NCBI GenBank assembly: GCA_019753235.1
Contig: JAIELF010000026.1
Coordinates: forward strand, 1-64,000
Reading direction: 5' to 3'
Origin: a bacterium
GTDB taxonomy: Bacteria > Planctomycetota > Planctomycetia > Kolteriales > Kolteriaceae
DNA length: 64,000 nt
In this document: positions 1-64,000 of the stretch, piece after piece
Layout: the number at the start of each line of letters is the position of its first letter
How positions within the stretch are numbered: position 1 is the first letter of the stretch
Made by a program: the position numbers and the translations under genes
The notes under the pieces: model-generated
What the model was told of the DNA's origin: nothing
The model's database searches: none
The model's input: the letters and a program-made list of their open reading frames with translations, nothing else

Positions 1-1076
1 CCCGCCCACTCTTTTCCGTCGGGATCGAGAGCAAATGCCAGGTAGCAATGCCCTGGGACAAACACCAATGCCGGCTGAATATCGATCTTTCGCAGTACCG
101 ACGCAAGCAACACGCTTCCATCGACACAGTTGGCCTGCGCGTTGTTGATCGACTCATCGATCAGTCGAACGTGCTGACTCCGAACGATTTGGCTGTCAGC
201 GGCGGATGCAGTGATATTGCTGTAGCGAACATCTCGCTGGCTGAGAGCATCCCAGATAGCGTAGACCTGTTTGTAGACCGTTTCTGGGTTGCCCGATTGG
301 TACCCCGTGAACGAATCGACGATCCCGCGATTGAGCGCCTCTCGCAGCACCTTGTCGACAAACGGATGCTGTTCGTTCACGTAGGCCGCAAACATGAACG
401 AGACATCTTGCCCGTGCTGCTCATCCCAGACGATCGCAAAAGGGCAATCGTTGATCGACCGGAGTGTCAGCGTTTCGGTATGTTCTGCTGGTTCGTCGTC
501 ACCGAGCGTGACTCTATAGGTGACCGGCACGGGGATCACTTGTTTATTAGCCACGAGTGCTTTGTAATTGAATTTCATGGGTGGATAGATCGTGTACTCT
601 GTTCCTGCTGAGGAAAGCCAGCCGGCCCATCGGCTCGGTTCGAGAATCCCCGGAGCTTCAATCTCGACCTCGACCCAGGTGTCATCCTCAGGAGCTTCGA
701 TGATCACCCCCAACGGACCGTCGGCATTCCCAAGTATCTCGGCTTGAGAGACCTCCTCGCTTTCTTCCGTCGTGCCTTCTTCAGACGACTCATCCTCTGC
801 CGCGTTTTCGCCTTCGGTGGGCTCGTCTTCGGAGAGCTCGTCGCTCTGGGCCGGTTCGTCCGAAGAGTCAGAATCGGTTTGGTCGGAGGTAGATTCTTCG
901 TCGTCTGTCGTCGGCGCGGGATTTTTCTTCATCGTCGCGGTGGCGACAAGGTACGAAGGAAAAAGTTGTTTATCCCAGCCGGTGATCACGTCGAAATCCG
1001 CATTCGCCGTGGTCGAGAAGAATAGAGCGATGGATGTCACCATCCCCAAAACGAGAGCCTGACGGTTCGCGAGCAT
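1..1076 (-). CDS. Secreted transglutaminase-like protein, C-terminus beyond window
   Basis: I translated this frame directly. It starts at ATG 1076 and stays open to the window edge, so about 358 residues are visible and the C-terminus is missing. Residues 1-26 form a signal peptide ending ANA. Residues about 55-110 are a low-complexity acidic linker rich in E, D, S and T. The visible end resembles the transglutaminase-like fold: NCVDGSVLLASVL with a candidate catalytic Cys at about 317, then PGHCYLAF with a His at about 343. The third catalytic residue, an Asp, would lie just past the edge. Known for the fold: transglutaminase-like domains in bacteria are usually proteases or peptide-modifying enzymes, and the real substrate cannot be read here. 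A purine-rich AGAGGA lies 7 nt before the start. The gene follows the C45-like/hydrolase gene on the same strand after 216 bp. Confidence 0.7.
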   Translation of the reverse strand, partial: MLANRQALVLGMVTSIALFFSTTANADFDVITGWDKQLFPSYLVATATMKKNPAPTTDDEESTSDQTDSDSSDEPAQSDELSEDEPTEGENAAEDESSEEGTTEESEEVSQAEILGNADGPLGVIIEAPEDDTWVEVEIEAPGILEPSRWAGWLSSAGTEYTIYPPMKFNYKALVANKQVIPVPVTYRVTLGDDEPAEHTETLTLRSINDCPFAIVWDEQHGQDVSFMFAAYVNEQHPFVDKVLREALNRGIVDSFTGYQSGNPETVYKQVYAIWDALSQRDVRYSNITASAADSQIVRSQHVRLIDESINNAQANCVDGSVLLASVLRKIDIQPALVFVPGHCYLAFALDPDGKEWA

Positions 1077-1083
1077 GTGGAAT

Positions 1084-1111
1084 CCTCTGCCTTGATTTGC
1101 GAGTGCAGAGG
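1084..1111 (-). promoter_or_regulatory. Leader hairpin overlapping the ribosome binding site
   Basis: CCTCTGC at 1084-1090 and GCAGAGG at 1105-1111 are perfect 7-bp inverted arms around a 14-nt loop. On the minus-strand mRNA the downstream arm contains most of the AGAGGA Shine-Dalgarno sequence of the transglutaminase-like gene starting at 1076. A folded leader could therefore limit its translation. This is inferred from base pairing only, and no ligand-binding riboswitch class was recognised. Confidence 0.35.
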
Positions 1112-1292
1112 GGGTTTCAGTCCGAGAGGTACAAAGATCCGTCCCGACCCAGCGACTGTTGCGAAAGTCTAGCTTGGGAACAAGAATGCCGGGACTCTCT
1201 TTGAGGAAACGAGAAGTCGCACCAGAATGAGTACTCGAACCGATTCAGTCCCAATGATCGGATTGGCTGGTGTCTCGTGAACCAGGAGTCGG

Positions 1293-3452
1293 TTACTCTT
1301 TGCTCGCGACGTTTTCTTCTCGGCTTGGCCAATCCTTGAAGAATTTCACGGTGTGTTGTAGCGCGGGCATGATGTAGCGGACGATGGTGTAGTGGCCGCA
1401 TGGATACCAAATGATCCGCTGCTTCCCCGCCGCCTCCCAGAGGGCTTTTCCGCAGACGACTGGCACTGATTCATCCTGCGACGCATTGATCATGAGGACG
1501 GTCCGCTCGCGAAGTCGATCGCTATAGCTGACCGGATCGAAGTCGTGCATCAACTTGCCCAGAGATTCACGTGTTCCGCCTTGTTCGGTCCAAAGCCGAC
1601 GAAACTCGCGCGCTTCGCCTTCAACCGATTCGAAGACCAAATCGTGCAGGTTTCCGCCGCCGATGATCAAGCAAGCATGGGTCAATCGCGGTTCGATCCC
1701 CGCCGCCAGCGAACCGGTGATGCTTCCGAGACTGATGCCGCAAATGCCGATGCGATGACGATCCAGATCTGGTTGAGCGTCGATCCAGTCGACCACCCGG
1801 CGTAGATCTTTGACCGCTTGGACCATCGCCGTTGATGCGACCTCGACGTCCGGCTGAAGCATCTTGACATTCTTGCCAGGGGGTCGCCTTTCGCCGTAAT
1901 AGGGAAGCTTGACGAACGTGCAGGCGATGCCAGCATTGGCTAGCGTCGACGCGACGAATCGCGACAACTCAAAATCTCCGCCGGCAATGTGCGTGATGAT
2001 GACGTAAGGATAGGGGCCCGCGCTTCTGGGCTTGAAGACTTCCACGGGAATGGTGTTGTTTTCGGGATAGGGCGTCACCACCGGCGAGGGGATTTTGACC
2101 AGCGTTCGAACAATGCCGGAACCGACCGCATCGGGCGCTGCCTGATAGGTAAAGCTGTCCGAGGGAAACTGGTACATGGCCGGGATGTCGGCTTCAAATG
2201 ACGTCGTTCGAGTCGGCGAGATAGTCGTCGAAAGAAGACGGTCTTGCGTTGGGTCGAGCGGATGGGCGGGGGAATCGACCCGCGCGGTTGCCGCCACATC
2301 TTTACCCGAGAGCAAGCTTGTCAGCGGGTACCCGACCACCTCTTGGTCGGCTGCCCCGTTGGGACTCGTTCCCCCGAACCCCATCCAGAGAACCTGCTCG
2401 CTCGCATTGATGATGACGATCGATTGAGGGACATGCGACGCCGTCGTTTTTCGCAGGACGGCCAGCAGATCAAGAGAGCCAGGCTTTTCCATGGGCTTTT
2501 CGAACATGTCGGAGAGCTCGGCATAACGGTCGGCACTTCGCTCGACCCAGGGAAGTTTGATGTCGGTCGACTCGGCAAGTTTCGCGGAGACGAAACGATT
2601 CGATCGCCGAACCAGGTCGGCCAGAGCGCGGAACGGGGCCAACTTCTCGGCCGTGTCGTTGGAGCCGAACTCGGCGACATGTTGAGCGTTTACCTCTAGA
2701 ACGCGGGCATTGGGGACTTTTCCATCGCCGGCAATGATGATCCACGAGCCCGACCGAGGCGATTGATCGACCGCCGTCCGGACCGCGGGAAGGGTCTTTG
2801 ACGATTCCAGAATCACTCTCGCCAAATGCGGAGCGGCTAATCCCGCATCACTTCTATCAGACGATGGGACCGGCAAGGTGGTGATCGAAATCCCTTCTTC
2901 ATTGAGCCCCGCCAACGTTCCGAGATAACCAGCCAACGTCACGCTCGCGTAGCGAATCCCTTCGGGTCGGTGATAGACGGCAAGCATCGCCCGGGCGGGA
3001 AGAGGGTGACCCGGCTCGACACTCAGGACTTGCAGCAATCGCCCCCCCAGCGTCCTGCCGGCATAGCCCGCCCCGGATCGAGACGCGATCGGCCGGAGAG
3101 CGACTTGCAGCCTTTTGATATCGGCCAGGGGAACCTTGCTACCTTCCGCCAAGCCCTCGAGCTCTTGTTGCAGGGACGCGGGCCACGCTCCGACTTGCTC
3201 GGCTGCCTCCTTATCCAAAGCTTCCAAGGAGATTTGATGATCCTTGACAGCATGTTCATGGACGAGGAGTCGAACGTTGTCGGCAATCTCCTGTTGCATC
3301 AGTCGGCCCTGGGCAAGCCCCATCTCACGAGGGCTACCGACCAGATGCACGACCTTCTGCGTCCCCACCGACTCCGTGTGGCTTTCTGGGTGCGTTTGTG
3401 TCCCGGCCCCAAGAATGATCAAGCCGATGATCGCGACGCCATGAAACATCAT
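1293..3452 (-). CDS. Secreted C45-like domain fused to alpha/beta hydrolase
   Basis: A 719-residue exported protein. It starts at an ATG ATG pair after GGGGAAAGA and has a signal peptide in about residues 1-20. Residues about 35-400 resemble the acyl-CoA:6-aminopenicillanate acyltransferase (peptidase C45) family: a GSPREMGLAQG opening, AGLNEEGIS in the middle and VLWMGFGG near the end. In that family a Cys exposed by self-cleavage is the nucleophile, but no Cys occurs anywhere before residue 500, so this half is probably not a classical C45 enzyme. Residues about 455-715 form an alpha/beta hydrolase of the dienelactone hydrolase or acetyl-xylan esterase type: HIAGGDF, nucleophile elbow GICGISLG, acid region SQDESVP and final His in PCGHYTI. 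The second half is likely an active esterase with unknown substrate. The next gene upstream on the same strand is another alpha/beta hydrolase. Confidence 0.7.
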   Translation of the reverse strand: MMFHGVAIIGLIILGAGTQTHPESHTESVGTQKVVHLVGSPREMGLAQGRLMQQEIADNVRLLVHEHAVKDHQISLEALDKEAAEQVGAWPASLQQELEGLAEGSKVPLADIKRLQVALRPIASRSGAGYAGRTLGGRLLQVLSVEPGHPLPARAMLAVYHRPEGIRYASVTLAGYLGTLAGLNEEGISITTLPVPSSDRSDAGLAAPHLARVILESSKTLPAVRTAVDQSPRSGSWIIIAGDGKVPNARVLEVNAQHVAEFGSNDTAEKLAPFRALADLVRRSNRFVSAKLAESTDIKLPWVERSADRYAELSDMFEKPMEKPGSLDLLAVLRKTTASHVPQSIVIINASEQVLWMGFGGTSPNGAADQEVVGYPLTSLLSGKDVAATARVDSPAHPLDPTQDRLLSTTISPTRTTSFEADIPAMYQFPSDSFTYQAAPDAVGSGIVRTLVKIPSPVVTPYPENNTIPVEVFKPRSAGPYPYVIITHIAGGDFELSRFVASTLANAGIACTFVKLPYYGERRPPGKNVKMLQPDVEVASTAMVQAVKDLRRVVDWIDAQPDLDRHRIGICGISLGSITGSLAAGIEPRLTHACLIIGGGNLHDLVFESVEGEAREFRRLWTEQGGTRESLGKLMHDFDPVSYSDRLRERTVLMINASQDESVPVVCGKALWEAAGKQRIIWYPCGHYTIVRYIMPALQHTVKFFKDWPSREENVASKE

Positions 3453-3530
3453 TCTTTCCCCGCGTTTGCCGATGGTTGATCCCGGCCGGTTCCCAAAGTT
3501 GATCGAACGCCTACCTTCATCCTATCGAAG

Positions 3531-4412
3531 TCACCCGGCCAACTCTTCTAGCCAGTACCTTGCCTCGGGCCAAAGAGTGTCGCGCATATTGGGACGAAAA
3601 TAGCCGAAATGCCCGACGGCGAGGCCTCGGTGTGCCGGAACGAGGTGGCGATGCTCGCTTGTTGCCGATCCGAATTCCGCGAGCAAGGCGGCGGCGGCCC
3701 GCGCGGGGGCGAAGTGGTCATCCTCAAAACTCAAACTGAGGATTCGACCCTGGTACGATCGGTAGCCCGCTCCTGCCTCGGGGCCGACGACCTCGGCAAT
3801 ATATCCCCGCGCCCGGGCCCAGGCGGCCCATTCGATCGCGACCCCCTTGGGTAAGGGCTCTCCCATACCGACCCAAGGCGAAGGAAAGTACCCCATCGCG
3901 TGCGACAGGCCAGGCAACAGCACGTTCCAAAGGAGATGGAGTCGGGGCCAATGAGAGCGAGGCCAATGTCGCCAATAGGTATGCTGCGAGCAGACAAAGA
4001 GCATCCCCTTGATTCGATCGCGGTTGGGGGCCAAGCCGAGGATTTGTCCTCCGACACTATGACCCACCGCCAGCATCGGTGATCCTGCCGAGCGTTCGTC
4101 GCACCAGCGGATGATTCCCGGAAAATCGAGTTGGCCCCAATCGCGCATCTGGGCGCGGAAGCCCTTTAAGGTCGCGGGGGCCGACCCGCCGATTCCTCGA
4201 TAGTCGTAGGTCACCACGTCGAAGCCGTCAGCGACCAGATACTCGGCAAACCGACGATAGTATCGGCGAAGGGTTGCTGTTGCCGAGTTGATGATGACGA
4301 TGGCTCGTCTGGGGCCCGGGCCGGTGAATAACTCACCCGCCAGCGGATAGCCATCAAGGGCGGCGACCTCGATGGGAGTCGCTTCCACGACATCGTTGGT
4401 TGCCAGTGCCAT
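3531..4412 (-). CDS. Alpha/beta hydrolase (serine aminopeptidase S33-like)
   Basis: 293 residues with no signal peptide, so probably cytoplasmic. The fold is shown by DYRGIGGS, typical of the strand before the first helix, the nucleophile elbow GHSVGG at about residues 117-122, an acid position in FEDDHFAP and a C-terminal catalytic His in AVGHFGYF. The overall pattern matches predicted hydrolases related to the S33 family (COG4757-like), which act on ester or amide bonds; its substrate is unknown. It lies 78 bp upstream of the C45-like/hydrolase gene on the same strand, so the two may be co-transcribed. A terminator-like hairpin lies just upstream at 4439-4469, which suggests the gene has its own promoter. 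Confidence 0.7.
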   Translation of the reverse strand: MALATNDVVEATPIEVAALDGYPLAGELFTGPGPRRAIVIINSATATLRRYYRRFAEYLVADGFDVVTYDYRGIGGSAPATLKGFRAQMRDWGQLDFPGIIRWCDERSAGSPMLAVGHSVGGQILGLAPNRDRIKGMLFVCSQHTYWRHWPRSHWPRLHLLWNVLLPGLSHAMGYFPSPWVGMGEPLPKGVAIEWAAWARARGYIAEVVGPEAGAGYRSYQGRILSLSFEDDHFAPARAAAALLAEFGSATSEHRHLVPAHRGLAVGHFGYFRPNMRDTLWPEARYWLEELAG

Positions 4413-4438
4413 GCTCCCGTATCCCTAGGGAAAAGACC

Positions 4439-4469
4439 TTTGGGTTGGTATACGGGGTTACCACCCAAA
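4439..4469 (-). terminator. Terminator-like hairpin between HD-GYP and hydrolase genes
   Basis: TTTGGGT plus GGTA (4439-4450, one bulged T at 4446) pairs with TACC plus ACCCAAA (4459-4469), giving an 11-bp stem and an 8-nt loop. On the minus strand the stem is followed by a pyrimidine-rich run with TCTTTTCC. It sits about 70 nt after the HD-GYP stop codon and before the hydrolase start, where an intrinsic terminator is expected. Confidence 0.4.
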
Positions 4470-4540
4470 AGATGGCAGAGCCGAGCGAAAGGAGGCTGTT
4501 GCTCGGCCAAGGAAGGACCAGATTCGCGATCGATCGCGTG

Positions 4541-5869
4541 CTAGCCGACGACAGGGGAGGGGACTGCCTCGGTGACGGTCAGCGTCGGTTCGTCGATGAG
4601 ATTGATGACGTCACCCGATTCGTCGGTTGGTTCGGTCCGTCGCGGCCAGGTCCGCACGACGGGGCGATCGTATCTGGATGAATTGGTCCGCAGCACTTTG
4701 GCCAGTTGCCCGTTCGAGAGGATGACGTACGAGCCGACCGGGTAGAGCGAGACCGTTTGCAACAGTAGCCGAACAGACTCGGCATCGATGCGACCTTGGC
4801 TCACATTGCGGACGAGCGATTCGACCGCCTTGTACGGCTGAACCGCAGCTCGATAGGGTCGCTCGCTTAACAAGGCGACATACTGGTCGGCAGCGCTGAC
4901 GATTCGCGACAGCGGATGAATCAGATCCCCAGGGATTCGGCGAGGATAGCCCTGACTGTTGCCCCGTTCGTGAACGTGATAGGCAACGTACCGTACCTCG
5001 GTGGGAATGGAATCCACCTGGCTGATCATCTCGACGGTGTAGATGGGATGGGCCATCACCGTGATCTGCTGCTGCGCCGTGAGCGGCTGTCGGCTATTCC
5101 AGATCGACTTGGGAACCCGCAGCATGCCGACATCGTGCAAGAGCGAGCCAAGGCCAAGCGACCTCATCGCCTCTTCGCCGAGCCCCGCCCGGGCCCCCAT
5201 GGCAAGGCTGAGCATCGCGACATGCAAACTGTGTCGATGGGGATAGCTTGTCAACGTTGGTGTCGACGCGAAGCTGGCAAAGAGATCGATGTCCTCGACG
5301 AGCAGCTTCAAATAGTCGGCTAGGACCGCTTCGATCTGCGCGCCTCCCTCGGGATTGGCTTGCAGAATCTGTTGCACTGAATCTTTCAGACCGCCGACGA
5401 ACGATTCATGCTTCGTGTAAATCTCTTGAGCGAGTTTCTCGGAGTATGGCTCGGTCCCCAGGTGCGGCAGATCCTTGATCAGAGGAGACTCTTGCCGATC
5501 TTTGTACTTGTGGATTCGCTCGGCCAGGTCGCAATCGAGTTGCCGAGAGATCTTGTTGTGAATCCCGACGGAATTGCCCGGCCGAGATTCAGGAACCTCC
5601 GTCAGCTTGCCCAGTGGCTCGACCGAAATGCCGGCGGCTGGCTCCATGCGGTGAACCAGGATCGACCGATGCCCGCGCTGTTCGAGAATCTGCAGAATAC
5701 GCTCGGTGATCGGGCTCCCTTCCGAAAGCAGAAGCATCCCGTCGTCCGAATGGATCGGGAACCGGAGAGGTTGACCCGGACGAAGCTTCGCCAAAGGAAG
5801 TCGGCGAAAGTCGTCCGCATCGAGCTTGTGTGCGGGACGGACGACGACTCGAGAGGCGGCGGTTCCCAT
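4541..5869 (-). CDS. HD-GYP domain protein with degenerate active site
   Basis: 442 residues from ATG 5869, 11 nt after AGGAG; a GTG at 5881 in frame is an alternative. The N-terminal 180 residues contain short regions seen in planctomycete HD-GYP proteins. The HD-GYP domain, which normally hydrolyses c-di-GMP to pGpG or GMP, occupies about residues 190-400: first His in HSLHVAML, HD pair in LLHDVGM, the GYP region VHERGNSQGYP and AADQY. Compared with the canonical HHERxDGxGYP, the first His of the HH pair is Val, and the Lys that usually follows HDxG is Met. One metal ligand and a phosphate-contacting residue thus appear lost, so it may bind rather than cleave the nucleotide. No receiver or membrane segment was seen. 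A second, more intact HD-GYP gene is at 21432. Confidence 0.8.
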   Translation of the reverse strand: MGTAASRVVVRPAHKLDADDFRRLPLAKLRPGQPLRFPIHSDDGMLLLSEGSPITERILQILEQRGHRSILVHRMEPAAGISVEPLGKLTEVPESRPGNSVGIHNKISRQLDCDLAERIHKYKDRQESPLIKDLPHLGTEPYSEKLAQEIYTKHESFVGGLKDSVQQILQANPEGGAQIEAVLADYLKLLVEDIDLFASFASTPTLTSYPHRHSLHVAMLSLAMGARAGLGEEAMRSLGLGSLLHDVGMLRVPKSIWNSRQPLTAQQQITVMAHPIYTVEMISQVDSIPTEVRYVAYHVHERGNSQGYPRRIPGDLIHPLSRIVSAADQYVALLSERPYRAAVQPYKAVESLVRNVSQGRIDAESVRLLLQTVSLYPVGSYVILSNGQLAKVLRTNSSRYDRPVVRTWPRRTEPTDESGDVINLIDEPTLTVTEAVPSPVVG

Positions 5870-6097
5870 GGCTCGGAGCACTCCTGGTTACGGGACCTAT
5901 CCGCTTGGCCGGCTCGACCCAACAACTCGGGCGTGCTTCCTCAAAAGGAGCCATTCCCGTGGGCCGTCCGAGCAAAGAACTTAGCAGACAAAAGGTGATA
6001 GGTTCACCCCGAAGCTTAGCTCACAAAGAGGATAACGCCGATGGCCAAGCACCTTCCCTTGAGGGGGGGCTGAATGGGGATAGTAAGGAATCTTCTC

Positions 6098-7282
6098 TCA
6101 AAGAGATCGTTCTTTCTCGATTCGAGCGAGATATCCTGATCGGCGAAACTCCGCGAGCGGCTGGGCGGGGACTCCCAAGCGCTCGCGGACATGCACGAGT
6201 ATTGGCTCTACATCTGTTTGAAACGCCTGCTGGAGCAATCCCTCGGCAAGGACAATGTCGCCGGCCCGCTGCGCTCGGGCGAGTTCTTGTCGCGGCACGA
6301 TCAGCGCCCGCGCGTAGGCCCCTTGCAAAAACAGGACGGTCTGAATCATCGCTTCGATTTTCGGTTTTAGGTTGTGGCTCTGATCGATCATGTAGTCGAT
6401 GCCGGTCGCGCGGGCAGAAACGAGTTCGTGATAGATGAGGAAGACCTCATAGGGGTTGATACTGCCCGTGGTCAGATCATCGTCGGCATACTTGCGGTTG
6501 TTGAAATGAAATCCCCCCAGCATCTTCTCATCGACCAGCCAGGCGACAATCTGCTCGATGTTTTGGCCGTGATAGTGATGACCCAGATCGACGAGCACCT
6601 TTGCCTTGGGCCCCAGCTTCTGACATAGGAGTGTCGCCATCCCCCAGTCGCCGATATCGGTGTGGTAGAAGGCTGGCTCGAACGGTTTGTACTCGACCAG
6701 CATGCGAGCATCCTGGGGAAGCCGACGGTAGACGATACCAAGGAATTCCTCGAACGCTCGTTTTCGACCGACGATGCTGTCTTGTCCAGGAAAGTTGGTT
6801 CCGTCGGCAAACCACAGGCTGAGCGCCTTGCTTCCCGTCGCGATCATGATCGCCATGCATTCGTCCATGTGGTCGAGCGCACGTTGACGAATCGCGGGGT
6901 CGGGGTTGCCGAAGCTGCCGAGCTTGTAAGGCTGGTCCTCGAAGACGTTCGGATTGACGGCGCCAATCGCCATCCCGAGCCGATCCGCTTCTGCTTTGAT
7001 CTCCGCGTAGTTCGGCGAGCGATCCCATGGAATATGGATGGCAACAGCCGGCGCGATGCCCGTCAGACGATGGACCTGGGCAGCGTCGGCCAAGCGCTCT
7101 TGCAGGTTGCGGGCAGCACCTGGCTGACGAAAGATTCCAAACCGCGTACCACTGTTCGCGTAGCCCCAGCTTGGTGTTTCGATTCGCTGGGCAATAAGGT
7201 CGGAGACGACTTGCTCGACGTCGATGCCACGCGCGCGGAGGTCTTCGGCAAGTTGCTCGAAGCGATCAGAACCATGAAGCAT
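6098..7282 (-). CDS. rhaI: L-rhamnose isomerase, RhaI type
   Basis: 394 residues, close to the usual length of the Pseudomonas-type rhamnose isomerase family, which is distinct from E. coli RhaA. It converts L-rhamnose to L-rhamnulose and often acts on other aldoses. The TIM-barrel metal site is visible: Glu in VEYKPFEP, Asp and His in [11 protein letters not shown], His in [10 protein letters not shown] and Asp in [17 protein letters not shown] near residue 85 carries a substrate-contacting His. It starts at ATG 7282. No rhamnulokinase, aldolase or sugar transporter lies nearby, so this is a solitary copy, as often in planctomycetes, where fucose and rhamnose genes can be scattered. The physiological substrate could be another sugar. 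Confidence 0.85.
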
Positions 7283-7430
7283 ACTGGTCTACCTTCGCTG
7301 AGGAATGACACCGGTTCCGTTCGACAGTGTAACCGGTCGAGACGAACGTGGGAGAACAATCGCAGAAGCTGTTGCCGGTTCCCGTGGAATGCTCGCGGCG
7401 CGGGCCGCTCTACTTTTCTTCTGTCGGTTG

Positions 7431-8984
7431 CTAGGCAGCCCTACGTTGCTGAAGTTGCTCGGCATGGCGAATCCAGCGTTGCATCTCGGCCCGTTCGGGC
7501 ATCGTCGGCTGCCGAAGCGTTCGCTGCGCGAGGGGTGATTCCAAGAAGCGTGTCACATCCCTGGTTATCTGCTCGATGTTCGCCGCCGCCACTTGCGAGC
7601 GCCCGCGGTAGCCGCTCCCCACCAGTATCTGCGCATCGTGACCACGAAGTTCGGGAATCTGACAGACCAGCCGAGCCTGGTCTTGCCATTCCTCGATGGT
7701 TTCTGCCGAGACATGCTTCAAAGAAAGCTTTGACGCCAACGGAGCAGGGTCTCCCTGAAGCAGATCCCCAACGGTCGTGACACCAATCGCCTTGAGACGA
7801 TGGGCCATCTTCGGCCCGATCGAAGGGGCATCCACGACGTCGTGACTTTCCGAAAGATGAAATCGATCTTTGGCCGATGCTGAATCCGAGTTCATGCGGG
7901 GGCCCTCGCTGGGCAACGCCGGCGCCGCTTCGATCGTCTTGCGAATGGTCGGTGTCGTTATGGGCGGGGAGGGGAGGGGCGCGTTCGACCAAACAGGGGG
8001 CGATGGTTCGCTTGTCGCTTTGGAAGTGAAGGCCGCCGCGGTCGACTCCGATGGCAGCGAAGCAGTTCTTCGCGTCGAGTTACGATCGCTTGATGAAGGG
8101 GCCTCCTGTCGAATGACCCGGTTCTCTTCGGGAAGATGGGCCTCGACTTTGCCCGTCGCTTGCAGCTCTTGATAAATCGCCTGGACGGCGGCTTTGTCGG
8201 CGGCGTCCGCGAGACGATGGATGATCCACTGCATGGGCATCTCCATGCCCGCGAGCAAGGTGGCGATGTTGACGTCAACCTTAGGTGGTCGGACACCCGA
8301 TGCGGTAAGGGCCTTCTCGAATACGCGCGCCCATACTTGAACCGCATAAACGAGCAGCTTCGAGGCAATCACCTGACCGGTCGCGTCCAAACCTGCCAGC
8401 GGATTCTTCACCCCGGCGTGGAAATCGTAGTGGTCGATCAATGCCTGATAGTATTGATGGGACATCTCGGCCGAGCGAATGATGAGTCTACTAAGCCAAT
8501 CGCTGCTCGAATCAAGAAGGATGGTCGGACGGGGCGAACGCTGGCCCATTTCGATCAATGAATCGTACGACCGAGAAACGCTCCACTCACAGGCTCGGTG
8601 AATATTGTTCTCGGCCGTCGATTGGCCGGTGTGGAAGGGCATGATCGGATCGACGACGTAATGACTCAGTATGCCTGCCGCGCGTGCGGCATGATCCCAA
8701 TCCCCGTTTTGCAGTGATCGGACGGTGTTGTAGAACCATTTTTCCGCAGCCTTCGGCGCCCCTCCCCAGTTATTCTGCTCGACGTGCAGGACATGATTGA
8801 CGAAGTCCTTGAAGACAACGTCGGGCTCCTTCGCGCCGGCCAGGAACATCGCATGGTGTGCGAGAAAGAGGTGTTGCCAACGATCGACATCGGGACAGAC
8901 GATTTGTCGGAGTCCGTCCATGGCCAACTTGTGATGCGTACCTCGGCAATGGGCCGAGTAGATCACCCGAAAGAGAAGATTCAT
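7431..8984 (-). CDS. Zinc-dependent phospholipase C-like domain fused to DUF4332
   Basis: 517 residues in three parts. Residues about 1-290 are all-helical and rich in conserved His and Asp: SAHCRGTHHK, HHAMFLAG, FVNHVLHVE and GILSHYVVDPIMPFHTG. This pattern is that of the zinc-dependent phospholipase C / S1-P1 nuclease fold. Residues about 290-370 are a Ser/Pro/Thr-rich linker. Residues about 375-490 match DUF4332, a helix-hairpin-helix-like helical domain: APSIGPKMAHRLKAIGV and HDAQILVGSGYRG. No clear signal peptide is seen, although the phospholipase and nuclease relatives are usually secreted. The combination of a putative phosphodiesterase with a helix-hairpin-helix module could mean action on nucleic acid; this is inference only. 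It lies downstream of the ppdK terminator region and upstream of rhaI on the same strand. Confidence 0.7.
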   Translation of the reverse strand: MNLLFRVIYSAHCRGTHHKLAMDGLRQIVCPDVDRWQHLFLAHHAMFLAGAKEPDVVFKDFVNHVLHVEQNNWGGAPKAAEKWFYNTVRSLQNGDWDHAARAAGILSHYVVDPIMPFHTGQSTAENNIHRACEWSVSRSYDSLIEMGQRSPRPTILLDSSSDWLSRLIIRSAEMSHQYYQALIDHYDFHAGVKNPLAGLDATGQVIASKLLVYAVQVWARVFEKALTASGVRPPKVDVNIATLLAGMEMPMQWIIHRLADAADKAAVQAIYQELQATGKVEAHLPEENRVIRQEAPSSSDRNSTRRTASLPSESTAAAFTSKATSEPSPPVWSNAPLPSPPITTPTIRKTIEAAPALPSEGPRMNSDSASAKDRFHLSESHDVVDAPSIGPKMAHRLKAIGVTTVGDLLQGDPAPLASKLSLKHVSAETIEEWQDQARLVCQIPELRGHDAQILVGSGYRGRSQVAAANIEQITRDVTRFLESPLAQRTLRQPTMPERAEMQRWIRHAEQLQQRRAA

Positions 8985-9218
8985 GGTCCGCGCCCTTTTT
9001 CTGCATTCACTGGCCGGCGCGGATAACCCTCCTGCTCACTTTCCGCAATCGGAAACGAAGTCCCAGACACTCCTCTGGAAGACCAGATAGTTCGGGCAGG
9101 ATGGGAGGGGATCTGTCGCGACATCAAGATTGCTTGCGTGATGGGTTAAACGAAAACGGGCGACCTGCTCGGCCGCCCGTTCGCTTACTGTTCGTCCACC
9201 GTCGGCTCACCCAGTCGA
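8985..9218. other. Non-coding stretch between ppdK repeats and phospholipase-like gene
   Basis: With the adjoining repeat block at 9219-9322 this makes 338 bp without a gene. It holds the candidate ppdK terminator at 9155-9181 and presumably the promoter of the phospholipase-like gene (start 8984). No convincing -35/-10 pair was picked out by eye. Confidence 0.5.
9155..9181 (-). terminator. Rho-independent terminator of ppdK
   Basis: AACGGGCG (9155-9162) and CGCCCGTT (9174-9181) form a perfect GC-rich 8-bp stem with an 11-nt loop. On the minus strand the stem runs into TTTTCGTTT. It lies about 140 nt beyond the ppdK stop codon, past the 26-bp repeat block. This is the clearest intrinsic terminator found in the window. 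Confidence 0.7.
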
Positions 9219-9322
9219 TTACGCCTGAGCGGCGGCTTTGGCCATTATCCCTGAGCGGCGGCTTTGGCCATTATCCCTGAGCGGCGGCTTTGGCCATTAT
9301 CCCTGAGCGGCGGCTTTGGCCG
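9219..9322 (-). repeat. Four tandem 26-bp units abutting the ppdK stop codon
   Basis: Four head-to-tail 26-bp units fill exactly 104 bp between 9219 and the last base before the ppdK stop codon. Read on the minus strand each unit runs GGCCAAAGCCGCCGCTCAGG and ends in TAA; only the outermost unit and one junction base differ. The last 27 coding bases of ppdK (9323-9349) are a diverged copy of the same unit, again ending in TAA. The array therefore looks like a duplication of the gene's own stop-codon region by replication slippage. Confidence 0.95.
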
Positions 9323-12106
9323 TTACCCCTTGGCGGCGGCTTTGGCCGCCTTGGCCTTGGCGGCGGCTTCCTTTTTGGCGAGCTTGGCGGCCTTCTCTTC
9401 CAGAACGGCCTGCGCGGCTGCCAAGCGAGCAATCGGAATTCGATACGGCGAGCAGCTCACATAATCTAGGCCGATCCCATGGCAGAACTTAACGCTCTTC
9501 GGATCCCCGCCATGTTCGCCGCAGATGCCGACCTTCAACTCCTTGCGGGTCGATCGGCCTCGCTCGACGCCAATCCTCATCAGCCCGCCGACTCCATCGA
9601 TATCAACCGATTGAAAAGGATCGGTCGGCACAATGTCGTGCTCGCGGTAATAGGTGATGAATGGTCCATAGTCATCTCGGCTCATTCCGAGAGCCGTCTG
9701 CGTCAAGTCGTTAGTGCCGAAACTGAAGAACTCCGCCTTGCCCGCAATCTGATCCGCGCAGATTGCCGCTCGCGGTACTTCAATCATCGTCCCGACCATG
9801 TAATCGACGGTGACGCCGGTCTCGGCGAAAACCTTCGTCGCGACGTCGCGAACGATCTTCTCCTGATTGGAGAGTTCCGTGACGTAGCCGACAAGCGGGA
9901 TCATCACTTCTGGCTTGACGTCGACACCTTCCTTCTTGACCGCACAGGCGGCTTCGAAGATCGCCCGCGCTTGCATGGCCGTGATCTCAGGGTAGACGAT
10001 TCCGAGCCGGCAACCACGATGCCCCAGCATCGGATTCTGTTCATGTAGTTCCTCGACTCGCCGCTTGACGTCATCGATCGATTTCTCGATCTTCTGCGCG
10101 AGTTCCTCTTGCTCGTGATGACCGTGGGGCAAGAACTCGTGCAACGGCGGGTCGAGCAGTCGCACCGTCACCGGCCGATCAGCCATTTCGCGGAACAAAC
10201 CAGCAAAATCGTCACGCTGGAATGGCAGAAGCTTGGCAAGGGCTTTCACCCGGTCCGCTTCGGTGTCGGCGAGAATCATCTCGCGGATCTCGTCGATATG
10301 GTCAAAGAACATGTGCTCGGTCCGGCACAGACCGATTCCCTCGGCACCGAAGGCGATCGATCGAGCGGCTTGGTCCGGCTGATCCGCATTCGCGCGAACG
10401 CGAAGCTTTCGATACTTGTCGGCCCATTCCATGATCTGTTTGAAATTCTTGTAGACCGTCGACTTGTTGGGTGACAGGGTCTTGTCAATCAAGACCTGAA
10501 TCACCTCGCTGGGCCGAGTCTCCACCCGACCGGCAAAGATCTCGCCGGTGAAGCCGTCGATGGAGATATCCTCGCCTTGCTTCAGAATTCTTTCGCCGAC
10601 GCGAACCACTTCGTTCTTGTAGTCGATTTCCAGGGCGCTTGCTCCGACGACGCAGACCTTCCCCATCTGTCGACTCACAAGGGCCGCATGCGAGCTTGTT
10701 CCACCGAGCGCGGTGAGAATGCCCAGAGCGGCCTGCATCCCGCGAATGTCTTCGGGACTGGTCTCGCGACGGACAAGAATCAACTTGGCGGCAGGATCGC
10801 GATGAATGATCTCCTCGGCATCGCTGGCGTGGAAACAGATCTTGCCGGTAGCCGCGCCGGGGCCTGCATTGATTCCGATGGTAAGAAGATTGCCCGCGTC
10901 TTTTGCTTTCTTCTTGCCGGCCTGGTCGAAGATCGGCTGCAGCAGTTGGTTTAAGTCGTCCGGCGGAATCCGCTTCACGCCGATTGCCTCTTCCTTGGTG
11001 ATCTTCTTCTCTTTGACAAGGTCGCAAGCAATCCGGACGGCCGCGAAACCGGTCCGCTTGGCGTTCCGGGTTTGCAGGATCCATACCCGGCCTCGCTGAA
11101 TCGTGAACTCGATATCCTGCACATCGCGGTAATGATTTTCGAGCTTGTTGCACAGGTCGGTGAACTGACCGAATGCTTCGGGCATGTCCTGGCCGAGCGT
11201 CTCTTCGATTCGCTTGGGGGTCCGGATGCCGGCAACAACATCCTCTCCCTGGGCGTTGATCAAGTAATCGCCGTTGATTCCCGGCGTGCCGAGCGAACCA
11301 TCCCGTGTGAGCGCGACACCCGTCGCCGAATCGTCGCCCAGATTGCCGTAGACCATCGCCTGGACGTTGCACGCGGTTCCCCAACTGTGCGGGATGCCGT
11401 ACTGCCGACGATAGACGACGGCTCGGTCGTTATTCCAACTGCCGAAGACGGCACCGATGGCGCCCCACATTTGTTCGCGCGGGTCGGTCGGGAACTCTTT
11501 GCCCGTCCGCTTGCGAACAGCATCTTTGAATTCTGCGACAAGCTCTTTGAGAGATGCTACATCGAGTTCGTTGTCGAAGGTGACATGGCGAGAATGCTTC
11601 TTCGCTTCGAGAATCTCTTCGAACGGATCGAGATCCAGCTTGCTCTGCGGCTTAAGGCCGAGAACCACATCGCCGTACATCTGCACGAATCGGCGATAGC
11701 TGTCCCACGCGAATCGTTCGTTGCCGGAAGCCTTGGCGAGGGCTTCGACGGTGGTGTCGTTCATGCCGATGTTCAGAACCGTGTCCATCATTCCCGGCAT
11801 GCTTTCTCGCGCGCCGCTTCGACAGGAAACGAGGAGTGGATTGGTCGTGTCGCCGAACTTGGCTTCCATGACCTTTTCCATCTGCGCGAGGGCCTGTTCG
11901 ACTTGGTCTTGGATGCCGGGGGGATACTTTCCGCCGTGGTCGGAGAAATAGATGCAAGCTTCGGTGGTGAGCGTGAAACCGGCGGGAACGGGCAGGCCGA
12001 TATTGACCATTTCCGCCAGGTTGGCTCCCTTGCCCCCTAAAAGTGCTCGCTGGGTGGCGTTGCCTTCCGCTTTATCGCCGCCAAAGAAATAGACGTGCTT
12101 GGTCAT
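9323..12106 (-). CDS. ppdK: Pyruvate, phosphate dikinase
   Basis: 927 residues from ATG 12106, preceded by GAGGGAG; in-frame codons further upstream lack a ribosome binding site. The enzyme interconverts pyruvate, ATP and phosphate with phosphoenolpyruvate, AMP and PPi. Visible features: N-terminal nucleotide-binding domain opening VYFFGGDKAEG and GGKGANLAEM, the swivelling phosphohistidine domain with LGGTSSHAALVSRQ (His near 460), and the C-terminal PEP-binding TIM barrel with EGIGLCRTEHMFF and CGEHGGDP including its catalytic Cys. After the conserved end (CSPYRIPIARLAAAQA) there is an unusual tail of about 30 residues rich in Ala and Lys. The DNA encoding that tail is related to the 26-bp repeats downstream. 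A PPi-type phosphofructokinase at 34435 fits a PPi-linked glycolysis. Confidence 0.97.
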   Translation of the reverse strand: MTKHVYFFGGDKAEGNATQRALLGGKGANLAEMVNIGLPVPAGFTLTTEACIYFSDHGGKYPPGIQDQVEQALAQMEKVMEAKFGDTTNPLLVSCRSGARESMPGMMDTVLNIGMNDTTVEALAKASGNERFAWDSYRRFVQMYGDVVLGLKPQSKLDLDPFEEILEAKKHSRHVTFDNELDVASLKELVAEFKDAVRKRTGKEFPTDPREQMWGAIGAVFGSWNNDRAVVYRRQYGIPHSWGTACNVQAMVYGNLGDDSATGVALTRDGSLGTPGINGDYLINAQGEDVVAGIRTPKRIEETLGQDMPEAFGQFTDLCNKLENHYRDVQDIEFTIQRGRVWILQTRNAKRTGFAAVRIACDLVKEKKITKEEAIGVKRIPPDDLNQLLQPIFDQAGKKKAKDAGNLLTIGINAGPGAATGKICFHASDAEEIIHRDPAAKLILVRRETSPEDIRGMQAALGILTALGGTSSHAALVSRQMGKVCVVGASALEIDYKNEVVRVGERILKQGEDISIDGFTGEIFAGRVETRPSEVIQVLIDKTLSPNKSTVYKNFKQIMEWADKYRKLRVRANADQPDQAARSIAFGAEGIGLCRTEHMFFDHIDEIREMILADTEADRVKALAKLLPFQRDDFAGLFREMADRPVTVRLLDPPLHEFLPHGHHEQEELAQKIEKSIDDVKRRVEELHEQNPMLGHRGCRLGIVYPEITAMQARAIFEAACAVKKEGVDVKPEVMIPLVGYVTELSNQEKIVRDVATKVFAETGVTVDYMVGTMIEVPRAAICADQIAGKAEFFSFGTNDLTQTALGMSRDDYGPFITYYREHDIVPTDPFQSVDIDGVGGLMRIGVERGRSTRKELKVGICGEHGGDPKSVKFCHGIGLDYVSCSPYRIPIARLAAAQAVLEEKAAKLAKKEAAAKAKAAKAAAKG

Positions 12107-12469
12107 CAAACTCCCTCTGGTGTATCCGTTTGCAGTCGCTATCGGCCGCGCGGAGAAAGCTTCTTTTTCCGCGTACACCGGCGCGACGCCACCCCTTCGT
12201 TCATCAACCGATGTTTGGGGACATACGGTCGCCTACGCGCCGGCTCCAGGGCCGAACCAAGGCCTAGCCAAGGCCTAGTCGCGTCTAAAAAGGTACGGGA
12301 TATCAATCCGCCCTGCCACCGTCTATCGTTCGTAACCAAGGTTCGGGTTGGGCGTGGGACGATCCGATTGCATTTGCTTAATTCAGCGATCTCGATTCCA
12401 ATAGTCGGCGGAAATCGACGTTTCATGCATTTTCGAATCGTTTTCTCCATATGGGGCAAGGGACCGCGG
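12107..12469. other. Divergent intergenic region between ppdK and a secreted protein gene
   Basis: A 363-bp spacer between oppositely transcribed genes, so it should contain both promoters. Apart from an 11-bp tandem duplication at 12257-12278 I see no recognisable element. Open frames crossing it look like upstream extensions of the neighbouring genes without ribosome binding sites. Confidence 0.5.
12257..12278. repeat. 11-bp tandem direct repeat
   Basis: CCAAGGCCTAG occurs twice without a gap, at 12257-12267 and 12268-12278, in the divergent promoter region between ppdK and the secreted protein gene. It contains the palindrome AGGCCT. It could be a paired binding site or a slippage product. 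Confidence 0.6.
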
Positions 12470-14449
12470 ATGAATACGCTCGGCAAAATGATTCGCCCAT
12501 CGGCGATGGCGCTTTTGATTTTATGGTCGTCGGGATGGACTTTCGCGCAGCCGCCCGCCAATGCCAACGCAGATCCGGACGCTCTGCTACCTTTATCAAC
12601 GTCCCTCTACTTTCGTTGGCATGCGCAAAGCGAGTATGCGGACCTCTGGAAAGAGTCGATGGCGTACGGCGTGCTCGTGAAGAGTGGTCTGTCGGATTTC
12701 ATCGGGGCGCTGTTGACGCCGGACAACGTGTCGGCCCTGCTCGCCGGCTTCAGTGTTCCAGAGGAACAAACGGCGCAGGTCGACGCGATCGTTCGAGGTC
12801 TTCTTCAGCATTCGGTTGAGCACGGCTTGGTCATGGGGGGAGACCTTCGACCTCTCACCGGCGAATTGACGATCGTGCTTCCGCAGGGGGCCGGCACGGA
12901 ATGGGCGGGCCGAATCGATTCCCTCGTGCGGGACTACGCAAAGAGTCAGTCCCTCGAGGTCAAAGAGCAACCCTTGTTCGGTCGCGCGGTCGCAACGGTC
13001 AAGATTCAGACCTTCTTCCTCAATTGGTGGAATGAAGGGAAGCACTTGGTGCTCTCCATCAATCAGCTTGGCCCCAATAAACCGGTCGGCCGAGCGGCCG
13101 GGAAGGGGGATGCGTTTCCAAAGTCGCCTCGCTATGCGTCATTCAAACGGAAGCGTGATTATGCCGTGATCGAAGAGTTCGCGATCGATCTCGAACCGAT
13201 CATGAAACTCCTCCCCGCAGGAGGGGTCGAGATCGCCAAGACGATCGACATGCTGGGAGCCAAGGGCCTGAAGGGATTGATTCTGACGACCGGTCTGGAA
13301 GGGAAGATGCTTCGGACCGACTGGGATGTGCTCATGTCCCCCGAGCGAAACGGGTTGCTCTCGATGCTGGGAGGCCCCGCGCTCGATTTGAAAAAACTTC
13401 CGCAACTGCCGGCCGATCGGGACTTTCTCTACGCGACCACGATCAACTGGACGAAGGTCTATGACGAAATCTTCGCGGCCCTTTTGAAGATGGGCGAGAT
13501 CTATCCCGACATGGGTTTGGAAACCGCTCCCGCCATGGTGGAAGCGTTCGAAGAGACGCTTGGCTACCAGTTCCGCGACGAGATTTTTGCCTCGTTGGGG
13601 GAGCAGATCATTCTGTATTCGAGTCCGACCGACGGCCCACTGTTCACCGGTGTATCGATGGCTGTCAGCGTCAAGGATTCGGCGGTGATCGGCGGCGCGA
13701 TCGACCGCGTCGTCGACCTGGTCGGTCTGATGGATTCGAAGTTTCTGCTGGAAAAAGTCGAACGAAGTGGCGTGACCTACTGGATCGCGGGCTATTCCGA
13801 GTCCGCGATGCCGATGGCGCCGACGCTGGCGTTGGGAAAGAACTGGTTGGTGTTGACCGCGATCAGTCCCGCGGCAGCGACGCGGTTTTTTGAGCTACAA
13901 GAGAGCGGGGCCGGCTCGAACTCGGCATGGGCCAACATTGATACCAAAGGTGTTCCGGGAACGGTGACAGGCGTGATCCAACACGATCCTCGACGGGCGA
14001 TCGAGTTTATCGCGTCATTCTTGCCGATGATGGCCGCGACCGTGCGGAACATGCAGTCGGATATCAAGATCGATCTGACCCGCGCTCCGCGGGCAGACGT
14101 GGTGGTGGCCCATGTCGCGCCGAGCCACTCGATCACGTCCTTTGACGAGGAAGGCCTACACTGTGTCAGCCGATACTCGTTGCCTTTGACGAATCCGGAA
14201 CTGATGGCGCCGACGTACGGATTGATCATCGGGACTCTTTTCACTTTCGGGATCGCCCCGCCGGCGGATCAGCCACTCGTGGATCAGCTCTTTGAAGACG
14301 AAGGGGCTGAAGGGGAAATGCCGGCGGGTGAAGAGCCTCCACCGGAACAGGAAGCCGGCCCGGCAGAGCCTGCCGATGAAAAGCCGGCGGGCGACATGAC
14401 CCGTCGCGAGCGTTCTCGCCCCGTTCGCGCCATGACCTATCTTCGATGA
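12470..14449 (+). CDS. Secreted protein of unknown function
   Basis: 659 residues from ATG 12470, chosen because it opens a good signal peptide (MNTLGKMIRPSAM, hydrophobic core, then FAQPPANA). The ribosome binding site is weak, and ATG 12425 is an in-frame alternative. The mature part is a mixed alpha/beta protein without recognisable catalytic motifs. It alternates segments such as DALLPLSTSLYFRW and VVVAHVAPSH and resembles a group of large planctomycete secreted proteins (DUF3352-like) only in general pattern. The last 55 residues are rich in Pro, Glu and Ala and end with a basic stretch (RRERSRPVR). It converges with the WD40 gene, leaving 12 bp between the two stop codons. Confidence 0.6.
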   Translation: MNTLGKMIRPSAMALLILWSSGWTFAQPPANANADPDALLPLSTSLYFRWHAQSEYADLWKESMAYGVLVKSGLSDFIGALLTPDNVSALLAGFSVPEEQTAQVDAIVRGLLQHSVEHGLVMGGDLRPLTGELTIVLPQGAGTEWAGRIDSLVRDYAKSQSLEVKEQPLFGRAVATVKIQTFFLNWWNEGKHLVLSINQLGPNKPVGRAAGKGDAFPKSPRYASFKRKRDYAVIEEFAIDLEPIMKLLPAGGVEIAKTIDMLGAKGLKGLILTTGLEGKMLRTDWDVLMSPERNGLLSMLGGPALDLKKLPQLPADRDFLYATTINWTKVYDEIFAALLKMGEIYPDMGLETAPAMVEAFEETLGYQFRDEIFASLGEQIILYSSPTDGPLFTGVSMAVSVKDSAVIGGAIDRVVDLVGLMDSKFLLEKVERSGVTYWIAGYSESAMPMAPTLALGKNWLVLTAISPAAATRFFELQESGAGSNSAWANIDTKGVPGTVTGVIQHDPRRAIEFIASFLPMMAATVRNMQSDIKIDLTRAPRADVVVAHVAPSHSITSFDEEGLHCVSRYSLPLTNPELMAPTYGLIIGTLFTFGIAPPADQPLVDQLFEDEGAEGEMPAGEEPPPEQEAGPAEPADEKPAGDMTRRERSRPVRAMTYLR

Positions 14450-14461
14450 TCGCGCGTCGGG

Positions 14462-16297
14462 TTAGATCAGGCTGGCGCGATCAATGAGATAGCAAGCGCT
14501 ATTGGCGTTGCCCACGATCAAGGTTTGGCCATCTTGCGTGAAGGCGAGAGTTCGCGGGCGAGCTTCGACCTCAATATTCCCCGTCATTCGCCAGCTTTCG
14601 ACTTCCCAAGATCGAATGCCCCCGTCGTCGCTGACGCTGACGAGAATTTCGCTTTCGCGATCGAAGATAATCCCCGTCGTGTTGCCGTCGGTCCCCGAAA
14701 GTTCCTTCACCACCCGGGCGGTGGACAGATCCCAAACGACGATGTTGTTCTCCAGATCGACACCTGCGAGGAATCTCGCATCGGGACTGAAAGCCAGCGA
14801 TGTCGCTCCGCGAGCGAATGAGAGATGAAGCTTGATGGCTTTCGTATCCCAAAGAGCGGTCGCCCCTTCGCCCCCTTCGTTCCAGAGAATACCGCTGGCG
14901 GCCACGATGGGGAGTGTCGGATGGTACGCGATCGCTTCCACGGTTCCGCAGTTGGTCGCCTCTGGGATGATCAGCGTCGCTTCTCCGGTTTGTGGGTTCC
15001 AGAGCCTGACCATCCCATCGCTTCCGGCCGAGCTGGCGACTTCAAGACCATCGGGACGTATTGCCAGCAGCTTGGCGGGGACACGGACGTGCCCCTCGAA
15101 AATCGTCGTGGGCGTGATGCCGGCACGATCGAAGAGGGCGATCTTGCCCGATTCGGTTCCGACGGCGATCTGGCCGGCCGGCGTCGAGGCGACGGCCAAA
15201 ACGTTTTCCCCTTCGAGAGCGATGCCGCGCGAGCGACTAGTACGAGCATCAAAAAACTCGAGGCGACCCTCGCTGTACGAGATCGCGACGGCTGGGCCTG
15301 TTCCCGAGGCAATCGAGACCACGCTGGATCGAGCCTCGCTCTCTGTGCCGATCGGCTCGGCCGCAGCGATGGGGATGAATTGAATGATGCGGTCTAAACC
15401 CGCGGTGGCGGCCCAGCGTCCATCTCTGCTCAACACGAGCCGGCGAAGAGGCGAACGATGGGCATGCCATTCTCCCTTGACCTTAAGCTTCTTGTAATCC
15501 CACAGGCGCAAGTAGCCGTTGGAGTCGCCGCAAACAATTCCATGGCCATCGGGTGTGAACGCGACCGTGTGAACGCATTCGCCTTGCCCGTTGAGCAAGG
15601 AGAGAAGCTCGCCGGTTTTAGCATCCCATACGCGAACCGAGGTATCCCAGCCGGCCGAGGCGATTCGATCGCCGGCAGGATTCCACGCAAGATCATCGAC
15701 GCGATCGGTGTGCCCTTCGAGTTTGCCTGCCAGATCGCCTGTTTTCGTGTCCCAGATCATCACGAGCCGGTCTTCGGACGCGCTGGCCAGGAATCGACCG
15801 TCGGCCGAGAACGCCAACGCGCAGATTTCGTCGTGATGGCCGGTGAAAACGCGAACGAGCTTCCCTCGTTGTGAATCCCAAAGGCGGACTTTGTGATCGT
15901 CATGACCCGAGGCAAGCCATCGAGAATCAGGGCTGAATACCAGCGCGGTCATCCATGCCGGGTCTTCGTGCTTGCCGATGAGCTCGCCTTCGTTGGCATC
16001 CCAGATCGAAATGCCGTCGCTGCCCGAGGCGAGAAATCGACCATCTCGGCTGAAAGCCCAACAGGTCTCGATCTCGCTGAGGAGGACCGATTGCGTCATG
16101 TTGCCATTGTTCGGGTTCCATTGTCGAAGAATGCCACCATCTTCGAGGGTCAAGCAACGATGGTCTGGTGTGAACGCCAGCGCGAGGACGTCCCCATCGA
16201 CGCGACCGCGCAGTTCGCCGAGAACTTGGCGAACTTCGGGGATCAGGAATCGACCCTTGATGCGGTGATGAGACTGAGAAGCAATTGAGCCGGCCAT
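14462..16297 (-). CDS. WD40 repeat protein
   Basis: 611 residues made almost entirely of WD40 repeats. At least ten end in WD, WN or WE, for example ASGSDGISIWD, ASGHDDHKVRLWD, ASASEDRLVMIWD, ASAGWDTSVRVWD and AGVDLENNIVVWD. The number fits one or two seven-bladed propellers, which usually serve as protein-binding scaffolds. There is no signal peptide, kinase domain or membrane segment, unlike many planctomycete WD40 proteins that are fused to serine/threonine kinases. The start at 16297 gives a short N-terminal region before the first blade. Partner and role are unknown. Confidence 0.85.
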   Translation of the reverse strand: MAGSIASQSHHRIKGRFLIPEVRQVLGELRGRVDGDVLALAFTPDHRCLTLEDGGILRQWNPNNGNMTQSVLLSEIETCWAFSRDGRFLASGSDGISIWDANEGELIGKHEDPAWMTALVFSPDSRWLASGHDDHKVRLWDSQRGKLVRVFTGHHDEICALAFSADGRFLASASEDRLVMIWDTKTGDLAGKLEGHTDRVDDLAWNPAGDRIASAGWDTSVRVWDAKTGELLSLLNGQGECVHTVAFTPDGHGIVCGDSNGYLRLWDYKKLKVKGEWHAHRSPLRRLVLSRDGRWAATAGLDRIIQFIPIAAAEPIGTESEARSSVVSIASGTGPAVAISYSEGRLEFFDARTSRSRGIALEGENVLAVASTPAGQIAVGTESGKIALFDRAGITPTTIFEGHVRVPAKLLAIRPDGLEVASSAGSDGMVRLWNPQTGEATLIIPEATNCGTVEAIAYHPTLPIVAASGILWNEGGEGATALWDTKAIKLHLSFARGATSLAFSPDARFLAGVDLENNIVVWDLSTARVVKELSGTDGNTTGIIFDRESEILVSVSDDGGIRSWEVESWRMTGNIEVEARPRTLAFTQDGQTLIVGNANSACYLIDRASLI

Positions 16298-16385
16298 GAT
16301 TGCGTGACTCCGCTGGGGACGGGAGAGCGCGTTTGCCGATCGGCCTGGCCCGATCGCCCGTGCGCTCGATTCGAGAAAACATAGG

Positions 16386-17552
16386 TCACGACCTTGGGTG
16401 GTGCCGAAGAAGATCTGCGGACTTCAGTGAATCGTTGCCAAACCTAAGTCTGATGGCATCGACGGCCTGGTCGACTTGTCGGCTGGAATCGTCGACAGAT
16501 TCGTCAAAAAGAGAAGGCTGACGCGTTTTAGGCCGAACCAGGCCTGAAACCCCCACCCCGAGCAACCGAATCCCCTGTCGGGCGGGCCGATGCCATTCGT
16601 GCCAGATGGCTTGGGTCGCCTCCCAGACCAAGCGAGTCTGGTCGGTCGGCTCGGAGAGGGTTCGTTGGCGAGTGATGGTACGGAAGTTGGCGAGTCGGAT
16701 TTTGAGGGTTATCGTGGTGGCGAGGAATTTTTCGCCTCTCAGGCGTTGAGCCACTTCATCGGCCAGCAGATGTAGTTCCGAGTGGAGTTCTGCCGAATCG
16801 GTGAGGTCCTCCTCAAAGGTCTCCTCATGACTGATCGATTGCGGTTCTCGCTCGGGGACAACCGGTCGGGGATCGATGCCTTGAGCCAGTTCCCAAAGAT
16901 GTCTCCCTTGCCGACCGAGTTCTTGTGTCAGTCGCTCGGGAGTGAAACGTCGCAGGTCGGCAATCGTGGTGATGCCGAGCTTGGTGAGTTTCTTACCAGT
17001 TGCTTCCCCCACCCCCCAAAGTCGACTCACCGGCAGCGGGCCGAGAAAATCGACGACCTCTGCCGGGCGGACCATGACGAAGCCATTCGGTTTGCCGGCA
17101 TCGGAGGCGATTTTGGCAACGAATTTGACTGGGGCGATCCCCACCGAGGCGATCAGTTTGGTCTGGTCGCGAATCATTTGCTTCATCTGCATCGCCATCT
17201 TCTCGGCCGGGCCGAGGCTGGCCTGGCTTCCAGCGACATCCAGAAAAGCTTCATCCAGTGAAAGAGGTTCCACGAGTGGCGTGAAGAGCGCGAAGATATT
17301 CCGAATTTGCTGAGATACTTCGCGATAGACGCCGAAGCGGTGGGGCTGAACAACCGCTTTGGGACAAAGGCGAAGAGCCTGTTGCATGGGCATGGCGCTT
17401 CGGCAGCCGAAAGCACGTGCCTCGTAAGAGGCTGCCGCCACGACACTTCGAGCCGTCACCCCGCCGACGAGGACCGGTTGGCCGCGAAGCTCGGGAAAGT
17501 CCCGCTGCTCGACGGAGGCGAAAAAGGCATCCATGTCGACGTGAATGATCAT
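16386..17552 (-). CDS. dinB: DNA polymerase IV (Y-family translesion polymerase)
   Basis: 388 residues, a normal length for DinB. It copies past damaged template bases with low fidelity. Seen: the N-terminal metal-binding motif HVDMDAFFASVE (residues 4-15), the nucleotide region YEARAFGCRS, the catalytic SLDEAFLD at 98-105 and a helix-hairpin-helix of the thumb around GVGEATGKKL. The little finger domain follows (SISHEETFEED). The C-terminus lacks an obvious beta-clamp binding pentapeptide, though PSLFDE near residue 362 could serve. No LexA-like box was noticed in the 300 bp upstream. It is transcribed away from the ABC transporter pair. Confidence 0.95.
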   Translation of the reverse strand: MIIHVDMDAFFASVEQRDFPELRGQPVLVGGVTARSVVAAASYEARAFGCRSAMPMQQALRLCPKAVVQPHRFGVYREVSQQIRNIFALFTPLVEPLSLDEAFLDVAGSQASLGPAEKMAMQMKQMIRDQTKLIASVGIAPVKFVAKIASDAGKPNGFVMVRPAEVVDFLGPLPVSRLWGVGEATGKKLTKLGITTIADLRRFTPERLTQELGRQGRHLWELAQGIDPRPVVPEREPQSISHEETFEEDLTDSAELHSELHLLADEVAQRLRGEKFLATTITLKIRLANFRTITRQRTLSEPTDQTRLVWEATQAIWHEWHRPARQGIRLLGVGVSGLVRPKTRQPSLFDESVDDSSRQVDQAVDAIRLRFGNDSLKSADLLRHHPRS

Positions 17553-17885
17553 GCGATCAATCGTAACAAGCAGCGATTCAAAGGGGAATAAAGCGTAGTC
17601 GATGATCGGGTTCGGACGAAGGTCGGCAGGTCGGGTCCGCAGGGGGTCATTTCAACTTTGCCGATTATTCTTCGTTGGCTTAGCGGGCCCGGGAGTTCTG
17701 GAGCCTGCGGTTCGAGATTTTAGGTAAGAGGGACGTCGGGAAGCCGATAGAGCCATCGAGGGGGATGGCCGATCTCAGCCGTACGCGGGAAAAAAGATCG
17801 GACCGATGCTCTCCCACCACGTCGGCACGTCAAGGAAGATGGCCGACCTCCCGTCATGCGAACTTCTGGGGCGAAGGCGACAGGG
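17553..17885. other. Divergent intergenic region, dinB / ABC transporter
   Basis: A 333-bp spacer that must carry the promoters of dinB (minus) and the ABC transporter pair (plus). I see no palindrome, repeat or RNA gene that stands out. Confidence 0.5.
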
Positions 17886-18890
17886 ATGTCCAACGCAGGC
17901 AGTGACATCGCGATTCGCACCATGGACCTGACGAAGGTCTATTCCCCCCGTCATTTGGCCCTCAATGCGATCAATCTCGAACTCGAGCCAGGCTCGGTAC
18001 TGGGCGTTCTCGGTCCCAACGGGGCAGGCAAATCGACGCTGTTAAAACTTCTCGTGGGCTTGCAAAGGCCGACCTCGGGCAAAGTTCTCATCTTCGGTAA
18101 AAAGATGGGCCCCGGCGCCGGCATGCTTCGCCAGCGGATCGGCTACATGCCCGCCGAGATGGTTTTCCCCGAGCGATCGACCCCCATCGACTTTCTCGAT
18201 CACGTCGGTCGACTTTACGGCATGACCCGGACGCAACGGCGAAGCCGACTGGGAGACTTGCTCCGGGCCACCGACCTTGCCAACGAATCGAGTCGGCCCA
18301 TTTCCGTTCTCTCGACCGGGATGAAGACACGGCTCGGATTGGCGGCAAGCTTGATTCACGATCCCGAACTCCTGATATGGGATGAGCCGTCGCATGGGCT
18401 GGACCCCGAAGCGCGACGAAGCATGATCGAGTTGACCGGCCAGCTTGCCGAGAGCAAGACGATCGTCATCTCCAGCCATCAAGTCGGCGATGTACAACAG
18501 CTTTGCACCCAAGCGCTCGTGCTCGACCGGGGGCAGGTCGTCTTCAACGGCGACCCTGCAGAATTGGCCCGAGGGGCGATGCCCAGCTCGATCGAGATCG
18601 ATATTCGCGGCGACAAGCGCGAGATTGCCGAGGCCTACAAGTCGATCGCCGAGTTCGAGGAACTCAAGGGGGCCAAGCTCAACAAGAATCAGGTACAGAT
18701 TCAGATTCATCCCAACGCATCGCACGCTACGGCACTGGCCAACGTGCTGGTGACGCTGGCCGATCACAAGATCGAGATGGTGGACCTTCGCATCACCGGC
18801 GGCGCGTCGGACGGAGCGATAGCGACCTTGTTGAAGGAAGAAAACAGCCGTGGACTCACAAGGGCTTACCAGCGCTCTCAAGCTGCCTAG
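17886..18890 (+). CDS. ABC transporter ATP-binding protein
   Basis: 334 residues from ATG 17886, which has GAAGG upstream; ATG 17856 in frame is a possible longer start. It is the ATPase of an ABC-2 type exporter together with the overlapping permease. Walker A is GPNGAGKST near residue 45, Walker B is LLIWDEPSHGLDP, the D-loop follows, and the switch His lies in VISSHQVGD. The signature is VLSTGMKTR rather than LSGGQ, as in some NatA and CcmA-like exporters. The C-terminal 110 residues (from EIDIRGDKRE) form an extra domain of the kind often seen in this subfamily. The substrate is unknown. Confidence 0.9.
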   Translation: MSNAGSDIAIRTMDLTKVYSPRHLALNAINLELEPGSVLGVLGPNGAGKSTLLKLLVGLQRPTSGKVLIFGKKMGPGAGMLRQRIGYMPAEMVFPERSTPIDFLDHVGRLYGMTRTQRRSRLGDLLRATDLANESSRPISVLSTGMKTRLGLAASLIHDPELLIWDEPSHGLDPEARRSMIELTGQLAESKTIVISSHQVGDVQQLCTQALVLDRGQVVFNGDPAELARGAMPSSIEIDIRGDKREIAEAYKSIAEFEELKGAKLNKNQVQIQIHPNASHATALANVLVTLADHKIEMVDLRITGGASDGAIATLLKEENSRGLTRAYQRSQAA

Positions 18891-19710
18891 TCGGCTCTTG
18901 CCGCTCTGGGGAGTGATTTTGGACGACCTCAAGCAAGGGGTCCGTCATTGGGCGCTCGTGTGGTGGGTCGCGCTGAGTTTGGTCCTGGCGGCAGTCTGGT
19001 TCATCGAAACCCCGACCACCATCACGAAAGAGGTGATCCCGTCTCCCGATTCGGCTGGGTTTCGATCCAGCAGTTCGGTCACGACCGGTTCGGCTCTAGA
19101 TGATCGAGGCGAACCGATGAACGGGCCATTGGCATCGACGTTGGCCGCCAAGGTGCTTCGGATCCATCTGGTTGTCTGGATGACGCTCATTGTCGTTTTT
19201 GCCGGCAGCACCATGGCTAGCGAAGCCGACAGCGTTGCCTCGAGCGTCCTATGCCGAGGCGTCAGTCGCTGGCAATACTACCTAGGCAAAGTGATCGGTC
19301 GGGTTGGCCTGACGGTGGCGGCGTACCTTGGTTTGACGGTCCCGGTCTTTCTCATCGCGCTCGTGAAATGCCATAATGATCTCTCGTTCGAAGGGACCAC
19401 CGCCGCCCTGATGCGGAGCTCTCTTCTCATCGCGGGGGTGGCGGCACTCTCGGTAGCGGGGAGTTCGTGGTTTCGCCATCCGCTCCTTTCGGTCGCGGTC
19501 GCTTGGATGGTGGTCTACGGGGCGGCCATCGTCGTCAGCCTGCTTCGGATCGAACCACTTTCACCGATTCGCTTCATTGAATCGGTCATTACCCTGCCAC
19601 GCCATCCTGACACAGCCCTGTCGGCAGCTCGACTGTTGACAACGCTGGGGTTGGCGGCGCTGGCAGCCAACATCGTCAGCTTTGTCGGTTTCTCGCGCCG
19701 GGACTATTGA
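18850..19710 (+). CDS. ABC-2 type transporter permease
   Basis: 286 residues from GTG 18850, overlapping the ATPase gene by 41 nt, so the two are translationally linked. It has about six membrane spans: WWVALSLVLAAVWF, a stretch with VWMTLIVVFAGSTM, LTVAAYLGLTVPVFLIAL, SLLIAGVAALSVAGSS, SVAVAWMVVYGAAIVVSL and a final one near the C-terminus. A periplasmic loop rich in Ser and Thr follows the first span. The pattern matches ABC-2 permeases such as NatB or NosY, with SVLCRGVSRWQYYLGK as the typical cytoplasmic coupling segment. An in-frame ATG is not available near the overlap, which supports the GTG start. Confidence 0.85.
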   Translation: MDSQGLTSALKLPSRLLPLWGVILDDLKQGVRHWALVWWVALSLVLAAVWFIETPTTITKEVIPSPDSAGFRSSSSVTTGSALDDRGEPMNGPLASTLAAKVLRIHLVVWMTLIVVFAGSTMASEADSVASSVLCRGVSRWQYYLGKVIGRVGLTVAAYLGLTVPVFLIALVKCHNDLSFEGTTAALMRSSLLIAGVAALSVAGSSWFRHPLLSVAVAWMVVYGAAIVVSLLRIEPLSPIRFIESVITLPRHPDTALSAARLLTTLGLAALAANIVSFVGFSRRDY

Positions 19711-19970
19711 CAGCCTGGTCATCGATGGGATCCATTCTTCGTCCCTTGGGCCGACCCGGACGGCCTTGGTTTTTACTTTCATTTCCCATGGGATTGATTA
19801 GAACAGCCCTCGCCGGGTTGGGAGAAATGGGTGGCCGGCAAGATGGCGATAAGTCGCCTTGGATCGGCAGGGTCGATCATAATGGATCTTCCGATCGCCA
19901 CCCTCGGGTTCCCTCATCTCGGCTGTGGTTTATTTGTGAAAAACAGGATCGCTCAAGAAAGCCTTAAAGC

Positions 19971-21284
19971 ATGGCCGGTTCGGTAACGGTCGTTTTCGTC
20001 GTCGAGGCACTCGGCCAGCCGGACGACTGTTCCGATCTCTTCCTGGGCGAGCTTTCTTCGTCGCTGACGGAGGCTCGGCTAGAGGCGTCCCTTTTTGTGG
20101 ATGCCTCGCGGGCGGGCTATTGGCATGAATCGGCACCCGCCGATTTCCGTGCCCGCCTGAAGCAGATGAATGTAGGGCTCCGTCTGGATAAGCCCCTCTC
20201 CTACTTGGCCGCGACCGCTGGGCCAGATGGAACCGATCTCTTTCGGAAGCGCGAGCACCGCGGATTTTTGGATGTCTCCGCGCATGCCGGGCACATTCCC
20301 TCGGGTCTTTTGATGGAGACTTGGGCTCCACAAGCGATGGAGGTGATTGGCGACTGGGGGACACGCGTCGTTTTCGTCCCCCACGGATTAATCGAGAATC
20401 AATCCCGACCGTACTTCCTCGCGGGCAGACTTCATGTGGCTAATCTCGGACCGTATTGGATTGATCTCTCGTTTCAGTCGTTGCTCGACGACGAAGGAAG
20501 ACGCGGGCTCGAAGGGCAGATTGCTCGGCGCGTGGAACAAATGCCTTCGGACGGCGGAGTGATCGTTCTTCGGCTGGCTGGTTCACAGACCAGTGCCGCC
20601 CTCGAGGCGAATCATCACCAAGCCGCCCTGGGTGTTCGGCAACTTGCCGAGACAGTTCGCGCGATGCCCAGAGCGGTTTGGCAATCGGCCCGGCAAATGG
20701 TCGATCGCTGGGGAGACATCTCCTACGACGTGGCGCTTGCGACCGATTTCTTTCGCGAACATGCTCCGACGATGGCCGGGCCGACGCTGGGGCCGATTCG
20801 CCACGAGCTCGGCTATCTGTCGCCCGCCGAGCAGCTCTCCGCCATCGCTCGGATCTGGCTCGAATCGATCCAAAAGGGAAAGCCGGCTCGCAATGTCACG
20901 CTCCGCTCGCCGTTACCACCCCGAAGCGGATCGCGCACCGATGCTTCCGTAACGGCGATTCCCGCCAGCGATCTGGTCGGGGTGTTGTCAAAGGTCGTGC
21001 AAGCCGTTGATTCGGGGAGACTCGCTTCGTCGGTCGATACTTCGCAGGGTCAGGTGGCGATTCAAGATCTCCTGCCGTCGCTTGCATCGATCTTCGCGGA
21101 AGCTGACCTCACGCAGGCCAGCGATGTTCCCCTGGTGAAAGGGGAACTTCCGATCGAGCGAGTTCAACCTTCGCGTTGGCATGATTCTCTTATTTCGATC
21201 GGCGTGGCCACGTCGACCGGGTCGGCTTCTCTGACCGAGGCTCAGCAGTACGTCTGGACGCTGAAGCCGACTCTCTTTGATTAG
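19971..21284 (+). CDS. Protein of unknown function, 437 aa
   Basis: I do not recognise this protein. It has no signal peptide; the hydrophobic SVTVVFVVEAL at the start looks like a buried first beta-strand. The first 200 residues show strands ending in Asp, His or Glu (SLFVDASRAGYWHE, VGLRLDK, GFLDVSAHAGH, VVFVPHGL), a spacing that recalls a (beta/alpha) barrel such as the polysaccharide deacetylase fold, but no full catalytic set is evident. The rest is more helical, with DLVGVLSKVVQAVDSG and LLPSLASIFAEADL. It stands alone, 260 bp after the ABC permease and 147 bp before the HD-GYP gene. Codon use and GC look like the neighbours. Confidence 0.6.
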   Translation: MAGSVTVVFVVEALGQPDDCSDLFLGELSSSLTEARLEASLFVDASRAGYWHESAPADFRARLKQMNVGLRLDKPLSYLAATAGPDGTDLFRKREHRGFLDVSAHAGHIPSGLLMETWAPQAMEVIGDWGTRVVFVPHGLIENQSRPYFLAGRLHVANLGPYWIDLSFQSLLDDEGRRGLEGQIARRVEQMPSDGGVIVLRLAGSQTSAALEANHHQAALGVRQLAETVRAMPRAVWQSARQMVDRWGDISYDVALATDFFREHAPTMAGPTLGPIRHELGYLSPAEQLSAIARIWLESIQKGKPARNVTLRSPLPPRSGSRTDASVTAIPASDLVGVLSKVVQAVDSGRLASSVDTSQGQVAIQDLLPSLASIFAEADLTQASDVPLVKGELPIERVQPSRWHDSLISIGVATSTGSASLTEAQQYVWTLKPTLFD

Positions 21285-21431
21285 ATTTCACTCTCCATTC
21301 GCGAAATGATCTGTCAAAGGTTTGTGATATTTGCGGGTCGAGCCGCTCCGATTTGTCCGTCCCCTTAATGTGGCGTACGGTTGCGAAGACTCCCCCGATA
21401 AAATTCCTCCAGTGAAAGACAGGTTGCGCGG

Positions 21432-22667
21432 ATGTTGCGGGTTCGAGTGGAAGATCTCCGACCGAACATGCGGTTGGCACGGCCTGTTCCGTTGCCCACC
21501 AATCCGACGCGGTATCTGCTTCAACGAGACGTCTGCGTCAGTGACGAGATGCGTCGTAGGCTCGCGGAGCTCGGTATCAGCGAAGTCTGGATTCGGTGCG
21601 ACGAACTTGAGTTCCTCGAAACGGTTGTCGATGCGGAGCTAGGCGAAAGGCAGCGAGAGATCTACTCGTGCATTCGTCGAAACTTCGAGCGATTCATGCG
21701 TTTGGCGGATGCGAAGCTCGACTTCGAATCGTTTCGTTCGTCCCTCTCGAATCTCTTTGACTATCTCAAAAACAACACCACCGGAATTTGTTTTCTCGAT
21801 CGAGTCCAAGTCTTTGATGACTACCTGCTGACACACTCGACCAATGTCGGTTATCTAGCGATGCTGCTTGGGATGAAGCTCGACTGGTACCTCATCAAGG
21901 AGCGAAAAAGTCTTCCGCCGGGCAAAGCGAAAGAGGTGATCTCGTTGGGGCTGGGATGTCTGTTGCACGACGTTGGCAAGATGCGGATCTCGAAGGAAAT
22001 TCTCGATAAGCCAAGCCGACTGACTCCCGACGAAATGGATGAAATCCGAAAACATCCCAGCATCGGCTACGAAATGGTCAAGGGAGAGATCCCGCTGGTC
22101 GCGAGCCAGGTCGTGTTACACCATCATCAGCGATGGGACGGCAAAGGTTATCCGCGAATGCTCAACTCGCAGACGGGCGAGCCGCTCGATGTACTGGCCG
22201 GCGACAAGATTCCGATCTTCGGGCGGATCGCCACGATCTGTGATGTCTTCGATGCTGCCACCAGCAAGCGGGTTTATTCGGATGCCAAGCCGTCGGTGCA
22301 GGTTCTCTGCGAAATGCTTCGCTACAACGCCGGCTGTTTCGATCCGGTCGTCCAAAAGGCCTTTTACGAGATCGTACCCGCCTTCCCGATCGGAACGGTG
22401 GTGACGCTGACCAACGGTTTCGTGGCAGCCGTGGTCGACTTCGATCCGAAGCATCCTTGTCAACCTCGCGTCAAACCCATTCGCTACCCTGACGGCGAGC
22501 CGTGCCGATATCCCGACAACCGCGAGATTGATCTTTCCACGGTCGATTTGACGATTCACTTTCAGGGAGATGTCGACGTACGTCCCTTCCTTTTCGAAGT
22601 GGCCGAGGCTGCCGGCACGCCCCGCGACGAAAGTCGACTTTCGGTCTCCTCACCTGTCCTTGCTTGA
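21432..22667 (+). CDS. HD-GYP domain c-di-GMP phosphodiesterase
   Basis: 411 residues starting at ATG 21432. The N-terminal 130 residues include the small DUF3391-like start (LRVRVEDLRPNMRLARPV) commonly found before HD-GYP domains. The catalytic domain keeps nearly all expected residues: THSTNVGYL, LLHDVGKMR, KHPSIGYE, HHHQRWDGKGYP and ICDVFDAATS. The only visible deviation is Gln in place of Glu after the HH pair. An insertion of about 15 residues (IKERKSLPPGKAK) lies just before the HD motif. It probably cleaves c-di-GMP in the cytoplasm. The C-terminal 100 residues, after the GYP domain, contain a small beta region (FPIGTVVTLTNGFVAAVV) that is also present in the HD-GYP protein at 4541, so the two are paralogues. 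Confidence 0.88.
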   Translation: MLRVRVEDLRPNMRLARPVPLPTNPTRYLLQRDVCVSDEMRRRLAELGISEVWIRCDELEFLETVVDAELGERQREIYSCIRRNFERFMRLADAKLDFESFRSSLSNLFDYLKNNTTGICFLDRVQVFDDYLLTHSTNVGYLAMLLGMKLDWYLIKERKSLPPGKAKEVISLGLGCLLHDVGKMRISKEILDKPSRLTPDEMDEIRKHPSIGYEMVKGEIPLVASQVVLHHHQRWDGKGYPRMLNSQTGEPLDVLAGDKIPIFGRIATICDVFDAATSKRVYSDAKPSVQVLCEMLRYNAGCFDPVVQKAFYEIVPAFPIGTVVTLTNGFVAAVVDFDPKHPCQPRVKPIRYPDGEPCRYPDNREIDLSTVDLTIHFQGDVDVRPFLFEVAEAAGTPRDESRLSVSSPVLA

Positions 22668-22772
22668 AGATCACCGCTCGGCCGACTACGCTCATTCGCA
22701 GGGAATCAGTCGTGCGGTCCCTGTTTCCATTCTTCGACATGCTGCTCATCCACGACACAGAGAGATTCATCC

Positions 22773-23567
22773 ATGAAGTCCAATCCCGTGAAGGCGAATC
22801 TGCGGGCAGGTAAACCATCGGTGGGAACTTGGCTATCGCTGTGCAATCCGCTTGCATCACGATTCTTAGCGCGAACGGGGTTCGCGTGGCTGACAGTCGA
22901 TGTCGAACACTCGGCCGTGGATTGGGAGACCGCCGCCATCATGTTCGCGCACATAGCCGATGCGGGCAATGTCCCGCTCGCTCGTGTGCCGGCAGCTCGG
23001 CATGATCACATTAAGAGAGTTCTGGACAATGGAGCGTGGGGCGTCGTCGTGCCGATGGTGATGTCGCGCGAGGAGGCCATTCTTTCGGTCGAGGCAACGA
23101 AGTACCCCCCCGTCGGGAACCGAAGCGTGGGGGGGAATGTGCACGCTCTCAACTTTGGGGCCAACGCGAACGACTACTATGCCCGGGCCAACGATGAGAT
23201 CCTGGTGGTCCTGCAATGCGAGCACATAGATGCCGTGGGCAAGGCTGATGAGATCTTCTCCGTCTCTGGCATCGATGCGATCTTTGTTGGGCCCAACGAC
23301 CTTCGGGCGTCGATGCGCGATCGCGATGGACGAGACCCTAGTCCCGAACTCTTCGAAGCGACGCTGCAAGAGATTTTGTCGGCGTGTCAGCGATGCAAGG
23401 TCGCTGCCGGCATTCATTGCTTCAGCCCCGAAAGCGTCGCGCAAAGGATCAACGAGGGCTGGCAGTTCCTGGCCCTGGGAAGCGATCTCCAACTTATGCT
23501 CAACGATGCCGAACGAGGTTTGAGAGCCCTCGGGATCGAGCCGGCCGGGAAGCTCGCCAATTACTGA
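22773..23567 (+). CDS. HpcH/HpaI family class II aldolase
   Basis: 264 residues, the normal length for 2-keto-3-deoxy acid aldolases that split or form pyruvate plus an aldehyde using a divalent metal. Seen: GTWLSLCNP at the N-terminus, the VDVEHSAVDWE segment carrying the catalytic His, LARVPAARH with the pyruvate-binding Arg, VVPMV, the metal-binding Glu in LQCEH and the Asp in IFVGPNDLRASM. AGAG-type purines precede the ATG. No sugar-acid dehydratase or transporter lies beside it, so the aldehyde partner cannot be guessed; 4-hydroxy-2-oxoheptanedioate aldolase and 2-dehydro-3-deoxyglucarate aldolase are both possible. Confidence 0.88.
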   Translation: MKSNPVKANLRAGKPSVGTWLSLCNPLASRFLARTGFAWLTVDVEHSAVDWETAAIMFAHIADAGNVPLARVPAARHDHIKRVLDNGAWGVVVPMVMSREEAILSVEATKYPPVGNRSVGGNVHALNFGANANDYYARANDEILVVLQCEHIDAVGKADEIFSVSGIDAIFVGPNDLRASMRDRDGRDPSPELFEATLQEILSACQRCKVAAGIHCFSPESVAQRINEGWQFLALGSDLQLMLNDAERGLRALGIEPAGKLANY

Positions 23568-23821
23568 TACGCCAGCGGGGACGGTTTTCGCCTTTCGTCA
23601 TGACAGATCTCCGCACCTCGGGAACGAGTGAATCGTTGGGTCCCGCTGCGGTTTGATTCGCATGGCGGCGTACCGACGATGTTCTCGAAGGTAGGCTGGC
23701 GAATCATGACAGATTGTCGCACAATCTCTTCCCGAGAGGGGTTGCTGTCAAACCTACCTAAAATAGTCCACTTGGTCGGGTAGGTCTCTTTCGGAAGCGG
23801 GCAGACAAGCGGGGGAACACG

Positions 23822-25006
23822 ATGGAGAGGAGGGGAGATCGGCGGGCCATGACGGTCCTCGCGACCGGCGTTTCATCGATCCTATTGCTCTTCTCGCTGG
23901 GTTGCGCGAAGCAGTTTCCGTCGACATTCCCCCTTTCTCATTACACTCGCGGCCAACTGACGGGCGAGACAAGTCCCGCGGGGGACCGGTCGTTCACTCT
24001 TCCGTCACCCATTCGAGCGAAGGTCGAAGAGACTCTGGATCAAGCGTTCCCGGCTCCGTGGACTTGGACCAACCAGTCCGAGCTCTCCGTCGAACAGAAA
24101 ACGCTGATCAAAGGTCAACAGCTCTATCAACAACATTGCGTTCATTGTCATGGTCTATCGGGTGGGGGCGACGGGCCGACGGCGGCTTCGCTGATCCCGC
24201 GCCCTCGCGATTTCCGCCGTGGTATCTTCAAGTGGAAATCGACCGCCAGCCGAGCTAAGCCGACGCGCGAAGATCTTGTTGCCATCCTGCGCGACGGGGC
24301 GATCGGGACCTCCATGCCTCCCTTTGCATTACTCACCGACGATAAGCTCAACGCCATGGCGGAATACGTTGCTTACCTGAGCAAGCGAGGGGAACTCGAG
24401 CGGCAGCTTCTAGTGATTTACTCGCAAGAGGGTTCGTCGCAGGAGGAACTCCTCGCCAATGGCGAATCGATTTCTGATGCTGATAAAGAAGACCTTCTAG
24501 AGTTGATCGCGGAGACCGCTCTCGAGCAGAAAGAGGTGATCACCGAGTCCTGGCAAGAAGCGGCCGAGTCGATTGTCGAGGCAGAAGACCCAGCGTCGCT
24601 GGGTGTTCCGCTTGACATCACGTCGAAGGAATTCGAGGCATCGGTACTGAAGGGTCGGGATGTCTACCGTGGTGATGCTGGCTGCAAGAAGTGTCACGGC
24701 GAAGATGGCCGAGGCGTCGCGGGCTTGAATGGTGCCGACGCCGTGGATCTTTGGGGCTATCCCAATCCTCCTCGTAACCTGACGCTGGGACTTTGGCGCG
24801 GGGGGCGACAGCCGATCGATCTGTACCGCCGAATTCACGAAGGAATTGCTGGAAGCAGCATGCCCGGGCAGGGGAGTAACCCCAAAGTTTCTAAAAAGGA
24901 TATCTGGGACTTGGTGAACTTTTTGCGGGTTCTTCCCAGTCGCCCCGAGCTGTTGTCGACCGGCGAGAATCCCTCGCCCAGCGTGGCCTCGACAACCAAT
25001 CATTGA
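23822..25006 (+). CDS. Dihaem cytochrome c lipoprotein
   Basis: 394 residues. The start at ATG 23822 follows GGGGGA; ATG 23849 is an alternative. A lipoprotein signal peptide ends in LFSLGC with the lipidated Cys at 28, so the protein is anchored to a membrane facing the periplasm. There are two cytochrome c domains: CVHCH (106-110) with a Met ligand in TSMPPFA, and CKKCH (near 288) with SSMPGQG. Between them lies an acidic helical linker of about 90 residues (QEGSSQEELL onward). It is the first gene of the terminal oxidase cluster and ends 54 bp before coxB. It probably delivers electrons to the CuA centre, the role played in caa3 oxidases by a cytochrome domain fused to CoxB. Confidence 0.88.
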   Translation: MERRGDRRAMTVLATGVSSILLLFSLGCAKQFPSTFPLSHYTRGQLTGETSPAGDRSFTLPSPIRAKVEETLDQAFPAPWTWTNQSELSVEQKTLIKGQQLYQQHCVHCHGLSGGGDGPTAASLIPRPRDFRRGIFKWKSTASRAKPTREDLVAILRDGAIGTSMPPFALLTDDKLNAMAEYVAYLSKRGELERQLLVIYSQEGSSQEELLANGESISDADKEDLLELIAETALEQKEVITESWQEAAESIVEAEDPASLGVPLDITSKEFEASVLKGRDVYRGDAGCKKCHGEDGRGVAGLNGADAVDLWGYPNPPRNLTLGLWRGGRQPIDLYRRIHEGIAGSSMPGQGSNPKVSKKDIWDLVNFLRVLPSRPELLSTGENPSPSVASTTNH

Positions 25007-25060
25007 CAACGTTCCACGCTCCGCCCGTTCCGAAGGCGGGGACCACAAAGAGAGCTTTTC

Positions 25061-26356
25061 GTGTCGAAGTGGAGTTTGTTCTTTCTGACAGTCCCGGTGG
25101 CTGGCGTCGCGATTTTCGCGGCTGCTGAGTATATCGGATGGTCGCTTCCGCCGGTGCAATCGACGCTCGGGAGAGAGATCGATCATCTCTATTACGTGGT
25201 CCTGGCGATCACCGGAGTCACCTTCATCTTCACCCAGTTGGGGCTCGCCTTTCTCGTCTCATTCTACGCTCGGCGACGGCCTGCCGAGATGGAGTCGGCC
25301 AACCCGATCGCGACCATGCTTTTCTGGTTGATCGTGCCGATGGCAGGGTTTGGTCTGCTGCTGTATTGGTTCCCGATGCCGGCCGAGTCACGACTCTGGA
25401 TGGGCGTTTCGCTAGCGGTCGGTTGGCCGTTGGTGCTGTCGCTCCTCGTGAGTGGTCGATCCGCCAGGGTGTCGAGCACCGCTTGGCATCTGCATGGAAA
25501 CAATACGCTTGAAACGGTCTGGACGATCGTCCCCGCTATCATTTTCATCGGCTTGGCGATCTATCAGTATCCGACTTGGAAACAGCTTCGCTACCCGAAG
25601 GAACGACCGGTCGACGTTCAACCTGTCCGCGTCATCGGTCGGCAATTCGAATGGCGAATGGTTTATGCCGGCCGAGATCAGAAGCTCGATACCGCTGACG
25701 ATCTGGTCGTTGCCAATGAACTCCATGTCGTCAAGGGGAAGGAAGCGTGGATCGACCTTCGGGCGATGGATGTGCTGCATAGTTTTTTTCTCCCGCTCCA
25801 CCGGGTCAAACAAGATGCCGTTCCGGGTCTCACGATTCCTGTTTGGTTCGATTCCCTCGAGTCGAGTTGGGAATTTCAAGAGAAGGGTCTCCTCTTCGAA
25901 GAAGAGGATCTGCTCGATCCTGCTGGGCTCGTTGCCGTGATCCAGAGCGCCTCCGATCCGGCGTCGGCATTCTTGAAGGAGAAGATCGATCCCGGTGCTC
26001 TCCAACTTCGGGCATCATCCAAAACGTTGGTGGCGGCGTTCAACGCGTTGCTCGCGCTGGATTCACTCGAGCCATTGGCGGCCGACTCTGACGAGAAACC
26101 TTTACCGCTGGAACTTCGTCAGTTGGCCGGCACCAATCCCAAAGGCGATCGGCGTCGGCTTTTTCATCGAAAGTTGATCGACCGATTCGCGGGGGATTAC
26201 CTTCGGCCTGTCGGTCGTGACTTCGACATCGTCTGTGCCGAGCTATGCGGTTGGGGTCATTATAAAATGAAAGGTCGTCTCTTCGTTCACGATACGCCCG
26301 AGTTGTTGGCGGAATGGATGGAAGCGACCGCCCGCCAGCAAGAGGTGACGCAATGA
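25061..26356 (+). CDS. coxB: Cytochrome c oxidase subunit II with large insertion
   Basis: 431 residues from GTG 25061, which follows AAAGAGAG; typical CoxB without a fused cytochrome is about 250-330. It carries the CuA centre that receives electrons from cytochrome c. The ligand set is complete: His in VLHSFFLPLHRVKQD and CAELCGWGHYKM near the C-terminus. The classical second membrane span begins LETVWTIVPAIIF. Two features are odd. About four hydrophobic segments precede that span (around residues 5-25, 45-70, 85-105 and 115-130), where one is usual. And 127 residues separate VWFD from CAELC, where 15-20 are normal; the insertion is rich in Leu, Asp and Glu. The stop overlaps the coxA start as ATGA. 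Confidence 0.92.
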   Translation: MSKWSLFFLTVPVAGVAIFAAAEYIGWSLPPVQSTLGREIDHLYYVVLAITGVTFIFTQLGLAFLVSFYARRRPAEMESANPIATMLFWLIVPMAGFGLLLYWFPMPAESRLWMGVSLAVGWPLVLSLLVSGRSARVSSTAWHLHGNNTLETVWTIVPAIIFIGLAIYQYPTWKQLRYPKERPVDVQPVRVIGRQFEWRMVYAGRDQKLDTADDLVVANELHVVKGKEAWIDLRAMDVLHSFFLPLHRVKQDAVPGLTIPVWFDSLESSWEFQEKGLLFEEEDLLDPAGLVAVIQSASDPASAFLKEKIDPGALQLRASSKTLVAAFNALLALDSLEPLAADSDEKPLPLELRQLAGTNPKGDRRRLFHRKLIDRFAGDYLRPVGRDFDIVCAELCGWGHYKMKGRLFVHDTPELLAEWMEATARQQEVTQ

Positions 26357-28200
26357 CGACTCTTGTCACTTCCGAAGAGACTTATCGACCTGCCGGCGAG
26401 CACCACGCGCACGTCGACAAACGCGGATTCATCAGCAAGTACGTCTTCTCCACCGATCACAAAATCATCGCGATGCAGTTCTATTTCAGCAGCTTGGTCT
26501 GGCTTTTCGTAGGCGGACTGCTGGCGATGTTGATTCGAATCCAACTCGCTTGGCCTTGGGAGCGGATCCCATGGCTGGGGGAGAAGCTCTTCGCGTCGAC
26601 CGCGGGTCAAATGCCCCCCGAGTTTTACACCATGCTCTTCACGATGCATGGAACCGTGATGATCTTTCTCGTGATCATTCCCTGGCTTTTGGGAGCGTTT
26701 GGTAACTTCCTGATTCCATTACAGATCGGGGCGCCCGACATGGCGTTTCCGCGATTGAACATGCTTTCCTACTGGTTGATGTGGCCGGCCTTTTTCTTCT
26801 TCGCCTCAAGCTTCGTGTTGCAGGGCCTCAACAACGGACCAGCCGCCGGCTGGACGTCGTATCCCCCGTTGAGCGCGGTCCCGAGCGCCGCACCGGGCTC
26901 TGGGCCGGCACAAACTTACTGGATTCTCGGCGTCACGTTTGTCGGCATCTCGTCGATGATGGGCTCGATCAACTACATGACCACCGTGATCAATTGCCGA
27001 GCGCCGGGAATGACCTTTTTTCGAATGCCTCTTTCGACCTGGGCTCTCTTTATCACCGCTATTCTGCAAGCCTTCGCGCTACCGGTCTTGACGGCGGCGG
27101 GGTTGATGCTGCTGGCCGATCGCGTCATCGGATCAAGCTTCTTCGTTCCAGAGGACCTCTGGATTAACGGCGAACAAACCAAAGGGGTCGGCGGGTCCCC
27201 CCTGCTTTGGCAGCACCTCTTTTGGTTTTATTCTCACCCGGCGGTCTACATCATGATTCTGCCCGCCATGGGTATCGTATCGGAAGTGATTGCCACCCAT
27301 AGTCGTAAGCCGGTCTTCGGCTACCGGCCGATGGTCTACTCGATGATCTCCATTTGCGCGCTGGGCTTTATCGTGTGGGGACATCACATGTACACCAGCG
27401 GCATGAACCCCGTCTTGGGAACCGCGTTCGTGGTGTCGACGGTGTTGATTTCCGTGCCCTCGGCCATCAAGACGTTCAATTGGTTAGGGACGATGGTGGG
27501 GGGGACGATTTATCTCACGACGCCGATGTTGCACGCCGTCGGTTTTGTTTCGCTATTCATTATCGGAGGCCTCGGCGGAATCTTTCTGGCCGTGACGCCG
27601 ATCGACGTTCAGGTTCATGATACTTACTTCATCGTGGGGCATTTTCACTACGTCCTGGCAGGCGGAAGTCTGTTCGGCATTTTTGCTGGCGTGACCCATT
27701 GGTACCCCAAAATGTTCGGGCGAATGATGAGTGAGTTCTGGGGCAAAGTTCATTTTGCCATGACCTTCTTCTTCATGAACGGGACGTTCCTGGCGATGCA
27801 CCAGCTCGGCGCGGCCGGCATGCCTCGGCGAATTGCTGACCCCACGCAGTATGAATTCCTCCTTCATTTGATCCCGCTCAACAAGTTCATCACCTTCATG
27901 GCTTTTGGAATGGGGCTGGCGCAGACTATCTTTCTCATCAATTTGTTGGGGAGTTTAGTCCTTGGGAAACGTAGTGGGAGAAACCCTTGGCATGCCAATT
28001 CTCTCGAATGGCTTGCCTCTTCCCCCGCGCCGCATGGAAACTTCGAATCGGTTCCGCTGGTCTATCGCGGTCCGCACGAATTCAGTTCGCCTGAATCACC
28101 CGCCGACTACTTGCCCCAATGGCTTTCTCCCGCCGAAGTGAAGCATTGGCGACCCGGCGAAGATGATTCGCCTGTCTCCAACAAGGGAGGTCTCCTGTGA
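26353..28200 (+). CDS. coxA: Cytochrome c oxidase subunit I (A2-type haem-copper oxidase)
   Basis: 615 residues from ATG 26353, overlapping the coxB stop by 4 nt. It contains the low-spin haem and the haem a3-CuB site that reduces oxygen. Seen: haem ligand in TMHGTVMIF, CuB His in FYSHPAVYIMILP, the His pair in VWGHHMYTSG and haem ligands in IVGHFHYVLAGG. The motif YSHPAV replaces the GHPEV of mitochondrial-type enzymes; this substitution defines A2-type oxidases such as Rhodothermus marinus caa3, in which a Tyr-Ser pair stands in for the D-channel Glu. The N-terminal 25 residues are hydrophilic and rich in His. No subunit III is fused on, since a separate gene follows at 30103. Confidence 0.97.
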   Translation: MTTLVTSEETYRPAGEHHAHVDKRGFISKYVFSTDHKIIAMQFYFSSLVWLFVGGLLAMLIRIQLAWPWERIPWLGEKLFASTAGQMPPEFYTMLFTMHGTVMIFLVIIPWLLGAFGNFLIPLQIGAPDMAFPRLNMLSYWLMWPAFFFFASSFVLQGLNNGPAAGWTSYPPLSAVPSAAPGSGPAQTYWILGVTFVGISSMMGSINYMTTVINCRAPGMTFFRMPLSTWALFITAILQAFALPVLTAAGLMLLADRVIGSSFFVPEDLWINGEQTKGVGGSPLLWQHLFWFYSHPAVYIMILPAMGIVSEVIATHSRKPVFGYRPMVYSMISICALGFIVWGHHMYTSGMNPVLGTAFVVSTVLISVPSAIKTFNWLGTMVGGTIYLTTPMLHAVGFVSLFIIGGLGGIFLAVTPIDVQVHDTYFIVGHFHYVLAGGSLFGIFAGVTHWYPKMFGRMMSEFWGKVHFAMTFFFMNGTFLAMHQLGAAGMPRRIADPTQYEFLLHLIPLNKFITFMAFGMGLAQTIFLINLLGSLVLGKRSGRNPWHANSLEWLASSPAPHGNFESVPLVYRGPHEFSSPESPADYLPQWLSPAEVKHWRPGEDDSPVSNKGGLL

Positions 28201-29153
28201 ACACCGAGAGTTATTCGACCGGCGACGCGTGGGTTCATCGCCTGGCGGTGTTGTTGATGATCCTAACACTGGGGCTGCTCTTCTTAGGAGGACTCGTCAC
28301 CAGTCATGAAGTCGGCATGGCCGTCCCCGATTGGCCGGCAACGTACGGCGAGAACATGTTCACGTACAACTTCTTCGACAAATCATGGGGAATTCAACTC
28401 GAACATACCCATCGTCTCGCGGGCTCGGTGATCGGCCTGGTGACGGTTGCTCTATCAATCGCGATCTACCGAGTTGAAAAAAGGATCTCGGTCCGATGGC
28501 TGGGATTGGCGGCGCTCGTGGGAGTGGTGATTCAAGGTGTGCTTGGCGGCGGTCGCGTAGTCCTCAATGCGATCTTGGGCCAGCATTTGGCTGCCGTGCA
28601 CGGTTGCTTCGCGCAGGCGTTCTTTGCAACAGTGGTCATCCTGGTGGCCGTCACGAGTCGGTCGTATCGACAGACTTCGCCAGCGACCCATGACGAAGCG
28701 GGGAGTCTGCAACGAGCCTCGCTCTTTTTGGCTGTTGCCGTCTATTTGCAGATGGTTCTCGGGGCAGTTGTTCGCCATTACCAAGGTTCTTTGTGGATGG
28801 TGCATTTGGCATTGGGAGCGATCCTGATGTTTGCGGCCCTCTGGGTGATGATGCTCACGATCTTGCACCCGCCGCTTCGGAAGGTGCTCGGCACGCCGGT
28901 GATGATCTTGGGCGGGGGGCTCGCGGCGCAGATCACCCTTGGGATTGTCGCTCTCTTTCTGACGGGGATTCTCGATACTGAGCCCCACAACAATATCACG
29001 GTGCAAGAGGCGGTGACCGTGACGACACACTTGGCACTCGGGTCGATTTTGCTGGGGACATCCGTTTACCTCGCGGTTGCCTCACGTAGATACATCGAAG
29101 GACCGACTTCGAGCCCGGCCCCGAGTCGTCTCACGCTGGAGCCTGCCCGATGA
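28197..29153 (+). CDS. ctaA: Haem A synthase (CtaA/Cox15)
   Basis: 318 residues from GTG 28197, overlapping the coxA stop. It oxidises the C8 methyl of haem O to the formyl group of haem A. It is an eight-span membrane protein: an early span with GGLVTSHEVGMAVPDWPATYG, which contains the conserved region after helix 1, then EHTHRLAGSVIG with a haem-ligating His, AAVHGCFAQAF in helix 4, VVRHYQGSLWMVHLALG and TTHLALGS near the end. The presence of ctaA shows that the oxidase uses haem A rather than haem O or B. Its place directly between coxA and ctaB fits co-expression with the enzyme it serves. Confidence 0.93.
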   Translation: MNTESYSTGDAWVHRLAVLLMILTLGLLFLGGLVTSHEVGMAVPDWPATYGENMFTYNFFDKSWGIQLEHTHRLAGSVIGLVTVALSIAIYRVEKRISVRWLGLAALVGVVIQGVLGGGRVVLNAILGQHLAAVHGCFAQAFFATVVILVAVTSRSYRQTSPATHDEAGSLQRASLFLAVAVYLQMVLGAVVRHYQGSLWMVHLALGAILMFAALWVMMLTILHPPLRKVLGTPVMILGGGLAAQITLGIVALFLTGILDTEPHNNITVQEAVTVTTHLALGSILLGTSVYLAVASRRYIEGPTSSPAPSRLTLEPAR

Positions 29154-30103
29154 GCGGAGTGATCCCGGCCATGGCGAGCGAGCCGACACCTGTGGATGTT
29201 CCTCCCGTTGCCGACGAGCTGGTTGCGAGTGGCGCTTGGCAGCGGATGGGGGACTATCTCGAACTCACGAAACCGCGGATTGCGGTGCTGGTGCTATTCA
29301 CGGTCATGGCGGGGGGCGTCATTGCCGACGGGGGCAGGGCCGATGTGCGACTGCTCGTTCATGCCGTCATCGGAACCGCGCTCGTCGCTTGTGGTGCGAG
29401 CATCCTCAACCAGGTTAACGAACGTCACTCCGACGCACTGATGAATCGGACCGCTCGTCGGCCGATCCCGACGGGTCGCGTCGCACCGACCGAGGGGGCG
29501 ATTCTCGGCTACGGGGCCGCCGTTGTTGGGACCGTGTATTTGGTGCTGCTCGTCAATCTCTTGTCGGCGGCGGTCGCGCTCGCCAGCTTTATTCTCTACG
29601 TTTTCATCTACACTCCGATGAAACGCGTGACGGCGCTCAACACCGTGATCGGGGCGATCCCCGGTGCTTTTCCGCCGCTGGTCGGGTGGGCGGCCGTCCG
29701 GGGATCATTTTCAATCGACGCCCTTTGGCTTTTCCTGCTCGTCTTCTTTTGGCAGTTTCCTCATTTCTTTGCGATCGCTTGGCTCTACCGCGATGACTAC
29801 GCTCGCGCGGGGCTGCGAATGCTTCCCACGACTCGGCTCGGTCGACGGATGACCGGTTGGCAGATGGTGAGCTTCTGTCTGGTCCTTTTCCCAGTGACGC
29901 TCGCCCCGGTGATGACCTCCTCCGCAGGGCGAATCTTGCTGGTGGGATCGATCATCCTCGGTTTACAGTTTCTCGGCTTCTGTCTGGCATTCTTAATGCA
30001 GCCTAGCCGAATCCGCGCGAAGTACGTCCTCTGGAGTTCGCTGGTATACTTGCCGATGATGTTGATTCTCTGGATGCTCGATTCGATGAAGGGGGCCTCT
30101 TAA
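29150..30103 (+). CDS. ctaB: Protohaem IX farnesyltransferase (haem O synthase)
   Basis: 317 residues from ATG 29150, overlapping ctaA as ATGA. It attaches a farnesyl group to haem B to form haem O, the substrate of CtaA. A UbiA-type prenyltransferase with about nine spans. The Asp-rich binding motifs are seen as NQVNERHSDALMNRTARRP and YRDDYARAGLRMLP. TKPRIAVLVLFTVMAGG is the conserved start of the first span. The first 40 residues are a hydrophilic extension of no evident function. It joins coxC through TAATG. Confidence 0.95.
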   Translation: MSGVIPAMASEPTPVDVPPVADELVASGAWQRMGDYLELTKPRIAVLVLFTVMAGGVIADGGRADVRLLVHAVIGTALVACGASILNQVNERHSDALMNRTARRPIPTGRVAPTEGAILGYGAAVVGTVYLVLLVNLLSAAVALASFILYVFIYTPMKRVTALNTVIGAIPGAFPPLVGWAAVRGSFSIDALWLFLLVFFWQFPHFFAIAWLYRDDYARAGLRMLPTTRLGRRMTGWQMVSFCLVLFPVTLAPVMTSSAGRILLVGSIILGLQFLGFCLAFLMQPSRIRAKYVLWSSLVYLPMMLILWMLDSMKGAS

Positions 30104-30726
30104 TGGCCCATGCCATCACGACCGAAGCATCCCCTCCCGTTTCGACGGCGCTCCCTGTCTCCAATGGGAAGCTTGCCATTTGGCTTTTTCTCGGGACAGA
30201 GGTGATGTTCTTCACGGGGTTGATCGGGGCCTACATCGTTCTGCGGATCAGCAATGCAGACACTTGGCCTAACCATCACGATGTTCTTCACGAGCCGATC
30301 GGTGCATTCAACACTTTCGTTCTTATCTGCAGCAGCGTGACCGTGGTATTGGCTCATCAGGCAATTCTGCAGGGAAAGTCTGCTCGCTGCTTATGGTTGT
30401 TGGCCGTCACCTTTCTCTTAGGCTTTGTTTTTCTGGGCGTCAAAGCATTCGAGTATGCAGAGAAGTTTCATCATCATTTACTCCCGTGGGAGATTTCCGC
30501 GGAGCATCCCGGTTGGCGACTTTGGTCGGGAACCTACTTCATGATGACTGGATTTCACGCGCTTCACGTTCTGGTGGGACTTTTCGCGTGGGGGTGGATT
30601 CTTCTGGTCGGTGCGACGGTGGGACTCCGTCCATCCCATGCCCATTTTGTTGAGAATGCCGGCATTTATTGGCACTTTGTCGATCTCGTTTGGATCTTCC
30701 TCTTTCCATTGCTGTACTTAATGTAG
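30103..30726 (+). CDS. coxC: Cytochrome c oxidase subunit III
   Basis: 207 residues with five membrane spans, like the short bacterial form that lacks the first two helices of the mitochondrial subunit. Seen: KLAIWLFLGTEVMFFTGLIG at the first span, the conserved Glu in GVKAFEYAEKF, GFHALHVLVG and the C-terminal IYWHFVDLVWIFLFPLLYL. It stabilises subunit I and may help oxygen entry. The ATG overlaps the ctaB stop by one base. The N-terminus before the first span is about 20 residues. Confidence 0.95.
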   Translation: MAHAITTEASPPVSTALPVSNGKLAIWLFLGTEVMFFTGLIGAYIVLRISNADTWPNHHDVLHEPIGAFNTFVLICSSVTVVLAHQAILQGKSARCLWLLAVTFLLGFVFLGVKAFEYAEKFHHHLLPWEISAEHPGWRLWSGTYFMMTGFHALHVLVGLFAWGWILLVGATVGLRPSHAHFVENAGIYWHFVDLVWIFLFPLLYLM

Positions 30727-30740
30727 AGGGAGCCGTTGCC

Positions 30741-31076
30741 TTGCACGATCACGCCGACGCCCACTCGAATCCCTTTCATGTTGGAAGAATCTTCGCGCTG
30801 CTCGTGGCATTGACGATGGCGACGTTTGCATCCCTTTTTATCAGAGCGCAGTGGGCCAGTGCCTGGTCGCCGACTACCAACACCATCTTCATTCTGCTCG
30901 TGGCCAGCGCGAAGGCGCTACTCGTGATTCTGTTCTTCATGCATTGGAAGTACGAGAAGGCGTGGAAGTATTTACTCTGCGTGCCGACCATTTTGCTGGC
31001 GATCGTCGCGGTGCTCGCGCTCCTGCCCGATGTCGCCTACGAGACGTATGAAAAAACAAGCTGGCACGGGCCGTGA
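30741..31076 (+). CDS. coxD: Cytochrome c oxidase subunit IV (prokaryotic type)
   Basis: 111 residues from TTG 30741. I chose this start because GAGGGAG at 30726-30732 lies 8 nt before it; a longer frame from 30669 would overlap coxC by 58 nt and encode a non-conserved extension. Three hydrophobic spans: GRIFALLVALTMATFASLF, TIFILLVASAKALLVILFFM and LCVPTILLAIVAVLALL. ASAKALLVILFFMHWKYE is the conserved core of the CtaF/CyoD family. The short His-rich N-terminus is typical. It is a small assembly or stability subunit. Confidence 0.85.
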   Translation: MHDHADAHSNPFHVGRIFALLVALTMATFASLFIRAQWASAWSPTTNTIFILLVASAKALLVILFFMHWKYEKAWKYLLCVPTILLAIVAVLALLPDVAYETYEKTSWHGP

Positions 31077-31117
31077 CATGAACGGTCGCTTCGACGGGCT
31101 TTAAGGATCACTTTCGA

Positions 31118-32089
31118 ATGGTCGACCGGATCAACTCGCTTGGCATGAACGACCATGGTGGATGCGCCCTCCATGCCGAGCATCTTTCGCATCACTACGG
31201 GCAAAGAACGGCTCTGGATGATGTCTCGCTCGATATCGGTGTGGGCGAGACCTTTGCTCTTTTGGGTCCCAATGGCGGCGGAAAGACAACTCTCTTCAAA
31301 CTTCTCTCCACATCGATGCCCGTTCAAGCGGGAACCCTGGAAATCTTTGGGATTGGTGTCCGGAACGCACCGCTCGATGTCCGCAGGCAGATCGGCGTCG
31401 TCTTTCAAAGTCCCAGCCTCGATAAAAAGCTTTCCGTCCGCGAGAATCTCCTCCATCACGCGCGTCTTTACGGTATGGCGCGATCCGAATACTTGCCGCG
31501 AATGGAAGAAACGCTTTCGCTGCTCGGCTTGGCGGATCGGCTCCGCGATCGGGTGGAACAACTCTCGGGTGGGCTGGCTCGGCGAGTGGAGATCGCGAAG
31601 TCTCTCTTACATGGTCCCCGCCTTCTCATTCTCGATGAGCCGAGCACCGGCCTCGACCCGGCTGCGCGAAGCGACTTGTGGAAGTATCTGGCCAGTTTGA
31701 AGGAATCCGGTGTCACCCTACTGACAACGACGCATCTGATGGATGAGGCCGAGCAGGGAGACCGTGTCGGCATCCTGCATCAAGGGAAGCTCGTGGCCTT
31801 GGGATCGCCGGCCGTGCTCCGTTCGCAGATTGGGGGTGAAGTCGTCTCGATCCATTCGGCCGAGCCCGACGCGCTGGCGAACATGCTTCTTCAGCATTGG
31901 GAGATTAAAGCGGAAATCCGCGGTGGGCTTGTCCGCTTCGAGCATCCGACCGGCTTTGACCTTCTCCCGGAGATTCTGGATTTTGCGCGAGGAAAAGTCG
32001 AATCCCTCTCGGTCTCTCGCCCGACGCTCGAAGATGTTTTTCTTCAGCGGACCGGCCATCGTTTCTGGGGGGATATCGAGCATGGCTAA
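31118..32089 (+). CDS. ABC transporter ATP-binding protein in the oxidase cluster
   Basis: 323 residues from ATG 31118, with AAGGA 9 nt upstream. Complete ATPase motifs: Walker A GPNGGGKTT near residue 52, Q-loop GVVFQSPSLDKK, signature LSGGLARRVEIA, Walker B LLILDEPSTGLDP and switch His in TTTHLMDEAE. It belongs to the NatA/CcmA/NosF-like group that works with ABC-2 permeases. The C-terminal 80 residues form an extra domain. It lies 41 bp after coxD, overlaps the permease gene by 8 bp and sits before SCO. A role in maturing the oxidase, such as moving copper, haem or a chaperone component, is inferred by analogy with nosFY; it is not shown by the sequence. Confidence 0.88.
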   Translation: MVDRINSLGMNDHGGCALHAEHLSHHYGQRTALDDVSLDIGVGETFALLGPNGGGKTTLFKLLSTSMPVQAGTLEIFGIGVRNAPLDVRRQIGVVFQSPSLDKKLSVRENLLHHARLYGMARSEYLPRMEETLSLLGLADRLRDRVEQLSGGLARRVEIAKSLLHGPRLLILDEPSTGLDPAARSDLWKYLASLKESGVTLLTTTHLMDEAEQGDRVGILHQGKLVALGSPAVLRSQIGGEVVSIHSAEPDALANMLLQHWEIKAEIRGGLVRFEHPTGFDLLPEILDFARGKVESLSVSRPTLEDVFLQRTGHRFWGDIEHG

Positions 32090-32897
32090 CGCCTTCAGCG
32101 TCCGCCCGCTTCGACCCCGCGCGGGAATCCTCGCCGCCTGGACACTTGCCGAGCGCGAAGTCGTGCGGTTTCTCCGACAACCCAACCGAGTCATCGGCGC
32201 GCTCGGGCAGCCGATCATCTTCTGGGTATTCTTAGGGCTGGGGCTCCGCGGATCCTTTCGGCCGCAGACACCGTCGGGAAGTGTCCCGTATGATCAATAC
32301 TTTTTCCCTGGCGTGCTGGCGATGATCGTCCTTTTCACAGCGATTTTCTCGACCATTTCGATCATCGAAGATCGGCGCGAGGGTTTCCTGCAGGGGGTCT
32401 TGGTCGCACCCGTCGAAAGGTTCTGGATCGTGCTGGGTAAAGTTGTTGGCGGGACCGTATTGGCCCTTTTGCAATCGATCGTGTTTCTCACACTAGCTCC
32501 TTTGGCGGGCATCCCGCTCAGTTTATTGGGCGTCCTGACGACGGTTCTTCTGCTCGCGGTGTTGGGAATCGCGCTGACGAGTCTCGGATCGGTGTTGGCT
32601 TGGCGGACAGACTCGGTCCAAGGGTTTCATGCGGTGATGAGCATCCTTTTGTTTCCGATGTGGTTTTTGTCGGGCTCAGTCTTTCCACTGGAAGGGGCCC
32701 CGACCTGGCTGGCCTGGGTGGTGCGATTGAATCCTCTCACGTACGGCGTTGCTGGCATTCGTCGGTTGCTTGCCATCGGAGGGGATAGTTCGCTGATTCC
32801 GGAAAGCGTCGCGAGCTTGTCCGTTTCGATTCCCATCACGATCGGCTTTGCCGTCGTGACATTCCTCTGGGCGACTCGGTCGGCCCGTCGGTACTGA
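32082..32897 (+). CDS. ABC-2 type permease in the oxidase cluster
   Basis: 271 residues from ATG 32082, which overlaps the ATPase stop by 8 nt. The frame is open further upstream, but that part lies antisense to nothing and in another frame of the ATPase gene, so it is not used. Six spans: VIGALGQPIIFWVFLGLGL, YFFPGVLAMIVLFTAIFSTI, VLALLQSIVFLTLAPLAG, LLAVLGIALTSLGSVLAW, MSILLFPMWFLSGSVFPLEG and ITIGFAVVTFLWATRSA. EDRREGFLQGVLVAPV and NPLTYGVAGIRRL are characteristic of ABC-2 exporters of the DrrB/NodJ kind. It forms the transporter with the preceding ATPase. Confidence 0.88.
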   Translation: MANAFSVRPLRPRAGILAAWTLAEREVVRFLRQPNRVIGALGQPIIFWVFLGLGLRGSFRPQTPSGSVPYDQYFFPGVLAMIVLFTAIFSTISIIEDRREGFLQGVLVAPVERFWIVLGKVVGGTVLALLQSIVFLTLAPLAGIPLSLLGVLTTVLLLAVLGIALTSLGSVLAWRTDSVQGFHAVMSILLFPMWFLSGSVFPLEGAPTWLAWVVRLNPLTYGVAGIRRLLAIGGDSSLIPESVASLSVSIPITIGFAVVTFLWATRSARRY

Positions 32898-33020
32898 AGT
32901 TCGTGCAGGAAAAGACTGGGGCGATCCAACTCGCGTGGTCGAGTCACCCGCGAATCCTGGCCCCTGGATCTGGGCGGCAAGCGAATGGTGTTTTCTGAAA
33001 TTCGTTAGGAGAAGTTCTTC

Positions 33021-33710
33021 ATGCGTCGGCTTTCGGTCGGTGAGATCACTTGGGGGCGGATGCCGATCGGTTGGCTTTTGTTCCTCTCGGCGATTGTTGC
33101 CGGCCTTTTGGTTTATTTTCTGCCGCCTCCTCCGCGCGGGCTAAATGAGAATCCTACTGAGTTGCCGAGAGAGTTTCGGCCCGCGTCGCTGGATCGGCCG
33201 GTGCCGGACTTCGAACTCGTGGATCAAGCAGGCAACAAAGTGACACTGGCGGACCTCAAGGGATCTTACTGGGTGGCGGGCTTCATCTTTACTCGTTGCA
33301 AAGGAATTTGTCCGACGGTTTCCTCCGCGATGGCCAAGCTTCGAGATGAGCTTCCGCCGGAGATCAAGTTGGTCAGTTTCTCGGTCGACCCGAAGTTCGA
33401 TACACCGGCGGTGCTGGCCGATTACGCATCTCGGTTCGGCGTTAAGGACGCAACTCGCTGGAAGTTTCTGACCGGCCAGCGCGATGTGATTTACCGCATC
33501 AGCAAGGATGGGTTTCTTCTCGTTGTCGAGGAGAATCCCGATCCACAAGCCGACCCGGGTGATTTAGTGACGCACACTAGTCGAATTGTGATTGTGGATG
33601 ATCAAGGGATCGCCCGGACAACATATAACACGCTCGATCCATCAAGTGTGGACCTTGTCAAGCAGTCGATTCAGAGGCTTCAGAAGAAGAAATCGAATGA
33701 GCATCAATGA
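33021..33710 (+). CDS. SCO1/SenC copper chaperone
   Basis: 229 residues with an N-terminal membrane anchor (IGWLLFLSAIVAGLLVYFLP) and a thioredoxin-fold domain outside the membrane. The copper site is complete: CKGIC at 93-97 and the distal His in THTSRIVIVDD near 185. FIFTRCKGICPTV, VSFSVDPKFDTP and FLTGQRDVIY are family hallmarks. It supplies copper or reduces the Cys pair of CuA in CoxB. It starts at ATG 33021 after AGGAG and overlaps the DUF420 gene by 14 nt. Confidence 0.92.
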   Translation: MRRLSVGEITWGRMPIGWLLFLSAIVAGLLVYFLPPPPRGLNENPTELPREFRPASLDRPVPDFELVDQAGNKVTLADLKGSYWVAGFIFTRCKGICPTVSSAMAKLRDELPPEIKLVSFSVDPKFDTPAVLADYASRFGVKDATRWKFLTGQRDVIYRISKDGFLLVVEENPDPQADPGDLVTHTSRIVIVDDQGIARTTYNTLDPSSVDLVKQSIQRLQKKKSNEHQ

Positions 33711-34149
33711 TTTGCCCGCCGTCAACGCGACGCTCAACGGCTTGGCCGCTGTGTTGCTGGTGACCGGTTGGGTTTTCATTCGCCGAAAGAACATTCCCGC
33801 GCACCGCGCGTCGATGATCGCGGCCTTTGCGATGTCGGCCCTCTTTCTGACCTGTTATCTCACGTACCACTACTATCGCTACTCGGTGACCGGCGAAGGC
33901 TCGACAAAGTTCCCTGGGACGGGGATCTGGAAAACGATTTACCTAGCGATTCTAGTCCCCCACATCATCCTTGCCGTGGTCATGTTGCCGATGATTTTGC
34001 GGGTCTTTTACTTTGCGTTCAAGGGGGACATTGCAAGGCATCGGCCGCTGGCGCGGATCACCCTCCCCATCTGGGTTTACGTCTCGGTAACGGGGGTTCT
34101 GGTTTATGTGATGCTCTACCGCATCACCTGGGTTCCCATCGGTGCATGA
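33697..34149 (+). CDS. DUF420 membrane protein (CtaM/YozB-like)
   Basis: 150 residues from ATG 33697, overlapping the SCO gene. Four membrane spans: an N-terminal one with LNGLAAVLLVTGWVFI, MSALFLTCYLTYHYY, ILVPHIILAVVMLPMIL and YVSVTGVLVYVMLY. The conserved His residues of DUF420 are visible in IPAHRASM, LTYHYYRY, VPHIILA and IARHRPLARIT. Bacillus and Staphylococcus CtaM, from this family, is needed for an active haem A oxidase, so a late assembly role is likely here too. It is the last gene of the oxidase cluster, followed by a 285-bp gap. Confidence 0.85.
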   Translation: MSINDLPAVNATLNGLAAVLLVTGWVFIRRKNIPAHRASMIAAFAMSALFLTCYLTYHYYRYSVTGEGSTKFPGTGIWKTIYLAILVPHIILAVVMLPMILRVFYFAFKGDIARHRPLARITLPIWVYVSVTGVLVYVMLYRITWVPIGA

Positions 34150-34434
34150 TCCGCCTGTATGATGTTCGACTCGCCAATCATCACGGTTGGGTCGAAACGT
34201 CGGGCGTGAGAACCTTCCTTGATGTCGAGCGGTCGATGGGGTTGCCGGCTTGCCAATGGGCGCTGAGTACGTAATCAATCGATCGGGTGGCCCACACAGG
34301 GCGGCTGGCCGGCGGGGCTGGCTCTGTGGATTTATTCTGAATGTGTCCGATCGACATCCCGGCTCGCGACAGCGAGTCCTCCGATCGGTTCACAAATCCA
34401 TGAACGTATTCTCAGATAGGGGAAGGACTCTCCC

Positions 34435-35703
34435 ATGTCGGAACATCGTCGGCTTGGCATTTTGGTGGGTGGAGGACCCGCGCCTGGGATCAACGGAGTG
34501 ATCAGCGCCGCCACGATCGAGGCTCGCAATCATGACATGGAGGTGATCGGATTTTGGGAAGGATTTAAGCATTTGATGGCGGGCCGAACCGATCAATGTC
34601 GGCCTCTGGATATCGACTCGGTTTCGCGGATTCACTTTCAAGGTGGCAGTGTACTCAAGACCGCACGCGCCAATCCAACGAAGAATCCCGACGATATGCT
34701 GCGAGTGGTGACTGCCCTTCGCGAACTCAACATCAAGTATCTGATCACGATCGGCGGCGACGACACCGCATTCAGTTCCAACAAACTGGCCGCGGCCAGT
34801 CAGGGCTTCTTTCAGGTCGTCCATGTTCCCAAGACAATCGATAACGACCTTCCTTTGCCGCCGGGCGTGCCGACGTTTGGCTTCGAGACGGCCCGTCACT
34901 TTGGTGTTCAGATCGTGCAGAACCTCATGATGGATGCGGCGACCGCCCCGCGATGGTACATCGTGGTTGCCATGGGGCGCAAAGCGGGGCATCTCGCGCT
35001 CGGCATCGGCAAGGCGGCTGCTTCTCCTTTGACGGTGATTCCCGAAGAATGGCATGGCCGACCTGTGACGTTCAAGGAAGTCTGCGACATCGTCGAGGGG
35101 GCGATCATCAAACGCCGGTATCTCGGTCGCGATCATGGAGTGGCCATTCTGGCTGAGGGCTTGGCGGAGTTTATGAGCGATGAAGATCGCGAAAAAGTTT
35201 TCGGCAACGATGAGGATGTGACGCGCGACGATCACGGTCACTTGAAGCTCGAGGATATCGAGTTTGGACGAAGCGTGCGGATCGAACTCCGCCGGCGATT
35301 CAAGGGTCGCAACATGAACGTGACCATGGTCAGCAAAAATCTCGGGTACGAACTCCGCTGTGCCGACCCCATCCCGTTCGACTGCGAATACACGCGCAAT
35401 CTTGGTTTCGGGGCGGTGCAGTATTTACTTCATGGCGGTTCGGGGGCCATTGTGACTTTCCAAGGGGCAACCATGGTACCGATGCCCGTCGATTCGTTGA
35501 TCGACTCGCGAACCGGCAGGCCGCAGGTTCGGTATGTCGACACCAACCACGAATCGTACCAGGTTGCTCGGCAATACATGATTCGGCTCGAGAAGCGAGA
35601 CTTTGAGGATGACGACCGGCTCGAAAGATTGGCGGCCGCGGGAAACATGACGGCAGCGCAGTTCCGCTCCACGTTCGAGTATCTTGTCCATCCGCCTGCG
35701 TAG
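34435..35703 (+). CDS. pfp: 6-phosphofructokinase, probably PPi-dependent
   Basis: 422 residues. It phosphorylates fructose 6-phosphate at C1. The phosphate-donor motif is GGDDT (107-111); ATP enzymes have GGDGS, and the second Asp blocks ATP binding in characterised PPi enzymes. PKTIDND (132-138) has the Lys that goes with PPi use. Other landmarks: the GGGPAPGIN loop near residue 12, GFETAR, and VAMGRKAGHLALGIG of the fructose-phosphate site. The ribosome binding site is a purine run (GGGGAAGGA) just before ATG 34435. With PPDK it would let glycolysis run on pyrophosphate and reverse easily. Donor specificity is inferred from these residues only. Confidence 0.93.
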   Translation: MSEHRRLGILVGGGPAPGINGVISAATIEARNHDMEVIGFWEGFKHLMAGRTDQCRPLDIDSVSRIHFQGGSVLKTARANPTKNPDDMLRVVTALRELNIKYLITIGGDDTAFSSNKLAAASQGFFQVVHVPKTIDNDLPLPPGVPTFGFETARHFGVQIVQNLMMDAATAPRWYIVVAMGRKAGHLALGIGKAAASPLTVIPEEWHGRPVTFKEVCDIVEGAIIKRRYLGRDHGVAILAEGLAEFMSDEDREKVFGNDEDVTRDDHGHLKLEDIEFGRSVRIELRRRFKGRNMNVTMVSKNLGYELRCADPIPFDCEYTRNLGFGAVQYLLHGGSGAIVTFQGATMVPMPVDSLIDSRTGRPQVRYVDTNHESYQVARQYMIRLEKRDFEDDDRLERLAAAGNMTAAQFRSTFEYLVHPPA

Positions 35704-35922
35704 GACGCCCCTCAAATCCGGTCGGCGATCGCGTAGAGTAAGAGAAGAACGATGGATGTACGCGCAGGAGAAGCTTCGCCAGGGCCGTGCCGTTTGACCG
35801 ATTCAACCCTGGGCGAAGGCTCTGTGGAAGTGAAGATCAAGCGGGCGGGTTTTCATCATGGACCGACTAGCTTGGCTCTTGCGACCTAATCTGAGGTGAA
35901 TCCTGAAGGAGGAGCTTCATTC

Positions 35923-36486
35923 ATGGCCACCGACAACGATCCTCTGAAATTCGCCAAGCGGGTTCCCGATGGCGATAGCCGTGAGCGATTGGTGTGCGGC
36001 GATTGCGGCTGGATCCATTACGAGAATCCAAAGATCATCGTCGGGGCGGTCTGTACTTGGCAGGACAAGTTCCTTCTTTGTCGGCGGGCGATCGAGCCTC
36101 GGATCGGCTTTTGGACGATGCCGGCCGGCTTTATGGAGGAGGGGGAAACGGCCGAGGAGGGAGCCGCCCGCGAGGCGATGGAAGAGGCGTGCGCCCCGAT
36201 CGAGATAGATCGGCTGCTGGCTATCTATTCGGTTCCTCGGATCAGCCAGGTCCACCTCATCTATCGCGCTCGTCTAAAGGAACCGACGTTCGATGTTGGC
36301 CCCGAGAGTGCCGAGGTCAAACTCCTCGCTTGGGATGACATTCCCTGGACCGATCTGGCCTTTCCGACGGTCCACTGGGCGCTTGCGCACTTTCGCGAAG
36401 TAGCCCACCGCGAGGAGTTTTCTCCATTTGTCACGCCGCCGCAAGCGATCGAAAACATGCGCCGCCATCCTCGCCCCCATCACTAG
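35923..36486 (+). CDS. NUDIX hydrolase with N-terminal zinc ribbon
   Basis: 187 residues from ATG 35923, 8 nt after AAGGAGGAG; a GTG at 35896 lies upstream of that site and is not used. The NUDIX box [20 protein letters not shown] matches the Gx5Ex7REUxEExGU pattern, so it should cleave X-linked nucleoside diphosphates with Mg. Before it, [14 protein letters not shown] resembles half of the zinc ribbon of NudC-type NAD(H)/NAD-RNA decapping enzymes; only the first Cys pair is visible. Relatives with this start (COG1051-like) are often ADP-ribose pyrophosphatases. The gene stands alone. Confidence 0.9.
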
Positions 36487-36679
36487 CGTTTCTCGCTCTG
36501 CCAGAGAATAAATCCTCTGTTTTCAGACCGTTCGTTGGCTCATCAAGGATCGATGCCCACTCGAAATCGAGTTGTCTGATTTAGTTCGAATTGACGACCA
36601 TCCGAGCAACGCTCGGGAACGAGCGCATAATAAGGAGTAGGTTCCTCTTGTTGGTAACGGGGGGCCGGAGGACATTTGC

Positions 36680-37396
36680 ATGACGGCGGTGGCCGAGCTG
36701 ACCGATCTCTGGAAGGTTTACGATCTCGGCGAAGTGAAAGTAGAAGCCCTTCGCGGGGTCAATCTTCGCTTCGACCAGGCGGATTACGTCGCCATCATGG
36801 GGGCCAGCGGCTCGGGAAAGAGCACGCTTCTAAATGTTCTGGGATGTCTGGATCGACCGACCTATGGCCGATACCTCTTGGGGGGAGACGACGTTGCCAC
36901 CGTCGATGATGACACTCTTTCGGAGATGCGAGGCAAGCGGATCGGGTTCATTTTTCAGTCGTACAATCTTATCCAGCAACTTACCGTCGTCGAGAATATC
37001 GAAGTTCCGCTGATCTATCAGGGGGGAGCGACGCGGGAACGTCGGGAGCGGTGTATCGAATTGGCTAGGATGGTCGGTCTGGGGTCTAGGCTTGATCATC
37101 GCCCCAATCAACTCTCGGGCGGGCAGCAGCAGCGCGTCGCCATCGCCCGAAGTCTGGTGAACGATCCCTATTTCATTCTTGCCGACGAAGCGACCGGCAA
37201 TCTCGATTCGCGTACCAGCGAAGAGATCATGGATCTGCTAGCGAGGTTGAACGATGAGGGAAAGACGATCATCATGGTGACGCATGAAGAGGATATTGCC
37301 GAGCATGCCCACCGAATCATTCGCATGAAAGATGGGCAGGTCCTCGAAGATAAGATCAACGAATCGGTCCGAAGACCGACGAGGGAACGAGCATGA
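36680..37396 (+). CDS. LolD/MacB-type ABC ATPase
   Basis: 238 residues, the standard length for LolD. Motifs are complete: Walker A GASGSGKST near residue 41, Q-loop FIFQSYNLIQQL, signature LSGGQQQRVAIARSL, Walker B FILADEATGNLDS and MVTHEEDIAEHA. Members of this group power FtsX-like permeases that extract lipoproteins or drive envelope processes by mechanotransmission. No FtsX-type permease lies in the window; instead the gene overlaps a secreted repeat protein by 4 nt (ATGA). GGAGGAC is the ribosome binding site. Confidence 0.9.
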   Translation: MTAVAELTDLWKVYDLGEVKVEALRGVNLRFDQADYVAIMGASGSGKSTLLNVLGCLDRPTYGRYLLGGDDVATVDDDTLSEMRGKRIGFIFQSYNLIQQLTVVENIEVPLIYQGGATRERRERCIELARMVGLGSRLDHRPNQLSGGQQQRVAIARSLVNDPYFILADEATGNLDSRTSEEIMDLLARLNDEGKTIIMVTHEEDIAEHAHRIIRMKDGQVLEDKINESVRRPTRERA

Positions 37397-38331
37397 TGCG
37401 CAGGATGTCGATCACCTATCCGGTCCTATGGGCGGGTCTTTTTTGTTCGGAAGGGTCTGTGACGTGGGGACAGAGCCCACAGGCCGAGCCAGCCCGAACG
37501 ACGCAGAGCGCCGCGGGCAACGAGAAGAAGGAAGAGAAGACGCCGATCAAAGCCTCTCGCGAGATCATTCAGTTCGTGGAGAAGGAAGTAAGTAAAGACC
37601 CTGATGCAGTGATTGAGATTTCCGAGCTAGGACGGATTCTCGACGAGTTCGAGCGCAAGAGAAAGGTCTTTCTGCCGGGCCGCGATGTCCTCGAAACGCA
37701 GGAGACTAGTGCCCGGGAATTGATGGAGGCTCTCGACCGAGCGTTGACCAGCGACCCTTCCAAAGTCAAAAAGGTGACCAGCGTTTCGACCCGGATCGAA
37801 GGGGGAAAGTCTCTCTCGCAATTGAAGCCCTTCCAAAGGCGCGACGCGCTCAACAATCCAGATAAACTGCTGGAAGTGAAAGGTGGATTGGGGGGTGGAT
37901 CGAAGGAGGTCGTCGCGCGGGCGATTCTTCGTGTTCGTCCCGACTTGGCCGACGGCCGGCGCGGGCCAGCCTTTTCGCGATACGCCAATTCGTCGGCGCC
38001 GATTTCGGATGCCGACTACACTCGCATCGTTCGCGAATTCTTAGCCCGCCCCAAGGCCGACGAATTTGAACAGCTTGATATCGCGATTCAGCGAGCACAG
38101 AACACGCCCGTGACGGGAAACTTTTCGAATGGCAAGCCGAGAAAAGATGCCAAGGGGAATGATGTCTTTCCCAACGGCAGCCGGCGATACGACAATCAGG
38201 GCCGACCCCTTTATCCCAATGGCAAAAGGCAATTCGACGATCGGGGCGAGCCACTTCATTCCAACGGCAAACCGAAGTACACCGGGGCCGGCGTTCCGCT
38301 GACGGCTGCGGGCGCAGCCAAGCCGCGCTGA
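37393..38331 (+). CDS. Secreted protein with four 15-residue NGK repeats
   Basis: 312 residues, translationally coupled to the preceding ABC ATPase. A signal peptide ends around TWGQSPQA. The middle region, about residues 55-240, is helical and charged, with no motif I recognise. The C-terminus holds four contiguous 15-residue repeats (nt 38122-38301) with consensus NGK near the start and a D-x-x-G-x-P-L ending: for example YPNGKRQFDDRGEPL and FPNGSRRYDNQGRPL. The repeats may be an adhesive or wall-facing element; nothing in the sequence fixes the ligand. Coupling to a LolD-like ATPase suggests the protein works with, or is handled by, that envelope transporter. Confidence 0.7.
   Translation: MMRRMSITYPVLWAGLFCSEGSVTWGQSPQAEPARTTQSAAGNEKKEEKTPIKASREIIQFVEKEVSKDPDAVIEISELGRILDEFERKRKVFLPGRDVLETQETSARELMEALDRALTSDPSKVKKVTSVSTRIEGGKSLSQLKPFQRRDALNNPDKLLEVKGGLGGGSKEVVARAILRVRPDLADGRRGPAFSRYANSSAPISDADYTRIVREFLARPKADEFEQLDIAIQRAQNTPVTGNFSNGKPRKDAKGNDVFPNGSRRYDNQGRPLYPNGKRQFDDRGEPLHSNGKPKYTGAGVPLTAAGAAKPR
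38122..38301 (+). repeat. Four in-frame 45-bp repeats in the secreted protein
   Basis: Exactly 4 x 45 bp without gaps. The encoded units start FSNGK, FPNGS, YPNGK and HSNGK and end NDV, RPL, EPL and VPL. NG and the Gly at position 12 are invariant. DNA identity between units is much lower than protein identity, so the array is old and kept by selection rather than a recent slippage product. Confidence 0.9.
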
Positions 38332-38404
38332 GCCGATATCGGTCATGGTTTACCCTCCACCCACCTACGATAGGCCTTGTTGCCTAGCAAATGGGCAGAC
38401 CGGT

Positions 38405-39793
38405 TCACGCGGTCGGGGTGGTGACCGGAGATTTGCTTTTTTCTGGCCAAAGCCGCGCGACAAAATCTCGGATCCGGAATCGAAGTTTCTTCTCCATCTT
38501 CAGTCTAAAGTAGACGGCCGCCGCGATCGTGACCGCGAGGTACCAAAAGATGAAATTCCAGGCGCTGGGGAGTTCCATATTCGGATCTTCCTTCGATTTT
38601 ATGCTCAAGAAGCCGATCATGTACGCCAGCCATGGGAAGTGGAAAAGGTAGATCCCGTACGCGCAGTCTCCGAGAATCACCATCCAGCGGAACGAACAGA
38701 TGAAGGCGACCGGTCCCCCGCCCAACGCCAGCCCCGCACAACCCAGAGCATACACCGGCGCGAGCAGTCCATTATGTTGCAACATGTATGCCGCATCGTG
38801 ACCGATGATCTCTTCCAGAAAGATCATCGTCAGAATGGCGATCGTCACCGCGATCGTCGACATCCATCCGCCGGTTGCCTTTCCCGACCGAGCGTTGGCG
38901 GCGGCCTGGTCTGCAAACAGCCTCGCAACGATCATCCCGATCATGAACTCTGGTAATCGAAGCAGCGGATTATGCCTGACGAAGTTGAACCAGAACGTCA
39001 CCATGTTCCAATCGATGACGCCGGTATTGTCCGGGTCGGTCCTGATGTACCAAAGCGGCGGGATCAGCATGGCGACCCAACAGAAGAGAGACAGGACGAT
39101 CAAGCTTCGAGTCCGCCAGTGAACCAATCGCAAGATCAAGAGTGGGAACATCCCGTAGAGAAACGCCTCGACCGACAGGGACCACGCCGGGGCATTCCAC
39201 ATGAAGATGCTGAACTTGGGATACCAAGCTTGCAGCAACAGCGGAACACTGATCGTGGCCAAAGCTCGTTCGATCGGCGAATTCGAAAACTCCGGTGGGA
39301 GCGGCGTCACTCGCAAGCCCGAAGCGGTTTCGGTCGCCCGCGGCTCGGGGATGCCGTTACGGGTGTTTTCCTCACGAAGTCGTTCCGGTTCGCCGCTCAA
39401 CACAAAAAGGAGAAGCGGAATTCCCCAGATTAACCCGGCCAGGTACGTCGCGTAAACGCGCGCGAAACGAGAGAGGCAATACGATCGATAGTTGAACGCG
39501 CCCGTCGGTGGAATGGGATAAGAGTAGGTCAGGATGAATCCGCTCATCACGAAGAACATTCCGACCTGGCTGAGCGCCCCGCGCACCAAATGATTGATGA
39601 CCCAATGCGAATCGAACACCGCCCACACGTTCTCAGCCCAGGTCCGGAAATGTTCGGTATCCTCTCGGCCATAGTACGTGATCGCGAAGCTGATTTGGGC
39701 CAGGTGGTACAAGCAGACATGCATAGCAGCGAAGAAACGAATGCCCGTGACGGCCGGGAGTTCAGGTCGGTCCGGTGGTTGCCAAGAGGCCAT
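38405..39793 (-). CDS. Acyltransferase 3 family membrane protein (OafA-like)
   Basis: 462 residues from ATG 39793; ATG 39877 would add 28 residues. Integral membrane O-acyltransferase with about ten spans. The family start LPAVTGIRFFAAMHVCLYHL contains the conserved R-F-F and the His near residue 25 that corresponds to the catalytic His. Later landmarks are FFVMSGFILTYSYP, WSLSVEAFLYGMFPLL, with the conserved S-x-E, and RLPEFMIGMIVARL. Such enzymes acetylate or acylate surface glycans, lipids or antibiotics. No glycan cluster is adjacent, so the acceptor is unknown. Its 3' end converges with the repeat protein gene with 73 bp between. Confidence 0.88.
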   Translation of the reverse strand: MASWQPPDRPELPAVTGIRFFAAMHVCLYHLAQISFAITYYGREDTEHFRTWAENVWAVFDSHWVINHLVRGALSQVGMFFVMSGFILTYSYPIPPTGAFNYRSYCLSRFARVYATYLAGLIWGIPLLLFVLSGEPERLREENTRNGIPEPRATETASGLRVTPLPPEFSNSPIERALATISVPLLLQAWYPKFSIFMWNAPAWSLSVEAFLYGMFPLLILRLVHWRTRSLIVLSLFCWVAMLIPPLWYIRTDPDNTGVIDWNMVTFWFNFVRHNPLLRLPEFMIGMIVARLFADQAAANARSGKATGGWMSTIAVTIAILTMIFLEEIIGHDAAYMLQHNGLLAPVYALGCAGLALGGGPVAFICSFRWMVILGDCAYGIYLFHFPWLAYMIGFLSIKSKEDPNMELPSAWNFIFWYLAVTIAAAVYFRLKMEKKLRFRIRDFVARLWPEKSKSPVTTPTA

Positions 39794-40248
39794 CGCGAGT
39801 CTCTCTGCTGACAAGGCCAGGGCCCTCCCATTGGGAGTAAAAGATCGAAGAATCTCATGAATGGCCAAGCCCAACATCGGCGATCCCCTCCGAGCCTGTT
39901 TCCACGGCGAGGGTTGCTCGAATAAAGGCCTTGCCAGCTTATCGAAGCGATCTGTCTCATGCCAGTCTCCGGTTCCGGTTCACGGAAGCTTCTACGATTC
40001 TCAAACGCCTTCTGTCCCTAGAGACGCATCACGTCCGTTGGCGGCCGACGGCATGGATAGAGAATTCTGGTCAGCCGCCTTTTGCCTAAGGACGACTGAA
40101 ATTGGGAAGGAAGGATACCCGCGGGCCGGGATCCGGTAGGATAGAAATCGGTTGCTTGGCCCCGGGGTGGGTCGCGCTATTCCTTACGCCGAAGCGTGCC
40201 GACCCCGACCGGCCAAGCCGACTTTGTTGGTGCGGTTCAGGAGTCGGC
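39794..40248. other. Divergent intergenic region, acyltransferase / comM
   Basis: 455 bp between oppositely oriented genes. Open frames in it lack ribosome binding sites and recognisable content. If the acyltransferase starts at 39877 the gap shrinks to 371 bp. No RNA gene or repeat was recognised. Confidence 0.45.
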
Positions 40249-41787
40249 ATGGCCCTTGCCAAGTTACAAACGTTCGCGCTTGTCGGAATCGACGCGGTCG
40301 GCGTCGAAGCCGAGGTCGATGTCGCCGCGACCGGCTTGCCGCAGGTCGTCCTGGTCGGCTTGGCTGACTCGACAGTCAAAGAGAGTACCCACCGGGTCGA
40401 ACGGGCCATCATCAATAGTGGCTACCGCAAGCCGGTCTCGCGCGTGGTGGTGAACCTGGCGCCGGCCGACCTGCGAAAAGATGCGGCCAGTTTTGATTTG
40501 CCGATCGCGCTGGGGCTCCTCGCCGCGACTCAGCAACTCCCCGTCGATGCTCTGGCCGGTGTGGCTGCCGTGGGTGAGCTGGCTCTCAATGGTGCGACCC
40601 GTTCAGTGCGCGGCGCGTTATCCATGGCGATGTCGGCTCGTCGTTTGGGCGCGCGTCGCTTGCTGGTACCGTCGGCCAACGCATTCGAGGCGGCCGTCGT
40701 CGAAGATCTCGACGTCTATCCGGTCGGTAGTTTGGCGGAGGCGGTCGGCGTCTTGGTCGGCGCTATCGACATTGATCCCGCGTCGGTCAATCTCGAAAGA
40801 CTGTTTGAATCTCCGCAGTCCTCCGGCCCTGATTTTGCCGAGGTCCGCGGGCAAGAGCTTGCCAAGCGAGCACTCGTGGTGGCCGCGAGCGGGCGTCACA
40901 ATGTCCTGATGCTGGGCTCGCCCGGCACCGGTAAGACGATGCTTGCGAAGAGGCTTTCAACGATCCTGCCTCCTCTTTCGATCGAAGAGTCACTCGAAAC
41001 GACGCGGATCTTTAGCTCCGTCGGCATGACCAGTCCCGAACAGCCCCTCAAGACCCAGCGCCCCTTTCGGTCGCCGCACCATACATCGAGCGAAGCGGGC
41101 CTGGTGGGTGGCGGGAGCAATCCCGAACCGGGCGAAGTCAGTCTGGCCCATCACGGCGTCCTATTTCTGGATGAGTTTCCCGAGTTTGCTCGCCGAACAC
41201 TCGAGGTCTTGCGCCAGCCTCTCGAAGATGGTCATGTCACGATCACGCGCGCTCGTGGCAAGATGACGTTCCCCGCGGACTTCCTGATGGTGGCGGCGAT
41301 GAACCCTTGCCCGTGTGGCTACTTGACCGACCCGAAGCGGGCTTGCCGATGCACGCCGATGCAGATCGATCGTTATCTGTCCAAAGTCAGCGGACCGTTG
41401 CTCGATCGCATCGACATCCATCTCGAAGTTCCCGCCATCGATTGGGAAGAGCTGCGCGGGCACACCGCCGGCCGGGATAGTCAATCGATGAGGCAAGAAG
41501 TCCAAAGGGCTCAGTCCATTCAGAAGCAACGATTTCAAGGCGAAACGATTCGCACCAACGGTCGGATGTCGGGTCGACAGATCCGCGAGCATTGCCAATT
41601 GGATAAGACGGCCGAATCCATCCTGAAGCAGGCGGTCGAAGAACTGGGGCTTTCCATACGCGCGCACGATCGCGTTCTTCGCGTCGCGCGGACGATCGCC
41701 GACCTGGCTGGCTGCGCATCCATCGAGACGATTCACCTGGCCGAGGCCATTCAGTACCGTCGACTCGATCGAAAGGTTTGGAAATGA
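40249..41787 (+). CDS. comM: ComM/YifB family AAA+ ATPase
   Basis: 512 residues from ATG 40249, with AGGAG 6 nt upstream; a longer frame to 40102 is not conserved. In naturally transformable bacteria ComM is a hexameric helicase that extends branch migration during recombination; YifB is its general name. N-terminal Lon-protease-like domain with VVNLAPADLRKDAASFDLPIA, then AAA+ core: Walker A GSPGTGKTML near residue 222, RSPHHTSSEAGLVGGG, Walker B GVLFLDEFPEF, and a zinc-binding CPCGYLTDPKRACRC. The C-terminal sensor 2 region follows (LGLSIRAHDRVLRVARTIADL). It overlaps the thioesterase gene as ATGA. Confidence 0.95.
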   Translation: MALAKLQTFALVGIDAVGVEAEVDVAATGLPQVVLVGLADSTVKESTHRVERAIINSGYRKPVSRVVVNLAPADLRKDAASFDLPIALGLLAATQQLPVDALAGVAAVGELALNGATRSVRGALSMAMSARRLGARRLLVPSANAFEAAVVEDLDVYPVGSLAEAVGVLVGAIDIDPASVNLERLFESPQSSGPDFAEVRGQELAKRALVVAASGRHNVLMLGSPGTGKTMLAKRLSTILPPLSIEESLETTRIFSSVGMTSPEQPLKTQRPFRSPHHTSSEAGLVGGGSNPEPGEVSLAHHGVLFLDEFPEFARRTLEVLRQPLEDGHVTITRARGKMTFPADFLMVAAMNPCPCGYLTDPKRACRCTPMQIDRYLSKVSGPLLDRIDIHLEVPAIDWEELRGHTAGRDSQSMRQEVQRAQSIQKQRFQGETIRTNGRMSGRQIREHCQLDKTAESILKQAVEELGLSIRAHDRVLRVARTIADLAGCASIETIHLAEAIQYRRLDRKVWK

Positions 41788-42260
41788 GTTCCACGAATGA
41801 CAAATCCATCGAGTCCATTGAATCGGCATTAGCTGGTTTTCCGCGTCGCATTCTCATTCAAGCGCAGTGGGGCGACATGGATTCGCTCGGCCATGTCAAC
41901 AATGTCGTCTTCTTCCGTTGGATCGAATCGTCGCGCATCGATCTGCTCGATCATGTCGGCCTCTTCAAGATCGCCTCCACCACCGGTGTGGGTCCGATTC
42001 TTGCCCGCGTGGCCTGCGACTTTCGTAGGCAGGTTCACTTTCCCGATACCATCGACGTCGGTTGCCGAGTGGAGCGGATCGGCCGAAGCAGCATCGAACT
42101 TCGGCATCGGATGGTCAGCCATCAACAGAAAGAAGTCGTGGCCGAGGGCCAAGCGACCATCGTCGTGTTCGATTATCAAGCGGGGAAAAGTGTCGCGATC
42201 GAGGGAGAGCTTCGCCAGAATCTTGAAGCCCTGTGCTCCAAAGATCCGCTCCTGCCATAG
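41784..42260 (+). CDS. Acyl-CoA thioesterase, 4HBT hot-dog fold
   Basis: 158 residues from ATG 41784, overlapping comM by 4 nt. The active-site segment WGDMDSLGHVNNVVFFRW matches the 4-hydroxybenzoyl-CoA/YbgC group, in which the Asp is catalytic and HVNN is diagnostic. The rest gives the usual hot-dog strands (VGCRVERIGRSSIELRHR). It hydrolyses an acyl-CoA thioester; the chain cannot be read. Translational coupling to comM is probably an accident of packing rather than a shared pathway. A weak hairpin follows the stop. Confidence 0.9.
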   Translation: MSSTNDKSIESIESALAGFPRRILIQAQWGDMDSLGHVNNVVFFRWIESSRIDLLDHVGLFKIASTTGVGPILARVACDFRRQVHFPDTIDVGCRVERIGRSSIELRHRMVSHQQKEVVAEGQATIVVFDYQAGKSVAIEGELRQNLEALCSKDPLLP

Positions 42261-42263
42261 CAT

Positions 42264-42281
42264 CACTCTCGAATGGGAGTG
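42264..42281 (+). terminator. Possible weak terminator after the thioesterase gene
   Basis: CACTCTC (42264-42270) pairs with GGGAGTG (42275-42281), one T-G wobble, around a GAAT loop. It starts 4 nt after the stop codon. The following TCTATAGGG has only a poor T-tract, so efficiency is doubtful. Confidence 0.35.
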
Positions 42282-42534
42282 TCTATAGGGTGTCACGGAC
42301 CGAATGGTTTCTCCTGATTTGAGATCCACCACATGCAGAAGACTCTTGTACTTGCGGTGAGCATCTCCGGGCATCTATCCTGACACCTACCGATGTTCCG
42401 AAAACACTAGCCGTTCGTCTAAGTGGCAAGGGGCCGCGAGGGTTCGCTCGCGAATCCTGCGCACTTGTCAACGAGCGAGTCTCTTGTCCCTCGTGAATAT
42501 CAGTATTCTCTCTACGAGATTGAAGGAACATACG

Positions 42535-44088
42535 ATGTCCCCCGTCCGGTCACGCGCTGTCGATAAGCTTCCTGTTGCGCGGTCATTCGAATTGCTCGAA
42601 GATCGCCTGGCGATGTCCGCATCGACGCCGGTCGTCCTGCCGACGGTCGTGGCGAGTCTGCCTGATGCAGGGGCATTTTCGAACGTGGTGCAGACGACGG
42701 CGCAGTTGGCTGATCCTGCCGGCAACGGGCTGCGAGCCTATGGTCAAGCGATCCCCGCAAGCAAGTGGGAAGACGTTCTGCGTTCGATCCATTCTCAAGC
42801 CCCCACGTTTGCTTTGACCGGTGCGATCCCAGGAGGACTCAACCCGCAGGTCACGCCGCTTGCCGGTGGGCTTAAGTTCTCTTCTTTTCAAGATGGACTG
42901 TGGTGGTTTGACATACCCGTGTCACTCCGCCCGACACTCTTCAGCAATACCAACCTTTCTCCCGCTTCCTTGAACGTTCGACAGTTCACCCAGTTCGGCG
43001 TCAATATCGACCGCGCGGTGCCGGGGGACTGGAACGGTGATGGTCTGGATGAAGTCGGGGTCTTTCGACAGGGGACCTTCTTTCTCGACGCCAACGCTTC
43101 AGGGCGATGGGAAAGCCCCACCGTCGATCGCCAATTTCAGTTTGGCGTCGCCAATGACATACCGGTGTCAGGAAGCTGGTCGTTCCTGGGTCGCGATAGT
43201 GTCGGTGTCTTTCGCAATGGATGGTGGTATCTCGATGCCAATGGAAACAACCGTTGGGACAGCGGTGATCGATCGATTCCGTTCGGCTCGCCGGGCGACA
43301 TTCCCGTCGTCGGCGATTGGAACGGAGATGGTCGCGACGAGATCGGTGTGGTTCGGAAAGAGACGTCGGCCAACGGGTTCATCTATCGGTGGTACTTGGA
43401 TTCCAACCAGATTGCAGGTCATCAATGGACCGACATCAGTTTCGTGTTCGGCAACGGCGAAGGTATCCCTGTCACGGCGGACTTCGATGGTGACGGGCGC
43501 ACCGATATCGGTCTTTACCGGCGAGGTCGCTGGCTGATCGATACGGGCATTGCCTCGCGGGGGCAGTATCAACCCCTGACGCTCGATTTCAATGTTGGTC
43601 CGGATACCGGTCAGATCTTTCCGATGATCGGCCGGGGGCCGGGACTTTATGATGTCTCCCGCCGAGTCTCGCTCTTTGCGCCCTACCGGTTCGGATATGC
43701 CGAGAATTCCTCTTCCACGACGGCGGTTCCGCCTCTGCCGGCAGGGGTTTCTTATCCGACTTTTCCTAGGCCGATCTATCTGCCGGCGGGGACGGCGCCG
43801 GCCGGTCGCATCGCGACTCTTCCCAATCCCTCTTTTCCGCCGAATCAACAACCTTCCCCTTTGGGGCCCGCGGGAACCAATTCGATTCTCCCATCGTCCA
43901 ATAGGGAAGTGAGTTCGGTTGGGCAGCCGTTACCCGTCGAACGGTCGCGACCTTTGACGAGTGGGTCCATTCTCGGTCTCGACGCAAACATAGGTTCGGG
44001 TCTGTTCGTAAAAGAGGGATCGATCACACCTGTCGAACGGGCTGGTGCGATTGATGAGATTCTGTCGACGGATTTGCTGCTGGTATAA
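42535..44088 (+). CDS. LEDRL-motif protein with FG-GAP-like repeats (short paralogue)
   Basis: 517 residues from ATG 42535, with AAGGA upstream. The N-terminus has the planctomycete LEPR-XLL-like motif FELLEDRLAMSAS (LEDRL at 21-25), found at the start of many large exported proteins of this phylum; no classical signal peptide is present. Residues about 155-345 hold four or five repeats of about 45 residues with a calcium-loop core, D-W-N-G-D-G-x-D-E, followed by GVFRQGTFFLDAN and FGVAND types. This resembles the FG-GAP/VCBS propeller pattern. A Pro/Ser-rich region follows, and the C-terminus is VERAGAIDEILSTDLLLV. The next gene encodes a much larger protein with the same N-terminal motif and the same repeat family. 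Confidence 0.75.
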   Translation: MSPVRSRAVDKLPVARSFELLEDRLAMSASTPVVLPTVVASLPDAGAFSNVVQTTAQLADPAGNGLRAYGQAIPASKWEDVLRSIHSQAPTFALTGAIPGGLNPQVTPLAGGLKFSSFQDGLWWFDIPVSLRPTLFSNTNLSPASLNVRQFTQFGVNIDRAVPGDWNGDGLDEVGVFRQGTFFLDANASGRWESPTVDRQFQFGVANDIPVSGSWSFLGRDSVGVFRNGWWYLDANGNNRWDSGDRSIPFGSPGDIPVVGDWNGDGRDEIGVVRKETSANGFIYRWYLDSNQIAGHQWTDISFVFGNGEGIPVTADFDGDGRTDIGLYRRGRWLIDTGIASRGQYQPLTLDFNVGPDTGQIFPMIGRGPGLYDVSRRVSLFAPYRFGYAENSSSTTAVPPLPAGVSYPTFPRPIYLPAGTAPAGRIATLPNPSFPPNQQPSPLGPAGTNSILPSSNREVSSVGQPLPVERSRPLTSGSILGLDANIGSGLFVKEGSITPVERAGAIDEILSTDLLLV

Positions 44089-44431
44089 TCAGGGGATCTG
44101 GGATTTCATCATGTGGTCTCCCTCGGCCGATTGCGCGAAATCTCGTCTTTGAAAGCAGGTACCGACAAACCGGGTTCGGTGGCGAAACCCGTTCGAATCA
44201 GTTTTGATTCTCCCCTATTTGGCTACGGAACTGTCGGCGCTGTGGGCGATAAATGGGTCGGACTCGGGGAAGCTGTTTTTTGAAATTCCTGGGCAGGCGA
44301 GACGTTGCCCCCAAAAAAAGAGGGGCGGACCGACACGCCGAGCCTGCGGGATGGAATGAGACGTTACAGGGCCAATCGCCAGCCCGCGTCGATCGCCCGA
44401 TGAAAAACTGCTGCGGAGGAGTGACGCACCC
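44089..44431. other. Intergenic region between the two LEDRL genes
   Basis: 343 bp containing a GC-rich stretch with an A7 run near 44316. It ends with a strong ribosome binding site, GGAGGAG, 9 nt before the next start. No terminator hairpin, repeat or riboswitch class was recognised, so read-through from the upstream gene is possible. Confidence 0.45.
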
Positions 44432-47400
44432 ATGGGTCTTTTTTCGAGACGAGATCGGTCTAAGCCCTCGACCAGCAAGTCGTCCCCCAAGGTGACCCGG
44501 TTTCAAGGGGGGATCGAGGCTCTCGAAGACCGGCTGGTGATGGATTACACGGTCAGCTTCGCCGCCGACACGTTGAGCATTGTCGCTTCGAACGGTTCCA
44601 ACAGCGATCTTGGCCTGACCTACACCGGCGGCGTCTTCACGCTGACCGAACTGGGTGGCTCGGCAGGCATCTTTACAGGGAGTAGCCTGCCAACGGGGGT
44701 GACCATCGGTCCTACCTCTCAACTGCAAATTGCCGACAGCTTCTTTTCTGGCCCAACACGACGAGTCGAGGTCAGTCTCGGCGACGGTCAAGATCAAGTT
44801 CAAAACCAGGGGATCACCGGCACCCGCGACCGCGTTTTCATCGACATGGGGTCGACCTCGGACCCAAGCCAGTTGACCGGCACGACGGGCAACGATTCCT
44901 ATGACATCCTCGGGGCCAACTCGCTCATCACCTCGGGGATCACCTTCACCAACCTTACCATCGTCAATGCCGGCGGCGGCGCGGACGCCGTTCGAGGGCT
45001 GGTCGCCGCGAACGACGCTTTCACACTCATCGGTCCCAACGAAGGACAGTCCGAGGGAATTCGATTTCAACAAATCGAATCGTTCGATGCTCGGTCGGGG
45101 CCGGCCAATCTGATCCTTGATTCGGGTCTCGTGGGGACGACAACGCTTGCATTTAGCGCTGTGACCAATGCGGTTACGGCCCGGGGTATCAGCTTCACTC
45201 AGATCGCTCAGATCGACGTAAACAACAGAGCGATCACGCAGACCGGCTTGACCCGGGTTCAGTTGCAGGTGGTTCCTGTTTCCGGTGGAGGTTCGCAGCC
45301 TCGACCCATCGGCAGCGACATCCTACTAAGAAATCTTACCTCGCTAAACATCGACAGCATTTTCGGGACGGCCGGCGACGACGCGGTCCTACTCACCGGT
45401 GATAACCTGATGTCGATCGGCGGCGTGAACTACACGGGTGTCGTGCAGTTCGATGGAACGACGGGAAATGATCGCGTCGATCTGAGCACTGGTCCAGCCA
45501 GCCGCAATATCACCTTCACATCAGGCGATATCAATAACCGGATCAACAATCTCGCGAACGTCAATTTCTTCAACGTCGATCGACTTCGCCCCATTAACAT
45601 CGACGTATCGACGCGTCGCACGGTGAACCTTGTCAACCCAACGACGGCATCGACCACGGGAAACGCTGGTGAAGTTCTTGTGAACGGCATAGTGTACGAG
45701 AATGTCGTTAATGTGCAGAATTCGCCTAGCGTCGTCGGGTCGGCCGGCAGCGATGCGTTGGTGGTGACCGCCAACAATCAACTTCTCCTCAACCAAGTGA
45801 ACTTCACGGGGGTGACGTCGTATTCGGCAGGGGCCGGCAATGACAGCGTCGTCTACGATTTCGTGACGCCGCCAACGTACAGTTTCGATTTCGCGGCAGC
45901 CAATGGCGTGAATGGTCAGTACTCGGCATTTGGTATTGATTACACGTCGGTGGAGCAGATCAACACGCTGGGCAATCCGGTGACGATTACGAATGCCGCC
46001 TCGCTCGGTCGGCAGGGGAATCGAGCCTACAGCGCCAATGGCATTTCGTTTTCGAATGTCAACTCGGCAACGGCGACTTCGCTCTTTGGGACGGCCGGCG
46101 ACGATCAGTTTTTTCTGAATACCAACGGCACCGTTGCGTTCTCGGCCACGCCGGTCGGCGATACCATCATCACGCTGTTGGGGAATCGGGCGGTCTTGGG
46201 GGAAGGGGGCAACGACCAGGTCTTCGGCCCTGCGAGCACCGCCAACGATCGATACCAGTTCCTTTCGACCTCGGCGGCATTTCGCACTCCGGGCGGCTTT
46301 CTCGTCGGACGAATCGAGACGCTGACCTCGGCGACGGCCAGCGACACCTTATTCGGAACGAACGGCGTCGATACGTTTATCTTTGCAGGGACCAACGCGC
46401 TACAGGTCGGAGCCGCTTCCGGGTTCCCACCGGTTATTCCGACAACCCGTTTGGTGAGCTTTGCCGAGATCAACGGGGGCGACGGCGATGATTCCTTTTC
46501 GTTCACTAACGATGGCTCTTGGACGGGCAACCTCGTCGGCGGCAATGGTTCCGACGCCATTCGCGGGACCGACAACGATACGACCTACACCATCACTGGA
46601 CTCACGGGCAGTCAAATCACCCGCCTCGTCGGTGTTGTCGGTTCGCAAGTCCCGCAGCTTGCCGGTACGTTCGCGCAGTTCGAATCCGTTCAAGGAGGCG
46701 CGGGAGTTGATACGTTCCTCTATCAAGGCGGAGCGTTCAGCTCGATCGCACTCAATGGCGCCGGCCAGCCGACCGCTGCAAACGCCATTACCAATACTGA
46801 TCGAGGCGACGTTCTCGATTTGTCGTCTCTGTCAACGGGTGTGAACCTGAGTCTTGATGTCGGATCGCAGCCCGGCGGCGACGCCCGCGTGGTGCAAGTC
46901 GGAACCAGCGACTTCTTCGGCATCAGGAACTTTGAAACATACATCGGAACCAATCAGGCCGACCGCTTCGTTCGCTCTCAACAAGCGACTGGCGTTGTTC
47001 AAGTCATGGATGGGCGCGGCGGCGCGGATCTTTTTCAGATCGGAAACGGCTCGCCTGACATCGTCATCTACGATGCTCTCGACCAGATCAGCTCGATCGA
47101 CGCGACGCTCGATACGCTTATCGCCAGCCCCTCGGCGCCCGGGACGCCGCCACCGACGCCCGGCGTGTTTTCGCCCACGCCCAACCCGGTCGGTGGATTT
47201 AATCTTTGGCTATTGTTGCAGTCGACCCAGCCGGGAGGCTTCATCACGGCAAATAATTTTCCGCTGATTGCCGAGGCCTATGTTCGTTATCTCTATCGAC
47301 TCTTGTTGGGGGGGGATCCGAATACAACCGATGGACAGCGGATCGTCTCCTTCTGGACACAACGATTAACGAACCAGTCGCTATCGTCTTTCGATCTCGT

Positions 47401-48949
47401 GGGGTCGTTCCTGACGCAGAATGTGGCCGACATCGGTGGAACGAATCCGCCCGCGCCGCAGTATTTTGCGGACTACTTCTTCAATGGTTTTGCGCAGCGC
47501 GAATACGGAAGACCGTTTGCCGGCCAGGATACCACGCGATTGGCTAACTTGGTGAAGGGGGGCGCCACGCTTGAATCCGCCGCCCGCACGGGCAATTTCC
47601 GCGCAGAGTCTCCGGCGCTCGCGCAGGCTTGGATTCGAGAGATCCTCTACAACATTCTTTCTCCTCAAGAGAATCAGGCTCTTCGCGCGGACGCCTCGAG
47701 GGCCTTTTTGGTCGGCGCGCCAACACGAACCACGTACGAGCTCTTCGTCGCCACCACGCTCCGCTTCCTGGTGCAAGAGCAGCGAAGCTGGTTGGGGACA
47801 TTGCAGCGAGTCGTCAACAGCCTCGACGGGCTTCGCTCCTCCATTCGCGTGGCGGCGGCCGAGAACCCCGGCAGGTTTGCCGGCTTGATGGCCGATGCAA
47901 ACCTTACCAATCTTAAGCTCGGCTCGCTCGAAGCGAGTGGTGTGTTCATCGATAATCCACCGGGCCGAGGACGCGAACTTTCTCCCAATGGGATCTCCTT
48001 TGGCGTGTCGACCGATACTCCCACGCCGGGTGATTGGACCGGTGATGGCCGAGAGGAGTTCGGCGTCTTTCGACAGGGAACGTGGTTCCTCGATACCAAT
48101 GGCACCAATGGATTTCAGGCAGCGGATACCTCGGTCGCGTTCGGCGTCGGTAGCGACATCCCGATGCCCGGCAACTGGAACGGCGGCAATCAAACCAATC
48201 TCGGTGTCTTTCGCAATGGAACCTGGTTCCTGGACACCAATAGAACGCTTGGTTGGCAATCGACCGATACGGCGATTCAGTTTGGCGTTGCCGGCGATAC
48301 CCCGATTGTGGGCGACTGGAACGGAGATGGTGTATCCGATTTGGGCGTGCGACGAGGCAATGTCTGGTTTCTGGACACCAACGGCATCCGAGGCTGGCAG
48401 GGAAACGACACGACTTTCGCGGATACCTTCGGTCCAGGTCAAATTCTGTCGGCCGATTTCAATGCTGATGGAAGAGATGATATCGCCGTCATCAATGGTA
48501 ACACCTGGCGGATCGATTTCGACGGACCCTTCGGCTACCAGCCGGGCACGGATGTCGAACTTCAGTTCGATGCCAACGGCGGCAAGCCATTTACTTTAAC
48601 ATCGGGTTCCCCAACGCTGGTCCGTCAGTTCGGAGCCGGCGCGGGGAGTTTGTCCGCGGCGGTACGTTTGCTCGGCCCGCTCGTTCTGCCGACGAGCAAT
48701 GTTTCCACCAATGCTTTTGCCGGCCCGACGACCAACAGCAATGGTGGATCAAATACGACAGGCAACTTGGCCGACTCGAACGGCCCTGCAGGTCAACCGA
48801 CATTACTGGGAAGAAGCCGACCGACTTTTGGTTCCGCCGGCGTCTCCGCAACGGCATCAGTCGAAGGATCATCACGCGATCGCATCGACGCCTTGCTGTT
48901 AGCCAAGGCGAAAAGCGACGTCATCGATCAGGTCTTCGAAGATATTTGA
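44432..48949 (+). CDS. Giant LEDRL-motif exported protein, 1505 aa
   Basis: Start ATG 44432 is fixed by GGAGGAG. The N-terminus is basic (FSRRDRSKPSTSK) and carries IEALEDRLVMDYT, with LEDRL at 31-35. Residues about 40-900 are beta-rich with irregular repeats of about 90 residues of the type LFGTAGDDQFFLN, TGNDRVDLS and GNGSDAIRGTDND. These look like degenerate haemolysin-type calcium-binding (RTX-like) or bacterial beta-helix repeats. Residues about 940-1130 are helical (YVRYLYRLLLGG, VGSFLTQNVADIG) and resemble a DUF4214 module. Residues about 1183-1380 carry four FG-GAP-like repeats with DWTGDGREEFGVFRQGTWFL, of the same family as the preceding protein. The C-terminus ends in a short acidic helix. 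It is probably displayed on or released from the cell surface. Its stop is 1 bp from that of the convergent amidohydrolase gene. Confidence 0.8.
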   Translation: MGLFSRRDRSKPSTSKSSPKVTRFQGGIEALEDRLVMDYTVSFAADTLSIVASNGSNSDLGLTYTGGVFTLTELGGSAGIFTGSSLPTGVTIGPTSQLQIADSFFSGPTRRVEVSLGDGQDQVQNQGITGTRDRVFIDMGSTSDPSQLTGTTGNDSYDILGANSLITSGITFTNLTIVNAGGGADAVRGLVAANDAFTLIGPNEGQSEGIRFQQIESFDARSGPANLILDSGLVGTTTLAFSAVTNAVTARGISFTQIAQIDVNNRAITQTGLTRVQLQVVPVSGGGSQPRPIGSDILLRNLTSLNIDSIFGTAGDDAVLLTGDNLMSIGGVNYTGVVQFDGTTGNDRVDLSTGPASRNITFTSGDINNRINNLANVNFFNVDRLRPINIDVSTRRTVNLVNPTTASTTGNAGEVLVNGIVYENVVNVQNSPSVVGSAGSDALVVTANNQLLLNQVNFTGVTSYSAGAGNDSVVYDFVTPPTYSFDFAAANGVNGQYSAFGIDYTSVEQINTLGNPVTITNAASLGRQGNRAYSANGISFSNVNSATATSLFGTAGDDQFFLNTNGTVAFSATPVGDTIITLLGNRAVLGEGGNDQVFGPASTANDRYQFLSTSAAFRTPGGFLVGRIETLTSATASDTLFGTNGVDTFIFAGTNALQVGAASGFPPVIPTTRLVSFAEINGGDGDDSFSFTNDGSWTGNLVGGNGSDAIRGTDNDTTYTITGLTGSQITRLVGVVGSQVPQLAGTFAQFESVQGGAGVDTFLYQGGAFSSIALNGAGQPTAANAITNTDRGDVLDLSSLSTGVNLSLDVGSQPGGDARVVQVGTSDFFGIRNFETYIGTNQADRFVRSQQATGVVQVMDGRGGADLFQIGNGSPDIVIYDALDQISSIDATLDTLIASPSAPGTPPPTPGVFSPTPNPVGGFNLWLLLQSTQPGGFITANNFPLIAEAYVRYLYRLLLGGDPNTTDGQRIVSFWTQRLTNQSLSSFDLVGSFLTQNVADIGGTNPPAPQYFADYFFNGFAQREYGRPFAGQDTTRLANLVKGGATLESAARTGNFRAESPALAQAWIREILYNILSPQENQALRADASRAFLVGAPTRTTYELFVATTLRFLVQEQRSWLGTLQRVVNSLDGLRSSIRVAAAENPGRFAGLMADANLTNLKLGSLEASGVFIDNPPGRGRELSPNGISFGVSTDTPTPGDWTGDGREEFGVFRQGTWFLDTNGTNGFQAADTSVAFGVGSDIPMPGNWNGGNQTNLGVFRNGTWFLDTNRTLGWQSTDTAIQFGVAGDTPIVGDWNGDGVSDLGVRRGNVWFLDTNGIRGWQGNDTTFADTFGPGQILSADFNADGRDDIAVINGNTWRIDFDGPFGYQPGTDVELQFDANGGKPFTLTSGSPTLVRQFGAGAGSLSAAVRLLGPLVLPTSNVSTNAFAGPTTNSNGGSNTTGNLADSNGPAGQPTLLGRSRPTFGSAGVSATASVEGSSRDRIDALLLAKAKSDVIDQVFEDI

Positions 48950-48950
48950 T

Positions 48951-50228
48951 TCATTCGGGTCTCGTCGAGGCAAGCGTCCCTGCCTTGATGAGTCCCCCTT
49001 GCATCACCGCAAGGAAACGATCACGCTGCTGTAAAAGAGTGATGTCCGTCAACACGTTCCCAGGGACGATAAGTAAATCGGCCAGCTTGCCGACTTCGAG
49101 CGTGCCGATCTCGCTGGCTCGGCCAAGGATCTCGGCACCCCGTTTGGTGGCGCACGTGATCGTTTCCATGGTTGAGAAACCAACGTCATTCACGAAGAAG
49201 GCGAGTTCCTTCGCGTAGTCGCCGTGCGGATTCCAGGCGAAGCCATAATCGCCGCCCATGCCGATTCGGCCCCCCGCCTTGAGGATTTTGAGGGCACTCT
49301 CCGCGCCCGCCTCGAGCGTCTCTTGGTGCCCGTCGATCACCTCTTGAGGCATGTCAAACGAAGGACCATGTTCGACACTGGCCTTCTCAAAGTAGAGGGC
49401 AGGAACGACGGGGACATCGCGTGCCAGCAGCAGATCGAGCGCTTCATCATCCATGAAAGTCCCATGTTCGATGGCATCGTAACCAGCGCGAAGAGCATTT
49501 TTGATCCCCTCGGTTGCTCGGCAATGACCCGTAACTTTGAGTTTATGATTGTGCGCGGTCTGCACGACCGCGTGCATCTCTTCGAAGGTCATGCAAAGAG
49601 TGTGATGATCGTTGACATTGGGGGCTGCTGCGTCGCCGGTGGGATAGGTCTTGACCCATTCGACGCCGTCTTTGACGAGTTTACGAACCGCGGAACGAGC
49701 TTCGTCGGGGCCACTGACTAAGAGAACCAAGCCTTCCATGCCGATGCGACGAAAGTCGGGATTCCAATCCATCAATCCGCCGACGCCACAAATCTCTCGA
49801 CCACTGGCGGCCAGTCGGGGCCCCAGCGTGATGTCGTCTTCGATCGCCTTTTTCAGCCAGACATCAATGTTAAAGAGACTTCCACCACTGCGCGCAGCAG
49901 TGTAACCACACTCGAGCGCAAGCTTCGCATTCGAAGCGGCCAAAAGCGTGACGTACTCGACGGGATACTTGATGTCGAGATCTTCAAGTTGCGCGACATT
50001 GAAATAAGTGGGATGAAAATGAGCTTCCACCAAGCCCGGCATCACGGTGTGGCCGGTCGCGTCAATGACCGTGATTTTGGGGTCGAGAGAAAGCGACTCA
50101 CGAACCGGGCCGACATAGCGAATGCGCCCCTGGTCGATCTCAATATCACTCCGCTCGAGCGCTCGCTGACCGGTCCCATCGACCAGCATTCCATGGCGAA
50201 TAAGAAGCGTTCTCGTCCCGAGCTTCAT
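48951..50228 (-). CDS. Amidohydrolase family protein (imidazolonepropionase-like)
   Basis: 425 residues from ATG 50228, after GGGGGGA; an open extension to 50297 lacks a ribosome binding site. TIM-barrel metal-dependent hydrolase. Metal ligands seen: HFH in GLVEAHFHPTY, probable carboxylated Lys in WVKTYPTG, His in VTGHCRA, His in AIEHGTF and Asp in GGDYGFAWNPHG. The N-terminal beta-sandwich strand LLIRHGMLVDGTG and the C-terminal EIGTLEVGKLADLLIVPGN are typical of the group that includes prolidase-like Xaa-Pro and Xaa-Arg dipeptidases and imidazolonepropionase-related enzymes. No signal peptide is seen. The substrate cannot be assigned. Confidence 0.88.
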   Translation of the reverse strand: MKLGTRTLLIRHGMLVDGTGQRALERSDIEIDQGRIRYVGPVRESLSLDPKITVIDATGHTVMPGLVEAHFHPTYFNVAQLEDLDIKYPVEYVTLLAASNAKLALECGYTAARSGGSLFNIDVWLKKAIEDDITLGPRLAASGREICGVGGLMDWNPDFRRIGMEGLVLLVSGPDEARSAVRKLVKDGVEWVKTYPTGDAAAPNVNDHHTLCMTFEEMHAVVQTAHNHKLKVTGHCRATEGIKNALRAGYDAIEHGTFMDDEALDLLLARDVPVVPALYFEKASVEHGPSFDMPQEVIDGHQETLEAGAESALKILKAGGRIGMGGDYGFAWNPHGDYAKELAFFVNDVGFSTMETITCATKRGAEILGRASEIGTLEVGKLADLLIVPGNVLTDITLLQQRDRFLAVMQGGLIKAGTLASTRPE

Positions 50229-50517
50229 CCAATCCCCCCTGATGGTCCCCTCGACGTGCTCTAGACGATGTTGCCCGGCCGACGCGGCCCGATGCAAGCC
50301 TCATTTCCATTCCTTTTGCATCAACGCCCGCGACTATTGATGTTCGCGCAGGAAAAGCCGCCGGTGACCGAATCACCGGGGGCGTTTCGCAAGCGAATTT
50401 GCCCCCTTACTGCCGCGGCGGGGCGTCTTTTGTTTGGTACGGATGAGTACGAGAGGCGTGTTGACAAAAGGAAGTAAAGCCGATGGCGGGCTATCATTTC
50501 TCTCTTTTGTCGGCCGA

Positions 50518-51411
50518 CTAGATTTGCGCGGGAAGGTCGGGGGGATGGATCGATTCCAAAAATGGAACCAGCGTTGCGAGGTAACTCTCGCGGGCCAAAC
50601 TGTGAATTTGATGCCCCACCTCGGGATATCGGACCACCGTCAGGTCATGAATCGATTCTCGCAACGTTTCAGCATCAGCATCGCGAAGCATGCCACCCCG
50701 GTCTGGGTCGGCCTGCATCAAAAGAACTGGAACGTCGATCGACGACGCCAGCGTTTTCCAGTCATAGCCAGCAAGCCAATCTCCTTCGACGATCGGCGTC
50801 AAGCATTCGGGATCCATCGTCGCCAGCGTGGAAGCATGGAAGCGAATCGATGCTTCGTCGCGCACGTCTCCTAGTCGAGCACTCTGCCCCGTTTGTGGAT
50901 TATCGAGGCGCACCTCCGCGAGTTGCTTGGCAAGGTCGGCGACCGAGTGCCATCGTTCTCCTTTCAAGATGTCGCGAAACTGAAGGAACTGTGAATGAAA
51001 GACAGTCTGCTCGACATTCTTGCCAAGCGTCTCGAAGGGAGGGTCCTCCATGATGACGCCGAGTGCTTGCTCGCGCAGACGCGATGCCGCCGCCAGCGCC
51101 ACCATCGCCCCTAATGAGTGCCCCACCAAGATAACCGGGCCGGCAATGACATCTCGGGCGATGTGAACGGCATCGTCAATGTAATTCACCACGCGATAAC
51201 CTCGCGGCGACCGGGCCGATCCGCCATGACCACGAAAATCAAGTCCCCACGGGGTGAAGCGGGCGGCCAGTCCCGACATCACCAGTGACCAGTCTCGATG
51301 CGTTCGAGTCACGCCATGCAGAAACAGTAGCGTGGGCCCGCTCGGCTCGATGGGTCCGACACATTGAATCGGCCCCGTCGAAGTCGCTTGGGCGATCGTT
51401 CGCCACTTCAT
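50518..51411 (-). CDS. Alpha/beta hydrolase
   Basis: 297 residues. Classical fold: oxyanion loop LFLHGVTRTHRDW, DFRGHGGS, nucleophile elbow VGHSLGAMVAL near residue 115, acid in LLMQADPDRGGM and the catalytic His in PEVGHQIHSL. Cytoplasmic by lack of a signal. The pattern fits small-molecule esterases, epoxide hydrolases or C-C hydrolases; the Ser nucleophile excludes haloalkane dehalogenase and epoxide hydrolase chemistry. It is transcribed divergently from the giant ThuA/cytochrome gene, with 146 bp between the starts. Confidence 0.85.
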   Translation of the reverse strand: MKWRTIAQATSTGPIQCVGPIEPSGPTLLFLHGVTRTHRDWSLVMSGLAARFTPWGLDFRGHGGSARSPRGYRVVNYIDDAVHIARDVIAGPVILVGHSLGAMVALAAASRLREQALGVIMEDPPFETLGKNVEQTVFHSQFLQFRDILKGERWHSVADLAKQLAEVRLDNPQTGQSARLGDVRDEASIRFHASTLATMDPECLTPIVEGDWLAGYDWKTLASSIDVPVLLMQADPDRGGMLRDADAETLRESIHDLTVVRYPEVGHQIHSLARESYLATLVPFLESIHPPDLPAQI

Positions 51412-51557
51412 TGATGAATTCTCCTCAAGCCATTCGTGCCCTGCAAAAAAGAGACGTCTTCCGCGAGTGATCGTTGTACGACTTCGTTTCCGCGTCGGTC
51501 GGCCGTTGCCCCGCGCGGCGGCCTTTGAGATGATGGATGGCGAGCGAGGAGGGAGTG

Positions 51558-54500
51558 ATGTTTCGATGGTTGACTACAATCGGCGGATGTGTCGCGCTCG
51601 TACTAGCATGCTCACCGGAGTTGATGGCCGACGACGCGCCAAAGAGAATTCTGGTTATTGCTGGGAAGAAGAGTCACGGACCAGAGGGGAACGGCATTCA
51701 TGACTACGGATGGAGTGCTCGGCTCATCAAGGTGATGCTCGATCACTCGAACGTTCGCGATCAGGTCTTGGTCGACGTCGCTACTGATGGCTGGCCCAAA
51801 GAGGCGTCCTCCCTCCAACAGGCCGACAGCATCATGATCATCTCCGATGGACGTGATGGGGAACTCTTTGAGGAAGCTCCTCATCTCTCTTCGCCTGAAC
51901 ATGTCGAGTTGATCTCGAAGGAGGTCCGACGGGGTTGCGGCTTGGTCACCTTTCACTTTTCGACTTTTGCGCCCGACCGGTATGCCGATCAGATTCTCGA
52001 CTGGGTTGGTGGCTACTTTGATTGGGAGACCAACGGCAAGCGGGATTGGTACTCGGCCATCCAAGTGGCTGATACGGCGGTCGCGATTGCTTCGCCTGAG
52101 CATCCCGTAAGTCGAGGGGTGATGCCATTCACGCTGAAGGAGGAGTTCTACTTCAACCTTCGGCTTCATCCGTTGGTCGGAGGTATGACACCTCTTCTCC
52201 GGGTGCAGGCACTTCCGGGACGGGATCCGACGGGCAACATCGTGGCGTGGGCTCGGCAGCGTCCGCAAGGGGGACGGGGCTTTGGCACGACGTGCGGGCA
52301 CTTCTACGAGAATTGGCGACAAGACGATTTTCGGAAGCTGATTCTCAACGGGCTCGTATGGTCGGCGGGCGTCGATATTCCCCCCGACGGCGTCAAGGCC
52401 CGGTTCTATGAAAGGGCCGAGATCGATCAGGCTCTGTCGGGCAAAAACGGCGTTGATCGCGCTCAGCTCGATGAATCACCGATTCGAGTTCTGCTCCTTG
52501 CTGGAAATGAATCCCATCAGTGGCACAACTGGAAGAAGACGACTCCCGCGATCGTGAAACTCCTTCAGCGAGATCCGCGCATCCAAGTCGACGTTCGGAC
52601 CGACATTGAGTCGCTAGGAGATCTCAACCTGGCCGACTTTCAGACGGTTCTGCTCAATTATTGCAACTGGCAAGACCCGACCGGGCTAAGCGACAAAAGC
52701 AAGCGCGCTTTCGTTGCGTACCTCGAACAAGGAGGGGGTCTGGTGATCGTTCACTTCGCCAACGGAGCGTTTCATTTCTCGCTGCCGAGCGCGGGGGCAT
52801 CTGACTGGCCTGAGTATCGCCGAATCGTTCGGCGGGTTTGGGATCATCAAGGCAAAGGTGAATCGCAAAGCGGACACGATGCCTTTGGTCTATTTGAAGT
52901 TAAGCCGACCAGTCTCCCGCACCCGACGACGGCAGGTCTCGCGCCATTCACGGTCACCGACGAACTCTACTTTCGTCAAGCGGGGGATGAGGCGATCGAG
53001 CCGCTGTTGCTGGCCCATTCCAAAGTGACCGATCGTGATGAGCCCTTGGCGTTTTCCTACCGGTATGGAAAGGGTCGCATTTTTCAGACACTGTTGGGGC
53101 ACAGCGAGCAGACTTACGAAACGTTTGAAGCAAGGGAGATTCTTCGGCGCGCGGTTGCTTGGTGTGCGAACCGACCGGTCGTCGCGCGGACAAAGGATTT
53201 CGACCCCGACGTCGCGCAGGGACTCCCTCCCAAGGGGGAGGTTTTGGCCGAGGGACGTTTCGGTAAGGCAATCGATGCGCGGGTAGCGTCGTGTGGGATG
53301 TCGTCCTTTTCCACGCCGAAGGTCGAGCAGCTTCACGCGCGGGTTTGGGTTCGGCTCGAATCGGCCAAGGGGTACAACATCCTGCTCGCCTATCAGCCGA
53401 AATCGAGCCCGATTCATTGGGAATTATTCACCGAGCCGGGGACCGGACAGCTTACCCTCTACTCGCCCAAGATGACCCCCGACCATGTCCGCGCGGAGAA
53501 TCGGATCACCGACGGACGTTGGCATATGCTCGATGTCTCGATGACTCGCGCTGAGGTTCGGCTTCGCGTGGATGGGGAATCCCCCTTGACGACGGTCGTC
53601 GAGAATGGGCCGACCATGACCGAGGATGGCCCCCTTTCGGTTGGCTCTTTGGTGGAAGGGGGGCTTGGTTGCGACGGATGGTTGGATGATCTCCATTGGC
53701 GTGATGCCCCTTTCTCGAAGGAAGTGCCGACCGAACCGATGCCAGTCGACTCTCATTCGCTGGGTCATTGGCGATTCGACAATATCATCGACAACAACCA
53801 GTTGCCTGATGAGTCGGTCCATCATCGTCCGATGTTGGTTCGCGATCCCACAAAGGTGGCCGAGATCCTTGGGCCTGTTGAAGATCCCCATTTCTTAGAG
53901 GGCTCGGTCGGCTTTCATTGGCGCGAGAACGACTCGGCAGATGACCGTTGGAATCAAGCGGATGTCGGTCCATTTCTGGCAAGTGTGCTTCCTCTTCCGA
54001 CCGGTGGGCTGATCGCCCGCGGGCTTTCCATCGCGCTTCCGGGTTCGATGAAAGGAGGAGTTGCCTACGATCTGGCAACGATGTCGCTGGTCGCGGGTTG
54101 GACGGGTGGATTCCTTCGCTTCGACCCGGCTCGGCATGGTCTGATTACGTCTCCGCGAATTCAGGGGAAAGTGGCCTTCGCCTTTCCACCTCGCGCGGAC
54201 CCCTCGATCAGTGGAAAAAATGAGTATCGTGGGCTTTATCGGGTGGGACGCGAAGTCGTTCTCGCGTCGACGATCGACGCGACCGGCATCTTAGAGTGGC
54301 CGAGCTTTCGAGTGACGGAAGGTCGGCCGAGTTTTCTTCGAACATGGGAAGTCGCCCCCAGCGAGAAGCCGACGCGCATCTACGTCGCCCAGGGTGAATC
54401 GATCACATTGTCTGCGGAGGGAAGAGCCGCAACGGTCGGTCATTCTCTCTTTCGATTGCAAGGAGATGGGCGCTGGTACGTTGATGAGAAGGCTCCTGAT

Positions 54501-57500
54501 TCTCTTTGGTTAGAGATCCCGCCCGGAAAGAACCCTCGGCACGCTCGTACCCATTGGACCGAGGCCCCTTCTAGTCGTGACATACCAATGTCACTCATTC
54601 CAGAATCCGATCCGATCGAATCGCTTGCGGAGAAGATTCGTTCCACGAAGCCAATCTGGAACGAGGAAGTGAGCACCGTGATGGTCCCTTCGGACGAGCA
54701 GGGTCCCTACGCGATCGATGACTTTCCCCTTCCTCATCAGAACCCATATCGTTCGCTGTGCTTTCCATCGGATCATGATTTTCTTCCCAACGGTGAGCTG
54801 GCGGTGTCCATGGTGCATGGTGACGTCTGGATGGCTCGGGGTGTCGGTTCATCGAAAGGGACGATTCATTGGAGGCGCTTCGCCAGCGGTCTGCATCAAC
54901 CGCTTGGCCTCAAGGTCAAGGAGAATGATGTTTACGTTTTGGGCCGAGATCAGATCACGCGACTGGTTGATCGCGATCAAGATGGCGAAGCAGACTTCTA
55001 CGAAAACTATTTCGCCAACCCGGCCGCGTCGGTCGGTGGGCACGATTTTGAAGCCTGTCTGGAGACTGATCCTGAGGGTCGCTTTCTCTTCGTCAGTGCC
55101 ACTCAGGGACTTGTCCGTGTCCGTCCAGATCGCCGAGGCGTCGACATCCTGGCGACCGGTTTTCGCAATCCCAACGGGTTAGGTGTTCGGCCAGCATCGA
55201 TGGGAAAAGAAGATTGGATTACCGTCTCGCCGCAAGAGGGTAATTGGACTCCCTCCTCATCGATCAATCTTGTTCGGCCCGGCGGATTTTATGGCTTTCG
55301 TTCAGGCAAAGAGGGAGAGCAAGTGCCGACGTCGATCGATCCGCCTCTCTGCTGGATACCTCGTTTGCTCGATAACTCGAGCGGCAGTCAAGTTTGGACC
55401 GATGCCAAGCGATTCGGGCCGCTCGGCGGGCAGATGTTGCACCTCTCCTACGGGCAATGCCGCGTTCTCTTAGCGATGACGGAACAGGTCGGAGCCACCT
55501 GGCAGGGGGGCGTGGTGGCGCTTCCTTGGGAGTTTCGTTCCGGCATCATGCGCGGCCGAGTCAATCCGGCGGACGGTCAACTCTATCTGTCGGGACTTAA
55601 GGGGTGGGTCTCCGCCGCCGTCGACGACGGATCGCTTAGCCGGGTTCGTTACACAAACAAGCCGTTCGCTTGGCCTCGCTCGGTCGAGACGTGGGCCAAT
55701 GGTTTGTTGATCCATTTCTCTGAACCGATCGATGCCCGCATCAGCAGCGATCCCGATCGATACTCTCTATCGGCATGGAACTATCGATACAGCGCTCAAT
55801 ATGGTTCCCCCGAGATCAATCCGCGCGACCACCAACAAGAGGGAAAAGAAGAGTGGACCATCACCTCTGCCACGGTACTTGAAGATGGTCGATCGGTCTT
55901 CTTAGAAGTTCCGTCGCTTACGCCCGTGATGCAGCTTTTGCTCGCGATGAAGATCGAGTCGGCCCGGCACGATCCGATTCGGACGACACTCGCGTACACG
56001 ATCCACACTCTACCGACCCGCGCGATGCCCGACGAAGAAATCGTTCGCCGTCCCCGCCCCGGAAATCTTCCACCAGCGATTGAATCACGTCTCCGCGCGG
56101 GCGTTGCATGGAAGGTGGAGCAGGATGCCCGTCGTGATGTGGCGATCACAAGGTCGTGGGCTTGGGTGATACCCAAGGGGACGGCGCTGGCCCATGGAAT
56201 CAAGCCTGGTCCTTTTCGCGCGATGGCGGTCGGTTACGTCAAGGCGCCCGAGTCGGCCCACTATCGATTCCGATGGAGCAGCACCGGTCGGGCCAAGCTG
56301 ATGCTGGGTCAACAGCCAGCCATCGAATTCGATTCTTCGGCCGGGGCAACCTCTTCTACTGTCTCGTTGCATCGGGGTTACAACGCCTACCGGATCGAGT
56401 GCGAGTCGGCCGAGCATGGAGAGAATGTTCTGCGGATGCTGTGGAGTTCTGCTGGCTTTGCCGAGGAGCCGATCCCCCCCACACTTCTTTTCTTTGATAG
56501 CCAAGACGAGAACGTCTCGGCCGCGTCCAAGCGGACGAAGGGGCTCACGCTCTTAGAAGAGCATCGCTGTTGGAACTGTCATGCGGGCCGACCTGCGGGA
56601 ATTTCGCAGGGCCCCGACCTCGCAGGGATCGGTTCGCGATTGACGAAGTCTTGGATGACGGAATGGTTGGCGGATCCCAAACAACTCCGCGCCCAAGCCA
56701 CCATGCCTTCGTTCTTTCGGGCGGGAAAGGGGACTGACGATCAAGATCTTGCCGACGTGGTGGCGTATTTAGCGTCGCTGACGTCGCCGAAGAATGCCCA
56801 AAAGGAACTGCCTGAGGCGACGGAACCTGACCACGCGTTCGTTGATCTGGGTTGCCTTGCCTGTCACACGCTCGAACCGAGTGACGCGTTGGGACACGAT
56901 CGAATTTCGTTGGCTCGCGTGGGGTGGAAGTTTCAGCCCGGCGCGTTTGCCTCCTATTTGAAGGATCCCGCCGCCCATCACGCGACAACGCGCATGCCGA
57001 ACTATCATCTGACCGATGATGAGATCGGCTCGCTTGTATCGACGTGGAAGAAGAGTGAGCCTTCTATCAAGGATGAACGTCCTCTGCCCGCCGGGGATAC
57101 GCGCCGGGGCAAGGAGCGGTTCCTCTCGATCGGCTGCTCCCAGTGTCATAGGCTTGACACCGATCGACCCGCGACCAACCAGTTAGCGAGTCCGTTAAGC
57201 CGATCGAGTAAGTTGGACCGGGGTTGTCTTGCCGAGACGCCCTCGCCGAGCCTGCCTTGGTACGACTTCACTCCCACGGAGCGAGAAGCGATCGCGTCTT
57301 ACTTGGCGAGTCAAGAAGAGACTGCACCGACGCCATCGTTAGTGATGGAGAGTCGTCGGCATTTCGAGCAGCATCGATGTCATGCCTGTCATTCTCGCGA
57401 TGGTGTCACGAGTCCTCGAGCGTCGATTGTTCTGGAGGAGTCTCCTTCGGGCCTGCCTCCGGAGCCTATTCCCGATCTAACTTGGGCGGGCGAAAAACTT

Positions 57501-58031
57501 CGGACAAACTATGTGAGCGATTTGCTTCTGGGAAAGACCGGGACGCAGGCTCGTCCCTGGTTAAAGGGGCGGATGCCCGCCTTCTCCCATGGGGCGAATG
57601 ATCTGGCGTCGGGGATGGCGGCAGAGTTCGGCGTGAGTCTAACTCTAGAGGAATGGGCGTTCTCGGCCAAGCCGGACTTGACGAAGGTCGGCAAGGAACT
57701 CACGGGCCTTTCGACCGGGCTCGACTGTCGGCAATGCCATCCCGTGGGGGCCGCGCAGCCGATCGGCGACGATCGAACGCAGTTGGCGCTCGGGATCAAT
57801 TTCGCACAGATCAAAGATCGGCTTCGGTACGAGCACTATCGTCGCTTTGTTCTCGATCCGCCCAGGTACGATGTTTCGACGCGGATGCCCAAGCTATCGC
57901 TTGATGGTCGCACCACCAAACTTAAGAATGTTCTGGGGGGTAACGCCTCGCTGCAATTCGAGGCGATCTGGCACTACATTCAATCCCTCGATTCGGCCGA
58001 GATCCCCTCTACGTCGCGGGCAAATCCCTGA
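51558..58031 (+). CDS. Giant secreted protein: two ThuA domains, beta-propeller, five haem c motifs
   Basis: 2157 residues from ATG 51558, 4-6 nt after GGAGGGAG; ATG 51537 lies before that site. A signal peptide ends near ELMADD. In order: ThuA-like domain 1 (about 28-275, RILVIAGKKSHGPEG); ThuA-like domain 2 (about 309-540, RVLLLAGNESHQWHN); a concanavalin-like domain (about 560-715); a DUF6797-like region (about 780-875, DVGPFLASVLPLP, AGWTGGFLRF); a beta-propeller of the PVC sorbosone-dehydrogenase type (about 1055-1370); a PA14-like region (about 1540-1640); and five CxxCH motifs near 1671, 1766, 1860, 1940 and 2056 (CWNCH, CLACH, CSQCH, CHACH, CRQCH), with Met ligands in TMPSF, RMPNY, RMPAF and RMPKL. 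ThuA relatives bind or process sugars. A periplasmic redox enzyme for sugar derivatives is likely. Confidence 0.85.
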   Translation: MFRWLTTIGGCVALVLACSPELMADDAPKRILVIAGKKSHGPEGNGIHDYGWSARLIKVMLDHSNVRDQVLVDVATDGWPKEASSLQQADSIMIISDGRDGELFEEAPHLSSPEHVELISKEVRRGCGLVTFHFSTFAPDRYADQILDWVGGYFDWETNGKRDWYSAIQVADTAVAIASPEHPVSRGVMPFTLKEEFYFNLRLHPLVGGMTPLLRVQALPGRDPTGNIVAWARQRPQGGRGFGTTCGHFYENWRQDDFRKLILNGLVWSAGVDIPPDGVKARFYERAEIDQALSGKNGVDRAQLDESPIRVLLLAGNESHQWHNWKKTTPAIVKLLQRDPRIQVDVRTDIESLGDLNLADFQTVLLNYCNWQDPTGLSDKSKRAFVAYLEQGGGLVIVHFANGAFHFSLPSAGASDWPEYRRIVRRVWDHQGKGESQSGHDAFGLFEVKPTSLPHPTTAGLAPFTVTDELYFRQAGDEAIEPLLLAHSKVTDRDEPLAFSYRYGKGRIFQTLLGHSEQTYETFEAREILRRAVAWCANRPVVARTKDFDPDVAQGLPPKGEVLAEGRFGKAIDARVASCGMSSFSTPKVEQLHARVWVRLESAKGYNILLAYQPKSSPIHWELFTEPGTGQLTLYSPKMTPDHVRAENRITDGRWHMLDVSMTRAEVRLRVDGESPLTTVVENGPTMTEDGPLSVGSLVEGGLGCDGWLDDLHWRDAPFSKEVPTEPMPVDSHSLGHWRFDNIIDNNQLPDESVHHRPMLVRDPTKVAEILGPVEDPHFLEGSVGFHWRENDSADDRWNQADVGPFLASVLPLPTGGLIARGLSIALPGSMKGGVAYDLATMSLVAGWTGGFLRFDPARHGLITSPRIQGKVAFAFPPRADPSISGKNEYRGLYRVGREVVLASTIDATGILEWPSFRVTEGRPSFLRTWEVAPSEKPTRIYVAQGESITLSAEGRAATVGHSLFRLQGDGRWYVDEKAPDSLWLEIPPGKNPRHARTHWTEAPSSRDIPMSLIPESDPIESLAEKIRSTKPIWNEEVSTVMVPSDEQGPYAIDDFPLPHQNPYRSLCFPSDHDFLPNGELAVSMVHGDVWMARGVGSSKGTIHWRRFASGLHQPLGLKVKENDVYVLGRDQITRLVDRDQDGEADFYENYFANPAASVGGHDFEACLETDPEGRFLFVSATQGLVRVRPDRRGVDILATGFRNPNGLGVRPASMGKEDWITVSPQEGNWTPSSSINLVRPGGFYGFRSGKEGEQVPTSIDPPLCWIPRLLDNSSGSQVWTDAKRFGPLGGQMLHLSYGQCRVLLAMTEQVGATWQGGVVALPWEFRSGIMRGRVNPADGQLYLSGLKGWVSAAVDDGSLSRVRYTNKPFAWPRSVETWANGLLIHFSEPIDARISSDPDRYSLSAWNYRYSAQYGSPEINPRDHQQEGKEEWTITSATVLEDGRSVFLEVPSLTPVMQLLLAMKIESARHDPIRTTLAYTIHTLPTRAMPDEEIVRRPRPGNLPPAIESRLRAGVAWKVEQDARRDVAITRSWAWVIPKGTALAHGIKPGPFRAMAVGYVKAPESAHYRFRWSSTGRAKLMLGQQPAIEFDSSAGATSSTVSLHRGYNAYRIECESAEHGENVLRMLWSSAGFAEEPIPPTLLFFDSQDENVSAASKRTKGLTLLEEHRCWNCHAGRPAGISQGPDLAGIGSRLTKSWMTEWLADPKQLRAQATMPSFFRAGKGTDDQDLADVVAYLASLTSPKNAQKELPEATEPDHAFVDLGCLACHTLEPSDALGHDRISLARVGWKFQPGAFASYLKDPAAHHATTRMPNYHLTDDEIGSLVSTWKKSEPSIKDERPLPAGDTRRGKERFLSIGCSQCHRLDTDRPATNQLASPLSRSSKLDRGCLAETPSPSLPWYDFTPTEREAIASYLASQEETAPTPSLVMESRRHFEQHRCHACHSRDGVTSPRASIVLEESPSGLPPEPIPDLTWAGEKLRTNYVSDLLLGKTGTQARPWLKGRMPAFSHGANDLASGMAAEFGVSLTLEEWAFSAKPDLTKVGKELTGLSTGLDCRQCHPVGAAQPIGDDRTQLALGINFAQIKDRLRYEHYRRFVLDPPRYDVSTRMPKLSLDGRTTKLKNVLGGNASLQFEAIWHYIQSLDSAEIPSTSRANP

Positions 58032-58069
58032 ATCATCAACTTCTCGTGCTTGGCTAGTTCTATTGCCTG

Positions 58070-59326
58070 TCAACGAGATCCTGCTTTGGCAAAGAGTATC
58101 GCGGTGTTGTGGCCACCGAAGCCGAAGCTGTTGTTGAGGGCCCAATCAATGGTCGCTGGCCGAGCGATATTGGGAACGTAGTCGAGATCGCATTCGGGGT
58201 CGGGGGTCTTGTAGTTGATGGTCGGCGGCAGGAGTTGGTTTTGCAGCGCGAGCACGCTGGCGGCCGACTCGATGGCGCCGGCGGCTCCGATGAGATGGCC
58301 GGTCATGCTTTTGGTCGAACTGATTTGCAGTTTCGGTGCCGCGGGGCCGAAGACTCGTTTCAGCGCCAGGGTCTCGGCCGCATCGTTAAGCTTGGTGCTG
58401 GTGCCGTGAGCATTGACATAGAGCCTGCTTGCCACCTCCGCAGGGGAGAGCCCGGCCATCTTGAAGGCCTGTTCGATCGCGCGCGAAGCGCCTGACGCGT
58501 CGGAATCGGGTTGAACCAGATGATAAGAGTCAGCACTGTCGCCGTACCCGATCATCTCGGCATAGACCTTGGCTTTGCGAGCGCGGGCATGGGTCGCCGA
58601 TTCCAGAATCAAAACCGATGCTCCCTCCGCTAGGACAAAACCATCTCGATCGCCGTCGAATGGTCGGCTGGCGACGGTCGGATCGTCGTTGAATTTCTTC
58701 GTCAGTGCTTTCATGTTGGCAAACGAAGCGATCGCTAGCCGAACGATCGGGGATTCGGTTCCACCGGTGAGGACAGCATCGACTTGTCCTCTTCGAACGG
58801 CTTCGAAGGCGGCAATGGTCGAGTGCCCGCTGGAGGCGCACGCGCTAGCCGTGGTGAAACAGGGCCCCATGACATTGAAGGCGAGGCTGACATTGGCGGG
58901 GGGGCCGTTGGGCATGATCATGGGGATGGTAAAGACGCTGACGCCGCGCGGCCCTCGGCGATTGATCTGCTGAGCTTGCTCTTCCATCGTCGCCAAGCCC
59001 GAGAGCCCCGACCCGAGAATCGTGGCACATCGGCTGCCGAGTTCTTGTGGGTCGATCTGAGCATCGGCAAGGGCCTCTTTGGCGGCCAGTACCGCAAACA
59101 GGCTCGATCGATCCATCCGCTTGATGGCGACCTTGTCGTTGGTTTGGGCATCTTCAGGGCGAATGTCGCGGACTTCACCCCCTATGGTGACCGGCAAATC
59201 GGTCAAGTCGATCCCTTCCAAACGACGAATACCCGAGCGACCCTGGACCAGTGCCGACCAGAAATCCTGCTGGTTGTTCCCGACAGGGCTCACCACGCCG
59301 ATTCCGGTCACGAAGACTCGCTCCAT
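58070..59326 (-). CDS. fabF: 3-oxoacyl-ACP synthase II
   Basis: 418 residues from ATG 59326, with AAAGGGAG upstream; the frame continues to 59413 without a better start. It condenses malonyl-ACP with acyl-ACP in fatty acid elongation. The catalytic triad is visible: Cys in TTASACASSGHS near 170, His in VNAHGTSTKLND and His in STKSMTGHLIGAAG. The Lys near 340 in SSTKSMTG is also kept. VTGIGVVSPVGNN and NNSFGFGGHNTAILF frame the protein. No acpP, fabG or fabD is adjacent, so this may be a secondary copy or part of a scattered fatty acid set. Confidence 0.92.
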   Translation of the reverse strand: MERVFVTGIGVVSPVGNNQQDFWSALVQGRSGIRRLEGIDLTDLPVTIGGEVRDIRPEDAQTNDKVAIKRMDRSSLFAVLAAKEALADAQIDPQELGSRCATILGSGLSGLATMEEQAQQINRRGPRGVSVFTIPMIMPNGPPANVSLAFNVMGPCFTTASACASSGHSTIAAFEAVRRGQVDAVLTGGTESPIVRLAIASFANMKALTKKFNDDPTVASRPFDGDRDGFVLAEGASVLILESATHARARKAKVYAEMIGYGDSADSYHLVQPDSDASGASRAIEQAFKMAGLSPAEVASRLYVNAHGTSTKLNDAAETLALKRVFGPAAPKLQISSTKSMTGHLIGAAGAIESAASVLALQNQLLPPTINYKTPDPECDLDYVPNIARPATIDWALNNSFGFGGHNTAILFAKAGSR

Positions 59327-59569
59327 CCGACTCCCTTTCACTGGGACCTTCTTCGATCCTGAAGACCCACAACTCTCCCGCAGAAACAAAGCTCCCCGCA
59401 GCTCGACTATCATGCCACAGCCGGCCTGACCCGACCACTGAGAATGTTTGGCCAGGGGCTCGCCTGCGTAGAATGTCCCCTTACCAACAGCGATCCTCGG
59501 TTGCTGATCATGCAGAGGAGGCTGGTCGGCGGCGGGTCATCGAACCATCTTTACAAGGAAACCAGGGCG

Positions 59570-60034
59570 ATGTCATTCGACTCTTCTATTGCCAAGCTTG
59601 GACTTGTTCTTCCGCCGGCTCCCAAGCCGATGGGCGTTTACCGACCGGTCGTGGTTTCGCGCGGGATGGTATATGTCTCGGGCCATGGTCCGCTTCAACC
59701 CGATGGCTCGGTGATCACCGGACGGGTCGGCGCGGATCTGGATCTCGAGGCCGGTTACCGAGCGGCTCGCGTGACCGGCTTAGCCATTCTGGCCTCGCTC
59801 CGGGCCGAGCTCGGCTCGCTCGACAAGATCGGCCGACTGGTCAAGACGCTCGGGATGGTCCATTCGACGCCGGACTTTCTCGATCATCCGAAAGTGATTA
59901 ACGGCTACAGCGAGTTGATGGTCGAAGTGTTCGGCGACGATGCGGGCCGCGGCGCTCGGAGCGCGATCGGCATGGTCGCTCTTCCTGGCAACATCGCGGT
60001 CGAAGTCGAAGCGATTTTTGAACTTGCTTCGTAA
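59570..60034 (+). CDS. RidA (YjgF/YER057c/UK114) family protein
   Basis: 154 residues from ATG 59570, with AAGGAA 10 nt upstream; an open frame to 59444 is not used. Trimeric family whose archetype hydrolyses reactive 2-aminoacrylate imines. Seen: SRGMVYVSGHGPLQPDG, GYRAARVTGLAILASLRAELGSLDK, the usual helix, and NGYSELMVEVFGDDAGRGARSAIGMVALPGNIAVEVEAIFEL in pieces. The catalytic Arg of RidA corresponds to the Arg in GARSAIG. The N-terminus and spacing match the longer subgroup (about 150 residues) rather than the 125-residue RidA, so the substrate may differ. Confidence 0.9.
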   Translation: MSFDSSIAKLGLVLPPAPKPMGVYRPVVVSRGMVYVSGHGPLQPDGSVITGRVGADLDLEAGYRAARVTGLAILASLRAELGSLDKIGRLVKTLGMVHSTPDFLDHPKVINGYSELMVEVFGDDAGRGARSAIGMVALPGNIAVEVEAIFELAS

Positions 60035-60121
60035 CGCTGACACCTGCCAATCCGGTCCAGCCATGGAATCGAGCGCTGAGGTCGCGTGGAACAGTGATTC
60101 CAGGCGAGTCATCGGTGCAGA

Positions 60122-60475
60122 CTACTTGCAGACCTTCTTGAAGAGTTGCTGAAGCCGAACATGGCTGGGGGACTTTCCCTTCATCACCGCGTCGATTTCC
60201 CCGAAGGTCAATTCTGGATCGGGAAACGGAAGCTGATGAAGGGCATCCTTGAGCGTCCCTTCGAGAACATACCCATCGTCTGCTACGTTCACGACGATGC
60301 CGCACGCGCGAAGCAGGTCGACGTCGCGGTAAAAGGTTCGCATGCCGACGTTCAGTTTTTTGAGCAGCGTCGCTCGGTCGACGGTTGCTCCCGAGACATG
60401 TTTGAGTAGCCGATAGAGTCGGCCTGCTCGATCGATCGAAATATGTATCTTCGGTTTCTTTGTTTGTCGGGCCAT
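60122..60475 (-). CDS. Small HTH regulator, N-terminal half of a DeoR/WYL-type protein
   Basis: 117 residues. The first 70 residues are a winged helix-turn-helix of the DeoR/HTH_11 kind: RAGRLYRLLKHVSG, TLLKKLNVGMRTFYRDVDLLRACG and the wing IVVNVADDGYVLEG. In most relatives such a domain is followed by a sensor or WYL domain of about 200 residues; here only about 45 residues follow (LTFGEIDAVMKGKSPS), so it is a stand-alone DNA-binding protein. It starts at ATG 60475, next to a 700-bp non-coding stretch that holds a 12-bp-arm palindrome, which could be its operator. Confidence 0.75.
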   Translation of the reverse strand: MARQTKKPKIHISIDRAGRLYRLLKHVSGATVDRATLLKKLNVGMRTFYRDVDLLRACGIVVNVADDGYVLEGTLKDALHQLPFPDPELTFGEIDAVMKGKSPSHVRLQQLFKKVCK

Positions 60476-61177
60476 CGGAACCTCATCCGGGGAAGAGTCT
60501 CAACGCTATCCATTCGTCGGCCGAAGGATGAGCCACTCTCTGACCATGGTCTGTCATAAAAGTACAGAACTCTATTCGACACGACCGAACCCGTCGGAAG
60601 CGTCTTGATCTTCGATAAAGCTGCCCAAGTGCCCGATCATCTTCACAGAGATGACTTCAGGCGACAGAAAGTGACTCTTCGACCATCACGAGCAAGCAAC
60701 CTTCGAGTTCTCCAGGCTAGAATCGATCGATCGCGAAATCAAGGCGAAAGATTCCTCCGGAAGGGAACTTCACCCTTCGTGAATGACAAACCATTGTCAC
60801 TCACGGAATTCGACTTTGCATTCACCGGCCGGTTCAACGCTTGGACGATTCTGCATTGCCGTGTCACATGCCTGTCGTTGGCTCGTGAATCGTGAACGGG
60901 TGAATGGTTGATGGGCATGCAAGACCCCTCACCGTTCTTAAGAAACGGGTACGGCAGATAAGCGTCTCTTCATCCTCCTAGGAGTCGTTTCGCGTTGGCC
61001 GGGCGGGGCTGCTTCTGACTTGTCGGATGCCGATGCGGAAGGTGTCTGATTTTTCCCAGAGCCGAGCCCGCGAAGATCCCTAGAATTCGACGGTGTTCCG
61101 CTTGGCCTGGATGGGGCAGGGTTTGCTTCAACCGAGAGCTTGCCGAGCGTGAGGATCGATGGGGATCGCGGGCTGGC
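60476..61177. other. 702-bp non-coding stretch before sucC
   Basis: The largest gene-poor stretch in the window. A 96-codon open frame at 60605-60895 has neither a ribosome binding site nor recognisable sequence. Contents seen: an imperfect palindrome at 60778-60805, a TTCTTAAGAA palindrome at 60935-60944 and repeated GTGAA-like words around 60880-60910. It must include the sucC promoter and that of the small HTH gene. A small RNA is possible but not shown. Confidence 0.5.
60778..60805. promoter_or_regulatory. Imperfect palindrome, candidate operator
   Basis: CGTGAATGACAA (60778-60789), spacer ACCA, then TTGTCACTCACG (60794-60805). Eleven of twelve positions pair. The arms are AT/GC mixed and there is no T-tract, which favours a protein site over a terminator. 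It lies about 300 bp from the HTH gene start and 370 bp before sucC. Confidence 0.45.
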
Positions 61178-62338
61178 ATGAAGATTCACGAGTATCAAGC
61201 GAAGGAACTCCTTCGCTCGTTTGGTGTTCCGACGCCCACTGGGACAGTGGTGGACTCTGCTCCGGCGGCTCGGGCGGCGTTTGATTCTTTTGGCAAGGGG
61301 ATCGCGGTCGTCAAGGCCCAGGTCCATGCGGGTGGTCGTGGCAAAGGGGGCGGCGTCAAGGTCGTTCGCTCGGCCGACGAATGCCAGAGCGAAGCGGAGC
61401 GAATCCTGAGTCATCCCTTGATTACGCCGCAAACCGGCCCGGAAGGGGTGCCCGTCCGCAAGCTTTTGATTGAACAAGCGACCGGCATCGCGCACGAGTA
61501 TTACGTGGCCGTCGTCCTCGACCGAGCCGTGCAGATGCCGGTGCTGATGGCGTCGACCGAGGGGGGCGTCGAGATCGAAGAGGTTGCCGCCCACAATCCC
61601 AGTGCCATTAAGAAGACTCATATCTTCGATGGCCGAGGTTTGTTGCCGTTCCAGGCGAGAAAGATCGCCTTTGCGTTGGGCTTGACCGGGACTCTTGTCG
61701 ACGAAGCGGTGAAGACCCTCACCGGACTGGTTCGGCTCTACCTCGAGAGGGATTGCAGTCTGGCGGAGATCAACCCCTGGGTGCAAACCACCGACGGGCA
61801 CATGATTGCCCTCGATGGCAAAATCAACTTCGATGACAACGCCCTCTTTCGTCACAAAGATCTTGAAGCTTATCGCGACACGACGGAAGAGGACCCTTCC
61901 GAACTGCGGGCTCAAGAGACCGGTATCAGCTTCGTCAAACTTGACGGCAACATCGGCTGTCTGGTGAACGGGGCAGGCCTGGCGATGAGCACGATGGACA
62001 TCATCAAGTTTCATGGCGGCGACCCGGCAAACTTTCTGGATGTCGGTGGCGGGGCCAATGTCGATCAAGTCACCACCGCGTTTGAAATCATCCTGGCCGA
62101 CCCGGCCGTCAAGGCGGTGCTGGTCAATATCTTTGGCGGCATCATGAAGTGCGACACGATTGCCACGGCTGTCATGGAAGCCTTCAAGCGGGTTGATTTC
62201 CGCGTGCCTTTGGTCGTTCGGCTCGAAGGGACAAACGTCGAGCTAGGGCGAAAAATGCTTGTCGATTCGGGTTTGCCGATTCGGACCGCTTCTGATTTGA
62301 CCGATGCCGCCCAGAAAGCAGTGCTGGCGGCGGGTTGA
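61178..62338 (+). CDS. sucC: Succinyl-CoA synthetase beta subunit
   Basis: 386 residues, normal length. With SucD it makes ATP or GTP from succinyl-CoA in the TCA cycle. N-terminal ATP-grasp with MKIHEYQAKELLRSFGVP, VKAQVHAGGRGKGGGVK and the Mg-binding EINPWV; the C-terminal domain has NGAGLAMSTMDI and FGGIMKCDTIA. The nucleotide specificity is not read with confidence. It starts at ATG 61178 with a modest ribosome binding site and is followed by sucD after 52 bp. An open frame on the opposite strand here is a shadow. Confidence 0.97.
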   Translation: MKIHEYQAKELLRSFGVPTPTGTVVDSAPAARAAFDSFGKGIAVVKAQVHAGGRGKGGGVKVVRSADECQSEAERILSHPLITPQTGPEGVPVRKLLIEQATGIAHEYYVAVVLDRAVQMPVLMASTEGGVEIEEVAAHNPSAIKKTHIFDGRGLLPFQARKIAFALGLTGTLVDEAVKTLTGLVRLYLERDCSLAEINPWVQTTDGHMIALDGKINFDDNALFRHKDLEAYRDTTEEDPSELRAQETGISFVKLDGNIGCLVNGAGLAMSTMDIIKFHGGDPANFLDVGGGANVDQVTTAFEIILADPAVKAVLVNIFGGIMKCDTIATAVMEAFKRVDFRVPLVVRLEGTNVELGRKMLVDSGLPIRTASDLTDAAQKAVLAAG

Positions 62339-62390
62339 TCTGTTCTCCGTCGTCCTTTTCATCAACTGAAACATCATCGAGCAAAAGACC

Positions 62391-63275
62391 ATGAGCATCC
62401 TGATCAACAAAGACTCTCGCGTTCTTTGTCAAGGCATTACAGGCAAAGCGGGCGCGTTCCATTCGAGCCAGTGTCTGGCCTATGGCACCAAACTGGTTGC
62501 CGGCGTCACGCCTGGCCGCGGTGGGACAACATTCGAGTCGAAGGTCCCCGTGTTCGACACCGTGCAACAGGCGGTGGATCAAACCGGGGCCGACGTTTCG
62601 ATGATCTTCGTCCCGCCGCCATTCGCGGCGGATGCGATCCTCGAAGCGGTCGAAGCGGGTTGCCGACTGGTGATCGCGATCACCGAAGGGATTCCTGTTG
62701 CCGACATGGTCCATGTCGCGCGGGTGTTGCGTTCTCGGCCCGAATGTCGACTGGTCGGCCCGAACTGTCCAGGCGTCATCACACCCGACGAGTGCAAGAT
62801 CGGCATCATGCCGGGCTACATTCACAAGAAGGGGCCGATCGGAGTCATCAGTCGAAGCGGCACGCTGACCTACGAAGCGGTTTGGCAGCTCACCAATCTG
62901 GGGCTCGGCCAATCGACGTGTGTTGGTCTGGGGGGCGACCCGATCGTCGGAACGTCGTTCATCGATTCACTCCGTCTGTTCCAGGACGATCCCGAAACCG
63001 AAGCGATTCTGATGATGGGGGAGATCGGCGGCGATGCCGAGGAGCGGGCTGCCGAATTCGTCCAAGCTCACGTGACCAAACCCGTGGCGGCCTTCATCGC
63101 GGGACAGACTGCCCCTCCTGGCCGACGAATGGGTCACGCCGGCGCGATCATTTCCGGTTCGAGCGGAAAAGCGTCCGATAAGATTGCCGCCCTTCGAGCC
63201 GCGGGCATCACCGTGGCCGACACCCCCGCCGACATGGGCAAGGCCGTCGTGCAGGCGATTAAGAGTTCGAAGTAG
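62391..63275 (+). CDS. sucD: Succinyl-CoA synthetase alpha subunit
   Basis: 294 residues. It binds CoA and carries the phosphorylated His of the catalytic cycle, seen in [12 protein letters not shown] near 245. CoA-binding Rossmann part: [16 protein letters not shown] and GVTPGRGG; the ligase part has [21 protein letters not shown] and [12 protein letters not shown]. The last 17 nt overlap the convergent nusB gene. Confidence 0.97.
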
Positions 63276-63810
63276 GATCCGGCGAGGGATCGCCTGGTTC
63301 GTCGGCGTCGCTTTCGTTGGGAATGTTGCTGGTGGGGCTTGGTGTCTCTTCGGCAGCGCTATCCATGGGGCCGACAGGAGACTCATCGCCGGCCCGGTCG
63401 TGCATCCGCGCGACTCGGTCGAGAATTCCGTTTACAAACCTTGCGGATTCGTTGGTGGAAAATCGCTTGGCAATTTCAACCGCTTCGGTGATCACGACTC
63501 GCGGCGGCGTTGGCTCGGGTGAGATGATCATTTCGTAAACGCTTAAGCGGAGTATCGCCCGGTCGACCGCCGCCATGCGTTCGACTTTCCAGTTGATCGT
63601 CGCATCGGCAATCGCGTGATCGATGCGAGCCTGATTCTCGCGCGTGCCATGAATGATGGTTTTGCAGAATTGTTCAAGTTCGGGGAATTTGAGAGACTCG
63701 GCTACGAACATCGCGATGTCGCCGGCCGTCGACGACGGGTTCTGTTCGAGCTGAAAGATCGCCTGCATGGCGACCTCCCGAGCTTTTCGACGGTGCGTCC
63801 GCGGACTCAA
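63259..63810 (-). CDS. nusB: Transcription antitermination factor NusB
   Basis: 183 residues from TTG 63810, which overlaps the ribH stop as TTGA; the next in-frame ATG (residue 15) would cut into the conserved start [17 protein letters not shown], so TTG is preferred. NusB binds boxA RNA with NusE and supports rRNA transcription. The core helices are [27 protein letters not shown] and [15 protein letters not shown]. About 45 residues after the core are a disordered Pro/Ser/Asp-rich tail, longer than in E. coli (139 residues). Its end overlaps sucD by 17 nt. Confidence 0.93.
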
Positions 63811-64000
63811 GATTTCTTCCCCGGAAGTTGGCTTAGCAGGTTGACCATTTCGATGGCGGCCCCGGCCACTTCGTAACCTTTGTTCCCCGATTTCGCTCCC
63901 GCGCGGTGGATCGCTTGTTCCAGTGTATGCGTCGTCAGCACCGCATTCATCACGGGGATTCCGCTCCGAATGGCCGCATCGGCAATACCGCGAGCCGATT
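63807..64000 (-). CDS. ribH: 6,7-dimethyl-8-ribityllumazine synthase, C-terminal end
   Basis: Only the last 64 codons are inside the window; I translated them from the minus strand. [20 protein letters not shown] and [20 protein letters not shown] are the conserved C-terminal part of lumazine synthase, which makes the riboflavin precursor. The GNKG stretch and the Arg before AGAK contact the phosphate of the substrate. ribH directly before nusB is a common bacterial arrangement, and the TGA here overlaps the nusB start. Confidence 0.93.

Follow-up and report, generated by a model that had tools for sequence, protein, structure and literature searches.

The window analysed here, a 64,000-nucleotide stretch of planctomycete DNA, carries an uninterrupted open reading frame of 2157 amino acids on the forward strand (ATG at 51558, stop codon ending at 58031). 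An alternative in-frame ATG at 51537 would add seven residues, and the frame is open from there too. The predicted protein contains, in order, a signal-peptide-like N-terminus, two ThuA domains, a laminin-G-like domain, a DUF6797 match, a propeller, a PA14 domain and five CxxCH domains. The gene, its parts and its two divergent neighbours are as follows.

48951..50297, minus strand: divergent amidohydrolase (Pfam), candidate partner, kept beside the alpha/beta hydrolase
50518..51411, minus strand: divergent alpha/beta hydrolase (Pfam), candidate partner
51558..58031, plus strand: whole gene, 2157 aa, with homologues of like length and layout
51558..51632, plus strand: signal-peptide-like N-terminus, residues 1-25, judged by eye
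51636..52427, plus strand: ThuA1 domain, residues 27-290 (Pfam ThuA; own clade in the tree)
52476..53180, plus strand: ThuA2 domain, residues 307-541 (Pfam ThuA; PDB 4e5v profile and Foldseek matches; own clade)
53235..53747, plus strand: laminin-G/concanavalin-like domain, residues 560-730 (Pfam Laminin_G_3 at 596-720; Foldseek laminin G/neurexin)
54060..54296, plus strand: DUF6797 match (Pfam), residues 835-913, inside a beta-rich region of about 800-1045
54693..56027, plus strand: propeller with PQQ sugar dehydrogenase fold, residues 1046-1490 (AlphaFold2 and PDB match)
56055..56507, plus strand: PA14 domain, residues 1500-1650 (Pfam PA14 at 1546-1620)
56568..56582, plus strand: haem 1, CWNCH 1671-1675, ligand M1716 (this and the other haems by motif and homologue comparison)
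56853..56867, plus strand: haem 2, CLACH 1766-1770, ligand M1813
57135..57149, plus strand: haem 3, CSQCH 1860-1864, without an MP ligand
57225..57227, plus strand: Cys1890 of a GCL motif, invariant; may serve as sixth ligand of haem 3 or lie next to it
57378..57392, plus strand: haem 4, CHACH 1941-1945, ligand M2006
57726..57740, plus strand: haem 5, CRQCH 2057-2061, ligand M2110

This very large, secreted bacterial fusion protein is genuine. Among 298 genomes sampled from the class, approximately 25 carry the same architecture, at 36-48% identity, and a layout common to so many genomes rules out an assembly artefact or a one-off chimera; hydrophobic, signal-like N-termini were also seen by eye in most homologues. 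The first-pass annotation had considered the architecture uncommon, which these counts contradict, and had asked whether it might be common and already characterised: it does recur, but no description of this fusion family was found in the open-access literature, nor was relevant literature on the whole architecture, DUF6797 or DUF7133. Domain searches, as that annotation proposed, returned two ThuA matches, Laminin_G_3, DUF6797, PA14 and Cytochrom_C from Pfam, with the propeller recognised through predicted structure only; together with AlphaFold2 and Foldseek/PDB matches, they confirmed its domain reading except for the MP ligand of haem 3. In several lineages an alpha/beta hydrolase gene and an amidohydrolase gene, both conserved, lie divergently next to the fusion gene, and in further genomes of f1, f5 and f13 the hydrolase adjoins ThuA-pair fusions. 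An obligate partnership with the hydrolase is weakened by its presence in 83 of 296 genomes, mostly unlinked.

Both N-terminal segments, proposed from the sequence as ThuA-like, belong to the ThuA family (PF06283): the Pfam search of the protein gave two ThuA stretches (1.1e-43), and in a whole-genome scan each domain scored above the family cut-off (97.2 and 64.2 bits versus 33.4). ThuA2 matched the 4e5v profile in the PDB (2.9e-30), and Foldseek indicated a ThuA/GATase-like fold (4e5v, TM 0.72; also 4jqs and 1t0b), one domain being covered per match. Dense conserved motifs were seen in both domains, with 46 invariant positions in ThuA1 and 61 in ThuA2. Phylogenetic analysis placed the two in distinct clades (support 100/99) that are separate in all fused and unfused forms, ruling out a recent tandem duplication. 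ThuA has been linked to 3-keto sugars (PMC6515357), and no settled account of its reaction was found in the open-access literature. Further along the chain, DUF6797 (PF20601) scored 47.5 bits versus a cut-off of 24.9, and carbohydrate binding is the probable role of the laminin-G-like and PA14 domains.

No Pfam propeller model, including GSDH (PF07995), reached threshold for the protein or the propeller segment. However, an AlphaFold2 model of residues 1046-2157 (pLDDT 84.8, pTM 0.81) matched PQQ sugar dehydrogenases in a structure search of the PDB (2ism, TM 0.70; 3a9g, TM 0.69), and the propeller fold also matched AA12 pyranose dehydrogenase and Hedgehog-interacting protein (7pgm). His1162 and Arg1203-Asn1204, the candidate active-site residues, show no variation among 23 sequences, and were in register with the GSDH of the same genome in a low-scoring hhalign alignment to that single sequence; the PQQ site of AA12 uses His363 and Arg430-Asn431 (PMC6881789). 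The propeller is among the best-conserved regions of the protein. PqqC was absent from all 21 carriers searched, the same family model matching in another planctomycete as a positive control, and PqqE did not exceed its cut-off in any of the 21, so that carriers would need to take up PQQ from outside or rely on a different cofactor. The absence of known PQQ synthesis genes in carriers, together with the conserved hydrolase and amidohydrolase neighbours in several lineages, makes it doubtful that the protein is self-contained, as had been suggested.

The C-terminal region carries five CxxCH motifs, compared with 0.008 expected by chance from composition, and exactly five are present in 22 of 22 full-length homologues. 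Pfam Cytochrom_C was matched at residues 1661-1741, and the profile of the haem block matched the cytochrome subunit of fructose dehydrogenase (7w2j_C, 3.9e-5). Haems 1, 2, 4 and 5 have the downstream Met that, with CxxCH, defines class I cytochrome c, whereas haem 3 does not; of the five CxxCH motifs with matching MP ligands in the first-pass annotation, all five motifs and four of the ligands are borne out. His/Met ligation of all five haems is ruled out by the missing MP at haem 3 and the invariant Cys1890, which all 23 full-length sequences have, as do distant relatives. A Met/Cys exchange as proof of haem 3 ligation is unsupported, as Balneolaceae and Acidobacteriota have mostly non-ligand residues there and no in-register MP.

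Outside the class, in Planctomycetota and Paenibacillus, ThuA1 and ThuA2 form a protein of their own or are encoded by two adjacent genes. A haem-free cassette of AraC, ThuA1-ThuA2 and a zinc-type (MDR) dehydrogenase was found at L042-L044, L114, L116, L117, L120 and L121, its ThuA pair being homologous to that of the fusion, in the same domain order and with 47-54% identity. The MDR gene was present in eight of nine such planctomycete genomes (E<=1e-25) and adjacent in seven. No cassette-type MDR dehydrogenase was detected in the 296 genomes of the class tested; this is only suggestive of replacement of the MDR enzyme by the propeller, because the absence is class-wide and not confined to carriers. 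In Paenibacillus (L057-L059) an SDR dehydrogenase comes after a ThuA2 that stands alone, and at L084/L085 the same ThuA1-ThuA2-LamG unit is instead fused to a DUF7133 propeller with HEAT repeats and a single haem.

Sequence analysis and structure prediction establish which domains are present, their folds, that the fusion is conserved and that the ThuA pair is associated with dehydrogenases; the substrate, order of steps, cofactor and ThuA reaction are what we infer. Our main reading, to which we give a probability of about 0.5, is a secreted dehydrogenase for sugars or polyols that carries its own electron wiring and also processes the product of the oxidation within the same chain. The propeller would oxidise a hydroxyl group on its substrate (sugar, polyol or glycoside), electrons would pass through the five c-type haems to the respiratory chain, and ThuA1-ThuA2 would then act on the keto-sugar product, as ThuA does with its dehydrogenase in the thuAB 3-keto-sugar route. 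The protein probably feeds electrons from extracytoplasmic sugar oxidation into respiration, because the design recurs and the ThuA pair is found elsewhere beside an ordinary soluble dehydrogenase. The periplasmic, sugar-oxidising, electron-draining machine originally proposed thus remains the best-supported account (PQQ-sugar-dehydrogenase fold, ThuA fold, five haems, and a ThuA pair travelling with a soluble dehydrogenase), while no specific pointer to a sugar lactone substrate was found.

It is unlikely that the propeller is instead a binding or scaffold module and no quinoprotein, with the haems serving a different redox partner and only the ThuA pair acting on sugars. The lack of known PQQ synthesis in all 21 carriers would fit such a module, as would the non-enzymatic use of the same fold in Hedgehog-interacting protein, but the invariance of His1162 and Arg1203-Asn1204 and the strong conservation of the propeller argue against it, and some PQQ-benefiting bacteria do not synthesise PQQ (PMC4133262). 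A carbohydrate-binding or structural role for the two ThuA domains, which would make the protein a multi-CBM dehydrogenase, appears rather improbable. In its favour, Agd3 has a ThuA-like domain that binds carbohydrate without catalysis (PMC7229062), the CBM-like LamG and PA14 domains lie in the same chain, and PVC bacteria commonly fuse CBMs to cytochromes (PMC5615132); against it, both ThuA domains are densely conserved and free ThuA pairs occur in dehydrogenase cassettes without a CBM. We consider it very improbable that the middle haem is the catalytic site, with the propeller binding substrate. The constancy of Cys1890 favours this, and with the non-ligand residues of Balneolaceae and Acidobacteriota the site would be open; against it, the Cys is lost in some lineages while the rest is kept, and Cys1890 might just as well be a ligand that tunes the redox potential, or no ligand.

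Compared with known systems, the fusion shares its predicted propeller fold, and perhaps its candidate His and Arg-Asn motif, with soluble/aldose PQQ sugar dehydrogenases and with the AA12 enzyme CcPDH, in which a PQQ propeller is likewise joined to a cytochrome domain in one protein (PMC4332668, PMC6881789). It differs from these in scoring below the Pfam GSDH threshold, in its fused ThuA pair and in carriers without known PQQ synthesis, and from AA12 in having five c-type haems rather than one b haem. As in the ThuA/ThuB 3-keto-sugar route of rhizobia and Agrobacterium (PMC6515357), ThuA is combined with a sugar-oxidising partner; however, the fusion is secreted, has a tandem of two distinct ThuA subfamilies and uses a haem-linked propeller, whereas the partner in the ThuA/ThuB route is cytoplasmic. 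Periplasmic sugar oxidation followed by keto-glycoside processing is also seen in Caulobacter, with the sugar 3-dehydrogenase LacABC and a proposed periplasmic 3-keto-glycoside hydrolase, DUF1080 (PMC9007349), but the protein families are different, and Pfam found no DUF1080 hydrolase domain in the fusion protein. PVC-type PSCyt/PSD and DUF7133-haem proteins similarly fuse cytochrome domains to carbohydrate-binding ones and, in some cases, to propellers (PMC5615132), but the fusion has five class-I-like cytochrome domains, and neither PSCyt nor PSD is among its Pfam matches. In the AraC cassette, by contrast, the soluble dehydrogenase is a separate gene and there are no haems.

More tentatively, a two-ThuA keto-sugar module may be served by interchangeable dehydrogenases, either soluble MDR/SDR enzymes or, in planctomycetes, a fused, secreted, haem-wired propeller, giving a one-polypeptide extracytoplasmic sugar-oxidation pathway in which the cysteine-linked middle haem could be a new tuning or gating element. 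ThuA is widespread, and the fusion, together with the soluble operon and its discrete dehydrogenase partner, offers a compact system in which to assay the ThuA reaction. In the fusion, two particular ThuA subfamilies are linked as a pair to an electron-transfer dehydrogenase, and this provides a hypothesis for some of the many planctomycete cytochrome fusions: extracytoplasmic carbohydrate oxidation that would be wired directly to respiration.

The first-pass annotation had described a 2157-residue secreted protein with tandem ThuA domains, a propeller and five haem c motifs. The frame was confirmed to be open from 51558 to 58031 on the forward strand, with a possible earlier start at an in-frame ATG (51537), and Pfam searches confirmed two ThuA domains in tandem (ThuA1 and ThuA2). 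Further Pfam matches were obtained for Laminin_G_3, DUF6797, a cytochrome c domain and, weakly, PA14, and the propeller was not recognised by Pfam. The propeller assignment was borne out by the predicted fold of residues 1046-2157 (AlphaFold2; pLDDT 84.8, pTM 0.81), for which the best structural matches were PQQ sugar dehydrogenases (2ism, 3a9g, 7cdy, AA12 pyranose dehydrogenase). The model of residues 26-1040 (pLDDT 87) matched ThuA-like proteins and laminin G domains; due to its low pTM of 0.46, the relative placement of these domains is not predicted.

All five CxxCH motifs are present, compared with 0.008 expected by chance. The accompanying claim that each haem has a matching MP ligand holds for haems 1, 2, 4 and 5, and fails for haem 3, which has the following features.

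Haem 3: CSQCH at residues 1860-1864, MP absent, followed by a G-C-L motif containing Cys1890

Cys1890 is invariant in the full-length sequences (23/23), a cysteine is also found at this position in relatives from Verrucomicrobia and Omnitrophota, and a paralogue on contig 8 of the same genome has GCM there. Balneolaceae proteins and an acidobacterial homologue (L054) mostly carry residues at this position that are unable to ligate. Cys1890 may be a ligand of haem 3. The paralogue itself (L086:10502-14473) has a permuted domain order in which PA14 and five haems precede a DUF7133 propeller, and its middle haem, the one with GCM, also lacks MP.

The full-length fusion was found in approximately 25 of 298 genomes of the window's class (36-48% identity). 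Each of the 22 full-length homologues extracted (L007-L028) contains exactly five CxxCH motifs (22/22), and the most conserved parts are ThuA1, ThuA2 and the propeller. In three genomes (G222, G183 and G240) the first half (ThuA1-ThuA2-LamG) and the second half (DUF6797-propeller-PA14-five-haem) are encoded by adjoining separate genes. The second half also occurs alone, at about 30% identity, in Verrucomicrobia, Acidobacteriota, Balneolaceae and Omnitrophota; a neighbour cluster is common to eight such loci, of which the tested member is a Gfo/Idh/MocA oxidoreductase. In two further proteins (L084:5849-11062 and L085:8133-13451), ThuA1-ThuA2-LamG carries a DUF7133-type propeller, HEAT repeats and a single haem in place of the second half, so that the N-terminal half is as in the fusion and the electron-transfer half is different. 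At L036:8938-15395, on the contig shared with locus L090, the fusion lies in two overlapping frames, representing either an assembly frameshift or two genes.

Phylogenetic analysis of 73 ThuA domains resolved every first domain into one clade and every second domain into another (support 100/99), and profile scores set ThuA1 and ThuA2 apart by hundreds of bits. Other families of the phylum encode the ThuA pair as a stand-alone open frame of approximately 520-640 residues or, in one genome (G314), as two neighbouring genes. These families and three Paenibacillus share a cassette consisting of the ThuA pair, a divergent AraC regulator and a zinc-type (MDR) dehydrogenase; the two coding regions overlap at loci L116 and L117. 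The MDR gene was detected at E<=1e-25 in 8/9 planctomycete genomes with a stand-alone pair, and was adjacent to it in seven. It was present in 21 of the 392 genomes of a phylum sample, none of them in the window's class, and in 0/296 genomes of that class. Replacement of the soluble MDR dehydrogenase by the haem-propeller half is consistent with this distribution, which does not prove it because the MDR gene is absent class-wide. In the Paenibacillus loci L057-L059 an SDR dehydrogenase gene comes after a lone ThuA2; adjoining genes read, by eye, as sugar ABC permeases. Divergent from the stand-alone pair in genome G161 is a 1281-residue LVIVD-repeat protein with nine CxxCH motifs (L094:10686-14531).

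Two genes lie divergently upstream of the fusion gene.

50518-51411, reverse strand: alpha/beta hydrolase
48951-50297, reverse strand: amidohydrolase

Both recur next to ThuA-pair fusions in genomes of f1, f5 and f13, including both DUF7133 forms. The alpha/beta hydrolase occurs in 83 of the 296 genomes of the class and is linked to a ThuA-pair gene in seven; it is therefore a candidate rather than a defining partner. Beyond them, 44432-48949 (forward strand) encodes a 1505-residue protein whose sole match, to FG-GAP, is weak, adjoined by a further FG-GAP-like region at 42484-44088.

Most likely, the propeller would oxidise a carbohydrate hydroxyl, the haems would carry the electrons away and ThuA1-ThuA2 would convert the keto-product, with all steps located outside the cytoplasm. 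Trehalose and maltitol are turned into their 3-keto derivatives through the thuAB genes (PMC6515357), and in Caulobacter lactose is oxidised in the periplasm, where the keto-glycoside is probably also hydrolysed (PMC9007349). The arrangement resembles the AA12 enzyme, in which a PQQ propeller is joined to a cytochrome domain (PMC6881789; PMC4332668), and a role in carbohydrate metabolism has been proposed for the cytochrome-CBM proteins of PVC bacteria (PMC5615132).

The main difficulty for an oxidising propeller is its cofactor. A family model for the PQQ synthesis protein PqqC, which does match in another planctomycete, found no PqqC in 21/21 genomes searched that carry the fusion, and PqqE never reached the cut-off in the carriers searched. 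PQQ may be scavenged, or the propeller may use a different cofactor or be non-catalytic. Extracytoplasmic oxidation by the propeller, like the function of the family as a whole, is proposed solely on the grounds of domain content, predicted folds and neighbouring genes. No description of the fusion family was found in the searchable literature; the family is conserved, and its component parts are of known kinds.
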